Positions 1 to 64,000 of a stretch of 64,000 bases of DNA are shown here, in pieces; the first letter of the stretch is position 1, and each line of letters opens with the position of its first letter. A program made the translations under genes and the position numbers. The stretch comes from Cymodocea nodosa. Its lineage: Eukaryota; Streptophyta; Magnoliopsida; Alismatales; Cymodoceaceae. The stretch is taken from contig CM072339.1 in assembly GCA_036874045.1 (NCBI GenBank), positions 3,107,501-3,171,500 of the forward strand, in the 5' to 3' direction. The notes below the pieces were generated by a model. That model saw only the letters and a list, made by a program, of their open reading frames with translations. It made no database searches and had not been told where the DNA came from.

Positions 1-1503
1 TTAATGTTAATTAAGTATTATTTATGAATGAATTAGAAATTACTTCTTTTACATGTTAAGTGTTGAATATTATATACGTAATTATTTTATTAAACTACAA
101 AATTGAATAAGTTCATTGAGTTAAACTGTAACTCAACGAGGTAAGTCCATTGAATTAATAGTTAAGTCAATGAAATAAGTCCATTGAGTTACACTAAATC
201 CATAGATCAGTTATTTTCTAATATTCGATTGTAAGGAGTTGTAGAAAATGCACAAGTAAATCACATTACATGAGCAGCATCATGATCTCGATCATGGAAT
301 GAAGAAGTAATTACTATCATTAATACAAATAAAGGAAATCTAACCAGTCATTTAAGTAGAAGTAGTTATTAAGAGAAAGAAATATAAAAGTAAATGAGAA
401 AGAATGAAGAAAAGTGGGAAAGAATCATGCTCATTGCAAAAAGCATAAAATGTTCCTTGAGCTCTCACTATTCATCGAATGTCTATAAGGATACTTTCTA
501 AATGTCGGGTTAATTCTAAGCAAAACACAATGACTTACAACTACTATGATGAGTAATCGTATCACAAGAATAAAAGACATTTTCACTAAGCACTGAATCA
601 TCTCTCAGAAGACAATAAAACTTTTAACCTTGATTTCAGGTCAATGCCACTATGTTGAAGAAGAGATTAACTTACAAAAGTTTAGGTTTGCAATTCAATA
701 GGGAGAGGAGCATTTGATATTAAGTGATTAAGTTTTTAGAGGTATAATTGCGTCGCATGTAGTGATGGAAGTTTCTTTTATTATCAATAGAGAATTTTAC
801 CTGTCATAAATCATCTATCTTGAGGAACAAAACAAAAACTAATGTATGTTTACATTTACATCATTTTATTTATCAAGATCTGTGTTTGTAACGTATGTGT
901 TTGTATTGTCTGTTTAAATGTTTTGTATTAATCTTATTTCATTTAACATAGAATCATATGATTTAATATTGAAAGCAATTAGTATAAATCTTTAAAATCC
1001 TGATTGATTTGTTTACTGTTTAGAGTATTTAAATGCTAGAATCAATTAGTAATAAATCTAATATAAAATAGCATTTGAGGAGCATAAAAGATGTTGTTTG
1101 CAATTTATGGAATCACCTAATGGATGGATATATCCTTCTACAATCAATTGTATCATTCTACAATCAACAATATTAATAGGAAGTTACTAAAAAGCTTGTT
1201 AAGTTAACTATAACTTAATGAAGGTAGTTCGTTGAGTTAACTGTAATTTCACAAATTTAGTCTATTAAATTAACAATAAATCAACAGAGTGAGCAGATTA
1301 GTAATATATATTAAACTCTAGTTATGAAAAATTTAAAGAGTCAAATTTCAACCATTTCATGTAGGTTTGACTTATTATTACACACTTATATAATAGATGT
1401 TGTGCACTTGCAGTCAATTTAATGAACTAAGTTACTGAAGTTAAATCTTGTTCATGGAATTATTTGTTACTTATAAAAGAATACACTTAAGTTGGACAAG
1501 ACA
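1..1503 (+). mobile_element. Ty3/gypsy LTR fragment, copy A (runs in from the left edge)
   Basis: Same LTR family as the solo LTR at 7875-9896 and, in the opposite strand, the LTR pair at 48433-50291 and 58162-60013. Shared landmarks in order: the run at position 1 matching about base 146 of the full LTR, several GTTGAGTTA-type motifs (115-215), a TATAAAAG at about 383, the block around 'cactgaatcatctctcagaagac' (590-612), the 'cacctaatggatgga' block (1115) and the 'gtgcacttgcag' block (1400). The 5' end lies outside the window. The 3' end near 1503 is set by a terminal ACA and is approximate. Confidence 0.62.
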
Positions 1504-2437
1504 AGATCTCAAATGTAGGTCTCCGCTCCTCCATGCCACATGCTCTATCTACCTTCACCACTTCGTGCACTTCCCTCTATCTCTACATGCACTACCCAAT
1601 CTCACCTTGTGCATGCACTTAGACTCCATTGCTATACTCCTCTGCCTACGTTGCTCCCAAAGCTCTATCTATAAGATCTGATTGAACTTTACGTGCACAC
1701 TACTATCGCCTACCTTTGACGCTCCTAACCTCCATGATCCACCCAAAATCAGACATGCACTGACTCATGAGGTTCATTAACCCCTACACATTTCTGCCTC
1801 TTCTACAATCTCTCTCATCTACTCGTCACTCCTCTACTCGAGCTTGCCTTTGCCTGACACTGATGCAATTGCCCTATGCACGACTTGTAGAAGGCACACC
1901 ATAGGGACAAACATGCAAGTCTCCACTCTCTATGTGTGACTTGCAAAATTCTCTCTGTCCGATCCATAGAATCTACAAGTCCTCCTCCATGCCCAAACTT
2001 CGGTGGAGGTTAGGTTATTTATTTATTTATTTTGGGAATAATCATATTACCTTGATTAAAAGGATCATTGCATGCTAATTAGATCTCTAAGAAATAATTT
2101 GATCTTATTGATTTATTTTACATGCTAAGTTAACTTTATTATTATTATTATCAAAAGGAAATTTAATCTTACATAATCTTGATTAACATTGCAAGTTATT
2201 TAAACTTGAATTGGAAATTAGAATTTTGCATGTTATTAATAGTTGAAAATTGGAATTTTATATGATTTCTAGAATGATACATTAATTGGAAGTTTATTAA
2301 AAAAATTTTGAATTTTTGAATATTGTTGGTTGATTTTTGGAAACTAAAATCACATTTGGAATTCAAATTATTTTATAATTGGAAATTGATTTTTGGAATT
2401 ATTATTATTTAGATTTAATTTTTTGTAAGATTCTATA
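1504..2437. other. Unassigned repeat-like stretch between two LTR copies
   Basis: The first 500 bases are relatively C-rich and the rest AT-rich (about 2030-2437). No credible reading frame is seen. The C-rich then AT-rich profile resembles the untranslated leader before gag in the copia copy at 34056-34800, so it may be the leader of the copia element that begins at 3488. That is an inference from composition and position only. Confidence 0.3.
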
Positions 2438-3487
2438 GAAAACGTTGGACATTCCTTGAGATATTTTCCTTCTACCACTACCCACCATTTATTGGAAGTT
2501 TGTGGAGATAGTTTCTAGAGTCATGTCGATTCCAATCAAACTATGATGACTTACAATCATTACGAAGGAGTGATGGTATCATAGAAAAGAAATGTTTCTT
2601 TACCAAGCATTGAATCATCTCTTAGAAGACGATTAAAGCGTCCAACCTTAATGTCGAGTTGATGTCAATTTGCTGAAGAGGAGATCATCTTACAAACATC
2701 TAAGTTTGCAATCTAGTAGGGAGTGGAGTGTTTGACAATAAGTGATTAAGTTTTCAAATGTGTAATCACATCGCATATAGTGTTAGAGGTCTTTGATTTT
2801 CAATAGAGAGCTTGCCATTCATCAATCGTCTACCTTAAGGAACATTACCATTTATGTTTACATCTACATATTTATTATGTTTTATGTTTGTATTGTTTGT
2901 GTTTGTATTATTTGTTAGTAATTGTTAAATGTTTTGTGTTTCTTTTATTTCAGTCTAGTATGAAATGGTATGACTTTATTTTAAAACTAGTTAGTTTAAA
3001 TCTCTAAAATCATACCTAAACTATTTACTATTTGAGTTCATTTGGATGCTAAATCTATTCGTTGTTAAATTTGATATAAGTAATAATTAGAGAGCGTAAG
3101 AGTATTGATTGCATTCTCTGGGATCGCCCAATGGATGATCGAATTTAAATGTAAACAATTGTAGTGAGAGTAAGTCATAGACTTATTGATTGAGTTATTT
3201 ATAACTCAATAAGGGTAGTCTGTTGAGTTATCTGTTAACTGAACGAACTTAGTCCATTAAGTTAAGTAATAACTCAATGGAGTGAGAGGTTTTGTTAGTA
3301 AAACACTACACCTATTTCAAAGCACCATAGAATTTGATTCTAATCACTCCTTGTAGTTTGACCTATTCTTATACATTTTTTATATCTAACACTATGCACT
3401 TGTTGTAAATTAAATGAATGAATTTACTAAATTTAAATTTCATTTGGGAATTGCTTGTTTCCTTAGAAAAACTAATTTAAGCTAACA
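2438..3487 (+). mobile_element. Ty3/gypsy LTR fragment, copy B (5'-truncated)
   Basis: Aligns by eye to the second half of the 7875-9896 solo LTR: the 'accaagcattgaatcatctcttagaagac' block (2610), 'cgcccaatggatgatcg' (3125), the GTTGAGTTA motifs (3195-3280) and the 'cactatgcacttgt' block (3390). Homology starts near 2438, so about the first 800 bases of the LTR are absent. The 3' end near 3487 abuts copia sequence encoding a zinc-knuckle remnant. Confidence 0.6.
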
Positions 3488-4285
3488 AGATAGTTCTTAT
3501 CATGTTTGTGGCCAATTTAGTCATTATAGAGAAAATTGTCCAAATAAGGATGGAAATAAAGGTAAGAATATGGAACAAAATGCAAAGAATAAGAGTCTTT
3601 ATTAGCATTGTAGAGTGCAATAACGTCTTAGTCCCTTGCTCCAATAATTGGTGGACTGATTCGAGTGCTATTAGACACATTGTTAAAACCAAAAAGGGAC
3701 TAAAATCTTTTAAAGAATTCAATCCTAGAGAACAATGCATCTATATGGGAAATAACACCTATTTGAATGTGGAAGGTATTAGTACCTATCGATTGGACCT
3801 AGGAGACATCGTTATTGTTTTAAAGTACATCCTTTATGCACCTAGTATGAGATGAAATTTAATATCAGTTAGCACTCTAATGAAAAATGGCTTGGAAGTC
3901 AAGTTCTATAATAAGCGAGTGTCCATTGGCTTGAAATTTCTATAATTGACAATGAAATAAATGGAATTGATGTGGCTTCTAGTTATATCTTGTGTCATTT
4001 AATGGAATGTAAATTGTGACATTTGAGATTGGTTCATGTTAAATGAATTTATACATAAAATGAAACATATGGTGAAAATGAATTTATTACCTTATTTTAA
4101 TGACATGAAATTAGACAAGTGTCAACGTTACTTAATTGAAAAAATCACTAAGAAACTATTTGGAATAAAACATAGATCAGATGAATTATTAAGCTCAATA
4201 CATTATGGAACTTAGTATCAAAACATATAATCAAAAGAATATTTTGTGACCTTTATAGATGACATTTCTAGATATACCTGTGTTT
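3488..4285 (+). pseudogene. Ty1/copia element 1: gag zinc knuckle, protease, GAG-pre-integrase and start of integrase (decayed)
   Basis: The translation around 3495-3540 gives a retroviral CCHC knuckle (VCGQFSHYRENCPN) whose first cysteine is replaced by tyrosine. A frame change then leads into a copia aspartic-protease region in a frame open to 3855: WWTDSSAIRHIV replaces the usual Asp-Ser-Gly-Ala site by Asp-Ser-Ser-Ala, followed by the family-typical hydrophobic flap and 'ILYAPSMR'. After a stop come the pre-integrase region and, at about 4195-4280, the integrase core start (KTYNQKNIL-VTFIDDISRYT). Stops and frame changes make it non-functional. The homologous copy at 34.8-38.7 kb confirms the order. 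Downstream integrase sequence is missing until about 6190. Confidence 0.72.
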
Positions 4286-6190
4286 CACAAAATAAATTCA
4301 ATAGATATTTCCTTCTAAATACTTGATATTTCCTTCTATCTTTAGACTCCTTTTATCCTTAACATTGGTTGGGAATACTACCATTTTGATAACGAAGCAA
4401 TGCACATATAGGTAAATGAAATATGAATATTAATCTATTGGGAGATAACAGCTGGAAATGCGTTGGTTACATAGATTGCACACCTGCCTTACATTAATCA
4501 TAACTCTCATCCTAATAATTCAAAATTCATCCATAAATACTTAAATTAAAGATGAACAAGTTCCCTAAAACATGGCTTTGATTCCACATGACAATATGCA
4601 ATGAGCTTCTTTCCATTACACAAACTCTACAGGCACACGCACAGATCAAAGGGAATTGCTGGCCTGCATTTCCTACTTGGGAAAATCACAACTAATTCAA
4701 TTCTCCTCTTGTTGTTATGAAACCACTGCATACATAAAGAAGACTTGTTCTAGCCTTATGGAAAAATGGAAAACGTGACTTTCTCTTAATAAATCAGCAG
4801 GAAACAGACACAAACTTTTATTACAATTCTGGACTGCAAAACAGAAAACTGCACAGCTGCAACCCACAATCTATAAAATGAAAAATTCATGTTGGACTAG
4901 CCCAAATATCTTGAAACTTTGCACTCCTATTGCACACCTAGAATACTCACAATTTACAATGAAAAACGAAAACATCTATACACATGAAATAACTAAGCAA
5001 GGGACGTATTTAGCCTATTATCAAAATAGAGTACAGCAACCTAATCAACTATTTACATCATACATACAAATTTTTTACAACAACGAACCATTCATTTCAC
5101 ATGAGGATAACATAATGTATAATCAAGTTACTTATTGTTCTAACATGAAAACACCTAAGAAAACAAACTACACAACAGTAATATATATAAACACACATCA
5201 TAGGGGTTCTCATACACAAAATCACACATACATGACACATATAAAAACATACTAACACAGTATATAAATATATATGATCCTCTCCTTCTCCACATTATGC
5301 CTTAAATTGCACAGCACATCTAATGAAAGCACGTAGGAGATGATTCCAAGCTTCCTCCATGCATAAGCTGTTGGGCTGTCACCACCTTGGCTCACACCAA
5401 AGAGAGGAGGTCGTCGGACGCACTTCACTACAAATGTTGGAAGTCCCTGCCAAAAGCCCTTGCTGATGGTGGCTTCACTCGGGTCTCCTCCATGCACTAC
5501 CCTACCACCTAGGGATACCGAAGGAGAGGGAGTTCCACGGCCAGCTTCAAGAACCTGTGAGCAAAGGCTGCCTGTCCACCACCAACATGCGAGTACAGGC
5601 CTCTTCCATGCAACTACCAGTCAAAACCGAGGGAGGGAGCACGAGCTGTAAGCCTCCTTCACGCCTTGAAGAGAAGCCACCGGAGGAGGGAGCAAGCACG
5701 GGAGTGTGAAATGGAAGCTCTAGACTGTTGTGGAGAGTGTCGAACAAAAGGGAGAAGATGCCATCAAAAATGTTTAAGGGGGGTTTGTGCTTCCTCCCTC
5801 CCTTAAACACTTTCCCAACATATTTGCTAGTGTTGCTTTTATACTTGGGTGAATTTGCCAAATGGTCCTAGATGTTGAAAAATGCTTTCCTTGGGAAATC
5901 CTGCAAATACACCCCTACACAATACAAGCTCACAAAATACTATTAAAATGAAAGAAAACATAATAAAATGAGGATATAGTAGGTTATTATTTGTTTTCAA
6001 CTTTAAGATTCACAATTAATAGATTAATTTGTGCATTTCTTGATTTCTAAGCATTAATTTCATACATGCATGTAGATTCATGATAATCATGTAAACTCCT
6101 TTAAAAACCATATCATTTGACATTTTAAGCTCTAAAATACATAAATAGTAATATATAAATGAGCACAAATTAATCACCTACATGCATGCT
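4286..6190 (-). mobile_element. LTR-like insertion interrupting copia element 1
   Basis: About 1.9 kb unrelated to copia separates the integrase core from the integrase C-terminal part. It has AT-rich ends and a GC-richer core (5280-5760). A TATA-like GTATAAAAG reads on the minus strand at 5836-5844, with a C/T-rich transcribed-looking stretch after it, as in an LTR promoter/R region. No coding domain is recognised; the open frames on both strands in the core look accidental. Some copia integrase sequence was lost at this site, so exact ends and a target duplication cannot be given. Confidence 0.35.
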
Positions 6191-7874
6191 ATTACATTCA
6201 AAGTCTTTGAGAAGAAACTTTGCTTATAGCAAATCATGCATTGAATAGAATACCTACTAAATTTGTATCTATTACAATACCTTATGGGTTGTGGACCAGG
6301 TCAAAGTCTAATTTACACTATTTAAGGAAATGGACTTTTGTAGCTCATGTACTTGTTCTTAGATAATTAAGGAATAAGTTGGATTTTAGAACCTTGAAGT
6401 ATACATTTATAAGTTATTGTGAAAATTCTTTTGGTTACAGATTTTTCCATAAAGAAAAGGGAATCATTAAATACATGGATGCAACTTTTCTTGAAAATTT
6501 GAAAGAAAATGAAAGTGAAATGGAACTACTAGTAGTGAGTGATGATTACTTTAATGATATCTAAAAACAACACCCTATGATTAAAGGAGAATAAAATATG
6601 TATGAACCCATGAAAAATGTGGGTGAGGACCAAAATAAACCTATAAATGGAAATGATAAAATAGTGAATCAAAATGAACAAACTCAAAATGGAATTAAAC
6701 TGATAGAACCTATTAACAACAAAAGAATGAGGACTCAACCTTCTTAGATGAATGATTATTATTTGTATTCCTGTGAGCCTACATGTTTATTAGTAGATAT
6801 AGAAGAAAATCACATGGAATCTATAAGGTATATAGATGCTATTGAATCAAAGGAAAAAGATTTATAGCTTGAGGCCATGAATGATGAAATTGATTCAATG
6901 GAAAAGAACAATGTTTGGGAATTGTGTGATTTACCTGATGATAGAAAGGTCAAAGGATGTAAATGGATATTTAAGAAAAAGTTGAAGGTTGAAGGGTCTA
7001 TTCATAAATATAAGGCTTGACTTGTTGCTAAAGGTTATACACAAAAAACCAAGAATTAATTATAAAGAAACTTATTCTCTAGTCGCTAAATTCACATTTA
7101 TAAGGATAATATTGGCTATTGTTGCTCGTTTGGATTTAGAATTACATCAAATAGATGTAAAGATTGCATTTTTGAATGGTGATTTATAGGAAGAAATTTA
7201 TATGTCACAACCTAAGAGATTTCAAGTAAAAGGACATGAGGACAAAGTGTACAAATTGAATAAGTCAATATATGGTTTGAAACAAACATCTAAACAATGC
7301 TATCACAAGTTTCACGACGTGATTATCAAAATGGGATTTGTTTCAAATAAGTTAGACTATTGTATATATATCAGGAAGAGTGGGAGTAAGTTTATTATAT
7401 TATCTTTATATGTGAATGATATTTTACTTGTTGGAAATGATATTGACATGTTAAACAACACAAAAGAAGAACTTAGCAAAAGGTTTGAAATGAAGGACAT
7501 GGGGGAAGCATCGTATGTTCTTGGACTTCAAATCCTTAAAGATCGAAAATCTAGAATATTTAGTATAAATCAAAAAAGATAACTACATACGGTATTGAAA
7601 AGGTTTGAAATAGAGAATTACTCATCAACCCTTACATCATATTTTTTGGGAAAAAATTAAGTAAAGATCTATGTCTTGGAAAGGGGAAAGAACCTTTAAG
7701 AGCACATTATGCCCAAGTAAGAATTTTAATGTACACTATGTTATGTACTAGATCAAACTTGGCATATATTGTAAGTATTATTAGTAGGTATCAAAGAAAT
7801 CCCAAAACAAAATATTGGGAAGCTATCAAGAGAATAATGAAATATATGAAAGGAAATTTACACCATAAGTTAAC
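6190..7874 (+). pseudogene. Ty1/copia element 1: integrase C-terminal part and reverse transcriptase (decayed)
   Basis: From about 6200 the frame reads EETLLIANHALNRIPTKFV, the usual end of the copia integrase core, followed by the linker motif RNKLDFRTLKYTFISYCEN and 'GYRFFHKEKGIIKYMDATF' (6379-6564). Reverse transcriptase follows: GCKWIFKKKLKVEGSIHKYKA (6955-7017), LHQIDVKIAFLNGDL (7143-7187), YGLKQTSKQCYHKF (7270-7311) and the catalytic site written YVNDILLVGND (7409-7441), where the first catalytic aspartate is Asn. 'YVLGLQILKDRKSRIF' follows. Stops at 7018, 7058 and 7188 and other lesions show it is dead. It is cut at 7874 by the solo LTR and resumes at 9902. Confidence 0.82.
7870..7874 (+). 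repeat. Target-site duplication of the solo LTR, left copy (TTAAC)
   Basis: TTAAC here matches TTGAC at 9897-9901 with one mismatch. Joining copia sequence across the LTR with one copy of the 5-mer gives an in-frame reading, KLTYQTYELEVLSYIDA, as expected at the copia RT-RNase H junction. Confidence 0.7.
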
Positions 7875-9896
7875 TGTTTAGAATGAAAAAGTGCATAATA
7901 TTAATAGTTAAATAATGGTTAATTGCATTATATTTAGCTTATCATGTGAGAATTAAGTTATTATGTTACAATTGCACGATTATATGCCTTAATTAAAGAA
8001 TGTGCATAATTTCAGTAAATTAATGTTAATTAAGTATATTTTTGAATTGTCGGTGAGTTATAGGCTTTTTAATTCCTAAGTATTTGAAATGTTTGTTATT
8101 TCGGAGAGTTACATTTCATATACCAAACAATTATGTTTTGAACGTTTAAAGAATATTTTATTATTTCAAATAGGACACGTGTCATGATCTGAAAACCTGA
8201 TTTAAGTGTGGTTTTATAGTATTAAGCATGATCTATTTTATTTACATATATTTATATCATGTACAACTGCACAGTAACAACTCGTTGAGTTAGTATTTTT
8301 TTTGTTAAATGATCACATGTCAAGTCGTTGAGTTACAAGTTTAAAGATGTAAAAAGATCACGTGAGAACTTATTGAGTTAGCAAGTAAAACTATAAGTTG
8401 TATATCTGAACTCATTAAGTTAGAATTATGCACGTGTTGAATTTAAATATTTTATTATGTCACGTGAGTTGCACATGTTTAACTCGTTAAGTTAAAATAA
8501 CTATATGTGTTGAGTTAATTGAATACACATTAAGGTAATGTGTTGTGTTAGTGTTATAAGCTTATAAAATATTTATTTCACGTGATATATTATTTTATAT
8601 TAAATCTGTTGAGTTAATAGTTAAGCCAACAGAGTAAGTCTATTGATTTACACTAACTCTATAGACTAGTTATTTTCTAACATGTCATTGTTAGCAATTA
8701 TAGAAACAGAAAATTCGAAGGAAATCTAATCGATCATTTAGGTAGAAATAATTACTACTGAAAGAAATATAAAAAAAAGGAGAAAAATGAAGAAATGTGT
8801 GTGAAGGTGGAGAACCGTGCTAACTGTAGGAAGCATCGGAAGTTCCTTGAAGCTCCACAACACCACCATAATCACCAACCATCGAAGGTCTGTGAGGATA
8901 CTTTTCGAATGTTAAGTCAATTTCGAGCCAAACACGGTGACTGACACCCACTAAGATGAGTGATCACGTCATAGGAAGGAAAACCATTTTCATCAAGCAC
9001 CGATTCATATCTCAAGAGATCATAAAGCTTCTAAACTTGGTTTCAAGTTGATACCAATATACTAAAGAGGAGATCAACTTATAAGTCTCGGTTCACGATT
9101 CTATAAGGAGAGGAGGCATGACTGTAAGTGATTAAGTTTTCAGTGGTTTAATCGCGTCGTATGTAGTGATAGAAGTTCTTACCATCCATAGAGAATTTTT
9201 ACATTTCACCTTTCGTTCATCTTCAAAAACATATCAAAACAAAAATACCAAAAAACTAATTATATGTGTTTATAATAGTATTTATGTGTTGTATTGTTTG
9301 TTTTGTATTGTGATTAATGTTATCATTATCAGTATTGTGAATGTTTCGTGTTTATTTGATTAAGAAAATAGAAAATAGTTTTATTGATTACTGAAATTGA
9401 TTCATACAAAATCTTAATGGTTACTATTCGAAATATTTGAATGTTAGTATTGATTAATGATAAATTTCAGATTAACTAATATTAAAAAACTTAATTGATG
9501 TTATTTACATTCTGTGGAACCACCCAATGGATGGTTGAATTCCTCTATGAATAGTAACATTTAATTGGAAATTACAAGTTAGGCTCGTGAAGTTAACTTA
9601 AGTCTACGAGGATAGTCCGTTGAGTTAATTGTAAATCAACAAATAGCTTAATTGAACACATATAAAACTTTAGTTATAAAAATTAAAATAGTACATAATT
9701 CTTACTCAATCTTTGTAGAATCGACCTGTACTTGCACACAAATACAATAGACACTGTGCACTTGCAGTTAAAATACAAATTAGACTTAATATCTAATTTG
9801 TATGAAAAGTTGTTTGTTTATTTTAAAAGAATTTATTAATATAAGCATAAAAACAAATCAATCAAGTTTTCTGATTTAACTTTTCACAGTCGAACA
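7875..9896 (+). mobile_element. Solo LTR of the Ty3/gypsy family, copy C (complete, 2022 bp)
   Basis: Starts TGTTTAGAATGAAAAAG, identical to the minus-strand start of the LTRs at 50291 and 60013, and ends in ACA. It is flanked by TTAAC/TTGAC. It contains repeated GTTGAGTTA motifs, five CACGTG boxes (8176-8584), a TATA-like TATAAAA at about 8769, the 'aagcaccgattcat' block (8994) and the 'ccacccaatggatggttgaat' block (9520). No internal domain is attached, so it is a solo LTR left by LTR-LTR recombination, inserted in the RT-RNase H junction of copia element 1. Confidence 0.87.
8176..8584. promoter_or_regulatory. Cluster of five CACGTG (G-box) motifs in the LTR U3 region
   Basis: Exact CACGTG occurs at 8176-8181, 8359-8364, 8431-8436, 8461-8466 and 8579-8584, upstream of the TATA-like site at about 8769. 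G-boxes bind plant bZIP and bHLH factors such as ABF/HY5/PIF types (family knowledge). Whether this LTR responds to them is inference. Confidence 0.55.
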
Positions 9897-9901
9897 TTGA
9901 C

Positions 9902-10430
9902 TTATCAAACATATGAGCTTGAAGTACTTAGTTATATAGATGCATATTTGGGTAGTGATAAAGATGATGGGAAGTCCACTATATGATATGTATTCATCTT
10001 TAAAAGTATAGTTGTATCTTGGGAAAGTAAAAAGTAAAGATGTATAGCTAAATACACATAGGAAGTTGAATATGTTGCTTGTAGTATAGCTACATCACAT
10101 GCTATTTAGATCAAGAGATTTATAAATGACTTAAATCTCAATTTGATCAATGATCTAATAGAGATGTATTATGATAACCAAGTGATAATAAATCTTGTAC
10201 ATAGTAGTGTGAATATTACAAAAAGACAACATATTAATATACATTATCACTATATTCGTGATATTATGAAAAGTGGAAAAATAAAATTAAGTTATATATC
10301 CACATCTAATATGATTACTGATCCTATGACAAAGGAGATTACAGTAGAAAGATTTATTAAGTTTATAAACTTAATGAGATTAAAGAACATTTCTATAGAT
10401 GGTGGAAATGAAGAACATTTTCATAAATAG
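9902..10430 (+). pseudogene. Ty1/copia element 1: RNase H C-terminal part (decayed)
   Basis: Continues element 1 after the solo LTR: YELEVLSYIDAYLGSDKDDG (9913-9972), then the EVEYVACSIA block that contains the RNase H glutamate (10062-10091), then a frame open over 10143-10430 with YYDNQVIINLVHSS and QHINIHYHYIRDIM, ending in the copia signature 'MITDPMTKE' and 'FIKFINLMRL'. Several stops precede 10143. Downstream are the polypurine tract and 3' LTR start. Confidence 0.8.
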
Positions 10431-10526
10431 TGAGAGTGGAAAATTAAAATGTATGCTTCATACAAATAGTGAGGGTGAAAGTTTGGACATCTCAATACAT
10501 GGAACATGTGCATGGTCTTCATGACC

Positions 10527-10750
10527 AAGTGAGAGATGTTGGAATAAATGACCATTGAAGACCATTCAAGGAGGAGGAGAGAAACGATGTGAAAGAGTTT
10601 TTGCCCTTCTATAAATAGAGGTAGAGAAGGAGGAGAAAATACAATCCAACGTTTTCCACCTTCTTCACTATCGTCAGAGCCCTTAAATCATTGTTGGAAT
10701 CTAATCCGTAGGCCAACTAATTGATCAACAAAATTATGATTGCCTACGCA
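10527..10750 (+). mobile_element. Copia element 1: polypurine tract and start of 3' LTR
   Basis: The purine run AAGTGAGAGA at 10528-10537 is followed at 10538 by TGTTGGAATAAATG, a typical copia LTR start. A TATA box (TATAAATAG) lies at 10610-10618, about 70 bases into the LTR. The position just after RNase H fits a 3' LTR. The downstream end is not identifiable because the 5' LTR partner was not found; 10750 is nominal. Confidence 0.55.
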
Positions 10751-12850
10751 CCTGATTGCTAAAAATGAGAATCATTGTCTACCATGTCCACTCAAACCTA
10801 CTAGACATGCCTCATCATTCATTGGTCCATTTGCACCTCATCTATAGCATGTGTCACACTGTCTCCATAGGTAATTGCCAACTTGGATTCACATTCCCTT
10901 ATGCATGCTCCTTGCCAAAAGTGGGAAACATCAATTGCAGCACTCAAACAACCTTGTTGGACAAACACTTGAAGTTCATCAGTTGAACACTAACTTCTCT
11001 TATTTTTGTCTACCTACCATCCTCTAGCCATACTAATGCCACCATTAGATGTATCATTTCGAGCTCTCGTGAAGCCCCATATTTGTGCAATAATTTGACC
11101 AAGGAATCACATGTGATAGTAACATCAGATTCCTCATCGATCGTGGAACTCATCAATTGGTGTGCCCTCCCCTTCAAATACCCCCTTGTTCTAACTACTC
11201 AAGTCTCTCTTTTTAGGCACATTTGAACTTCAAAGAATGAGAGCTCTAAATCCCTCATCTTTAGACACTCAATCTACCATGTTTCAACCAAGAACCAGGG
11301 ATTTCCAGTGAACTTCAAATGTGAACTAGGGAGTTCATCATATCCACCACTACCCTACCATCACCCTCACTACATCTACCTTCACTATCGAACTCACTAG
11401 TGTCACTAGAATCCATCATCAAACTCTATCGCCCTTGCTAGAAATTGTCGCACTTTATTGTCAGACTCCACTACCCTCATTGGAAACCATTATGCTCCGC
11501 CACCAAATTTTGCTAGTGTTGCCAAACTTTGTCACCTTTATCGTTGGACTCCATCTGTAGACCCCCAAGCTCTCTCAAACCAAGTACATATTTGTAATAG
11601 CTCCTTATACAACTTTTGCTTATTAAAATGTCTACTACTTAGCTCTTTCAACATCTTTCAATAAGTTCCATGTTGGATGTGAGTTTGTTATGCTAGTTGA
11701 CCTCTCAACTAATATTTCTCGATTAACTAGTGAACAACACTAACCAATCGATAGTCTAGAGCCTCAAGACATGACTTCCATTTATCACATTATAGGTGTG
11801 AAATCTACATCCCCAATGAACCAACTCCAGGCCCACCTAAGGCCTATTGTGGCCGAACCTATCTATTCCATTCCTCCCTCTTGTTTGCTTGAGTCTTGCA
11901 TCACTAACCAATTGAGAGTGGGCACTTGCTCATTAGAGTTAGGTTCATGTAATTTAGGCCCATTTAAGGTCTATTCTCACTCACTACACAAATGAAGAAT
12001 ACTTCATATAACTATCTTCTAGACTCTTAATTTTTCTCTTTACAGGTCATTAGGCTTCTTCTTCTTTGGGCCTAAACCCTCCCTTTCATGTAATGTAGAC
12101 TTAGATATACTTACATCCAACATCATTTAACACCTATTTAGTTTACTTGAAAGTCCAACCACATGTTGGGTGCATGGGGGTGTCTTACATTTTTCCTATG
12201 CATAATCAAAAGATTTATCCAAATTCTTTGGTTAGGTTAATTAACTATATCCCCTTTAAGGCATGGAAGTTATCTTACATGCATTCTTATGCATAGCTTA
12301 GGATTTTCCTAATTTATCTTTCAATAGACTAAATAGTGATTCCTTCGAGATGGTTCGAGCATCAAGTTCTGGTTCACTTTGTCAATGACAGCATCATACT
12401 TTACATACTCCATCTACTCCAAGTTGATTGCAACATCATTTTAATTCACAATAAGGTTGTTAAAGTGCCAAGTTGTCATTTTTTAAAAAAATGTTATTTT
12501 CTGTACATATATTTTTGCACAATTTTTAAGTGTGTGTATTGTACAAGAAATAGGTAAAATGGTTCAAGTGAATCAAAGCAACAAGATTCATCATTGACAA
12601 GATATACAAGTGAATGCACCTCCTCTCTCATCCCCACACAGTGCTCCAATGAACTACAAGGGTGGAGAGTAGATGTCATGCACAGAAGAGTCATCATTGA
12701 CATTCAAAAATGCAATCATCCATGGAGTGTTTGAGCAACACAGGGTGCAAGAGCGATGATGAGTGTTCAAGTGGTGTCGAGTGCAAGGGAAGTCTTTATT
12801 TAGTGCAGGAGAAGAGTCTCGAGCGCTCAAAATAGAAAAATCCCTGCATA
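10751..12850. other. Unassigned region without recognisable genes
   Basis: Moderately C-rich sequence with only short accidental reading frames on either strand. It resembles the 1504-2000 stretch in composition and may be retroelement-derived untranslated sequence, but no domain, terminal repeat or target duplication was seen. Confidence 0.3.
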
Positions 12851-13689
12851 ACACACACTAGATCAAGCTTGGGATATTGTGACGGTCCAGTCTTTTGTGA
12901 CAGATTTATTGATATCGTGACAAATGTTTCTTTTGATTCTCACTGGTATTCTAACATTAACCATTTGTGACTCACCAATTTATATATATATATTGCGACA
13001 AAGGCATTTTCTTATATGTAACAGTTTTTTATAACTGTCACTAAAACATATAACGATAGACACAAATATGTTCGGAGAATAACAAAAAAATGATGGAAAT
13101 AAAAATTAAGGAAAAATGTCACGTTTTCCTGACATACGGTTTTCCTGACATACATTTGTATATATAATAAAAAATAACGAAATTTACAAATTAAATATTT
13201 TTATACGTAACACAAAATAATAAAATCTGAATTTGAAATGGTAAAAAAAAAAAAATTTCAAATTTCAACTTAAAAGTTAAGGATAAGATAAAAATAAGCA
13301 TATAAATAAATTTTCTAGACAATTATCATGTATAAAATATTAGCTAAATAGATTTGGATTATATTTTAATAAAAACTAGATTACGTTCTAATATATATCA
13401 AGTTAAATTTCAATATAATCTATATTACATTTCAATTTAATTTTACCATTTTAGATTTCAATAATATATTTTAAATTTCACCATTTTAAAATATAATTTT
13501 TCATTTATTTCTTCTCTTTCTGTTCTCTTTTCTTCCATGTATGCAAAGATCGCAGAAAAACGATTTACCATCGCTTTCTGAGGATTAAGGTAAAAAAAAA
13601 ATAAAGACGAAAAATATTTTTATATTCTGGAATACTCAGAAATTATTGAAATTAAATTTCGAAACTTTTTTTTCCTTTTGTTTTTCCCA
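12851..13689. other. AT-rich upstream region of the UBTD gene
   Basis: Strongly AT-rich with repeated short TGTGACA/TGACA words near 12885-13060, reminiscent of subterminal repeats of degenerate DNA transposons, but no terminal inverted repeats were found. It forms the distal upstream region of the gene starting at 13981. Confidence 0.3.
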
Positions 13690-13980
13690 TCTACAGGTAG
13701 GGGCAAAATAGACTTTTCACAATCGGAGGTCTTCTAGAATAGGTTGTTCGAGAGCGTAACAACCGGGCTTACACTGGAAGGGAATTTTACGGACAGTACA
13801 GAGCGAAGCTTCTCACGACAAAAAAAGAAAGGAAAAAGAAAAGGCAAAGCAAAAGCGGTGAATTATGTGGAGTGACTGAGACGACCGGATGCGGAAGAAA
13901 TAAGAGAAGAAGAAGGACAAGCGCACCGATCTAGACTAGTCCAGCTCCACTGGTGTTCTCGTCCAACCCACAGCGAGACG
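13690..13980 (+). promoter_or_regulatory. Probable proximal promoter and 5' leader of the UBTD gene
   Basis: GC content rises sharply relative to the AT-rich upstream sequence. A purine-rich tract (about 13821-13850) precedes the ATG at 13981. No clear TATA box is visible at the expected distance, so the transcription start is not placed. Confidence 0.35.
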
Positions 13981-16900
13981 ATGGGCTGTGCCGGATCTTC
14001 GCTTGCCGATGGAGAAGGTGAGTCCCGATTTCTCTGCCTCCTGATTTCATTCCCTTTTCCTATACCGCCAAATCACTTGCTCCTTTGCGTGATGTGCATC
14101 TCAGCCGTGACCGATTGTGAGGGGTAGACGCTGAATTACGTGATATTTTCTAGTCCTTTCAGTGGATGCTAAAAATTGGTTGCGGTGCCGTACTGTAGTA
14201 GTATAGGCTTTCGTAGCCGTGAATAGATTGTGCATTCTGTAAGTGGTCCAATGGTTGTCGGAGGCGGCGATTTCAAGGAATTAGTAAGATTTTTAAAATT
14301 TTTCACAACGATCAGAAGATGAAGTATAATTTGACTTGATTTTTGGATGTCTAGAGCTTGCTTGTCAAAAAATGAATCAATTTAGGCATTCGTGATGGTA
14401 ACAACTCTCTCGAGTCTGGCATGTATGTTGGCCTGTTCCTCTTCTTTTTGATGTACCGATGTATCTTGACAAGTGATCGTTGTCCTTGTCACTGGCTGCA
14501 GGCAATGTTGCTACCATTATAGTGGCTTTGGCATCGATGTTGTAAATGTATGTGTACGCCTAGCGGTTGCATGATTAAGAATTTTATAATTCGTTTATAG
14601 TACAGTATCTTTTATGGTTTTGTAAATGGTAATAGACACACGAAGCAGTAAACAAATTAAGTGTCTGTACTTTGAATTGATACATCTCGTCGAAGAGTTT
14701 TCAATAGCACTATTGCTTTGTATCTTACTGAGCGACTGTCTTAATTATAGTATTCATCAGGTAGGATTTCTGGAGTTTCTTGAAATGAATCCCTTGATAA
14801 CAAGCACCATGCCTTTATCGTACTTTATGGGTTGGGTATCAATTGTATTGTAATTTGCCTCTTTAAAGTTTCTTTTATGAAAGCCACTAGGCCAAAGTGC
14901 AGTGTGTTACTTTATTGACGCATATATTGCTGTCTTCATTTAGCTGTCTAAAAATTTGTAAGTGAAATAAATTCATGCAGTTGAAAATTACCATAAGTTA
15001 CTCAAATGAAAGTACTCCCTGTTCAGCATGGGTCTTTTGCTATTATTAGCTACACTGAGAGCACATACTTTTGGAGACATGAAATCCAACAAGATATTGA
15101 CTGCAATGTGTTTTTGGTTGTATTAAACCTTTTGCAACTCAGTTTCACTTTTGATTATTGAACTTATGGGGTGCCATCTTATTCTCCACTCCATATTTTT
15201 CTGATTTAGTCTCCTGTACACATTTTATCGGAACGTTCTCACATGAAAAGGGCAAGGAATAAGCTTGTGGCATATATAAATGGGTTCCTCTCTTCATAGC
15301 CAAATGATTCTAAGTTGACTGTCCATATCACAACATGGAGCCAAATCTAGAAAGAAGCTTAAGTCCTTGTCAGTATATCTTTGTATCCAAAAGTGAGATA
15401 TGCAGCGACTAAAAAGAGGCCACAAGCTAGGAAGAATGTTCAAATAACCTTAAATTGCTCCACTTCATACCATTAATTAACGTCTTAGACAAACAAGGGA
15501 CTCAAGAAGTGGTTTTATATAAATGATTTTCTTTATTCATAGTCAATTTTGAGTTACAATAGGGATAGGCTTCAAATACAAGCTATCATAGTCTTTCATA
15601 TTTCTGTAATTTCAGCAAAGCTTTCAAGGCAGCATAAACTTTTTTTTTCTTTTTTGATCATCTCAGAGGTTAGCAAGAAACTTCAAAAGCCAAAATCTTG
15701 GAAACATTCTCAGCCAATAACAAGGGAACAACTCAAACAGATGCGTGAGGAGTTTTGGGATACAGCTCCTCACTATGGTGGCCGAAAAGGTGATCATTTG
15801 CCATCGTTTTTTGTCAACATTCTCCTAATATTTTATGTTAGAATTGTTTAAATCTTTAACATTTAATTGTAACTGTTTCAGAATTTTTTATTTATTTCAC
15901 AAAAAATGTCCACTCATTGATGTATGTGAGGAGCTTTGAGACAAGAAATATTCTTCTGCAGTTTTGACATTAGAGATTAACAGAATTACATTTTTTGTAA
16001 GTTACATAATTTGATGAATAAACTGTTTGGTCCAGTTTGTTTGAGTGCTTTGCCTTCATTATGGTAAATTTTTTAGATCAGATATCTATACATGTTGCAT
16101 TTTTTGTCTAAACTTCAAAGTGCTTTCCTGAGTTCATTATTTTTTAAATGAACAAAACTATTGAAAGTCAATTCTGGATTGTTAAGATCCAAATCTGTCT
16201 GAAATTTTAATTTTTTACCTAAACAATTCCAAACTGTTCATGATTAGATTTTTTCCTTTGGAAAAAGGATGAATTATGAGATTGATCAATGTTGTAAAAA
16301 ATGGAAAACGAACATTATATGGATTGAAAAAAAAAGGTTTTTTTAAAAAACAGATGTTTAAACAGGCTTCTTTTTGAAAAAAGGGTATAAATTTTAAAAA
16401 TACATACTGATATTTAATACATTTAAAAATATACAAATATTAGTTGTACAACACATATTATATGGCATTACCTCTGGAATAGATCCTTGATTTGCTAAAA
16501 TGATTTGTATAAACGTAAAATACACATTTATATGCCCATTTAATTTCATCTGTATAAGCAGCCAGTTTTTGAAAAAAAATGTTTTAGATATGAAACCATT
16601 TAATCCGTTTTTTACAGCAATGAGATTGATAGTGTCAATTTATATTGGTAAAAATGTACTATTCCAACAGTATCTGTCAGACCATTACTGTGGATACCCA
16701 ATTGCATTTGTTTACGGTGCACATACAACTGTCTCCATCACTTTGTTATCTTTCATTTTAACATGGATAATATGAATTCCTGCCAAAACCACTCAGTTAC
16801 ATTCTTGATAATTGAAGACTACAAATCCTAGTTATCAACTTTAAAACTCTGAACTACCCTTCTATCCCAATCCAACCATCTTACCCACCAAACAACAAAG

Positions 16901-18406
16901 GGGATGGTAATCCATATCTTGGAAAGACAACCCTACTGATCCATGTAGATATGCCAGTGTGGCAGTGACAGCAGAAGTCACTTATATTGACAGGAGCAAT
17001 ATCATCCAACTCAATGTACTATGCCAGTTTCTGAGATTCTGACAAGAAGTGCTATTAATCTTCACGGGCAGCTTCTATTCAGGAAATTGTTGCAGCGTTT
17101 TAATGCCAGCCGAGAAAGAACCACACCATGACAAAGTTGCCACACAAAAGACTCAACCTCAGGTGGCATACGGCTATTCCAAACAAAATTAGCTGATGTG
17201 TTCCTCCACCATGTAACAGGTGAAAGCACCACTGCAATGCCATTATCATAAATGAGCGTCAGTCTGAAAATTTTGATGAACCAAAGGACTTCAAGAGAGG
17301 AAGAAGGTTAACAAACTATTGATATCAACATCATGGTAACCCTTCTAAAACTTATGTTTAAACCATCTCTACTGCAGAATGTACACATCCTCAAAGAAGG
17401 TGTAACATCAAGGGCACACAGAATGCTCATTCCCCAGTCAACTATCCAGCTAGATCCTAGACCAAGTCCGACAACCTACCATTCCCTTAGCTTCTCTAGT
17501 TGTTGGTGCAAATGGATAACATTAGCTGTGGAAGACATTACGATAAAGGTCTGGCAAGTACTCTATGAACATGAATCATTTGGTGCAAAGTTTAATGCTT
17601 TTCAAATTGAATAGAGCAGTTATGGTCTGATTTTATGTGACAGCTATTGTACTTCATAGAGAATTATTATATAAAATGTCAAATCTCTCTGGATTTTTAT
17701 TTGGCCATTTGCTTGCTAATATGTGGATATACGTCAGTCCTGGATGATTACCATTCCCAGTACTCTTTTATTGACACTAGGGTCTCACTGCCGCATCATC
17801 TTCTGGGCATCATGCTAAATGGTGGAATGGTAGATTGAGTTCTTATTTCATGGGAGCCAAGAAGCAATAACAAGTAATAATTTATTCCAAATTGAATATA
17901 ATGTCAGAACATATTTCAAATTGTTAAACACTGATTTCAATGAATAGAATCTGAGCTGAGGTCCTTTCCACTTGATAATACGTTGAATAACTGATGATTC
18001 CACAGTGAGGAGCTAAGACCTCACTGCTAAATTGTTGCATTCTTAACGTTACCTGTCTAGGAAAGATACAAAATTCTTTCCGAGCTCCAAATCATTTATG
18101 TTTTGTTCATCATGGCAGAAATCTGGGATGCACTGCGTGCTGCTGCAGAAGCTGAACTGAGTCTTGCACAAGCTATAGTTGACAGTGCGGGTGTTATTGT
18201 TCAAAGTGCCGACATGACTCTCTGTTACGACGAAAGAGGTACTGCTTAATTGTTTATTTTCTACTTGCAAATGATGTTCTTGGTATATTTTGTCATATTT
18301 TGTTTAGTACATGGTATACTGAAAATTTTACCTCTCTACAGGTGCTAAATATGAATTGCCAAAGTACGTTATAAGTGAGCCAACTAATTTAATTCGAGAA
18401 AGCTGA
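13981..18406 (+). CDS. Ubiquitin domain-containing protein (plant UBTD / DC-UbP type), 114 aa, four exons
   Basis: Predicted exons are 13981-14017, 15667-15789, 18119-18238 and 18342-18406. All introns are GT-AG with phase 1 joins, summing to 345 nt. The protein begins MGCAGSS, a classic N-myristoylation start (Gly2, small residue at position 6), which suggests membrane association (inference). Exon 2 gives KPKSWKHSQPITREQLKQM and EFWDTAPHYGGRK; exon 3 gives EIWDALRAAAEAELSLAQAI and a YDERG end; exon 4 ends with ELPKYVISEPTNLI and RES. This is the DC-UbP/UBTD ubiquitin-binding N-domain, which in plants forms nearly the whole protein, whereas animal UBTD1/2 add a ubiquitin-like domain. The length fits plant family members of about 115 residues. 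Introns are 1649, 2329 and 103 nt. An AATAAA lies at 18427-18432. There is no lesion, so the gene appears functional. Exon joins were chosen by eye from frame and splice consensus. Confidence 0.9.
16900..17230 (-). pseudogene. LINE reverse-transcriptase zinc-binding domain remnant inside UBTD intron 2
   Basis: On the minus strand around 17210-17090 the translation reads NTSANFVWNSRMPPEVESF then VWQLCHGVVLSRLALKRC, the pattern of the zf-RVT domain at the C-terminus of plant L1-type LINE ORF2 (W-n-P-k-v-f-W-l-h-g). Frames are broken on either side. The fragment is old and probably has no effect on splicing. Confidence 0.5.
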
Positions 18407-19079
18407 CTTTGCAGATGTCAGACGTGAATAAAGGAAAGTAATGTAAATTCTTTGGTTCAACTCCCTTCTCTCTTTGAATTTGAGCTTGAGATTCTCCTCT
18501 ATGACCTTTAACATGATACCTTCCCCTGAAGTCCCCATGGTATCCATGTTCATAAGCTTATTACTGGCTTCTGTATAAATTCAGTTAACATATTCTCCGA
18601 ATATATGAATGACACTCCCATGTTGTGCTTTTCGTCATTTTCTCATTTTGACTTGTCGCCATTTTCATTTTGGATAATGGTAATTTTTTTGCTTGATTAG
18701 AACCTAGAATTTTCTCCAACACAGGGTAGACCACTTGACAGTACTTGCCACTATTCTTGATTCTGAAAATGAACGTACGCAGCTTGACTACTTAACTTCA
18801 ACAGCAGTTATGCCATCAACACCTTTGGTCACGAAGATTCTTCCACCAATGTGAATGGAATTTGCAATGGTTGCGACCATGATGCAGGACGGAAACACCA
18901 CAATTGAACTTGGAATTTACCAAGCTCATACTACAAAATCACCGAGGATTTTCTTAGAATCTCAAAGAAGAAAGGAAATATGAAATTTTATTAATGCAAA
19001 GCTCTACCATCTAAGTTAACAAGAACTCCTTAGATAACTTGTCCCCATTATTCAAACAACAATAACAACAGCCTGTTCT
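18407..19079. other. 3' flank of the UBTD gene
   Basis: Contains the candidate polyadenylation signal at 18427-18432 and otherwise non-coding sequence. No further conserved reading frame was recognised. Confidence 0.4.
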
Positions 19080-19370
19080 ATAAATTTATTACATTAAGTT
19101 GGTTATATTGATCTTTTTCTTTCCTATATTTTGATCTATAATCAAATCTTTGGTTAAATTATATAAATTTAAATTTATTTTCATAACTCCTAATCAAGTA
19201 TTTTTAGATCTTTTTTCTATTTTTTAGTTTTTCTATATTCATTAATTTTTCTCTTCTAATTGATGTATCTTTTGGCTTCTTAAGGATATGATTAAACCAC
19301 TTAGTTAATTTTTTCTTATCTTCACTTGGTGTAATTTCTATTTTATTCCTAGTAAAATAATTTTTTTAAC
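19080..19370 (-). pseudogene. RTE-type LINE 3' end remnant
   Basis: The minus strand reads NKIEITPSEDKKKLTKWFNH, then ILKKPKDTSIRRE. This matches the conserved C-terminal stretch of plant RTE LINE reverse transcriptases (P-I-E-D-K-m-r-e-r-L-R-W-F-G-H-v-x-R-R-P-x-D-x-P-v-R-R). Stops and drift are abundant, and the 5' part was not found. Confidence 0.55.
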
Positions 19371-20099
19371 TTATCTTTTATAATATTATCATTCATCCAT
19401 TTAAACATTTATATCTATAAAAATAACTTTTTACACATAATCATGTTTTACAATTTAACATTCTAAACTAATTAAATGTCAACAATACATTTCTTTATAA
19501 GGATTTGACAAAAAGTTTTAAGATAAAGACAAAGTTCATATCAAAAGAAAGCAATCTATGATTTAAAATAAAGTCCTTAAGCATAGTTTGAAAAATTCAA
19601 ACACAATCATCGAGAAGAGTGGATTCAAAAGATGTGTCATAGATCATGTTGTCACTTGTCAACGATCTTCAATTGCTTGTGTATAATATCTTAATTGCAA
19701 GATGTGACGCAAAGTGTATATGATGCATTTTGTTAGGAAAAAAAAAAAAAACTATGTTACTTTGTAAGAATTGAATTTGCGTATTCTAATCGTAGCATTA
19801 TCTTAAAGAAAATGTCTTGGAGTTACACTTCAAGCCGTAGGACGTTTAGTATGCAAGTCAGAGGATACACACAAAACAAAATCCGCCATTCTAGGAGGGC
19901 ATTTCCAGCCTCTTTAAGGATCCAAAGAAATAAAAAAGGCTTATTAAAAAATTAATCTATTTGACTACCACACAACCTAACATTGCCCATGTTATTAGTC
20001 TACCCTTCAATTCATGCATGAACAGCCACATGTATACTTTTATTCATCGGAATACCACGTAAATGCCTTATTTACAAAAGAAAAATGTCATCTCATAGT
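19371..20099. other. Unassigned AT-rich sequence
   Basis: No reading frame of note. The last part may be the beginning of the decayed copia RNase H region that becomes recognisable from about 20100. Confidence 0.3.
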
Positions 20100-20570
20100 A
20101 GAAATCAACCTCAAGTTACTACACATATGTCAATAGAAATCTTATTACATGACAAATCAAGAAACAATATGCTATCTTACAATCCAATGTTGAAATAGAA
20201 TGTAAGTCGATGGCATAGACTGTCTGTGAAATGATGTAAATCAAGTCATTACTAATGGAACTTGAGTTCACAATAGAAACTTCAGTGGTAATGCATTATG
20301 ACAAACAATTATTATATTTATCACAAATAATCCTACCTTTTGTGAAAAGATCAAATATATTGAGACTGATTATCATTATACATGAGATATAATGATGCAT
20401 AGACTTATATGCATAATCTTCAGAATAACCTATTGATACAATAATAATAATAATCTGAGTTATAATCTCACCGAGTGAGAAATCAACTTGCAAATATCTT
20501 TACAAAAGATTTGGGTGTTGAGACATTTAAGTGATACAATCGATATGTATGTTCCAGGAGTAGTAAAGTG
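20100..20570 (+). pseudogene. Ty1/copia RNase H remnant
   Basis: Translation in broken frames gives the copia RNase H succession: SNVEIECKSMA (from about 20190), TVCEMM-IKSLLMELEF, VVMHYDKQLLYLSQ, then at 20484-20530 NQLANIFTKDLGVETFK, the near-invariant copia C-terminal motif (Q-L-A-D-I-F-T-K-x-L). Stops interrupt it repeatedly. The upstream parts of the element are not recognised. Confidence 0.68.
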
Positions 20571-20794
20571 CAAAATAAATGGACCCTTACATGAATTAAT
20601 ATTAAGTGGGATTAAGTATTATATATGTGATTTTAGTTACACATTATTTATCTTGCACTAGCCTTCCTTGTATAATATTTATATATAAAGACCTTTATGC
20701 TTCGTTAATATATCATTGCACTTCCATCATTTCTTTTTTCTCATGTACGCATCAATCAAGTTTTGTGTGCATAATTGATTTTCAGCAGTGTCGT

Positions 20795-22980
20795 TTAAGT
20801 ATTTTCTAATTTATTTCTAAAAGTCACGTTATTCCTATCAGTCCATAAACTCCATAGGATAGCTAAAATTAAGACATTCCAGGATGCAGCTTGAATACTA
20901 GATTTGCAATGGCTATGGAGAGACAGCATTTTGTAATGGCATATCATTAAGAAAAAGTATCGAGTTGGTAAGAAATCCCAAATTTCAATGGGAATGGAGT
21001 AGTAATACAAAATATGATTTGTGGTTTCAAGACATATGTTGCGAACTTGCAAGTGTGGTCTCTAGACCAACACCCCTTTAATAGATTTTCTTTAGATAAA
21101 ATCTTACTTTGTAACTCTTGTCACCCAAATAGTTTAATTTTGTGTGGAACTTTAGCTTTCCATATATGCAATTATACAAAGGAGTTTGCAGGCCTCCATC
21201 ATTCAGAATCAAGTAACAAGTATGAGCTTGTATCCTCCATTATTCGTCTGAGTCCATATTACCTCTTCCTTCACATTACACATTGTCAAAGAAAATAGTC
21301 ACTGTTGGAAGCTTGCATTGATAATTAGACGTATGGGATCAATGCTGTAGATTAATCTATCCAGGCCAAGATTTAATTTTCTAGCCGTTGTTGTAAGGGT
21401 AATTTTTGCTATTTCTTACAACAGCAAAAGGCAATGGGAAGGAATGTTTTAAAGATATTGTTCCACCAGTAGCCCTCTAAAATAGAGTCGATTCCCCATT
21501 CCATGGTGAGATGCAGGTGAATATATCTAGGGAGGGAGAAATCTTAGTGAGAGCTTCCCAAATAGGGGGTGTGGAATGTGTTTGGAATTAAGAAGCCCTC
21601 CAAGTTTTCTAGCTCTGATTAGAGCTGCTGTTCCTGGATAGGATTTTCCACAATAATTCTCCTTTTATTGCATTAAAGAAAGCGCATAGATTAATAATAC
21701 CAAGATCACCTTGACGTGTGGATTTTCTAATCTTATCAATCTTGCCTTCCACGCCAGATACGGAGGTGTAGTGTGAAAAGATGGTACGCAGGAATTGCAA
21801 GAGAGAATGGTCTGTCATCGTTTTCCTTTTGTTTGCAAGGCAAGCCAAACTTAAATTAAAGATAAGAAAAACTCTAGTTATAACAACGCAATGGAGAAGA
21901 GTTTACAAACAGAGTTTGATTAAGAAAACAACAAACTGCATCCGGACAAAGGGCTGAGAGCATTAAACCACCGAAAGCGATAGACAAAAACAAAAGGGAA
22001 GCCAACATAGAAAGGTCAGATAAGTAATTGGAGAAGAGCTTACAAATAGAGTTTGACTAAGAAAACAACAAACTGCATCCGGACAAAGGGCTGAGAGCAT
22101 CAAGTTCAAATCGACCCGGGTATTGTTAGCATTATTGGAGCTAACAAGTAAAGATACAACATACCAATCCTAAATTGAAATAGTCTTTTTTGCAGCATCA
22201 ACACTTACATCTGAAAAAGAATATTCTAACTAAAAAATACATAAGTTGATAATTCTATAGAATATCAAGGTAATATTTCAGCTAAAATAATCTCTCATCA
22301 TTGTTACTCTTTCCCCGGTGGAGAGATACTTGGGTTTCCAACTATCATGTTTGGGATTATATTTAGCAATCACTAGGTTCCCGTAACTAATCTTTGTTTT
22401 TCTATAGTGAAGAGGAACGAACCCTAAGGTAAGGTAACAGCAAATTTTGTGTTTTACATTCTAGGGTTTTACTAAATTTGAGGGTTTCATCATTTATTAA
22501 TATTTTATTTAGCATGATATTCTTTCTAAATTAATGATGTCATCGTTGGTAAGAGTTAGAAAGATGAGGGTGTCATCGGTATATTGAATGATAATAATTT
22601 CTAGTCCATTTCTTGGAAATTGGATACCATGCATACAATCATTATCCTTGCAAGTTAAAACATTCTATTCAACACATAAGTGAATGGAACGAGAAGTAGG
22701 AGAGGGGATCACCCTATCCTAATCCATTTGAAAACCCAAAATATCCTTTAAAGGTCTCATTGATAAGAATGAAGAGTTTGGCAAGGTATAGAGATAGCCA
22801 TTTATGAGGAAGAAATAAACACTTAAAGAACTTTACCTATATATACAATAGTATTGTCCTAAATAAAAGTACAAATACATCCAACATTGCATGGAAAGTG
22901 GTTGGAACCTCCTTATGATAGTAGGATTGATCTTCTCTAATCTATCATATCAAGCAAAGCACCTCTCCCCCACCCTCAAT
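20795..22980 (-). pseudogene. L1-type LINE ORF2 remnant (reverse transcriptase to zinc-binding domain)
   Basis: Reading right to left on the minus strand: KLFILINETFKGYFGF and a decayed 'GL-x-GDPLSYF' block (about 22790-22700), then the RT catalytic block IIIIQYTDDTLIFLTLTNDD (about 22610-22550) where the usual YADD is YTDD. The thumb-like KIDKIRKSTRQGDLGIINL block falls in the frame 21609-21848, and the zf-RVT end ILAILWSLWTDRNNVTFRNK in the frame 20795-21052. The order matches plant L1 ORF2. Many stops are present. Endonuclease and ORF1 were not found. Confidence 0.75.
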
Positions 22981-24127
22981 ATGACCGACATTTTTTAATC
23001 TTCCTAAAACACCCTTTAAATGTATAACTTACCAACAAATTTAAGTTGCCAGATCCTAATCAAATTTATAACATACCAATGAATTATCTTTCTAAACTAC
23101 ATTCAAATTACAATTAATTTATTTAAATGTTATAATTAATTAAATTATAAATAAATGTGCATTCCTTACTGTCTTTCCATTCCATTCAAAATTTCCAAAT
23201 TTACTTCATTCCATTTTGGAAGACTGTTACTTAAGAACATTACAAAAAGAGTCAAGAGGACAAGAAACCAAGAATAATATTCGAAGATTTCATTTAAATG
23301 TTAGACCATTACAACAAAACTTCAAATTATCGACAGGTACTTATTGATGGATTAAATCATGTCAATATTTTTAATTTACTGATGACAAAAATTCCATCAG
23401 TAAATTGACCATGCCACTATTAATGGTCTAACATTGATACTTTCTATCGTCAATTTTCCTGATAGAATTTTCATCAACAAATCAACGATAATGATAACAA
23501 AGCCCAAATTCCTGATAGATCTAGAAAGAAATATAAAATATCTTGCAATAGCCTTCGTCTTGGGCTCATAAAAGAGTGGCAAAATTCAAGAAACAGATCT
23601 AGGGATGGCAACTCATACCTCCAAGAGGTCTCCATATCATACAAGTTCTTTTAAAGTTAATGTTTTGCATGATACAATCCAAATAAAAGTTTAATTAAAA
23701 TCAATTGATAACAATTAAAAGATCCATTTTCATATATGTTAGAATATAAGTCTAATCTATAATCGTGGCCTTTGTCTTTCAATGGTTAGACATTTCTTCA
23801 CAAGTGGTTACATCTCTTTATAGTAAGTGTTATTCATGTGTAATTGGCCACATCTCTTCATGAGTGACATGTGAGTAGTTGCATCGATCCCTTAGTTTAT
23901 GGATGCATGAGTTAGTGATCATGTGAGTTAATTTTTAGTTTCAATGTTAAAAGATGTAAGTACCTTGCACTTTTGTTATGTGTTAAAAAAAAAAAAAGGG
24001 AAAGAATAAAGTACTTGCTCCATTCCAACATCTCTTTTTCCTTATTTGTTTATTTACTTGTTACCTCCTTCGTTTAACAGTTGGTATTAGAACCTCTAAT
24101 GTGTGACAAGTTACATAAGTTGAGTGC
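22981..24127. other. AT-rich spacer, no gene recognised
   Basis: AT-rich sequence containing short direct and inverted words such as 'attccatcag' and 'ttgatgga' (23330-23400) that could come from a degenerate DNA transposon. An A-run sits at 23985-23996. No terminal structure could be defined. Confidence 0.3.
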
Positions 24128-26690
24128 TTACGTTGACGTATCAAATGAAGATATATATATGGTAAAGAGGATGTTGACAACCAAAAGGTGGAAAAGATAT
24201 TGCATTCTCTCACTCCTCATTTTGAGTATATCATAGTGGCAATAAAGGAGGCACACAATTTGGCTGAGATGACCATTGAAATTCTTTAAAATACTTTGTA
24301 AGTACATGAACAAAGATTGAATGAAAAACATATTGTGAAATTTGTGAAGTAATGCATGGTAATAAGAACCACAATGGGTGCTAATCTACTCCAATAAAAA
24401 GTTACAACTAAGAGCAATGGGTAGGAGGCTCACTCAATCATGGTAGATCCAATGGACATGGGAGAGGGATCGAGAAACAACAAGAAATCAAACATCGAGT
24501 ATTATGCATGTCATAAAGATGGTCGTTATGCCTGCAAATGAAAAGGCAAGGTTAAATACCAATCAACAAACATAACACAATATGAAAGTAACGAGGAAGG
24601 AAATTATATTCAACCCATGGCAACAATCAATGAAACTACATCAAAGGACCATACATAGCTATTGAAATCCAGATACACTAAGCACATGTGTGGAGATAAA
24701 ATTTTATTTATATACTTTGATAAAACGGTGCAATGCAAAGTGAAGTTTGTAGATCATAGATATTTACCCACCACTAAATGAGGAAGAATCTTAATCAAGA
24801 TGAAGCATGTAGATCACATGTACAGTTCAAATGTTTTGTATGTGCCTACAATGAATAATAATCTACTTAACTTGGATCAATTGTTGGAAAGGAGATATGA
24901 TCTATGGTATAGTAATCTTTTTATTTTGAATCATTCCGATATACCATTACTCAAGGCTTCACTAATGAAGAATTGAACATTTCATGTAGATATTACAAAT
25001 ATTGATGTGCATGTTTGTCTTAATGCAATAATGTAAAATGAATCATGGTTTTAATTAAAAGCCTGAGGATTCTCTCCCAAGAGAATATTGTGAACAAGTT
25101 ACCTTCCACCCCGATCAAATATGTGTGGCTTGCACATTAGGAAAAGAAAGAAGAATGTGATTTGAAGCTGATGAGAATTAACGTGCAATACAATATCTTG
25201 AACTTTGTTCACTTAACATGTATATGTGGACCGATGAATGTGGCCTCCAATGACCATAATATGTATTCCTACATTTATTGATAACAATACAAGGAAAACA
25301 TGGGTCTATTTCTTGCAACAAAAATCCAAAGTTTTTGATTTTTTCAAAAATTTCAAGACATTAATGGAAAAACAAAATGACCATTTAATCAAGACCTGTA
25401 AGGACCAATGGTGGTAGTGAACATGCATCCAATGATTTCCACAATTTTTGTGAAAAAGAAAATAGGATCCAACATAAAGTCCACATATACTCCTCAACGC
25501 AATAGTGTTACTGAATAAAAGAATGGAATCATAATGAACATGACTAGGAGCATGTTAAAGACTAAAGATATGCCTAACTCTTTTTGAGGAGAAGTTGTTG
25601 TGTGTGTAATTTATTTACTAAACAGATCTCTTACAACATATTTGCATTAAGTGGCTCCTATAGAGGAGGCCTAGAGTAGACACAAGTGTTAAAATTACTT
25701 GGTTCAATAACTTATGCTTATGTTCTTACACAAACAATGACTGAATTAGATAATCATAGTGAAAAATCTATTTTCATTGGTTATATGCATGATGGATATA
25801 AATTGTTTGACCTTATGAAGAATAAAATATTATTTAGCAGGTGTATTATATATGATGAATGTAATGCATGGAAATGGGATAGCCCAACTTCCTGATGCAT
25901 TAAAGACGCATTCATACATATGTGAAGATGTATTTGATGAAGTTGCACGAGAGAGGAGTTCCACAGCTTGCCCACTTGCATGAAGATGAGTGTGGTATCT
26001 CTCACCCACGTCAAGAACATGGACATTCATGTAGAAAAATTGTGGAGGAAGGTCAACGGGGCAATGTGCATGAAGGAGCCCAGCAATCGCATGGAGACCT
26101 TACATCTTGTTAAAGTTACTTCACTTCAACCCATGGAAAGATAAGATATGGGACCTCACACAGTTACCTTTTCAGCCACAAGACTTTATTAGATGTCAAG
26201 TGGGTGTTTAAAGTAAAAAGGAATTCCAATGGCAACCTCGATCATCATAAAGTAAGGTTCGCTGTGAAAGAAAGACTTTGAACAAAAATATGGTTGTAAT
26301 TAATTATTAAGGGGTATTTGCACTAATGGTATACATAGAGGCAATCTCATTAATCTTTGCATTAGCATCTCATTGACGTCTGATGATCTATCAAATGAAC
26401 AAAAGTTTGTATCAAGCAACTTCCGAAGCTAATTTTATAAAAAATCAATCATGAAGATAAGATGTACCGTTTGAAGAAAAAATTTTATGGTTTTAAATAA
26501 GTTCCTTTCATATATAATGTTAGATTCAAGAAGTTCATCACAAACAAGTAATGTTATTATGTGAAGGCAAATAATCATAAAATGCTACCCTAAGATTATT
26601 CGCTGATGATCGACCTTTGTGTTCGCAAGCAATGATATTACGATAATGCAAGAGTTGAAGTAGATTATGATCGATGACAGATCCTGAGGT
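24128..26690 (+). pseudogene. Ty1/copia element 2, degenerate gag to reverse transcriptase (Tork-like)
   Basis: Gag of the UBN2 type is recognisable at about 24160-24330 (VEKILHSLTPHFEYIIVAIK, then HEQRLNEK). A decayed zinc knuckle follows near 24500. The pre-integrase region has MKHVDHMYSSNVLYVPTMNN (24800-24860), integrase has NTRKTWVYFLQQKSKVFDFF (25290-25345), the C-terminal linker IFIGYMHDGYKLFDLMKNK lies at 25770-25826, and RT traces are EDKMYRLKKKFYGFK (26453-26497) and LFADDR (26598-26615). Stops occur throughout. The order and motifs fit the Tork group. No LTRs were identified. Confidence 0.72.
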
Positions 26691-27321
26691 AATGTCTTAC
26701 CTCCCCCATATTAGAGATGCAACAAATAAATGATGGAATATCTGTTTTGTTTCTCAAAAAAGATATGCACAGGAGGTACCAAAAAGATTTCGAATGTAAG
26801 TTCACAATGCATGAAAGGCACCAATAGAAGTTGGAACGAGTTTGGAATGAAATGCCTAACGCACCGTGAAGCACAAGTCTCAGGATCCACAGATACAAAA
26901 GGTCTCCAAAACACCAACTCTGTCGTCGTTAAAACTTAAGAGACTGATTGATCTGCAAAAGAGAACTCTCCCTTAGCATTATTGCAACATATTCGAAGAC
27001 ATGCATGAGACCTTAAAACAACGGAACTTATACGTTTATTACTCATTAATGTCAATAAATAAAAACAAGCAAAGGATGCATTGCATGAAACCAAGAAGTG
27101 GTCCATCGAACATTAATATTTTTAATCTTGAGGAAAAATTAAAAAAAAAAAAAAAAGCACTGAAGGTGCTTGGCGTGTCCGCCACCATCTCCTTTTTTTA
27201 ATATTCCGCTTTCATTTCCATTCCGTTTTTTTCTATTCCCGACCACCATTTGACTTCTCAATCCCTTAATGCAAGGTTTGTAGGTTACGAACGGATCTAT
27301 ATTGCTTGATATTTAAAAGTA
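26691..27321. other. Unassigned spacer
   Basis: No recognised coding sequence. An A-rich run lies at 27138-27157. Short frames on both strands at 26665-26939 are mutually overlapping and probably accidental. Confidence 0.3.
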
Positions 27322-27719
27322 TTACAGGACAAAATCTTGACCATGTCGAAGCCTTGCGAAAAAGATGTCGGCAAGGAATTCTTTAACGCCCTTCGTCGAA
27401 ACTGCTTCCTCCAGCGCATCTTTTATTGTGCTAAGATTTTTAAATAATCCTGTCCTTTCTTCTGTGCCACCTTCGCGCAGACTTTACGAAATATCGATTC
27501 TGCAGGATTAGCATCCTTTCCAGCCACATCATTGGTGTTGATCTCCACGTAAAATATTTTTTCCCAGAATGGTAATGTAAGGCCCAAGGCGTGATATCGT
27601 AATTTCACCACCTCACCACACTTCTTCGTCCGCTCGTCTTCGAACTCGCTTCGTTTCTCGTCGTCCAAGATCGCAAGCTTGTGTGCGAGCTCGGGACAAG
27701 AAGAAGTCATTGTTTCCAT
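27322..27719 (-). pseudogene. Small unrecognised gene or gene fragment with one frame change
   Basis: An ATG frame from 27719 runs 98 codons to a stop at 27423. It starts METMTSSCPELAHKLAILDD and includes LRYHALGLTLPFWEKIFYVE; it is charged and probably helical. A shift of one base near the A-run at about 27432-27437 would allow a continuous reading KNLSTIKDALEEAVSTKG to RLRHGQDFVL and a stop at 27322-27324, about 131 residues in all. GC content is clearly above that of the flanks, and the sequence upstream (27720-27910) is also GC-rich, like a promoter or leader. I do not recognise the family. It could be a truncated copy of a host gene. Confidence that it is coding-derived is moderate; function is unknown. 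Confidence 0.38.
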
Positions 27720-28149
27720 CGTCGGCGATCGCGCGAGGAGGAAGGAGTCATTGTTTCCGACAAAGCTGCGCGAGGTTGCTGTCGACGAGCTGCAAGTGGA
27801 ATAAATGGCGGAGGGTGCAGCGTGTCTGCGCGAGGGAGGAAGGTGTCGACGACGAAGGTGCGCAAGGGAGGAGGTGTGCAGCGGAGTCTTGATTGGAGTT
27901 GATTTTGGGTTCGTCAGCTGAGGAAGAGAAGGAGGAGAAGTTATAATAATAAAAGAAGTAAGGAGATTTTTGAAATATTCTGGTAAGTAATTCGTTATAT
28001 TTAATTAAATATCATGTGTATTAGTTAAATGTTTAATTCATCTTGTATAATATTTAAATGTGTCTTCTTTTAATCATGTATACATATAAAAGTTTATATT
28101 TGATTACATTATTCTTATGCAGGATTAAATTGTTATCAATACTGTTCAA

Positions 28150-28338
28150 AAGACTAGTGTGATTACTACAAACTTCCTTATAAGATTGGTATGTAACTAT
28201 TACCTCGTTGCAAGACTAGTATGTGGCAGAGACTTCGTTACAAAGTTGATTTGTGACCATTATCCTATCATCATAAGGATAGTATATAACTGTTACCTTA
28301 TTACAAGACTAATATGTACCTAGAATTGCCTTATTGCT
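28150..28338 (+). repeat. Imperfect tandem repeat, about 30-33 bp units, six copies
   Basis: Units begin AAGACTAGTGTG, AAGATTGGTATG, AAGACTAGTATG, AAAGTTGATTTG, AAGGATAGTATA and AAGACTAATATG at about 28150, 28182, 28212, 28242, 28275 and 28305, each followed by a variant of 'taactattacctcgtt'. Unit divergence is high, so the array is old. There are no spacers of unique sequence, so it is not CRISPR-like. Confidence 0.6.
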
Positions 28339-30486
28339 TAGGATAACTATAACACACCTGGACTGTTGAGTGAATATCTAAGTTACAGTAAGTTAGTCTA
28401 AAATTATATGTGTTAGGATCACATTGTATGAGTCTCATTTTTATTATTTATATAACTTCATTTTTGTACCATTTAATTAATACATTAATTATATGGTAGA
28501 TTGTTTATTGAGTCTTTAGCTCATTATTAATTTTCTTATAGTTTTAAGCTTCCCACATGATACCCAAGAAGGATATTAACTGAGCATAACAGTTGTGTTT
28601 AATATTAACTTAATGTAATAACAATTAAACAACTTAATAATTGTAGATGTGTACAGTTGTAATGTTTTAAAACCTTATGAAAATATTTTATAGATATTGT
28701 ACATATATATGTGTGTGTGTGTGTGTGTTTCATAAATATTTTTGAAAAAATATTTAAGTATTTTAGTCTAGATCATCCTCCCTTCCCAACCTTAAGTATT
28801 TTACCGTAATTTTTTATGCATATCTTTATTAATATAGTCAATAGTACAATAAATTTTCGTTCATCTTCTAAGAAATAAAGAAGTTGGTTTATATTCATTT
28901 AAAAAGAATTACAACCTTTGAGTGGTTGACAATTCCAACCAGGTAATGGGTGAGATTTAAATTTGAAAGTAACAAATAATGTAATCATTGAAGATTGAAA
29001 TCATTTTCAACATTTCAATCCTTTGAAATCTGCTTAACATAAAATTTCACTTAATAATTATCAAAAATACCCCTTGCAAGTGGAGAGAAGCAAGACAAAT
29101 TGATTTTTCATAATAACACCATCACTAAATACCGTGATTTCATTGATTCATGTTGGATTAAAATCTAATGGTTCTCCATTAATCATACCTCAATTTATTA
29201 TCTGACCAGGCCAACAATGCTCTAGACAAAGACACTCCTGATTAGGTGCTGATCTTGTTACTATTTTTTTTTATAATGGCAATATCTTTACATTTTTTTT
29301 AAAATTTGAATTTAATTTTTTTAATGGAAACACTATTTATAAATTTTGTTAGTGGCATTTTTTCCTTATAAATATCTATAAGCTTGCGAAAGTACTTGCC
29401 CAGCTATTATTATTAGATAAGTGCAAGTAATGGTTAAGTTTTTACTTCAATTTAATTAGTACGGATTTTGGATAAAAAGTCTTAAAATTCAACATTTATA
29501 TTATATTTTAAATAAATAAATAATAATAATGAATACACGTCGGACTAGTATGAAGGTTAATATAGGGTATAGACCGTACCATATAATAATTTTAATTTCT
29601 TAAAATGAAATATTAATTACTTTCTATGTATTACTCAGCCCATGTAAGTCTTTCCAGCAGTGATTCTTTCACAGATAGGAGATGAAATTCTTGAAAATTG
29701 TTTTTATTTACCATTATCAAGAAACTTTACTTAAATTCTTAATGTTTTCTTAAATTAATAAGAGTATTAGATATTAACATTTAAATATTAGTAGTAATTA
29801 ATGCAAATATTAGTAGATATTCAACAACTTATATTTGATTATGATTTAGACATTTTATCGTGGTGGTAATTAATGCAAATATTGAGTAGAGTTTCGTCTT
29901 CCGCATTTTTTTTGACGATGTCGGCATTTTTCTTATCTTATCATCGTTCACCCGTCGTCCATTCGTTTCTTTTATTTTTCATTTTTCTGAAAATTAATGT
30001 AGTCAAATCAGTCTTATTTTTCTACCATTGATTCGTTAGATGAACCGGAGATGTACGTGTATTACAATTAAAGTGGTTGATCACAGATGGATTGAGGTTT
30101 AAAAACAAGACGAATATTGAATAACCGTTGGCATCAATCAACCGTAACACTTAAAAATCAGTAAGACAATAAATAATACCTGTTACTTCTTCTATAATGT
30201 AAGAGCTAACATAATCTATATCATATTAACTTTAACGACGTGAATTTAAGGATAAATTGAATAATATACAATATGCGGAATGTAATGTAATACGTTAGGA
30301 TACGTGAAGAAATAGATCCACAAATAATTTTAAAAAAGTTTACAAATAATTAGATACGTTAAGCTTGTGGTCGATTAAAATAAAAGTTTCCAGCTCATTT
30401 GACATCATTCTATTGATTTTGATTTTTGCTCGTATTGGATTATTATAATATTTGCAATAAAAATTTCATTTCCATTCATGCCCCGG
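28339..30486. other. AT-rich intergenic region upstream of the U-box gene
   Basis: No coding domain is recognised on either strand. It includes the AC/GT microsatellite at 28703-28728 and long A/T-rich tracts. The last part may hold distal promoter elements of the U-box gene. Confidence 0.4.
28703..28728. repeat. (AT)n(GT)n microsatellite
   Basis: Three to four AT units run directly into nine GT units. A simple-sequence repeat of this kind is likely to be polymorphic. Confidence 0.9.
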
Positions 30487-30822
30487 TATAACTTAAAATT
30501 TTACGCCCTTGTGGACGCGGACAACTGACCGGCCCTTACTTGCCCCGGTACGGGAGAGATATTTTTCCATTTTCTGATGGACCACGTCGGAAGTTTCCCG
30601 TTTCTTGCCAAATTTATTATTGTTATTTTGAAGGTAAAATAAAAGGATGGGATGGATTACCACCATCTTCGTCCTACGGGAACGAAGAAAAACGTGGCAA
30701 TAATGACTGGTCGGGCTGCGGAAGTAGGAGGAGCAGAGAAGAAGGAAAAGGACGAGTAGATCCGAAGGAGAGCAAAAAAGATCTCACCTTTTAACGACAT
30801 CGGCTCGCAAACATCACCAGCA
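30487..30822 (+). promoter_or_regulatory. Proximal promoter and 5' leader of the U-box gene
   Basis: GC content rises here from the AT-rich flank. An AT-rich core 'aaaataaaagg' (about 30636-30646) is the best TATA-like candidate, some 180 bases before the ATG at 30823. A short open frame at 30540-30794 ends before the main ATG and could act as an upstream ORF if transcription starts that far up; there is no evidence either way. Confidence 0.35.
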
Positions 30823-33024
30823 ATGGCGGCGGGGGCGCCGGCGTTCTCCTTTCACCACCGGCGCCGAAGGTCGCCGCTCTCCAGCACCTTCTTCCCTCCC
30901 GTTGACCTTTCCGATCGGATCCTCATCGAAACCCTCGCCTCCATCTCCGCCGACCTCCTCTCCATTTCGACTTTCTCCGCTTCTGCTCTTTTCCAGCGCA
31001 AGAACACCCGTTCCCTCACCGCCAAAGTCCGCTCCCTCCTCTCACTCTTCCACTTTCTAAGCTCGTCCGTCTCCCACAGCCTCCCGTCCGCCGCCGTCCT
31101 CTGCTTCAAGGAGCTGTACATTCTCCTCCACCGCTCGAAGCTGCTTTTCGATTACTGCTCCCAGTCGAGCCGGCTTTGGCTGCTGCTCCGCAACCGCCAG
31201 ATCTCCGCCCACTTCCACGACCTGAACGTCGAGACCTCCACTCTCCTCGACGTTTTCCCCTCTTCCTCCGAAAAGCTCAACCTCTCCATTGACCTAGTCG
31301 AGCAGATCGATCTCCTTCGGCGGCAGGCGAAGAACTCCACCCTCTACATCGACCCAAACGATGAGGCGCTGAGGATGAAGATCTTGGAATTCTTGGAGAA
31401 TTTCGAGAAAGGGGTTGAACCTGAGGAAGAAGAGCTGAGGACGGCCTTTATCGAAAAATTGGGCATCGTGGACGCGCGGATTTGCAGAACGGAGATCGAA
31501 TTCCTGGAGGAACAGATCTATAACCAGGAGGACGAGGTGGACACCTTCGTCCTTCAAGGAGTCGTCGCCCTGGCGAGGTACGCGAGGTTCTTGCTCTTCG
31601 GGTTCGGGCTGGAGGTAGATTTCAGGAAGTTCGGGTCATTCATCAGCGGGCGGAGCAGCCCGGTCAAGGGGGTGGTACTCCAGGAGTTGGGAGGCGACGA
31701 CGAGACGGAGAGCTTCGTGGCGATCCCCAAGGATTACGTCTGCCCGGTGTCGCTGGATCTGATGAAGGACCCGGTGGTGGTGTCAACGGGGCAGACTTAC
31801 GACCGGGAGTCGATCTTGAGGTGGATGGACGAGGGACACGACACTTGTCCCAAGTCCGGCCTGCCCCTGGCTCACAAGAGGCTGATCCCGAATCGGGCGT
31901 TGCGGTATGTGATATCGCAGTGGTGCATCGCCAACTCCGTGGCCTACGATCCCCCGGAGAGCTCCGACTACAACGGTGGCGCTGTGGCGCCAGCCGCCAA
32001 GGCCAGCAAGGCTGCAGTGGAGGCGAACAAGTCCACTACCAGGTTGTTGGTCGAGCTGCTGTCGAGTGGAAGTCGGGACGCCAAGACAACTGCCGCCCGA
32101 GAGATGCGTCTGCTGGCGAAGACGGCGAGGGAGAACCGCGCATACATTGCGGAAGCTGGGGCCATCCCCTTGCTCCGACGGTTGCTTCCGTGCGATAACC
32201 CGGTGGCGCAGGAGAATTCGGTGACCGCCCTGCTCAACTTATCCATATACGAGAAGAACAAGAGCAAGATCATGGAAGAGGAGGGGTGCTTGAGAGCAAT
32301 CGTTGACGTTTTAAATAATGGAATGACGAAGGAGGCGAAGGAGAACGCGGCGGCGACGCTGTTCAGCCTCTCGGTCGTGCACGATTACAAGAAGCGGATA
32401 ACCGACGAAGACGGCGCTGTGGAAGGGCTGACCAAGTTGTTGAGACAAGGAACCCCAAGAGGAAAAAAGGATGCGGTCATGGCGTTGTTCAATTTATCCA
32501 CGCATGCAGAGAACTGCAAATTCATCGTGGATTCCGGTGCAGACGCCGCTTTGGTAGATGCTCTGGAAAATGAAGGCGTGGCAGAGGAGGCCGCCGGGGT
32601 GCTGGCATTGTTGGCAAGACAGAAACCCGCTGCGGAAGCGATTGCATCGCGGCCTTCTGCGATCAACAAATTGGTAGGGCTGTTACGACGAGGCACGCCT
32701 AAGGCGAGGGAGAATGCAGTTGCAGCATTGTTGGAGATGTGCCGCAGCGGGGGCCCGTCGGTCACCGGGAAGGTAGCCTTGGCGCCGGGTATCGGCGCGT
32801 TGTTACAAACCTTGTTATCCTCTGGGACCAAGAGAGCGAGGAGGAAATCGTCGTCACTGGCGAGGCTGTTCCAGCGACGCGAGGCATCCGGCGAAATCGC
32901 CTACGGAGGATGGGCAGCGGAGTTCCCTTTGCTTAGGAGGCCCTCCAACAGGAGGGCGCGGCCTTCCGGCGGGGAGTCGTCTGACGTGTCGGTGGTGGTA
33001 CCCATAACTGTACCTGTACCATAG
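30823..33024 (+). CDS. U-box and ARM-repeat E3 ubiquitin ligase, PUB16/PUB17 (ACRE276) type, 733 aa
   Basis: Single intact exon with start context 'accagcaATGGCG'. Residues about 25-290 form the helical UND domain typical of this PUB class. The U-box is at 301-369 (IPKDYVCPVSLDLMKDPVVV, TGQTYDRESILRWMD, CPKSGLPLAHKRLIPN, ISQWC), with the proline, tyrosine and tryptophan expected for E2 contact in place. ARM repeats run from about 406 to 690 (AGAIPLLRRLL, ENSVTALLNLSIYEKNK, ENAAATLFSLS, KKDAVMALFNLS). A basic, low-complexity tail ends the protein. The length matches Arabidopsis PUB17 and tobacco ACRE276 (about 730). Relatives are positive regulators of cell death and defence, acting as RING-like E3s that transfer ubiquitin from an E2 to a substrate bound by ARM repeats (family knowledge); the role here is inferred. 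It is strongly GC-rich against its AT-rich surroundings. An AATAAA lies at 33483-33488. The family call is firm; the exact orthologue is not proven. Confidence 0.95.
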   Translation: MAAGAPAFSFHHRRRRSPLSSTFFPPVDLSDRILIETLASISADLLSISTFSASALFQRKNTRSLTAKVRSLLSLFHFLSSSVSHSLPSAAVLCFKELYILLHRSKLLFDYCSQSSRLWLLLRNRQISAHFHDLNVETSTLLDVFPSSSEKLNLSIDLVEQIDLLRRQAKNSTLYIDPNDEALRMKILEFLENFEKGVEPEEEELRTAFIEKLGIVDARICRTEIEFLEEQIYNQEDEVDTFVLQGVVALARYARFLLFGFGLEVDFRKFGSFISGRSSPVKGVVLQELGGDDETESFVAIPKDYVCPVSLDLMKDPVVVSTGQTYDRESILRWMDEGHDTCPKSGLPLAHKRLIPNRALRYVISQWCIANSVAYDPPESSDYNGGAVAPAAKASKAAVEANKSTTRLLVELLSSGSRDAKTTAAREMRLLAKTARENRAYIAEAGAIPLLRRLLPCDNPVAQENSVTALLNLSIYEKNKSKIMEEEGCLRAIVDVLNNGMTKEAKENAAATLFSLSVVHDYKKRITDEDGAVEGLTKLLRQGTPRGKKDAVMALFNLSTHAENCKFIVDSGADAALVDALENEGVAEEAAGVLALLARQKPAAEAIASRPSAINKLVGLLRRGTPKARENAVAALLEMCRSGGPSVTGKVALAPGIGALLQTLLSSGTKRARRKSSSLARLFQRREASGEIAYGGWAAEFPLLRRPSNRRARPSGGESSDVSVVVPITVPVP

Positions 33025-33859
33025 CATTTGTTCTTTCACCTCACGAATCTGCGAAATGCAAGTTTTTGTGTTCCAGCAATGGATCTTATACGAATAGACG
33101 AAACACACCGTATCATTTGCCACTGCCAAAAAAAAAAAATTTGTTTGGGTTTTTTTTTTTTTTTGCCCTTTTCCTGAGCTTTCGCACTTCACCTTCCGAA
33201 CTGATTTTTCTTAGATTGGGTTGGATTTATGTTTACGTAAGTTCAAACAAACTTACGATCTTGTAAATAGTGAGAAAATTAATCATCACTTGGATATACA
33301 CAAGGTTGCGTGTTTTGAAGAGAATTCTGGAGTGTGCTTCTTTCTTTTTAATGGAGTTTGTATTGCTTCAAAAGTATATGAAAATATTTTTATACATTTT
33401 ACAAAATTTTACGGCATTAAAATATTTTTAGTGCAAGTAAATGGAAATTTTTTCTTTTTATTGCATGCAAGAAAAAATTCTGAATAAATTTTGTGTTCCT
33501 TCTATCATCCAAGCACGTGTTTGCGCACTTGTTATTATTAGAAAAAAAAAAAAGGATTCCTAAATTGGTGTAAGAATTGCAAATCAATAAAGATAATTTT
33601 AAAAATAATACTATTCTTATAAATAAATGTCATTCCTAAACTATTACTCTTTTCTGTTAAAATTGTTTTACTAAACCACAACAATACTACTCTAAAAAAG
33701 CATAACTCAAACAAATGCAACCTACGTCTTATTTTTGAGCAGTCATTTTTAAAGTATTTCAACATGTACTTTAGTGGGAAGATTCACCATTATTTTATTT
33801 TATTTAGAAGTATGACATGTAAAATTATTTAAAATATGCTATAAAACGATCAAAGAAGT
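33025..33859. other. 3' flank of the U-box gene
   Basis: Contains A and T homopolymer tracts (33129-33139, 33151-33163, 33541-33553), a possible polyadenylation signal at 33483-33488 and no further gene. Confidence 0.4.
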
Positions 33860-34037
33860 TTAATGTGACATCTATCTTTGGTGCTTGAGGAGATCCAGAA
33901 AAAAGAGGAGCGAATGGGGCGGAAGGGCAACGATTATGAAATGCTCTCGTTATAAATGTGCAAGTGGTAACTTAATTGAAGGACACACCAAAAAAACTTA
34001 CCACGCCGTTTGCCACCATCGGAGCCCCCTCCAACGC
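33860..34037 (+). mobile_element. Putative 5' LTR end of copia element 3
   Basis: Assigned only because it directly precedes a methionine-tRNA primer-binding site at 34038-34055 and contains a TATA-like 'ttataaatg' (about 33949-33957). The LTR start was not determined, and no matching 3' LTR is left because the element is truncated at 38714. Confidence 0.35.
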
Positions 34038-34055
34038 TTGTATCAGAGCCAGGTT
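34038..34055 (+). other. Primer-binding site, initiator-Met tRNA type
   Basis: TTGTATCAGAGCCAGGTT differs by one base from the usual plant copia primer site complementary to the 3' end of initiator methionine tRNA. It lies between the putative LTR and the gag start at 34809. Confidence 0.65.
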
Positions 34056-34808
34056 CCGCCGCTCACCGCCACCGTGCATGCCTACTGATGCACGCGTGCC
34101 CTCCACTGCCCGAGCGAAAGGCCTCCTGTCGCTCGCCCTCCCACATTCGCCACCCCAACCACGTGCGTCTGCCGTCACTCCTCCGACCTCGACGCGCGTC
34201 CGCCGTCGCTCGACCTTCCTACGTTCGCTGCCCCAACCGTGTGCGTCCGCCGTTGCTTCTCCGACCTCTTCGATGTGCATCCGTTGCCGCTCGGACTTAC
34301 ATTGCCCAGCTCTGTCGCACCCCGCCGCTCTTGCACACAGCCTTCCGCATTTGCCACAATCATGCACGCCCGCCCGATTTAAGGGGCGATCGGTCAGGGA
34401 TTTCTGTCATTATCCCTCTTTTATTATTCATTAAATATATACATACATATATATATATACATATAAATATAAAAAATATTTTTTTTGGTTCATTACATGC
34501 TTAATTGTTTATTATTTTTAAGAAAATCACAACCTAAGTTCTGTTAAGCATATTTGATAATTACATGCTTTTAATTGTAGTTAAATTTAATTACTTGTTT
34601 TAGTAATTAAAATTTCAAATTACATGATTTAATTAATTAAAGGATAATTTTTGCATGAACATCTTGTCATTTAGTTTAAACTTTTTCTTTTGCATGCATT
34701 TTTATTTTTAGTTACATATATTTTTCTTTTGAAAAAATAAAAAATAGTTATTGTGAAAATTACTTGAAAATTAAAAGAATATCATATTTTATTATAGATT
34801 TGCATCTA
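34056..34808 (+). other. Untranslated leader of copia element 3
   Basis: A GC-rich first part (34056-34390) is followed by an AT-rich part, with a TA-rich run around 34435-34460. Open frames on both strands of the GC-rich part overlap each other and show no conserved domain, so they are treated as accidental. Confidence 0.45.
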
Positions 34809-36963
34809 TGGCTACTAGTAAATTAAATTTTGGTGAGATGGTAAGAGTAAATGGAGCAAATTATGACATGTGGCACAAAAACTAAAATATGCTCTTATTT
34901 ATAACAATTTAAAATATATTACTAAGTTTATTCCTCTAAAAATAAATAATAATACTCTAAAAGCAAAAACTATTAGAAAAATGGAAAAATAAAATTCTAA
35001 TAATCAAAAACAAAAACTATTATGTTAATGTTTATGGAGAATAGTTTAGTAAAATATCTCAAAGTGTACGACATTTCACATGAATTATGAAATACCTTAA
35101 AGGAAAAATATGACAAGACTATAGAGATAAATATTCAAATACTTCTTTAGAAGTATAATTCTTGTAAGATATAGGAAAGACAAAAGTATCATAAAGCATA
35201 CCAACAATATGATTGTGTTGGCTGAAGACCTAGTCATTGTAGGAACTTTGATTTTAGAAAAGTTATAGATAGTGACTATTTTGAATAGTTTGCTGAATAG
35301 TCTTGATATGATTATCACAACTCTTAAAATAACTTCAATTTAGCATTCAAAGCCAACAACACTAAGATTGGAGCAATAAATTATAAACAACCAAAAGTGA
35401 TATGAATCAAATCTAAAAGAGGTCAATGTAGCACTTTAGAAGTAGAAAGAAAATAAAAAATTGGGTAAGAAACAATTTAAGCCACAACCACCTCTTAAAA
35501 GGAAGCCTCGTGGGTCTTGTTCTTCATGTAAAGTAGTTTGGTGATTTTAGATCAAATTGTCCAAACAATAATGGCAACAATGGAAAAAATTGGAAACAAG
35601 CTTCCAAGGCCAAGAGAGTGTTTATTAAGGTTGTAAAATGTAATAATATTGTAGTTCCTAACTTCAATGAATGGCGGATCGATTCTAGCACAATGCAATA
35701 TATAACAAGGATAAAGAAAAGATTGAAATCACTTATAAAATTCAAGTCTAGAGAATAACATAACTATACAGGAAATAATACATATTAGATGTGGAAGGCA
35801 TTGGCAACTATCGATTAGGTTGGGTGAGTGTTATACTTCTAAATAACATTTTCTATGCTCTTAGAATGAGAAGGAATTTAATTTCTATTTCTACATTATT
35901 AAAGAATAGCCTAAAAGTTCATATCTACAACAAGCATGTGTCAATTAAAAAAAATTGGAAAGTGTTTACTATGGGTTATTATGTAACAAAAAATAATTGA
36001 CAATGAAGTGAATGAAATAAATGTTGTTTCTAGTTATTTTTTGTGCTATTTGACAAATTATGAATTGTGGCATTCTAGATTAAGTAAAGTTGGAAAATTG
36101 GAACAAATGGTAAAATTAAAATTCTTACCAAAAATTAAGAATCTTAATCTAGAAAATTGCCAACATTGTTTAGTAAAAAAAATGACAAAAAAACCCTTTG
36201 GAAAGGGAATTAGGTCAAATGAATTATTGAGTTTAATTCATTTAAATGTATGTGGTGTACTAAGTATAAAAACTTATAATCATAAGAAATATTTTGTGAC
36301 GTTTATAGATGACTTCTCTAGGTATACTTATGTCTATTTAATATCTCATAAAATGGAAGTGTTAAATTATTTTGGGAGATATAAAATAGAAGTAAAAAAA
36401 GCAACTTGAAAGAATATTAAGGTGTTAAAATCAAATAAAGGTGAGAAATATAGTTTTAATAAATTTAAATAGTTTTGTGAAATATATGGAATTAAAATGC
36501 AAGTTACAATGTCTTATATGTCACAATAAAATGATGTAGCAAAAAAAAAAGAATAGAACTTTAATGAATTCTGTAAAATACATGCTTTCACATTTTAAGC
36601 TCTTCAAGGGATTTTAGAGAAAAATTTACTTACAACTAATTATATTAAATAGAATTCCTATGAAATCTATTTAATGTATACCTTATGAATGGTAGACTAG
36701 AGTAAAGTCCAACTTGAATCATTTAAGAAAATTGGGTTCCATAGCACATATGCTTCTTCCTACGTAGCTTAGGAATAAGTTAGAATTTAGAACCTTAAAA
36801 TGTAGATTTATTGGATATTATGAAAATTCTTTCAGTTATAAATTTTTTCATACAAAAAAGAAAATAATTGAATATAGAGATGCTACCTTTTTAAAAAATG
36901 TGAAAGAAAGGGAAAAAGATGAAAATAATATGGACCCTTTATCTATAATGAACAATCAATTTA
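34809..36963 (+). pseudogene. Ty1/copia element 3: gag, protease, pre-integrase and integrase (decayed)
   Basis: The gag start at 34809 (MATSKLNFGEMVRVNGANYD, then MWHKN) is a canonical copia gag opening. A broken gag follows, then a protease remnant near 35670-35690 (NEW-RIDSS). Pre-integrase and integrase lie in the frame 36008-36409: ELWHSRLSKVGKLEQM, NCQHCLVKKMTKKPFGKG, LIHLNVCGVLSIKTYNHKKY, FVTFIDDFSRYTYVYLISHK. The C-terminal linker 'RNKLEFRTLKCRFIGYYENS' is at 36772-36831. It is closely similar to copia element 1, so the two belong to one family. Stops and shifts are frequent. Confidence 0.8.
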
Positions 36964-37674
36964 ATATGTTCCTAGAAGCAACTCTTGGAAATAATTAAGA
37001 AGAAGAGCTTAATATTGAGAATAGATAGGAGCTTAATATTGGTAACAATGGTAAAGCTCCTAACTTTATGTAGAGAATTTGAAACTTTATTTATGAAGGG
37101 AAGTGAGATTGTGCAAGATTTTTTCTATAGAGTAACTACAATAGTAAATCATATGAGATCCTATGGTGAATGTATTACAGATCAGAAGATAGTAGAGATA
37201 GTATTGAGAAGTCTTTCTACTAAATTTGATCATGTAGTTACTACTATAGAAGAGTTTAAAAATCGTGTTGTTTATTTTGTTGATGAATTAATGGATTCTC
37301 TAATGACATATGAAGAAAGATTGAACAGATCTGCTGAAAAGCAAATGCAATCTGCATTTCAATCTAAAGTAGATATTTCCAGTAAAGTCAAAAATAATGA
37401 ATGTGGGAAGAATAACAATTATGGTAGCTTTCAAGGTCGAGGCCAAGGTAGAGGATGAGGACGAGGAAGAAGTTTCACCTCTTGTCAGTCGTTAGAAAGT
37501 TGTGAGAGTAATAGAAAATCTTATAAAGACAAGTAATTTTATTATTGTAAAAGATTTGGTCATGTTGAAGCTTACCGTTGGGATAACCAAAAACAGCAAG
37601 GAAACCAAATATGTTCCCAGAAGCAACTCTTGGAAATAATCAGGAAGAAGAGCTTAATATTGAGAATAGATGGA
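36964..37674 (+). mobile_element. Extra gag segment bounded by 66-bp direct repeats inside copia element 3
   Basis: Direct repeats at 36964-37030 and 37609-37674 differ at only a few bases. Between them lies a UBN2-type gag piece, in the frame 36985-37458: REFETLFMKGSEIVQDFFYR, VTTIVNHMRSYGECITDQKI, EIVLRSLSTKFDHVVTTIEE. It is followed by a glycine/arginine stretch and a decayed knuckle (FYYCKRFGHVEAYRW). Gag is out of place here, between integrase and reverse transcriptase, so this is a foreign or rearranged copy. Confidence 0.72.
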
Positions 37675-38714
37675 ACTCATGGAAATTGTAAGACATAATC
37701 AAGATGTTCAACAGAACATGGAAGATCCGACTGAAAACCAAAATAACTAGGCACAGGCTAACAACAAAAGAAGAAGAATTCAACCTACATGATAGATGAT
37801 CACCATCTATATGCTTGTGAGTCTTCGTACTTATTAATTGATATAGAGAACAATCACACATAACTTGGGACATATAATGAAATGCTTAAGTAACAAGAAA
37901 AGGAATTGTAGTTTAAAGCAATGAATGAAGAAATTGTTTTTCTAAAATGAAATCAAGTTTTTTTAAAATGCAACTTTCTTTCTTTTTTTTCTATTTCTTT
38001 TTTTAAGTATATTTACACCTATTACTAAGTACTCACTCTTATAAGAACTTTGTAGTTAACTGTATTTGGATGAGAATAGAATCAAGATGGGTGACCATCT
38101 GAGAAGTTCTTATATAATACCTATGAGTAGTAATGCTGACTCTACTCAAACGTTGACAAGCTATAGGTGTGTGCACCTAAAAAGAAATCAAGTTTGAGAA
38201 TTATGTGATTTACTTGAAAATAAGAAGGCTATAGGATGTATTTAGGTCTATTGAGAAATACAAAGCTTAATTAGTTGTCAAATGAAAATGAAAATGAAAA
38301 TAAAGTGTAGAAATTGAAAAAGTTAATATATAGTTTGAGATAATCATCTAGACAATGGTATAAAAAAGTTCATGATGTAATCATAAAAATGAGATTTGTT
38401 TTAAACAAACTAGATAATTATATATATCTAAAAAAGTAGAAGTTCGTAATATTATCTTTGTATGTGGATGATATTTTACTTACTGGAAATAATATTAACT
38501 TATGTAATAATATAAAGAAAGAACTTAACTTACAATTTAAAATGAAATACATGGGTACAACATTATATGTCCTTGAAATTCAAATCTTAAGGGATTGAGA
38601 ATTGAGGATATTAAGTATGAGTCAAGAAAGATACATATAATTAGTACTTAAAAGGTTTGAAATGTAGAATTACTATCCCACTCCTATATCATATATGTAC
38701 AGGAAAAGATTTAT
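37675..38714 (+). pseudogene. Ty1/copia element 3: reverse transcriptase (decayed, 3'-truncated)
   Basis: After the gag insert the element continues with the linker around 37790-37960, then, past the 5S-like insertion, with RT traces. The clearest is at 38450-38598: LSLYVDDILLTGNNINLCNN, then LQFKMKYMGTTLYVLEIQIL, with an intact YVDD. Many stops are present. Sequence after about 38714 switches to a minus-strand LTR-like region, so RNase H and the 3' LTR are missing. Confidence 0.72.
37961..38183 (+). mobile_element. Short insertion containing 5S rRNA-like sequence, flanked by 12-bp duplications
   Basis: GAAATCAAGTTT occurs at 37949-37960 and again at 38184-38195 and is continuous in the copia reading, so it is a target duplication. 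The insert opens with a T/C-rich tract and, at about 38030-38130, resembles the 3' two thirds of plant 5S rRNA in plus sense, including GATGGGTGACC (the 5S C-box region) and 'gagaagttct'. A perfect 6-bp hairpin TAGGTG-TGTG-CACCTA lies near its right end. 5S-like sequence is known in Cassandra TRIM elements and in 5S-derived SINEs. The 12-bp duplication and A-rich minus-strand tail favour LINE-type retroposition. Confidence 0.65.
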
Positions 38715-40915
38715 TGTAGATTAAAGTTTCACTAGAGAGGAAGGTGAATAGTGAGTTTAAAAACAAATAATTCTTGATTTTAATTCACCTTTGATTTGAA
38801 TCAAAGTTAATCAATTTTATTTTATGTAGTTCTCAAAAACACACTAAAATAAATTTTCTATAGTGGAAAGAAAAGAACACAACAAATTTTATAGTAGTTT
38901 ACTCAAATGAGCTAATCCACTCCTCAAGACTTAAACCTTTGAGAGTTCTACTAACTTGGTATTTTTTAAGGCTAAATACCAACTCATACAAGAGTCACCA
39001 AACTCTTACACTAGTGTTTTATGGCTCAACACCCAACCACATTAGTGTTTTTTGGCTTCACACCCAACCACAGTACAAGATGCCACCTCATATACACATG
39101 CATAGGACATTGATCCTATGCAAAATAAGACACCAACCTTGTTCAAATGAGACATTAACCTCACCCTCTTCTCAAATCACTAAACTTAAGAAGACAACTC
39201 AACACAACCCAATGAGATAGGTTTTTCACAAAGAAAAACTTAATCCTAACAAGGTTCAACACATGAACATTTAATTTAGATTCCAATTCACATGAGAACA
39301 CAAGAAACAAACTTCATGTTCTCCTTAATGCAATGATTCAAACAAAATTGATCTACAATTCTTAATCATGCACTTTGATCCTATTGCAGAATGAACAAGT
39401 ATTGAATTCTTCAGATCTTCAATGAGTGTTCATTAATGTTGCTTGTCAATTATTCTGAATATTCTTTGTTATTGCACATTCTGTTTTTTTGTTTCACATT
39501 ATTCCTCATTCTTTTTGTTCTTGCCGTCAGATTGCATCTATTATTCTTAGAATCTAATTTTGGAATCTTCAATCACTCCATTAATTACGCTTTAGGGGAG
39601 GTTTGTGCCTCATTGGAATTCTTGGAAAGTAAAGAAAGTAAAGTGTGGAAATTTTTAATCGGTGTTTGTGCCAACTTGGAAACTTGAGAAAGTTAAAAAA
39701 CTTTCCCAAGTATAAAAGAAAAAAATTTTCATGATTTTAGAATCACCCTCTTCTGAAATCTCAAAAATTCAAGACAAAACCCTCGACCGACATCCACTGG
39801 AGATTGGCTAAGCTCGAGTGAGACGAAGGAGAAAGTTGCTCGATGAAGGGGACGATCGACTTTTTGAAATCTCAGAAATCTAGGACGAAGCCCTCACTCG
39901 ACATTCACTAGAGACTGCTCGAGCTCGACATTCGTTGTCTTTCTAAGCCCTCCCCTTCTGAATCGTGCATCAACCCCTTTTCTGAGCTTACGTCGTCATC
40001 GCTTCTATTGTCGTCACTTTCGTCGTTATCACTTCTATCGTCGTCGCTACTTCCATTGTCCTTGCTTCCATCGTTGTTACTTCCATCATCTTCACTTTCG
40101 TCGTCGTCACTTTCATCGTCACTCAAGCTCAACGAAGTTTTCGAAGCTAATCTATCATTAGAAAATGTAGACACACTTGCTCATTGAAACTTTCTAATTC
40201 ACAGGAATCTGAACTTTCCATTTTCTTTATTTTTGAACTTTTCAACATGCACAAACACCCCTTTAATATATGAGAATTGTTTTGTCTTTCTTTTCTTCAA
40301 ATCTCTTGCCTTAAGATAAATCTACGAAAAGGAAATCTACAACAAAATAACTTTTAGATTTTGAGTTATATTTAGTAGGTTAACACATTTATTTAATAAA
40401 CATTCGATAAGTAATATCAATAAGTTCTTAGAATATACCTTCTAATTCAATGAGATAATTTGTTAGATGTTTCGGTCACTTAAGTCTTTAAGTTCCTAGA
40501 TACTTCGGTGAATAGTTGGGATAAGTTATCGTCAAGTGTATGCATGTATAATAGTAAGAGTTAAAAGGTTTAGATTATCTAATAAATGTCTTCATTAACT
40601 CATCGAGTGATGATTGCTTAGGTAGGATATGCAAGTGACGTAGAACTTTAAGTTTATCATGTGTGGCATAACTCTTCGAGTTTTTAGTAGATAAGTCACC
40701 AACTTTTGTGGCTAGTTATCACATAACTCTATGGGTGTTCTTGTGACTTATTTAACTAAACTTCTATGTCTTAAGGGATTCCTAATTTGCCAATAGCAGC
40801 CAATTATACTAATGATTTTTCAAGAATATGCTAAACATGATTATCTTCTAAGTCTAAGGTTTTTCATCATCAAAACAATATCTAGGCATTGTGACTTGTA
40901 ATAATATTTCTAACA
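38715..40915 (-). mobile_element. LTR-like region of the minus-strand SIRE/Maximus-like copia element
   Basis: Lies on the 3' side of minus-strand copia coding sequence. In plus sense it opens near 'cactagagaggaaggtgaatagtg', the run typical of one end of plant SIRE-like LTRs, and it ends near 40915 before a 'tcatcaaaac' block. It contains a GC-richer leader-like part (39780-40170). Exact ends are uncertain: the partner LTR lies outside the window. Confidence 0.45.
39985..40135. repeat. Degenerate CGTCGTCACTT/ATCGTCGTC minisatellite
   Basis: Repeated 'cgtcgtcactttcgtcg' and 'tccatcg' units in plus sense. On the minus strand they read as an Asp/Ser/Glu-rich run. The translation is low complexity and lies within an LTR-like region, so it is treated as repeat DNA, not a gene. 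Confidence 0.6.
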
Positions 40916-43036
40916 ATCTTTTCTTTTTTAATGATGAAAAAACTAAATGAAAATCATATTCCCCTTAGACAAATGCTTCCCCTATAATCATTAAATTATA
41001 AAATCTAAACTATAAATATATTTCTCCCCCTTTTTGTCATGATCAAGTAAATAATAAAGTTGCATGGGGAAATAATCTAGAAACATAAACACAAAAGTAA
41101 TAAAGTAGTAAAAAGCTATAAAGTTGTATTGAATCATTTCATTTTGTTTTAAGTTGGTTACATAGAGAGATACACAATACAACTAGTATTTAAATAACCT
41201 TCAACACCCTATATTTACATAGGATCTATGACATAAATAATCAATTGTGGACATCTCCTAACTACTTGTCATCCAAGTAGCTAGATGAGATGCTAATATA
41301 TGGAAGTTCTTTAACTTTGTCACGATTAGAGGAGGCATCTTGCATAACCTGTTGAATATTTTCTTGAAACTTCACAACCAAAATTGGTAGCAAAAAGCAA
41401 AGTTCATGTTTGAGCCACTAGTGAGTAGTTCTTCTTGATACTGCTTCATTAATGCTCATATCATTTTTGAAAGAAGTACTAAACGAATATACATCAAAGG
41501 AGTTGTTGCTTATCTAAGTTTCTAGAAGTTTTCCACAAGAGCAAGACATCTTTAGGTTTGCATTCTAACAACCCACCCATCCAATTTATATAAGGATCAC
41601 TTACACCTTTTCCAACTTTGCATGTAATAGTTATAGGTACCATAGTAATGATTGATGTGACTCACAACTACCTCTAAGACCATTAATACTTGTAGGATAA
41701 AATATTGACTACATTTTTGCTTTAAATGATCTTCTGAGTAGACAGGGATTAGATGTTAGGTATTCAATAAAGTTCAATTTAAATAAGAAACTAACTATGT
41801 AGGGAAAGTGGCTTTGACTAGGGGAAGAGTATTTAAGCGATCATGAAGATAAATTATAAATCATTGAATATTTGGTAGGATTTGAGAAGAGTTTCCAAAA
41901 AGGATTCGACCAAAAAGAGAAGGTTATATGAGTAGACAATAGGATACTATATAATCTATTGAATATTTGAAAAAGATTTAGTGAAAAACATAAGAACGAA
42001 CCTAAAAGTGAGGATCGTAACAACTTCACAAGAGGGAGGCAAATTGTAAATCCAAATCGTTTAAAAACTTATGCACAAAAATAACATAATAAAAATCCTT
42101 TCCAAAATTTGTTCTATATTATGCATAGGATTTTTATACTTTTACAACATAATTCTTACACAACAAAAATCCTTTTATACAAGGTACAAAAAATAAATTA
42201 TTACAAACCTTTGCTTGTTTACAAAACTTGTAAAATAATAACTTATACCTTATGATCTTCAATCAAAATACTCATTTTTACCAAGCTCTCCTTCAAGAGT
42301 TGGAATCATTCCTTTAGATGCTTTGAATGATGTAAGCTCTCTCAAAAGTATTTTTCTAGACTTGAACATTAGGACACTCTGAACTGTAAGTACTAAATTG
42401 TATGTATCTATGGGATATCAATGAGAAGGATGTGTTCAAGTACAGCTCAAACCCTTTATTTATAGTTTCGAATTGAAAATACACATTCATCTACTTTTGA
42501 CATTTTTTCATGATCTCATATTTTTTTGAATTTTGAATCAGCCATGTTCCACATTTTCCTATTCCAGATTTGTCGAGAACAAACTTCTAAAGACTCATTG
42601 TGTTTGCCTAAGTTATCATCTTTGTCAAATAATTACACTTGTAAAAACTTGAACAATTATTTGATAACTTTTTACAAAACACGTGACATGCAATACTTAT
42701 AACATTAGTCACATGTAAAACTTAAACAATTATCTTAACTCTTAGATTTCTTTTAAAACACACATGGAAAACACATGAATGACTTAAGACATATAAAACA
42801 CATGTGAGTAAAACATAATTATATGAGTTTTTAATGATAACTCTTCAACTTTTTAAAATATTTAACCTTATAACTATACGACTTTGGCTAGACTTATACT
42901 TAGACTAACTTAAACCAATTTTCATACAAAACTAAAGCATTTATCATCAAAACTAAAATCCTATCTCTCCATTTTTGATGATGACAAAACCTAATGAATC
43001 TAACATATGAAAAAGTGATCTCCCCCTTTTTGTCAT
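40916..43036 (-). mobile_element. SIRE-like 3' non-coding sequence with two polypurine tracts
   Basis: TCTCCCCCTTTTTGTCAT occurs at 41023-41040 and again at 43019-43036. On the minus strand both read as AAAAAGGGGGAGA, the polypurine tract common in SIRE-like copia elements. Each is preceded, in plus sense, by a similar 'tcatcaaaac ... gatgaaaaaac/gatgacaaaac ... ctaaatgaa' block. Two tracts imply two 3' ends, that is a nested or tandem pair of related elements. No coding sequence is recognised. Confidence 0.45.
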
Positions 43037-44180
43037 TCAAACAAAAAAAACAAAAACCTATAAGAGATAAGACATCTAAAATGAAAAATATCTAAGTATA
43101 AAATCATGAAAATGACACATCATCGTTAAAACCTAAAAACATAGATAATCAAATCTGTTTATGATATAATAAGATATTCATGCATATAAACAGTAATTAC
43201 AATCAATCTATTATCAAATACAATTTAGAAATTACAATTAGTTTGGAAATTGCAATAAAGTTCAAAAATTATCACATATAACAGTAAATCTCTTGCTCTT
43301 CTGATAACATCTAATAGAGTTTCTAAAAGCTTTTAAGCTATCTCTGTACTAACTTTGTTAATTCTCTCAATAATCTTTAAATGTAGATTTGAAGATGCTT
43401 ATTATTTCTATTGTGGCTAATCGAATTGTTGTTGTTGTGCCTGTTGTGGCTAATCTTGCTATTATTGTTGTGCTTGTACCTATTTTGGAAGATCATTTTC
43501 CTAATACTTATATAGTTCCTTTACAGAAATTAATCGTGACTTAATTTTCTTTTATGGCTAGGGAGATAAATCTACTTGACTTGTCACAATTTTAAATATA
43601 ACATCACTATAAAACAGTTTACCCTATAAATTCAATAAGTGGTGAATGAAAATATCATACCAATTAATTTGAATATGATTTACAATAACAAAGGTAGTAT
43701 ATAGACAACATCTGTCAACTTTTACACCATAATTGAACTTTTGAAAGATAACTACATACAAGATCTTAATAATAAACATTGCTCAACCATTTAAGTCATT
43801 TAACATTGTAACTCACTATTGGTAGTTACACCTCTAGTAAGTTGATTAATTTCCCAATTTAATTGATATATCTATCCTCTTTTAGATATTTTAACCCCTT
43901 CATTCTTTAGTCCTAAGATTTGGAAAATCAAATCAAGAGTTAAGCTGACATCTATTTCTTTCACATTTGTAACATAAATAGCATTTAACACTGTCAAATT
44001 TCCATAAAAGCATTGATTATATTTGTGAGATTAGGATGACCAAGGTATTATGGAATCAATGATAACAACCATTGAAAAACAAACATTTCAAGAATATCAT
44101 TTATACCCTCAAACTTGATGGGTCTTGAATATAACATAGTGAAAGACTTGTAATTCATAAATTTTTCATAACAGGATATA
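43037..44180 (-). pseudogene. Possible SIRE env-like ORF remnant
   Basis: A minus-strand reading at about 44010-43800 gives FYGNLTVLNAIYVTNVKEID then VSLTLDLIFQILGLKNEGVK. This pattern (F-Y-x-N-L, a V-K-x-x-x-I-x-L-T stretch and an I-L-G-x-x-N-E-G end) is seen in the alpha-helical env-like ORF after pol in SIRE/Maximus elements. Frames are broken throughout. The assignment rests on weak pattern similarity plus the right position 3' of pol. Confidence 0.4.
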
Positions 44181-44183
44181 TCT

Positions 44184-45470
44184 CTAAATCATAAAAGTAT
44201 AGTCATTCAAATCATACTCTGAATTTGGAATTTTCCTATCTTCTTGTAGAGTTGGAAAAATCAACATCTTCAATATTTTCATTAATAGTAGTGGTATCTG
44301 TAGCAGTATCAGAATCATAACCATCACTAAAATCAATAGTGCCAAAATTTTCAATGTAAAATTCAGCAATTTCAACAACATTAATTTGTTCATCAAAATA
44401 TTCAATATTTGCAGAGACTGAAAATTGATCATTTTCAATAGTATTATGATATTCATGTTCTTCTTTTGCAATTGAAATGACTAGATAGACAAAACTAGAA
44501 TGTACCATCTGTCTCAGATTAACATTTAATTCAACCTTAGACAGCAGACTCAACCTAAGGTATGCCTTCAATTGAGATGAGAGTACTATGATATGTTACT
44601 TGCAAAATAGTATGTTGCCTTTCAAAAATATGCACTAAGTAAAAAACACAAAATGTAACATGTATAACCAAAAATATACAAACACGTGTAGGCAACAAAA
44701 AAATGAGCTATAGTTTGGATCTTAGTAATGCTAAAGAATTCATCACCAAATTCTATTCCATACTGATCTTCATTATTAAAAACATTTTCTTCATTTTCAA
44801 AAGCAATTTGTTGATTTTCAAAAACACTTGCATAACTAGTAGTATAACTAGGGAAATTTTCCATCATCTTAAATGAAGCATTATAAGTTAAGACCATATA
44901 ATACCTTAGTGTATAGGCTTATAACCCTAAGTATATGCAATCTGCTAATTTTCCTTCTAAAATATGTTCTCACGAAATATAGTTTTCTATTTCTAAGTGA
45001 TTCTTCTCTTAATCTCAAAATTTTTAATTCTCCTACAGTTAGCCTTATATTTTCAATTTTTCTCCTTTTTTAGCTATGTATCTACAGATTTTCTTCAGTG
45101 ATGGCTTTGGTTTTTCTCATATATGTCACCTGTAATAAGAACTTGTGGCTCAGATGGTCCTTCACCATATTTTCTTTCCTTTAAGAATCTTGAATATTGT
45201 TTTAAAGCATCAACCTCAAATATTTTTACTTAAAACAATTTTTCACCTTCACTACGTAAACCCATTTTCCATATTGCAATCCTTTGTTAATTCACATGTC
45301 GTTTGACTTCATCCAATACTTCCAAAGGAAAATGAAATCTCAAGTACAAATCTTGCAATTGAAAATTAGCTCTAGTAATCATTTTATCCCATTTCTTCCC
45401 ATAGTTCTTTACAGCTTCTACCTTTTTCACTAATCGGCAACTCATGGTGTTGTAACAAATTTAAAAAACT
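44184..45470 (-). pseudogene. Unrecognised decayed protein-coding remnants
   Basis: Reading right to left on the minus strand: 45460-45085 gives VEAVKNYGKKWDKMITRANF, LQDLYLRFHFPLEVLDEVKR, IAIWKMGLRSEGEKLF and LKQYSRFLKERKYGEGPSEP. The region 45073-44900 is open but basic. The frame 44622-44897 includes MMENFPSYTTSYASVFENQQ and an acidic Asn/Glu-rich run. The frame 44236-44571 has YLRLSLLSKVELNVNLRQMV then an Asp/Thr-rich tail. The codon-level conservation looks real, but I cannot name the family. Its place 3' of copia pol would suit a retroelement accessory ORF, and an integrated viral fragment is the alternative. No diagnostic motif for either was seen. Confidence 0.4.
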
Positions 45471-46559
45471 CTCTTCGCAATAGCAGGAAAGAGACGTAAA
45501 TGATCTACTTGAAAAGCAAGGGTATCAAAATATTATGCCCTAAGTGGTTAAATAAGATGAAAGTTTAGGCAGTAAAGCTTTTAAAAACTCATATACTTAA
45601 GATAATTATATGAATTTCTCAAATAGAAAAGCTAAAAATATCGAACACTAAACTTAACTGTACGAATTTTCTAATGGAACTATCAAAAAGACAATCAAGA
45701 AAAACTCAAATATTTATGATAACTATATGAATTTTCTAAAAGAGTTGTTTCTATAACTGATCGATAAACTTAAATAGTTATCTAAAATTTAATAGAAATG
45801 AGCATAAATTATAGAACTAAAAATGACAGATGCTATAACTTAAGAAAACTCTCCCACTACATTAAAGCACTGTAAAAAAAATGTAAGAAGATTAAACCAT
45901 GGCTAACTTTAAAGGATTATCAAGCCTAATATCTGGGATAATAAAGTATGCCAAATTAATAAAACTTAATACTTCTATTTTTTTTAATAAGCTAGTAAGA
46001 AATAGAAATTAAAGGTAGAAAACTTGAAATAATCTTGAACTTGTTTTCTCCTAAGTAAAAGTACATAAAGATATTCTTTTGGGCAGATTAAAAATTTCTT
46101 CAATAAATATCAAACTTAAAGAAAATAAGTACAATACTTTGTGTAAATAAAAGATAAAAACTAAAATCCATACAGTTTATAGTAGAATTATCTTAACACT
46201 TGTAAATCAATTAAACTTGAGTATATTGCCTTATTTATTTATTTAAGATTACCTTCCACAACACTATCTTTTTATGTTTCATATTATCTTTAAATATACA
46301 CTATCTATTTTAAGAGAAGAATCAATAAATTTATCTTTTTATGTGCTAATTGGTTAATGGTAAGTGAGAATGGACAAATCATTTTCTTTCTCTTTTTTTG
46401 TCTTTGAAATCATTAACCTTAATTACCCATATAATAAGTTTTCAGTCAACACATCACAAATTAGTTAGTTCAAGTGACTAGAATTCAAAATCTTCCAACA
46501 AACTTAATAACTTAAGTAATTTAAATTAAAATCTAAAAAAAAAATTAAATAGAAATAAT
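45471..46559. other. AT-rich non-coding sequence in the minus-strand retroelement zone
   Basis: Extremely AT-rich, without recognised motifs. It probably belongs to the untranslated 3' part of the minus-strand copia copies. Confidence 0.3.
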
Positions 46560-47540
46560 AACTAGAAAGGCAACCTTAATACTTAATCTCTTAAACAAGT
46601 TATCAAGACTTTTCCTTAATAAACTGAATATACTTTTATGTGTTTTTTAGTTAAGATCTTCGTAACAATGCACACATAAATATAAAAATATAGTTGACAC
46701 TCATATTCAAAATTAAGAAACTTTCCTTGAAAATTTACTTAAGGAAAACAAATTCAACTAATTCAAAAATTCAAGTCTATAATTCCAAATTTCAATACTA
46801 TAATATAGTAATTGTAAAAATAGATAATAAGAACTTTTCTTTTTCTAAACATAAGTAAAGTAGGTAAAAAAATTAAAAATAGACCATAGTTAAGATGAAA
46901 CATACTAAAATGGACTTTTTAACATCAAAAAATATACAGATGCTAAGATTTAATCTTAATTTGTAGAATTGATTTTCATCTAAAGGTTTTGTGAACAAAT
47001 CTGTAAGTTGTTTAGTGGTAGATACATGATTTAACTTATATTCCCTGTAATCATATTATCTCTTAAAAAATGATGTCGAACATTTATATGTTTAGTTCTA
47101 CTATGTAAAATAAGGTTTTTAGACAAATTAATTATTGAACTATCATTACAATAAATATGTGTAGAACTATAGGACATACTAAAATTATTTAGGATCTATT
47201 TCATTCAAAGAATGAGTACAACAGAGTACAACTACCACATATTCAACATCTATAATAGATAAGGCTGCATAATTTTGTTTTTTACTAAACCATTATACTA
47301 AAAAAATTTCTAATAATTGACAAGTATCACTAGTATTCTTTCTCTTAGATTTACAGCCTACAAAATCAACATCATTATATCCAACCAAATTTAATGAGCT
47401 ATTCTTAAAATAAAATAAACCAAAATTTGCAATTCCATGTAGATATCTAAATTTTTTTTTAATAACTATAAGATGTGATTCTTTAGGATTAAAATGATAT
47501 CTAACACAAAAAAACACTAAATATAATATCAGGTCTACTA
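46560..47540 (-). pseudogene. Minus-strand copia RNase H end, extra copy
   Basis: The frame 47293-47517 reads NPKESHLIVIKKKFRYLHGI, ANFGLFYFKNSSLNLVGYND, VDFVGCKSKRKNTSDTCQLL, the end of RT and start of copia RNase H. Further C-terminal RNase H sequence follows down to about 46950, including the stretch that matches the 'L-L-D-x-F-T-K-L' region near 46975. It is a diverged duplicate of 47551-48427, offset by about 985 bases. Confidence 0.7.
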
Positions 47541-47550
47541 ACTAAAACAA

Positions 47551-48432
47551 GAGGCAACTTCAAGACTTAATTTTTCTAATAGATTGTTAATAACTTTCCT
47601 TTAATAAACTGTACATATTGTCTATGTGTTTTTTAGCTAAAATTTTCAATAAAGGTATATACATAAGTAACAAAATATAGTTAGTACACATATTGAATCA
47701 ATTTGACTTTCTTTAAGTAAAATTTTCTAAATATTTCTTAAATAAATTGACTTCAATAAAAATCAAAATTTCATAAATTCTTAACTACCAATAAACATTA
47801 ATTTTAGAGTAGATATTTTGAGTTTTTCTAAATATATAAAGAAATTAAATTCTAAACTCTTTTTTAACAAACCAAAATATTATATAATGAACAAGACAAT
47901 TAAATATCAGATAACCTACAGATACCAAGTCCTAATCATAATTTTGAAAAAGTATTTTCATCTAAGAGTTTAGTGAAAAAATCGATTAATTGTTTTATGG
48001 TTGGAATAAAATTTAATGTTATATTTCCTTTTATCACATTATCCCTTAAAAAATAATGTCTAATTTCTATATGTTTAGATCATAAGTGTAAAACAAGATT
48101 TTTACACAAACTTATTGTAGAACTACTATCACAGAAAATCTTAGTTGGTTCATAGGTTAAGTTGAAATCTTTTAAAGTTTGTTTGATCCACAGGATTTGA
48201 GCACAATAAAGTGCAACATCTATATATTCAGCTTCCATTGTGGATAATGCTATATAATTTTGTTTTTTATTAAACTATGATACTAAGGAATTTCCTAATA
48301 ATTGACAAGTGCTACTAATATTTTTTCTTTCAGACTAACATCCTGCAAAATCAGCATCACTATAACCTATTAAATTTAAAGAACTATGTTTAAAGTAAAA
48401 GAATTTGAAATTGATGGTTTCTAATAGATATT
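47551..48432 (-). pseudogene. Minus-strand SIRE-like copia: RNase H C-terminal part (continues the RT at 60019)
   Basis: Minus-strand reading from 48432: FKFFYFKHSSLNLIGYSDAD, FAGC, KNISSTCQLLGNSLVS, NYIALSTMEAEYIDVALYCA, QILWIKQTLKDFNLTYEPTK, SKHIEIRHYFLRDNVIKGNI, QLIDFFTKLLDE. This is the copia RNase H order, with catalytic residues D-A-D and E-A-E-Y visible and a few stops. It joins in frame to the RT segment at 60019-60990 once the gypsy element is removed. Confidence 0.82.
48428..48432 (+). repeat. Target-site duplication of the gypsy element, left copy (ATATT)
   Basis: ATATT abuts the left LTR and is identical to 60014-60018. Copia sequence joined across one copy reads in frame (KKIFKYLLETINFKFFY on the minus strand). 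Confidence 0.93.
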
Positions 48433-50291
48433 TGTTTGGTTTTCCTAGTACTACACTAGAAAAACTTGGATTTGTTACTTCTATTTTTACTTAGTTAATT
48501 TATCTTTATGTCTATTCTTTCTTTTAGAAGTAAACAAACAACCTTTAATACAATTTAGATATTAATTCCAATTTGTACTTTAACTATAAGTGCATAGTGT
48601 CTATTGTATCAATGTGCAAGTACAGGTCGATCCCATAGGGAATTGCTGACAAATTTAAGAAATGTTTGATTGTGAACAATTCAAATTTATATTCAATAAG
48701 CACTCCGTTAAGTTACAGTTAACTCAACAGACTAAGTTCGTTGAATTATAGCTAACTCAACGGACTATCCTCATGGACTTAAGTTAACTCCACGAGCCTG
48801 TCTCTTTATAATACTACTATTTACAAAGGAATTCGGCCAACCATTGGGCGATTCCACAGATTGTAAATAACATCAATTAAACTTTTTAATGCTAGTTAAC
48901 ATTGGATTTATCATTAAGTAATACTAACATTCAGATGATTCAAACAGTAACCATTAAAATCTTTAAGTTGTTTTGTACGAACCAATTTCAATAAACTGTA
49001 AAATTAAAACTAATATAAAACAATCATAAAACTGATACAGATAACATTAATCACGATCCAACACAAACAATACAACACTCAAATACAACATACAAACAAA
49101 GATAAATTGTTTTTGGTATTTTTGTTTTTTATGTAATGGGCAAAAGGTGAAATGTAAAGTAACCTCACTTGACAGTAAATACTTCCGACACTACTTGCAA
49201 CGTGATTACACCACTGAAAATTAAACCACTTACAATTCTGTCTCCTCTCCTTATAGAATCGCGAGTCCAGAATTGCAAGATGATCTCCTCTTCAGCATAC
49301 AGGCATCAACCCGAAGTCAAGGCTAAAAGCTTTACGATCTCCTGAAATATGAGTCGACGCTTGGTGAAAATGTCTTCCCTTCCCGCGACGCGATCACTCC
49401 TCACAGTGGTTGTCAGGCACTGTGTTTGGCTTGAAATCGACCCGACATCAGGCAAGTATCCTCACATACCTTCGATGATTGGTGATTATGGTGGTGATAA
49501 TGATGGTTGGTGTGATACTTCAGAGAATCGCCGATACTGTTTGCAGAAATCTCGGTGCTCCTCCTCTATATACACTGGCCATCCATCAATCACACACCCT
49601 TCTTCTTTTTTTCTTCTTTCCTTTTATATTTCTTCCGTAGTAACTGCTTCTGCTTAAATGGTCGGTTGGATTTCCTTCCTTGAGATCAACGGTGATGATT
49701 TCTTTCTCCCTGCGCGATTGAATTCCTGCGTGATACGTGCAAACGTGGTTTTTCCTTCCAACTGTCTGTTCCTGCAACCGCTACAGTGGCATTTTAGAAA
49801 ATATATAGTCTGTGGAGTTACAGATAACTCAACGGTCTTTCTTCGTTGATTTAACTATAAAACACGTGCAAAAAAATAACTTAAGTTTATAATGCTAACC
49901 TAACGCGTTGCCTTAATGTTCAATATAGCAACTCAACGCGTACAATTATGTTAACTTAACGAGTTATAACTTAAGTAAATCTACTAGATCTCAACACATG
50001 TACTTCTGGAAATAAAATATTCTCTCTAAACATAACTGTTCGGCAATTTAAACATAACTATCTGAAATATCAGAAAATTCGGATACTTAAGAATTTCACA
50101 GCCTGCAACTTACCGACAGTTCATAAATGTACTAAATTAACATTAATTCCCCAAAATTAAGCAGATTCTTCAACTAAAGCATATAACAGTGCAATTATAA
50201 CATAATGGCTTAATTCTCATTTGATAAGCTAAATATTATGCAATTAACCATCATTTAACCGTTAATAATATGCACTTTTTCATTCTAAACA
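48433..50291 (-). repeat. 3' LTR of the gypsy element
   Basis: Matches 58162-60013 along its length. It has a TATAAAAGG on the minus strand at 49620-49628, GTTGAGTTA/TAACTCAAC motifs at 48708-48800 and 49815-49975, and one CACGTG at 49863-49868. Open frames inside it (49349-49849) are shared with the other LTR and show no domain. Confidence 0.93.
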
Positions 50292-50301
50292 CTTTCCCCA
50301 T
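50292..50301 (-). other. Polypurine tract of the gypsy element
   Basis: ATGGGGAAAG on the minus strand directly abuts the TGTTTAG start of the 3' LTR, as required for plus-strand priming. Confidence 0.85.
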
Positions 50302-52309
50302 ACCTAAATTTTGCTAGTCCCTTAGCAAACTAAGATCTAATTAATTGGTCTTTCAAAAAGTGCTAGAATTAATTCGTCCCCTTTTGTTTTTTTTTTTTTT
50401 CTTCTGTTTAGCATAAACATATATTCTATATGTTTCAGTAATCAACCTGTAAAGATATTTAGAATATATGTAAATTACATACAAAGTATATTATCTTCAT
50501 ATAGGTGTTAATTATATTATCGTTTGTTCTTCTTTTCATCATCTGTAATCCTGAATTTTCCAATAAGTTTTCTAGAAGAAATTTCAACAACATACGAATC
50601 AAAGTACTATCTAATTAAATCTGATTAAGACAAGTAGAATAAAGAATTGTATTTCCATTAAACAACTTCAAAAGTCAATTCAAGATTCATATTTCACCAA
50701 TTCTAGATAACAGAAAATATACTCGATTCATAAGATATCTATATTTCACAAAACACTTGTATCTTTTTAGAATAGTAAATGTTTTTTTTCTTTTCTTTTT
50801 TTTCTTTTTTTTGTGTACTTTAAAAGTTAATTTGACAAGCTTGAATCATACAAGAGCTTTCTAATGTACCCATGTAACGAGCTTTCAGTCAACAATCCCA
50901 AATCTGATCAGGATCTTAGGTTGCCAGATTTTCAAAGTCATTTTCAGGTCAACAATCCTTACATATCTATCTGCTCAAGTACAAAAGGCTCGTGATCAAA
51001 CAAGTCAATAAACTCTCAAAGTTTTTTTTCTTTTCTTTTTTTTTCTTTTTTTCTTTTTTTTTTCTAAAAATAAATGCACACACAAAACAAAACATTAATC
51101 ACATACTATATATACACGTATTTCATTAATACAAATGTAGTAAAACACCAATCTCATATAATCATGCTTCTATCATTTACTAAAAATATGAATCCATAAC
51201 AATAAGCTCATACTTTATCTATAGTTTAATAAGATCTACACATAAATCATTCTACAAGTTCAATCAGTCAAAGTAAATGTATCTTTCATCATATGTGTTT
51301 CATTTAATCTAGAATTCACATCTCAGCTCCTTCAGGACTTAAGATAATTTTCTAATTAAGCATTAAATATTCTGATTTCATTTTAAAATCGTGAAACTGT
51401 TAAACTCATGAAATTCAGAAAAATCATAAGATACTATATCTAGATTTACATAAATAATAAATTCTATAGCATCTTCTATAACCTTCTAAATATAACATTC
51501 AAGCAGTTTATAAAAATTTTATAGTCTCAATTATCAGATAGTTATAGTAAGTTCATAAAAATTTTCAATTTCCTCAAAACTTTGCAGTACCATTTTAATT
51601 CCTTTAATTAACAAACTTACATGGCTGTTACTTTAATTACCTCCCCCCCATACCTACATTTTGCATTGTCCTCAATGTAAAAGATTTGACAATAAGTACA
51701 GTAATTGTAGCAGGCATGAATAAAGTTTTGTTTGATTTAAAATTCAGGATAAGTAATTAGTTACATACCTTGTTCCATTTGTATCTCTTTCTGCATATTC
51801 TGATTTTTGATTCTGAAAAACTTTTCATTCCCAGATAAACATAGAATATAAAACAAAATAACATTTAACAGATATTAATAAATCAGTGTCTTGTGTGGAA
51901 CCCAGGCTCCTATGCCTTTGGTGGCTCACAAGCAAGCCAGTTGGTTTCCCAGAACATATACCAACAAACTGGATTGATATTTTGTTTTGTTTGTTTTTTT
52001 TTTATAAAATGAACATGAAAACTTCAAAATTCCTTTTTTTTTCTTTTTCTTTTTTTTAAAAATAAATGCAGAAGACACACGTTAAACACACAAAATCACA
52101 GCTTAAGAACATGATTGAAAAGTAGAAACAAATGGAATAAATGTATCAGTCCAAGCAAACTTTTTAGGCATAGTTCTTCTTGCTATTAATTCTGTTTTAA
52201 TGCAGTTCTTGTTCCTTTTTAATTTGTAAACATGCAATATATTATAAATTCCAAATACGAGTGTATTACCATTAATGATATGTAATGCATAAAGGGATCC
52301 TTTTTGGTT
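50302..52309 (-). other. Non-coding zone between the F-box frame and the 3' LTR, with repeated purine tracts
   Basis: No coding domain. Purine-rich tracts on the minus strand (A with scattered G) lie at about 50389-50402, 50781-50814, 51021-51065, 51989-52002 and 52027-52058. A short GC-richer island lies at 51890-51975. Confidence 0.6.
51640..51680 (-). other. Internal polypurine-tract-like motif
   Basis: The minus strand reads CATTGAGGACAATGC, then AAAATGTAGGTATGGGGGGG and AGG. The last part duplicates the context of the true polypurine tract (AAATTTAGGTATGGGG at 50292-50310). A G-run after a 'TTGAGGACAATG' block is a common post-pol signature in Athila/Tat elements (family knowledge). It may be an older or secondary priming site. 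Confidence 0.55.
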
Positions 52310-53413
52310 TCAAGGTAATGTAGCAGTTTCTATTTCTACATCTATTTCAATATACTCATCTTCCCACTTCCATTCATTCATGTCTTCCATAATCCATATT
52401 TGAAATTTCATCAGTTCATCCCACCATCTTATCAGACATAAAGTAGGATCATCTTCTTCATTATACCATATTCCTATTTGAATTTTATTAAATTTTTCAG
52501 ATGGTGGTTTAGCTATTTCACTCGGTACAGGTAAAATTTCTATATAATCATCATAACTGTCTATGCTCACTATGTATAAATCAGATCTATATGCTATTGA
52601 TATCTCCGTGACTAAATAGATATAACCATCAAGTATGACATGTGTTTGGTTAATTAATGATTTTTGTCCTAGATATATTATAATGTTTTCATTCCAAGAT
52701 ATGTTTAGAAAATTATACACACTTAAGCGTAAATCTTCACCCCAATTTCCTGTAGGTCTCCAATAATATAATTTTTCAGGAATTGTAGAATTTTTATCAG
52801 AAAATATTAAAGCTGACCCACAATTTTCAGTTGGTGCTTCAAATATATTAGGTATTCCTATATTACATTCTTCTCCTGTTATAGGATTTCTTATCAAAAT
52901 ATCAAGTAATGATAAACTTGCATACCTTGGTCTCGTCTTGTATATGATTAATCATTCATCTATCCCCATAATATGATTCATTCCTTCTAATGCATTGGGT
53001 GGAATTCCAGTAGTTTCTTCCATAGCAAGATATTCATGGGTATTTGAACTACGATTAAATGACCTTCATATGAATTCATCTCTAATCTTAGTCATTTTTG
53101 TAGCTTGTAGTCCCTGAAAATATTTTTCTTCAATACAATCTTTAATTTCCTTTGATACACAACACAGCCTGCACAGATCTTTAGCTGACAAGTTACTTAG
53201 TATTTCCCTTTGTGCATCCAACGGTAATTGCATTAATTCCATTTGTCGATTCAGTCTGAAGCTTTCCATTCTGAAGCCTTCTAGTTCCTCCAACGCTTTC
53301 TCCTTTCTCTTAAAAGTGCTGGTAACTCGTAAATAACATTCTGTTTCATATATATACTGCGCATCCATAAAGTGAATAAATCTCGTTGCAAGAACGTGAC
53401 TTGCAACGTGCAT
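52310..53413 (-). pseudogene. Captured F-box protein frame inside the gypsy element, with two in-frame TGA codons
   Basis: One reading frame of 367 codons from ATG 53413 to the stop at 52310-52312 is interrupted only by TGA at 53066-53068 (codon 116) and 52952-52954 (codon 154). Residues about 63-100 form an F-box: LPLDAQREILSNLSAKDLCR then LCCVSKEIKDCI, with the Leu-Pro start, the conserved I-L and the C-V-S-K core. Residues about 165-367 resemble an F-box-associated domain (RNPITGEECNIGIPN, YYWRPTGNWGEDLRLSVY, CLIRWWDELMKFQIWIMEDM). F-box proteins are substrate receptors of SCF ubiquitin ligases, with the F-box binding SKP1. The frame is in pol sense, lies between pol and the 3' LTR, and has no visible intron. 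A GTG-started extension upstream to 53446 is possible, but ATG 53413, or an inner Met near the F-box, is more likely. The two stops suggest decay after capture. Confidence 0.8.
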
Positions 53414-53519
53414 CGTGGTTCCTATTTTAATGGGTACGTGTACCACTACTAATTTAAAATTTTGGTAACCGCTAAACCGACGAAGTTTCGTTTGTGATTA
53501 GAAGAATAACTGTTCTGCT

Positions 53520-53700
53520 TAATCCACGAACTAACCTCGTTGAGTTATAGATTACTCAACGGAACACAGTCAGTTACTGTTGCTAACTCCACGGACTAAC
53601 TTCGTTGAGCTACAGATAACTCAACGGAGTAACCTTATATTATATTAATTACCTCGTGGAGTTTACGGTTAACTCAACGGACTTACTTCGTTGAGTTAAC
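53520..53700. repeat. Cluster of GTTGAGTTA...TAACTCAAC inverted repeats
   Basis: Successive GTTGAGTTATAGATTACTCAAC, GTTGAGCTACAGATAACTCAAC and GAGTTTACGGTTAACTCAAC palindromes, with unpaired GTTGAGTTA at the end, spaced about 60 bases apart. The same palindromes occur in the LTRs of this family (for example 48708-48765, 58434-58500 and 59540-59570). Confidence 0.7.
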
Positions 53701-53754
53701 ACTTGGCAACATCTAAGTTTCACTCTCGTAAGTTTTCTATTCTGTGTTTTTTTT

Positions 53755-54160
53755 TTTACAGGTTTAACCGACACTATGCTTCGGTCAGACCTAAATATTT
53801 TTTATTTTTTTTTATTTTTCTTTCGATTGAAACGATACTATGTTTAGGTAAAACTAATATTTTTTTCTGAAAATTAATATACAGTTTTTTTTCCGGTTTA
53901 ACCGATACTACGCTTCGGTCAGACCTAAATTTTTTTTTTTTTAATAATTTTTTTTTTTTTAATTTTCCGATTTAACCGATGCTACGCTTCGATCAAACCT
54001 AAATATTTTTTATTTTTTTATTTTTTACTTTTCTATCGGTTGGACCGATACTATGTTTCAATCAAACCAATTTTTTTAATAAAAAAAAAAATTTAATATA
54101 CAATTTTTTTTAATGTTCCGGTCATACCGATGGATCCAGTTGGTTGAACTGATAATATTT
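53755..54160. repeat. Tandem array of CGGTTTAACCGATACTACGCTTCGG-type units separated by poly-T
   Basis: Units start at about 53760, 53823, 53895, 53967, 54041 and 54115 and diverge progressively. The core contains the near-palindrome CGGTTTAACCG, then 'tactacgcttcggtcagacc', and T-rich spacers. The array lies directly after pol and before the hairpin cluster and F-box frame. Confidence 0.7.
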
Positions 54161-54227
54161 TCATGTTTTATATATATTTTTAATGTTTTATATATATATA
54201 TATATAAACATAAAAACTGATTTCTTA

Positions 54228-56870
54228 CTAAGTAAAGCTCGAGTAGTCCTCTACTCTGACTTCTTCTATAATTCTAAAGGAGCTTTTTGGTGTTTTCAGA
54301 ATAGATTTAAGTCTTTGTCCATTTACTTTAAATATATTCTGATTTTTAGGATTTTCAATTTCAATAGCTCCATAAGGATAAACATTTCAAACTATGTAAT
54401 GTCCTGCCCATCTAGATCTTAATTTTCTTGGATGGTTATGAAGTCTAGTCATATAAAGATATACTTCTTGTCCTATTTCAAAGTTTTTAGAAATAATTTT
54501 TCTATCATGATAGAATTTAATTTTCTCTTTATCTCTTACAGTCTTCGAATAAGCTTCATTTATAAATTCTTCTAATTCAATTAGTTGTGTTTTCCTATTT
54601 TCAGCAGCTTGATTTAAATTAGTGTTCAGAGTTTTTAATGCCCAATAAGCTTTATGTTCTATTTCAACAACTAAATGACAACATTTTCCATATACTAGCC
54701 TAAAAGGTGACATACCTAAGCTCGTTTTATAAGCAGTTCTATAAGCCCAAAGTGCATCTATCAATCTATTAGCCCAATCTGTTCTAGTAGGATTTACTAC
54801 TTTTTCCAAGATTAATTTAATTTGTTTGTTTGCACTTTCTACTTGTCCACTTGTTTGCGGATAATATGATGTTGCAATTTTGTGGTTTACTTCATATTTC
54901 TTCATTAAGACTTCAAAACTTCTATTACAGAAATGAGTTCCTCTATCACTGATAATAGCTTTAGGTATTCCAAATCTGGCAAATATATTTGTTCATATAA
55001 ATTGTATTACCATTTTGTTATCATTAGTTTTTGTAGGAATAGCTTCTATCCATTTAGATACATAATCCACCCCCAACAATATGTAATTAAATTGATTAGA
55101 CATAGGAAATGGACCCATAAAATCTATTCCCCACACATCAAAGATTTCAACCTCAACAATAGGATTAAGAGGCATCATATTCCTCTTTGATATTCTTCCT
55201 ATTTGTTGACATCTTAAACAACTTAAGCAATATTTATGAGCATCTTTGAATAGCGTTGACCAATAAAACCCACATTGCATAATTTTTGCATTAATTTTCC
55301 CTGAACCAAAATGTCCTCCACAAGCTTAGTCATGACAGAAAGACAATATGCTCGAATATTCAATTTCTGGAACACACCTCCTTAAAACCAGATCAAGACA
55401 TTTCTTAAATAAGTAAGGGTCTTCCCAATAGTAATATTTTACTCTTGAAAAAAATAATTTCTTATCCTGTCTATTCCAATCCTTAGGTGTTAAACCAGTA
55501 ACTAAGTAATTAACTATGTCGACATACCAAGGCATTGTGTTGATGGTCATTAATTATTCATTAGGAAAATTATCCTTAATTTCAATATTTGATTTTTCTA
55601 TTTGTAATCTTGATAAATGATTTGCTACTACATTCTCACAACCTTTTTTATATTTAATTTCTAAATCAAATTCTTGCAATAATAATATCCATCGGATCAA
55701 TCTAGGTTTAGTTTCTTTTTTCTTTATTAGATGTTTTAGGGTTGAATGATCCGTGTATACTATTACTTTAGCTCCAATCAGATATGATCTAAACTTTTCT
55801 AAAGCAAACACAACAGCTAATAATTCTTTTTCAGTAGTTGTGTAATTAACTTGAGCATCATTTAAAGTTTTGCTTGCATAATGAATCACTCTAGGAGATT
55901 TTTCTATCTTCTGTCCTAACACTACTCCTATAGCAAAATCAGAAGCATCGCACATTAATTCAAATGGATGGTTCCAATTAGGTGCTTGAATTATAGGAGT
56001 TGAAATTAAGCTAGTCTTAAGTTTGAAAAATGATTCCTTGCAATTTTTATCAAAGTTAAATAGAACATCTTTTAATAGATTAGTTAAAGGTCTAGCTATC
56101 TTGCTAAAGTCTTTAATAAATCTTCTATAAAAACCAGCATGTCCTAGAAATGATCTAATATCTTTTACTGATTTAGGTTTTAGTAGATTAGAAATTACTT
56201 CTATTTTAGCTTTATCTACTTCCAGAAATATATAGGTTAATTCATGAGGTAAATGTTTTAATTCTAAATGCTGCCCATCAGAAGCTAGAGCTACTAATTG
56301 AACATCATCATTTTTTAAATTAATTTCTTCCTGATCTCCTTCTATATTTATGCTTTAACTTTCTTCTAAAGTTTCAGAATTGATTTACATATTTAATTCT
56401 TCTTGAATCACATCATCTAACATATCTCCTTCATCCTCTAAAAAGTCTATGGTATGTAAGGACATTTCTAACTCCTTAATCCTTTCTGGTTTGAAAATAT
56501 TTAATTGAGTATCCTCATTACCATATGCTAACTTCATTACTCTAGTTTTACAATTTATAACAGCCCCTGATGTTGCTAAAAATGGCATTCCCAAAATTAA
56601 AGATGTATCACAATTTTTATGCTTAATTTGTTGGAAATCCAAAATTACAATATCAATAGGATATATAAAATTCTTGATTTTAATTAAGACATCCTCTATT
56701 TTTCCTCTAGGGTATCTTATACTTCTATCAGCTAATTGAATAACCGTACTAGTAGGAGTTAAGCCTTCTAATCCTAAGGATGCAAATATATCACTTGGCA
56801 TAATATTTATACATGCACCTAAGTCTATTAAGGTTCTTTCTAGAATGATATTTCCTATGGTGCATGATAT
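54228..56870 (-). pseudogene. Gypsy pol: protease, residual RT, RNase H and integrase in one frame, with RT core deleted
   Basis: A single frame runs from about 56870 to the TAG at 54228-54230, broken by stops at 56385, 56355, 55554, 55326, 54993 and 54387 (all in the same frame). The protease has the catalytic LIDLGACINIMPSD at about 56840-56795 and QLADRSIRYPRGKIEDVL, SLILGMPFLA after it. RT keeps only its entry ([16 protein letters not shown]) joined at about 56220 to its end ([35 protein letters not shown]). The fingers, palm and catalytic aspartates are missing, and the deletion preserves frame. RNase H (55955-55554) shows [43 protein letters not shown]. Integrase shows [37 protein letters not shown] and [13 protein letters not shown], giving D, D and E. 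The C-terminal end 'FKVNGQRLKS' is near 54335-54306. It cannot be an active polymerase. Confidence 0.9.
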
Positions 56871-58036
56871 AACAGGGATTCCAGGATCAGATAACTTTTT
56901 AGGAATTTGTGGCAGAAATAGGGAACTACTTTGCTCAGCAAAAAAACCTTTCTAAAAACTTTTCGCTCTCTTTTCTTAGTACACCAATCCTTTAGAAATT
57001 TAGCACAAGGTGGCATATTCTGCAATAGATCTAACAAAGGAATGTTAACTTGTACTTTTTCAAAAATATCTCTGATTTTTTCTAGTTTTTCAAGAATTGT
57101 TTGTTGTAATCTTTCAGGATAGGGTGCTAAAGATTTTGATTTCAAAGACTCTTTTTCTTTCAGTTGATTTGTTTGATTATTTTTAGCTTCAATTGCATAT
57201 TCAGATTGTTCTTTAGTGATTTCTAGATTTTCAGCTATTACATTTTCATTATCATTTTGATTTTTACTCTTGTCCACCTTCATATCATTTTCATTTTGAG
57301 TTTTTGGTGGTATATCAGTTCCAGATCTTAATGTTACACATACATCTTCCAGATTTTCGTTACTTTCATGATGTTTTTGTATATCATTTTTGTGATTATG
57401 ATCTTCAATTATTTTTAGTTTTAAAGTGCATTCTTTAAATTCTCTTACATTAGTGTTTTCTGTTTGTTGTATATTTTGCAAGTTGTGCAGGTTTATAACA
57501 TTATAATTCTCATTGTCCTGTTGCATAACTTGTATTTTCATTGCATTTTCGTCTAATACTTTTAATTTTGTTTCCAGATCATCTAATTTCATTGCATTCA
57601 ATTTTTGATCAATTTTCTTTATGGCTTTTTCAGTTTCGTAAATTATATCATGTTTAGGTTCTGAATATGATTCCTTATAATTTAATTGGTTGACTTCTTG
57701 TTGTTGACACACAAAGTATTCCAGTTTGTCCAGATTTTGCTCTATACTATGCTCCAGTCTGTCATAGCTATCTCAAACTTCAATGTCTCTCATCATATTA
57801 TACATTCTATACTGACCATCAGTTGGGTAAACTATAGGATTCTCATACTTGTCTCTATTATATTGAGGATAATTCATTTGTTGTTCATGGGATCTAACAA
57901 TCTGTAAATGTCTCAATTTAAAACAATCAGAAATGTCGTGTCCTTCAGAATTGCAGAATTCACATATGCTAATTAAAGGTTTCAGAAATCTTTGAGCATA
58001 AGCATATGCCATATTCTCGATTACAGAAGAAAACAC
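56855..58036 (-). pseudogene. Gypsy gag remnant: zinc knuckle and C-terminal region; N-terminal gag absent
   Basis: The frame from 58036 starts close to the primer site (about 100 bases) and reaches a CCHC knuckle at once: CEFCNSEGHDISDC (about residues 26-39). After an in-frame TGA at 57773-57775 it continues in the same frame through a polar Asn/Gln/Glu-rich stretch into YPERLQQTILEKLEKIRDIF, then QVNIPLLDLLQNMPPCAKFL, the conserved end of Athila-type gag before protease. Close to a T-homopolymer at about 56940-56946 the frame shifts into pol. The main capsid region expected upstream of the knuckle is missing, so this gag is deleted. Confidence 0.85.
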
Positions 58037-58083
58037 ACAACTCTAGCTATTAAAATGAAACAGTTCTAACAGTTGCTTATATT

Positions 58084-58137
58084 TATTCAATTCAATTCAA
58101 TTCAGTTCAATTCAATTTAGTTCAATTCAATTCAATT
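58084..58137. repeat. (TTCAA)n pentanucleotide tract next to the primer-binding site
   Basis: About ten TTCAA units, with two variants, sit directly against the tRNA-Asp primer site, in what is left of the 5' untranslated leader. Confidence 0.85.
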
Positions 58138-58154
58138 CCCCGGCAACGGCGCCA
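58138..58154 (-). other. Primer-binding site complementary to tRNA-Asp
   Basis: In plus sense CCCCGGCAACGGCGCCA equals the 3' end of plant tRNA-Asp(GUC) including the CCA tail. On the minus strand it therefore lies 7 bases inside the 5' LTR as a 17-base primer site. A complete tRNA gene is not present. The tRNA-Asp primer is typical of Athila/Tat-type gypsy elements. Confidence 0.92.
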
Positions 58155-58161
58155 TAAAACT

Positions 58162-60013
58162 TGTTTGGGTTTTCCCAGCACTACACTAGAAAAACTTCAA
58201 TTTGTTACTTCTATTTTTAATTAGTTAATTTATCTTTATGCATATTCTTTCTTTTAGAAGTAAACAAACAACCTTTAATACAATTTAGATATTAATTCTA
58301 ATTTGTACTTTAACTACAAGTGCATAGTGTCTATTGTATCAGTGTGCAAGTACAGGTCAATCCCACAGGGAATTGCTGACGAATTTAAGAAATGTTTGAT
58401 TGTGAACAATTCAAATTTATATTCAATAATCACTCCGTTGAGTTACAGTTAACTCAATGGACTAAGTTCGTTGAGTTATAGCTAACTCAATGGATTATCC
58501 TCGTGGACTTAAGTTAACTCCATGAGCCTGTCTCTTTATAATACTACTATTTACAAAGGAATTCGGCCAACCATTGGGCGATTCCACAGATTGTAAATAA
58601 CATCAATTAAGCTTTTTAATGCTAGTTAACATTGGATTTATCATTAAGCAATACTAACATTCAGATGATTCAAACAATAACCATTAAAATCTTTAAGTTG
58701 TTTTGTATGAACCAATTTCAGTAAACTGTAAAATTAAAACTAACATAAAACAATCATAAAACTGATACAGATAACATTAATCACGATACAACACAAACAA
58801 TACAACACTCAAATACAACATACAAACAAAGATAAATTGTTTTTGGTATTTTTGTTTTTTATGTAATGGGCAAAAGGTGAAATGTAAAGTAACCTCACTT
58901 GACAGTAAATACTTCTGACACTACTTGCAATGCGATTACACCACTGAAAATTAAACCACTTACAATTCTGTCTCCTCTCCCTATAGAATCGCGAGTCCAG
59001 AATTGCAAGATGATCTCCTCTTCAGCATATAGTCATCAACTCGAAGTCAAGGCTAAAAGCTTTACGATCTCCTGAAATATGAGTCGACGCTTGGTGAAAA
59101 TGTCTTCCCTTCCCGCGACGCGATCACTTCTCACAGTGGTTGTCAGGCACTGTGTTTGGCTCAAAATCGACCCGACATCAGGCAAGTATCCTCTCAGACC
59201 TTCGATGATTGGTGATTATGGTGGTGATAACGATGGTTGGTGTGATACTTCGGAGAATCGCCGGTATTGTTTGTAGAAAGCTCGATGCTCCTCCTCTGTA
59301 TACACTGGCCATCCATCGATCACACACCCTTCTTCTTTTTTTCTTCTTTCCTTTTATATTTCTTCCGTAGTAACTGCTTCTGCTTGAATGGTCGGTTGGA
59401 TTTCCTTCCTTGAGATCAACGGCAATGATTTTTTTCTCCCTACGCGATTGAATTCCTGCGTGACACATGTAAACGTGGTTTTTCTTTCCAACTGTCTGTT
59501 CCTGCAACCGCTACAGTGGCATTTTAGAAAATATATAGTCCGTGGAGTTACAGATAATTCAACGGACTTTCTTTGTTGATTTAACTATAAAACACGTGCA
59601 AAAAAATAACAACTTAAGTTTATAACGCATTGCCTTAATGTTCAATATAGCAACTCAACACGTACAGTTATGCTAACTTAACAAGTTATAACTTAAGTAA
59701 ATCTACGAGATCTCAACACGTGTACATCTGGAAATAAAATATTCTCTCTAAACATAAATGTTCGGCAATTTAAACATAACTATCCGAAATATCAAAAAAT
59801 TTGGATACTTAAGAATTTCACAGCCTGTAACTTACCGACAGTTCATAAATGTACTAAATTAACATTAATTCCCCAAAATTAAGTAGATTCTTCAACTAAA
59901 GCATATAACAGTGCAATTATAACATAATGGCTTAATTCTCATATGATAAACTAAATATTCTGTAATTAACCATCATTTAACCATTAATAATATGTAATTT
60001 TTCATTCTAAACA
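58162..60013 (-). repeat. 5' LTR of the gypsy element
   Basis: Matches the LTR at 48433-50291. CACGTG motifs lie at 59593-59598 and 59717-59722, upstream of the TATA box. Palindromic GTTGAGTTA/TAACTCAAC elements lie at 58434-58525 and 59540-59570. Confidence 0.93.
59350..59358 (-). promoter_or_regulatory. TATA box of the 5' LTR promoter
   Basis: TATAAAAGG on the minus strand, conserved at 49620-49628 in the other LTR. A purine-rich start region follows. Transcription would begin some 30 bases further toward lower coordinates (inference). Confidence 0.6.
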
Positions 60014-60018
60014 ATATT
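60014..60018 (+). repeat. Target-site duplication of the gypsy element, right copy (ATATT)
   Basis: Identical to 48428-48432 and directly adjacent to the LTR terminus. Confidence 0.93.
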
Positions 60019-60990
60019 TAAAAATTTTCTTAACAACAATAGGTATAACTATTTAGGATTAGATTGATATCTAACACAAATATACATATTAAATATAATA
60101 TTTGGATGGCTAGCTGTTAAATAAAGTAATGAACCAATCATACTTCTATATTGTTTTATGTCTATAGATTTTTCAAAATCATCTTTATCCAATTTAGTGA
60201 TAGTACTCATTGGTGTATTTTTTATTTTAATATTATTTAGTACAAACCTCTTTAATAAATCTCGAGTATATTTTTATTGTGAGATAAAAGTTCATTTTTC
60301 TAACTACTTAATTTGCAAGTCTAGAAAAAATAATAGTCCACCCATCGTACTCATTTCAAATTGATTAATCATATCATTCTAAAAAGACTCAACTAATTTT
60401 TCATTTGTTGCTCCAAATATAATGTCATCTACATAGATTTGAACTACCAATATATCATTTTCAACTTTCTTGATAAAGAGGGTATGATCTACCTTTCCCA
60501 TAGAATACCCTTTTTCTATAAGAAATTTAGATAACCTCTCATACCAAGATCTAAGGGATTGCTTAAGGCCATATAATACCTTTTTAAGCTTATAAACATA
60601 CTCAAGATATTTTAAATCTTCAAAACCTAGAAGTTGTTTTACATAAACTTCTTCTTTAATATATCCATTTAAAAAACCAATCTTAACATCCATTTGATAT
60701 AATTTGAAATTTATGTAACAAGCAAATGCTAATAAAATTCTTATAGATTCTAGTCTAGCAATAAGAGCAAAAGTTTCATCATAGTCAATTCTTTCCTCTT
60801 GCTTGTAATCTTGAGCAACTAACCTAACTTTGTTTTTAATTATTTGTCCATCTTGATTTACTTTGTTTCTAAATACCCACCTTGTTCCTATTATAGACTA
60901 ATTTTCAAATGTTGGAACTAGATCCTATACCTCATTTCTTATAAATTGATTTAGCTCATCTTACAAAGTTAAATACCAAAATTCATCTTC
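60019..60990 (-). pseudogene. Minus-strand SIRE-like copia: reverse transcriptase (decayed)
   Basis: Minus-strand reading: GTRWVFRNKVNQDGQIIKNK (about 60890), RIDYDETFALIARLESIRIL, then the open frame 60693-60379 with QMDVKIGFLNGYIKEEVYVK, LKKVLYGLKQSLRSWYERLS and the catalytic VQIYVDDIIFGATNEKL with intact YVDD. It then reads FEMSTMGGLLFFLDLQIK and 'SLLYLTASHPNI' down to the gypsy insertion. Stops are scattered. It continues at 48432 across the insertion. Confidence 0.87.
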
Positions 60991-62100
60991 TAAGGCATCT
61001 TTAATTTTCTTAAGCTCTAGTAAAAAAATAGAAAAATAAGCATCACAAATGTTAACTATTGATGACCTAGTCCTAATTCTTTGATTATGATTGCCTATTA
61101 TCTGATCAATAAAATGAGATGAAGTATAACGCCAATTTCCATAACGTTCTACATTTTCTATAGGCATGACATTATTTTCTTCAAAATTTTCATCATTTAA
61201 GTTTATATTTCTTATTCCATCAAATAATCTTTCAATTTCTCTATCAACATCATTTGATTCTGTTGATAGAATTTATGAATCATTATTTTCAACATATCTA
61301 AAATCTAAATGAGAATTTTCATAAAATTTAACATGTAGGGTTTCCTCAATTTTTTTGTTGATTTATTATACACCCTATATGCTTTACTTCTAATAGAATA
61401 ACCAACAAAAATACTCTCATTTGATTTGTCTCTAAATTTGTCTCTACACTCCTTAATGTTTAATATAAAACACTTTCAACCAAAGGGTTTTAAATAACTA
61501 ATTTTGGAAATCTTGTTATACCGTATCTCATAAAGAGTTTTATCCAAAATAGGTCTTAAATGTACCATATTTATAACATAAAATACTTTATGAACTGCTT
61601 CTACCTAGAGAAATAAGGGTGACTTATTTTCATTTAACATAGTTTTGGACATTTCCTGAAGTGATCTATTTTTTCGTTCTACTATCCTATTTTGTGAAAA
61701 AACTCTTGAAAATGAATACCTATGATCTATGTCTAATTCTTCACAAAAGATGTCCATTTGATCATTATCAAACTCTATACCATGATCACTCTTAAGTTTT
61801 TGAATTTTAACATTTTGCTCATTCTGAACTTTATTACAAAATACCTTAAATATTTCAAAAACTTCAATTTTATTAACTAAAAAATAAACTCAAGTAAACC
61901 TATAATAATCATCAACTAGTACAAAAGTATAATATTTACCTCCTAGACTAGATGTCCTAGTAGGTCCAAATAAATCCATATATACTAGTTCTAATACTCT
62001 TTTGCTTGTTATTTCATTTAAAATTCTAAAGAATGTTTTATGTTGTTTACTTAATTGGCATGCATCACACATAAACTCTTTCAAATAATTAATACTAGGT
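60991..62100 (-). pseudogene. Minus-strand SIRE-like copia: integrase (decayed)
   Basis: Catalytic-core landmarks, right to left: MCDACQLSKQHKTFFRIL (zinc-binding end), LVYMDLFGPTRTSSLGGKYY (first Asp), LKSDHGIEFDNDQMDIFCEE (second Asp), FSQNRIVERKNRSLQEMSKT (Glu). The C-terminal region has SNESIFVGYSIRSKAYRVYN (about 61430-61370), then an acidic linker. The D-D-E residues are all present but the frame has several stops. Confidence 0.85.
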
Positions 62101-62620
62101 AAACCTCTAACTAGATTTTTTTTAGATAACTTTTGTAATAACTTTAGGTTTGAGTGACCTAACCTTATATGCCATAAAATGACTTCATCTGACTTTGCAA
62201 TTAAGCAAGCACTATCTTTAATAATATTAGAAGGTAAATTTAGAATACAAATGGATCATTTCTTGTATGTAGTAAATAAAATTTTGTTTGTATGTATGTC
62301 TATAATTTTATAGGAGTCTTTTTCAAAAATCTCTCTATGAATTTTCATTAAGACAAGAACACTTAATAAATTAAAACCTAAATTTTCTACTAATAAGACA
62401 TCATTAATAAAACATTTTTCAGTTACTTGAATCTTACCAAACCTAAGGATTTTTGTTTTACTTTTATTTACAAAGGTAACTTGTTTGTTCTTGGTTTTTG
62501 TTACTTCTGTAAGTAATCATATATCTCTAGTTATGTGGTTGTATGTTCTATTGTCCATTATCAATTTTGATTTGTATACCTACAAAACAATTAAGAAGAG
62601 ATTTTATTTCTTGGAACCCA
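62101..62620 (-). pseudogene. Minus-strand SIRE-like copia: protease end and pre-integrase region (decayed)
   Basis: The reading includes KQVTFVNKSKTKILRFGKIQ, FINDVLLVENLGFNLLSVLV and the pre-integrase LWHIRLGHSNLKLLQKLSKK with the H-x-R-L-G-H zinc-binding motif. The protease active site further right (62560-62640) is too damaged to define. Confidence 0.78.
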
Positions 62621-64000
62621 TTCCTGAATGGATCCAAAAATTTTAGAGGCAGTGATATCATAATAACCAATATCTTTAAATTTCAACTTATTTATTTTCT
62701 AATAATTGTTTCTACATTTATTACTTTTATTCTTATAATTATCAGAACATTTATTTCTATCCAATAGAGTTGAAATTTTCATTTTTGACATTATTTAATT
62801 GTTGATTTTTCCAATATCTGATTTTTCTTAAATATAAAGAAAATTGATAAAAAAATTAAAATCCCTATTTTCAAATGACTTAGCATGATTTTTATGAAAA
62901 TTTCTTTTGAGACGTGTTTTTATCTATATGCTGTATTTTATCTACTTGCACATATTTTTCACCTTTTCTAATTATAGACAAAATAGTTTTTCTTTTTCTA
63001 TTCTTAGTACTAGAAATAAAAGCCTTATTTTTAAAAGTACTATCATGCAATAATAATTTTCAGACATTTGATATTTTACTGCTAAATTCATTTATTATCG
63101 TCTAGCTATTATTTCATTTACTTAAGGTGCCTTTTTTATCGCAAACATTAATTTTTAACATATCAATTTATGAATTTAAATCATTAATAGTCTGATTTAA
63201 TTTTTCAATTTTACAAATCATTTTCTTCTTATCAACAATTAAATTTTCCTAATCAACATGCAAGTCTTTTTCTATTATAATAAACAAAAATTTTTATGCA
63301 TGCTTTTGATTTTTTTTCTTTAAATTTATTCAACATAGAATTCAGAAAATCAACCTTATTTTCAAATTCATTTAGCATTTCTCTAGTGTGTCCTTCCTTT
63401 TGATTTTACTCTTTTATATTTTTTAACTAGTTTATTATATTCAACAAGCAATCTATCAAAACTATCATAACTAGTATTAGGATTAGAAGATACCTCACTA
63501 GATTTTGCTATAAAGCATACGTTTACTAGATTCTTTTCTTCTGAATCTAATCTTAATAAGGATTCACTATCTGATGTTGAATCCTTCTTTTCTTCACTTT
63601 ATGAAGAGGAAGAGTCATACTATGTCACATTTAATACCCATCATTTTTTGAAATTCTTGTTCCTTAAATTTCTTCTCGGATTCTTCTTATATTTGTTGAG
63701 AGGACAATCAATTTGAAAGTGACATGGCCTATTGCACTTATAGCATATGACTTCCTCCTTTAGAAATGACTTCTTCTACATATCTTTGGATGTCTTTGTC
63801 GACCTGAAGTTCCTGTATTTCTTTAATAGATTTCTAAATTTTCTAGTCAACAAAATTAAATCATCTTCAAAATCACTAGTGACTTCTAAGACTTTATCAA
63901 TCTCAAAAATCAGATTCCTTCTAAGATTCTTTTCTTTTGAATCTAAATGTTGTACTTCATAGGCTGTCAAATTTCTTATGAGATCATCTAGAGTATATGT
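62621..64000 (-). pseudogene. Minus-strand SIRE-like copia: gag C-terminal part (runs off the right edge)
   Basis: Contains the CCHC knuckle CYKCNRPCHFQIDCPL at about 63745-63698, followed by a basic stretch and the Ser/Glu/Asp-rich sequence (SEEKKDSTSDSESLLRLDSE, about 63600-63540) that typically follows the knuckle in SIRE-like gag, then coiled-coil-like charged sequence (LLVEYNKLVKNIKE). Upstream, the frame 63970-63776 reads EVTSDFEDDLILLTRKFRNL then LKKYRNFR. The gag start lies outside the window. Confidence 0.8.

What the first reader, a model, noticed from the sequence alone, without database searches (positions are those of the whole stretch)
52310..53413. F-box gene captured by an Athila-type gypsy retrotransposon, in the env-like position
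Seen directly: a 367-codon frame in pol sense between integrase and the 3' LTR, with a recognisable F-box and an F-box-associated-like C-terminal region, broken only by two TGA codons. The flanking LTRs, tandem repeats and ATATT duplications show it is inside one element, not next to it. Known: gene capture by LTR elements occurs in plants, and Athila relatives carry an env-like ORF at this place. Inference: an F-box cargo in this position, if shared by other copies, would be a retroelement family that moves an SCF substrate receptor and might influence host silencing or protein turnover.
Basis: partly seen in the sequence, partly recalled or inferred. Interest (0 to 1): 0.87.

Follow-up and report, generated by a model that had tools for sequence, protein, structure and literature searches.

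The report
Retrotransposon family carrying an F-box gene
A plant jumping element carries, in the slot where related elements may have an envelope-like gene, a gene for a protein of the type that marks other proteins for destruction; many copies in the same genome share it, it seems to have been intact when they landed, and some copies were made from spliced RNA.

Summary
On the minus strand an F-box gene (coding exon 53242-52103, 379 codons, three in-frame TGAs here) lies between integrase and 3' LTR of an 11.6-kb Athila-like Ty3/gypsy element. It is not a one-off capture. Of 150 scored F-box hits in the 374.6-Mb host genome I fetched the 20 with the longest frames: 19 carry this F-box gene, 16 of them with the same-orientation 3' LTR 1.3-2 kb downstream. 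In the 106 best protein hits, stops per copy fit a Poisson of mean 1.25 (30 without stops, 30.5 expected), as if copies landed intact and decayed later. Deep pairs differ mostly at third codon positions; shallow pairs do not. The gene has a leader exon and a GT-AG intron of about 1.5 kb: the exon-donor motif occurs 3185 times genome-wide, the precisely joined form 205 times, this copy included, so spliced RNA was reverse-transcribed repeatedly. At least two copies lack gag-pol yet keep the F-box gene. Best reading: a retained accessory gene for an SCF substrate receptor. Target, donor gene, host species, transcription and SCF assembly are not shown. I found no such family in the papers searched; one F-box 'LTR-gene' is reported in Thlaspi.

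The parts
48428..48432 (.). target-site duplication ATATT, left copy
   Evidence: read by eye
48433..50291 (-). 3' LTR
   Evidence: 1765/1861 identical to the other LTR; K2P 0.047
50292..50305 (-). polypurine tract (GGTATGGGGAAAG)
   Evidence: sequence; label from general knowledge
52103..53242 (-). F-box gene, coding exon: 379 codons from ATG to TAA (52105-52103), broken here by three TGAs (53065-53063, 52954-52952, 52312-52310)
   Evidence: Pfam F-box
53243..53420 (-). leader exon joined to the coding exon; the intron found in other copies is absent at the exon joint (between 53252 and 53251)
   Evidence: joint at the exact GT-AG position
53523..54140 (-). spacer between integrase and F-box gene: about 35-bp and 33-bp repeat motifs, the latter also in the LTRs
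54231..55325 (-). integrase (H2C2 zinc finger and core), broken by TGA codons
55557..56354 (-). RNase H region; about 860 bp of RT core deleted at about 56224, with TTTCT microhomology
56388..56951 (-). aspartic protease region
   Evidence: PF13650 just above its cut-off
56858..58042 (-). gag remainder with a possible zinc knuckle; no capsid domain found
   Evidence: (zf-CCHC 12.2 bits, below cut-off)
58138..58156 (-). primer binding site TGGCGCCGTTGCCGGGGA (approximate coordinates)
   Evidence: complementarity to tRNA-Asp is recalled
58162..60013 (-). 5' LTR
60014..60018 (.). target-site duplication ATATT, right copy

Best explanation
A Ty3/gypsy (Athila-like) LTR family of this plant acquired an F-box gene and kept it as an accessory gene in the env-like position. 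Shown from sequence: it is in many copies; it was apparently intact when they inserted; it evolved under coding constraint before insertion; it lies behind a leader exon and an intron that RNA splicing removes, since precisely intron-less copies exist in number; and copies without gag-pol still carry it. Inferred: element RNA is spliced to give an F-box mRNA; the protein binds host SKP1/ASK through its F-box and recruits a host protein, through its C-terminal domain, to an SCF ubiquitin ligase; removal of that target helps the element. Which target is open; a silencing factor, as with polerovirus P0 and AGO1, is only a guess.
For: 19 of 20 fetched loci carry the gene with same-orientation element DNA beside it. 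106 of 106 scored protein hits are at least 89% identical; stops per copy match a Poisson (30 at zero, 30.5 expected). 7 of 23 full-length copies intact although intact pairs differ by 8-13%, where 1.7-5.8 stops per lineage would be expected under neutrality in the four pairs simulated. Codon-position differences: shallow 0.35/0.31/0.34, deep 0.34/0.23/0.43; dN/dS falls 0.67, 0.48, 0.37 with depth. Donor GTATGT in 12 of 13 unspliced copies with exon 1 found, acceptor ACAG in 13 of 15, exact joints in 4 fetched copies and the window; 3185 donor and 205 joined sites, controls 0. Intron-less copies are sisters of intron-bearing ones (support 0.97 twice). L026: no gag-pol, F-box between two LTRs, duplication AACAC; L029 shares the deletion joint.
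Against: NG86 is biased here: control frames give 0.38-0.94, and one of five control frames also falls with depth (0.71 to 0.48). The FBA domain is below curated cut-offs. Integrase and F-box distances correlate only moderately (r 0.48, permutation p 0.04, 7 copies), and the F-box diverges faster in some pairs. The 106 hits and 20 loci are the best-scoring or longest-framed, so biased to young, open copies. Donor-motif sites were not each shown to carry the F-box gene. No expression, binding or target evidence; no donor gene. No structure prediction ran.
Confidence: 0.7

Rival explanations
1. Passive hitchhiker: an F-box gene caught once in a successful master element and copied with it, never useful to the element.
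For: High copy number alone would follow from a master lineage. The F-box diverges faster than integrase in some pairs. The window copy is dead, with stops at the rate expected since insertion (3 observed, 0.9-2.1 expected).
Against: Near-Poisson stops with no excess of anciently dead copies; codon-position skew in deep pairs only; retention in two copies that lost gag-pol.
Confidence: 0.15
2. The segment is kept for an RNA-level role (splicing, packaging, spacing), the protein being incidental.
For: The segment comes with splice sites and repeats; the 3' noncoding region is kept as well.
Against: Constraint by codon position and intact frames point to protein.
Confidence: 0.08
3. The 'intron' is a later insertion in some copies and the joined form is ancestral.
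For: Intron-bearing and intron-less forms coexist.
Against: Exact GT-AG ends; the deeper branches checked are all of intron-bearing type; intron-less copies are scattered at tips. Recombination between co-packaged RNAs could mimic separate losses.
Confidence: 0.04
4. A separate later insertion of an F-box gene into this single copy.
For: None found.
Against: Other copies share it; no flanking repeats beyond chance.
Confidence: 0.01

Closest known systems
Athila-type env-like elements and other additional-ORF LTR elements (PMC7264820, parts 1-2 of 3 read)
   Same: Sense ORF between pol and 3' LTR; splicing is reported for the env-like ORF of barley Bagy2; aORFs present in all or most copies are known.
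   Different: Here the ORF is an F-box protein, not an env-like one; no F-box aORF was mentioned in the parts read.
Gypsy elements of Phalaenopsis with an m6A demethylase domain (PMC9289625; section 12 and passages read)
   Same: Host-type domain acquired and kept through many rounds of copying.
   Different: A different domain. Their screen of 121 angiosperm genomes names no F-box: 0 occurrences in the main text; figures and supplements not seen.
F-box 'LTR-gene' TaChr6G576 in Thlaspi arvense (PMC8764390; passages read)
   Same: An F-box gene associated with an LTR element.
   Different: Reported as a single gene, later tandemly duplicated; no element family with the gene, splicing or constraint in the passages seen.
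LTR-captured genes of rice and sorghum (PMC3726574; passages read), maize Bs1 (named in PMC7264820)
   Same: Host genes inside LTR elements.
   Different: Captured genes are described there mostly gene by gene; here one gene is shared by a large family.
Polerovirus P0, a viral F-box-like silencing suppressor (listing and abstract starts only: PMC7582759, PMC6593998; F-box protein FBW2 and AGO1: PMC9035678)
   Same: A selfish replicator in a plant coding an F-box-type protein.
   Different: No sequence relation tested; P0 is an RNA-virus protein; the target here is unknown.

Membership tests
LTR retrotransposon | paired LTRs, target duplication, PBS, PPT | tested here: met
   tRNA identity of the PBS recalled
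Ty3/gypsy | protease - RT - RNase H - integrase order | tested here: met
   protease, RNase H, integrase in this order; RT core deleted here, present as extra sequence in L024 and L025
Athila clade | RT phylogeny | not tested
   RT core missing in the window copy; no tree made
Athila clade | no additional RNase H (the mark of Tat, PMC6317226) | tested here: met
   none found by Pfam in the stretches scanned
Athila clade | Athila ORF-1 domain PF03078 (16% of Athila elements, PMC6317226) | tested here: inconclusive
   no match; most members lack it
env-like gene | transmembrane env-like protein | not tested
   no transmembrane prediction run; the ORF in this position is an F-box protein
F-box proteins | F-box domain above Pfam cut-off | tested here: met
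   intact copies 42.0-42.8 bits against 20.5
F-box/FBA_1 subfamily | FBA_1 above cut-off | tested here: not met
   13.4-13.8 bits against 21.1; TIGR01640 26.8-29.6 against 37.9, E 3.9e-7 to 2.9e-6
SCF substrate receptor | binds SKP1/ASK and a substrate | not testable with these tools
   needs a binding assay

The most novel reading that the evidence does not exclude
An endogenous retroelement family that multiplies with its own SCF substrate receptor, made from a spliced subgenomic RNA, to remove a host factor (perhaps of silencing) that restrains it; gag-pol-less F-box elements act as satellites that keep this weapon while borrowing the copying machinery.
Probability: 0.35. Interest if true: 0.92.

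Novelty: new variant of a known kind. Interest (0 to 1): 0.8.

Why it matters
Plant LTR elements with extra ORFs are known, but what sense ORFs in the env-like position do is unsettled. Here the ORF has a recognisable biochemical type, coding constraint, an intron whose repeated loss records splicing of the element's own RNA, and many copies. That makes the question testable: find what this F-box protein binds. It also warns that F-box gene counts in such a genome may be swollen by an element.

Tried and rejected
Protein database: P0001 against 5.8 billion proteins gave 1919 word-sharing candidates, none at E 10 or better; the database does hold plants, but the search needs shared 5-residue words, so absence is weak. 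Viral and prokaryote contigs: no relative; four viral contigs with the PBS word carried no element genes beyond one weak integrase-like match, 30% identity, E 7e-5. PDB: none at E 1. Codon usage of the F-box matches pol (r 0.94), but the 3' noncoding DNA scores 0.90-0.93 as well, so it is composition and carries no weight. Flanking-repeat test for a separate insertion: 8 bp, chance level. RT deletion as a spliced intron: rejected, no GT-AG, TTTCT at both ends. Donor gene: not found; every scored hit is a close relative. L006/L012 are a truncated, diverged relative in a 98.8% segmental duplication, with the LTR motif nearby. Rows left out: L006, L008, L011, L012 (partial) and L009, L032 (no match) from the 23 full-length copies; 6 frame-shifted copies from the codon tests, leaving 17.

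Not obtained: structure prediction; genome counts of the F-box body and of the PPT-LTR joint. The genome search answered only. My notebook says that only the true frame's dN/dS falls with depth; one search shows that one control frame falls too. It also gives a wrong stop (52198) and a wrong codon count (348); the stop is 52105-52103 and the frame 379 codons.

Full report
What is there. The element is on the minus strand at 60013-48433. Its LTRs are 95% identical (K2P 0.047), it has a 5-bp target duplication, a PBS directly after the 5' LTR and a PPT before the 3' LTR. Its joined flanks align across the site to a copia relic in the window. Inside, reading 5' to 3': a gag remainder without a capsid domain found, protease, RNase H, integrase, a repeat-rich spacer, then the F-box gene and 1.8 kb without long frames. 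The RT core is missing: two other copies, L024 and L025, have about 860 bp more at that point, and the joint shows microhomology, not splice sites.

The F-box frame. Pfam F-box is far above its cut-off. The C-terminal half resembles F-box-associated domains but stays below curated cut-offs. The window copy has three in-frame TGAs in 379 codons; 0.9-2.1 new stops would be expected from the LTR divergence under two mutation models (calculated for 390 codons). RNase H-integrase has four, with 1.5-3.4 expected. So the frame may have been intact at insertion.

A family. The host genome search with Pfam F-box scored 150 of 4218 candidates. Of the eight loci cut out, seven match the window's F-box protein, the eighth (L009) does not. 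I then fetched the 20 of 150 hits with the longest open frames: 19 carry the gene at 72-94% protein identity; one (L032, the same gene as L009) does not. Sixteen of the 19 have the 3' LTR in the same orientation 1.3-2 kb downstream; L013, L015 and L021 do not, but have the LTR and/or integrase upstream. Integrase in the same orientation is in view in 8 of 19. A search with the protein scored 106 of 9532 candidates, all at 89-100% identity over at least 350 residues. Thirty have no stop; the mean is 1.25 and a Poisson predicts 30.5. These 106 are the best-scoring, so young copies are favoured, and frameshifts are not counted.

Constraint. Of 23 full-length copies (19 plus L005, L007, L010 and the window) 7 are intact. 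Differences by codon position are even in 29 shallow pairs (0.35/0.31/0.34) and skewed in 46 deep pairs (0.34/0.23/0.43); eight disjoint pairs listed sum by hand to 384/287/481. NG86 dN/dS falls with depth from 0.83 to 0.34-0.39 by dS bin, or 0.67, 0.48, 0.37 by distance. The absolute values should not be trusted: five control frames give 0.38-0.94, and one of them (antisense, shift 1) also falls, 0.71 to 0.48. Four intact pairs differing by 8-13% should each carry 1.7-5.8 stops per lineage if neutral.

Splicing. In intron-bearing copies exon 1 ends at GTATGTAATTAATC (12 of 13 copies with exon 1 found; none recognised in L017) and exon 2 follows ACAG (13 of 15; L013 and L022 are altered). The intron is about 1.46-1.59 kb in most, longer in L030. 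In the window, L015, L020, L023 and L025 the two exons are joined at exactly this point. Genome-wide, with up to 3 mismatches, the exon-donor motif has 3185 sites and the joined motif 205, with 0 in the backward-pattern controls. In the tree the window pairs with intron-bearing L018 (0.973) and L015 with intron-bearing L024 (0.970), so losses happened at least three times if recombination is ignored. Such losses are the mark of reverse transcription of spliced RNA. Among the 106 protein hits 40 are of joined type, but the query is itself joined, which favours them.

Reduced elements. L026 has two LTRs (4.4% apart), duplication AACAC, no pol, and the F-box gene; L029 shares its gag-pol deletion joint at another place. 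LTR pairs of partly seen copies differ by 2.8% (L020), 4.0% (L018) and 4.9% (L029).

How it probably works. The element's RNA is spliced (shown indirectly) to an F-box mRNA; the protein would bind SKP1 and bring a host protein to an SCF ligase (inferred). Benefit to the element is inferred from constraint and retention. A silencing target is a guess by analogy with P0 (recalled; abstract starts seen).

Literature. Searches found no LTR family with an F-box gene. F-box does not occur in the main text of PMC11963269, PMC9289625, PMC12786077, PMC3726574 or PMC6317226. PMC8764390 reports one F-box LTR-gene in Thlaspi arvense. Supplements were not available, so an F-box entry in a supplementary list cannot be excluded.

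Noticed in passing
window 7875-9831: A related LTR (75-82% similar) on the plus strand, lying between copia RT and later copia frames; probably a solo or truncated LTR.
   Followed up: partly
window 106-195, 3229-3270, 8291-9626, 48714-49852, 53546-53697, 58444-59555: A motif around AACTCAACGGA occurs about 34 times in the window against 2.9 in shuffles, nearly all in this element, its LTRs and related LTR pieces; one cluster lies directly upstream of the F-box leader.
   Followed up: partly
window 58161-56800; L018 453-1137; L020 784-2136: The same short gag without a capsid domain found follows the PBS in at least two other copies, so the reduced gag may be a family trait; these copies may depend on others.
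   Followed up: no
L018 9575-9979: A second, diverged F-box stretch (71% protein identity) beyond the 3' LTR of L018.
   Followed up: no
L015, L019 against others: The F-box gene diverges faster than integrase in pairs with L015 and L019 (0.07-0.09 against 0.04-0.07): relaxed constraint, diversification or exchange.
   Followed up: no
window 30760-33024: An intronless host gene for a U-box/ARM protein (PUB type), GC-rich unlike its surroundings.
   Followed up: no
L033 and L034 (host contig 12): A 6-kb stretch duplicated at 98.8% identity, about 0.19 Mb apart, holding a truncated relative of the F-box gene.
   Followed up: partly
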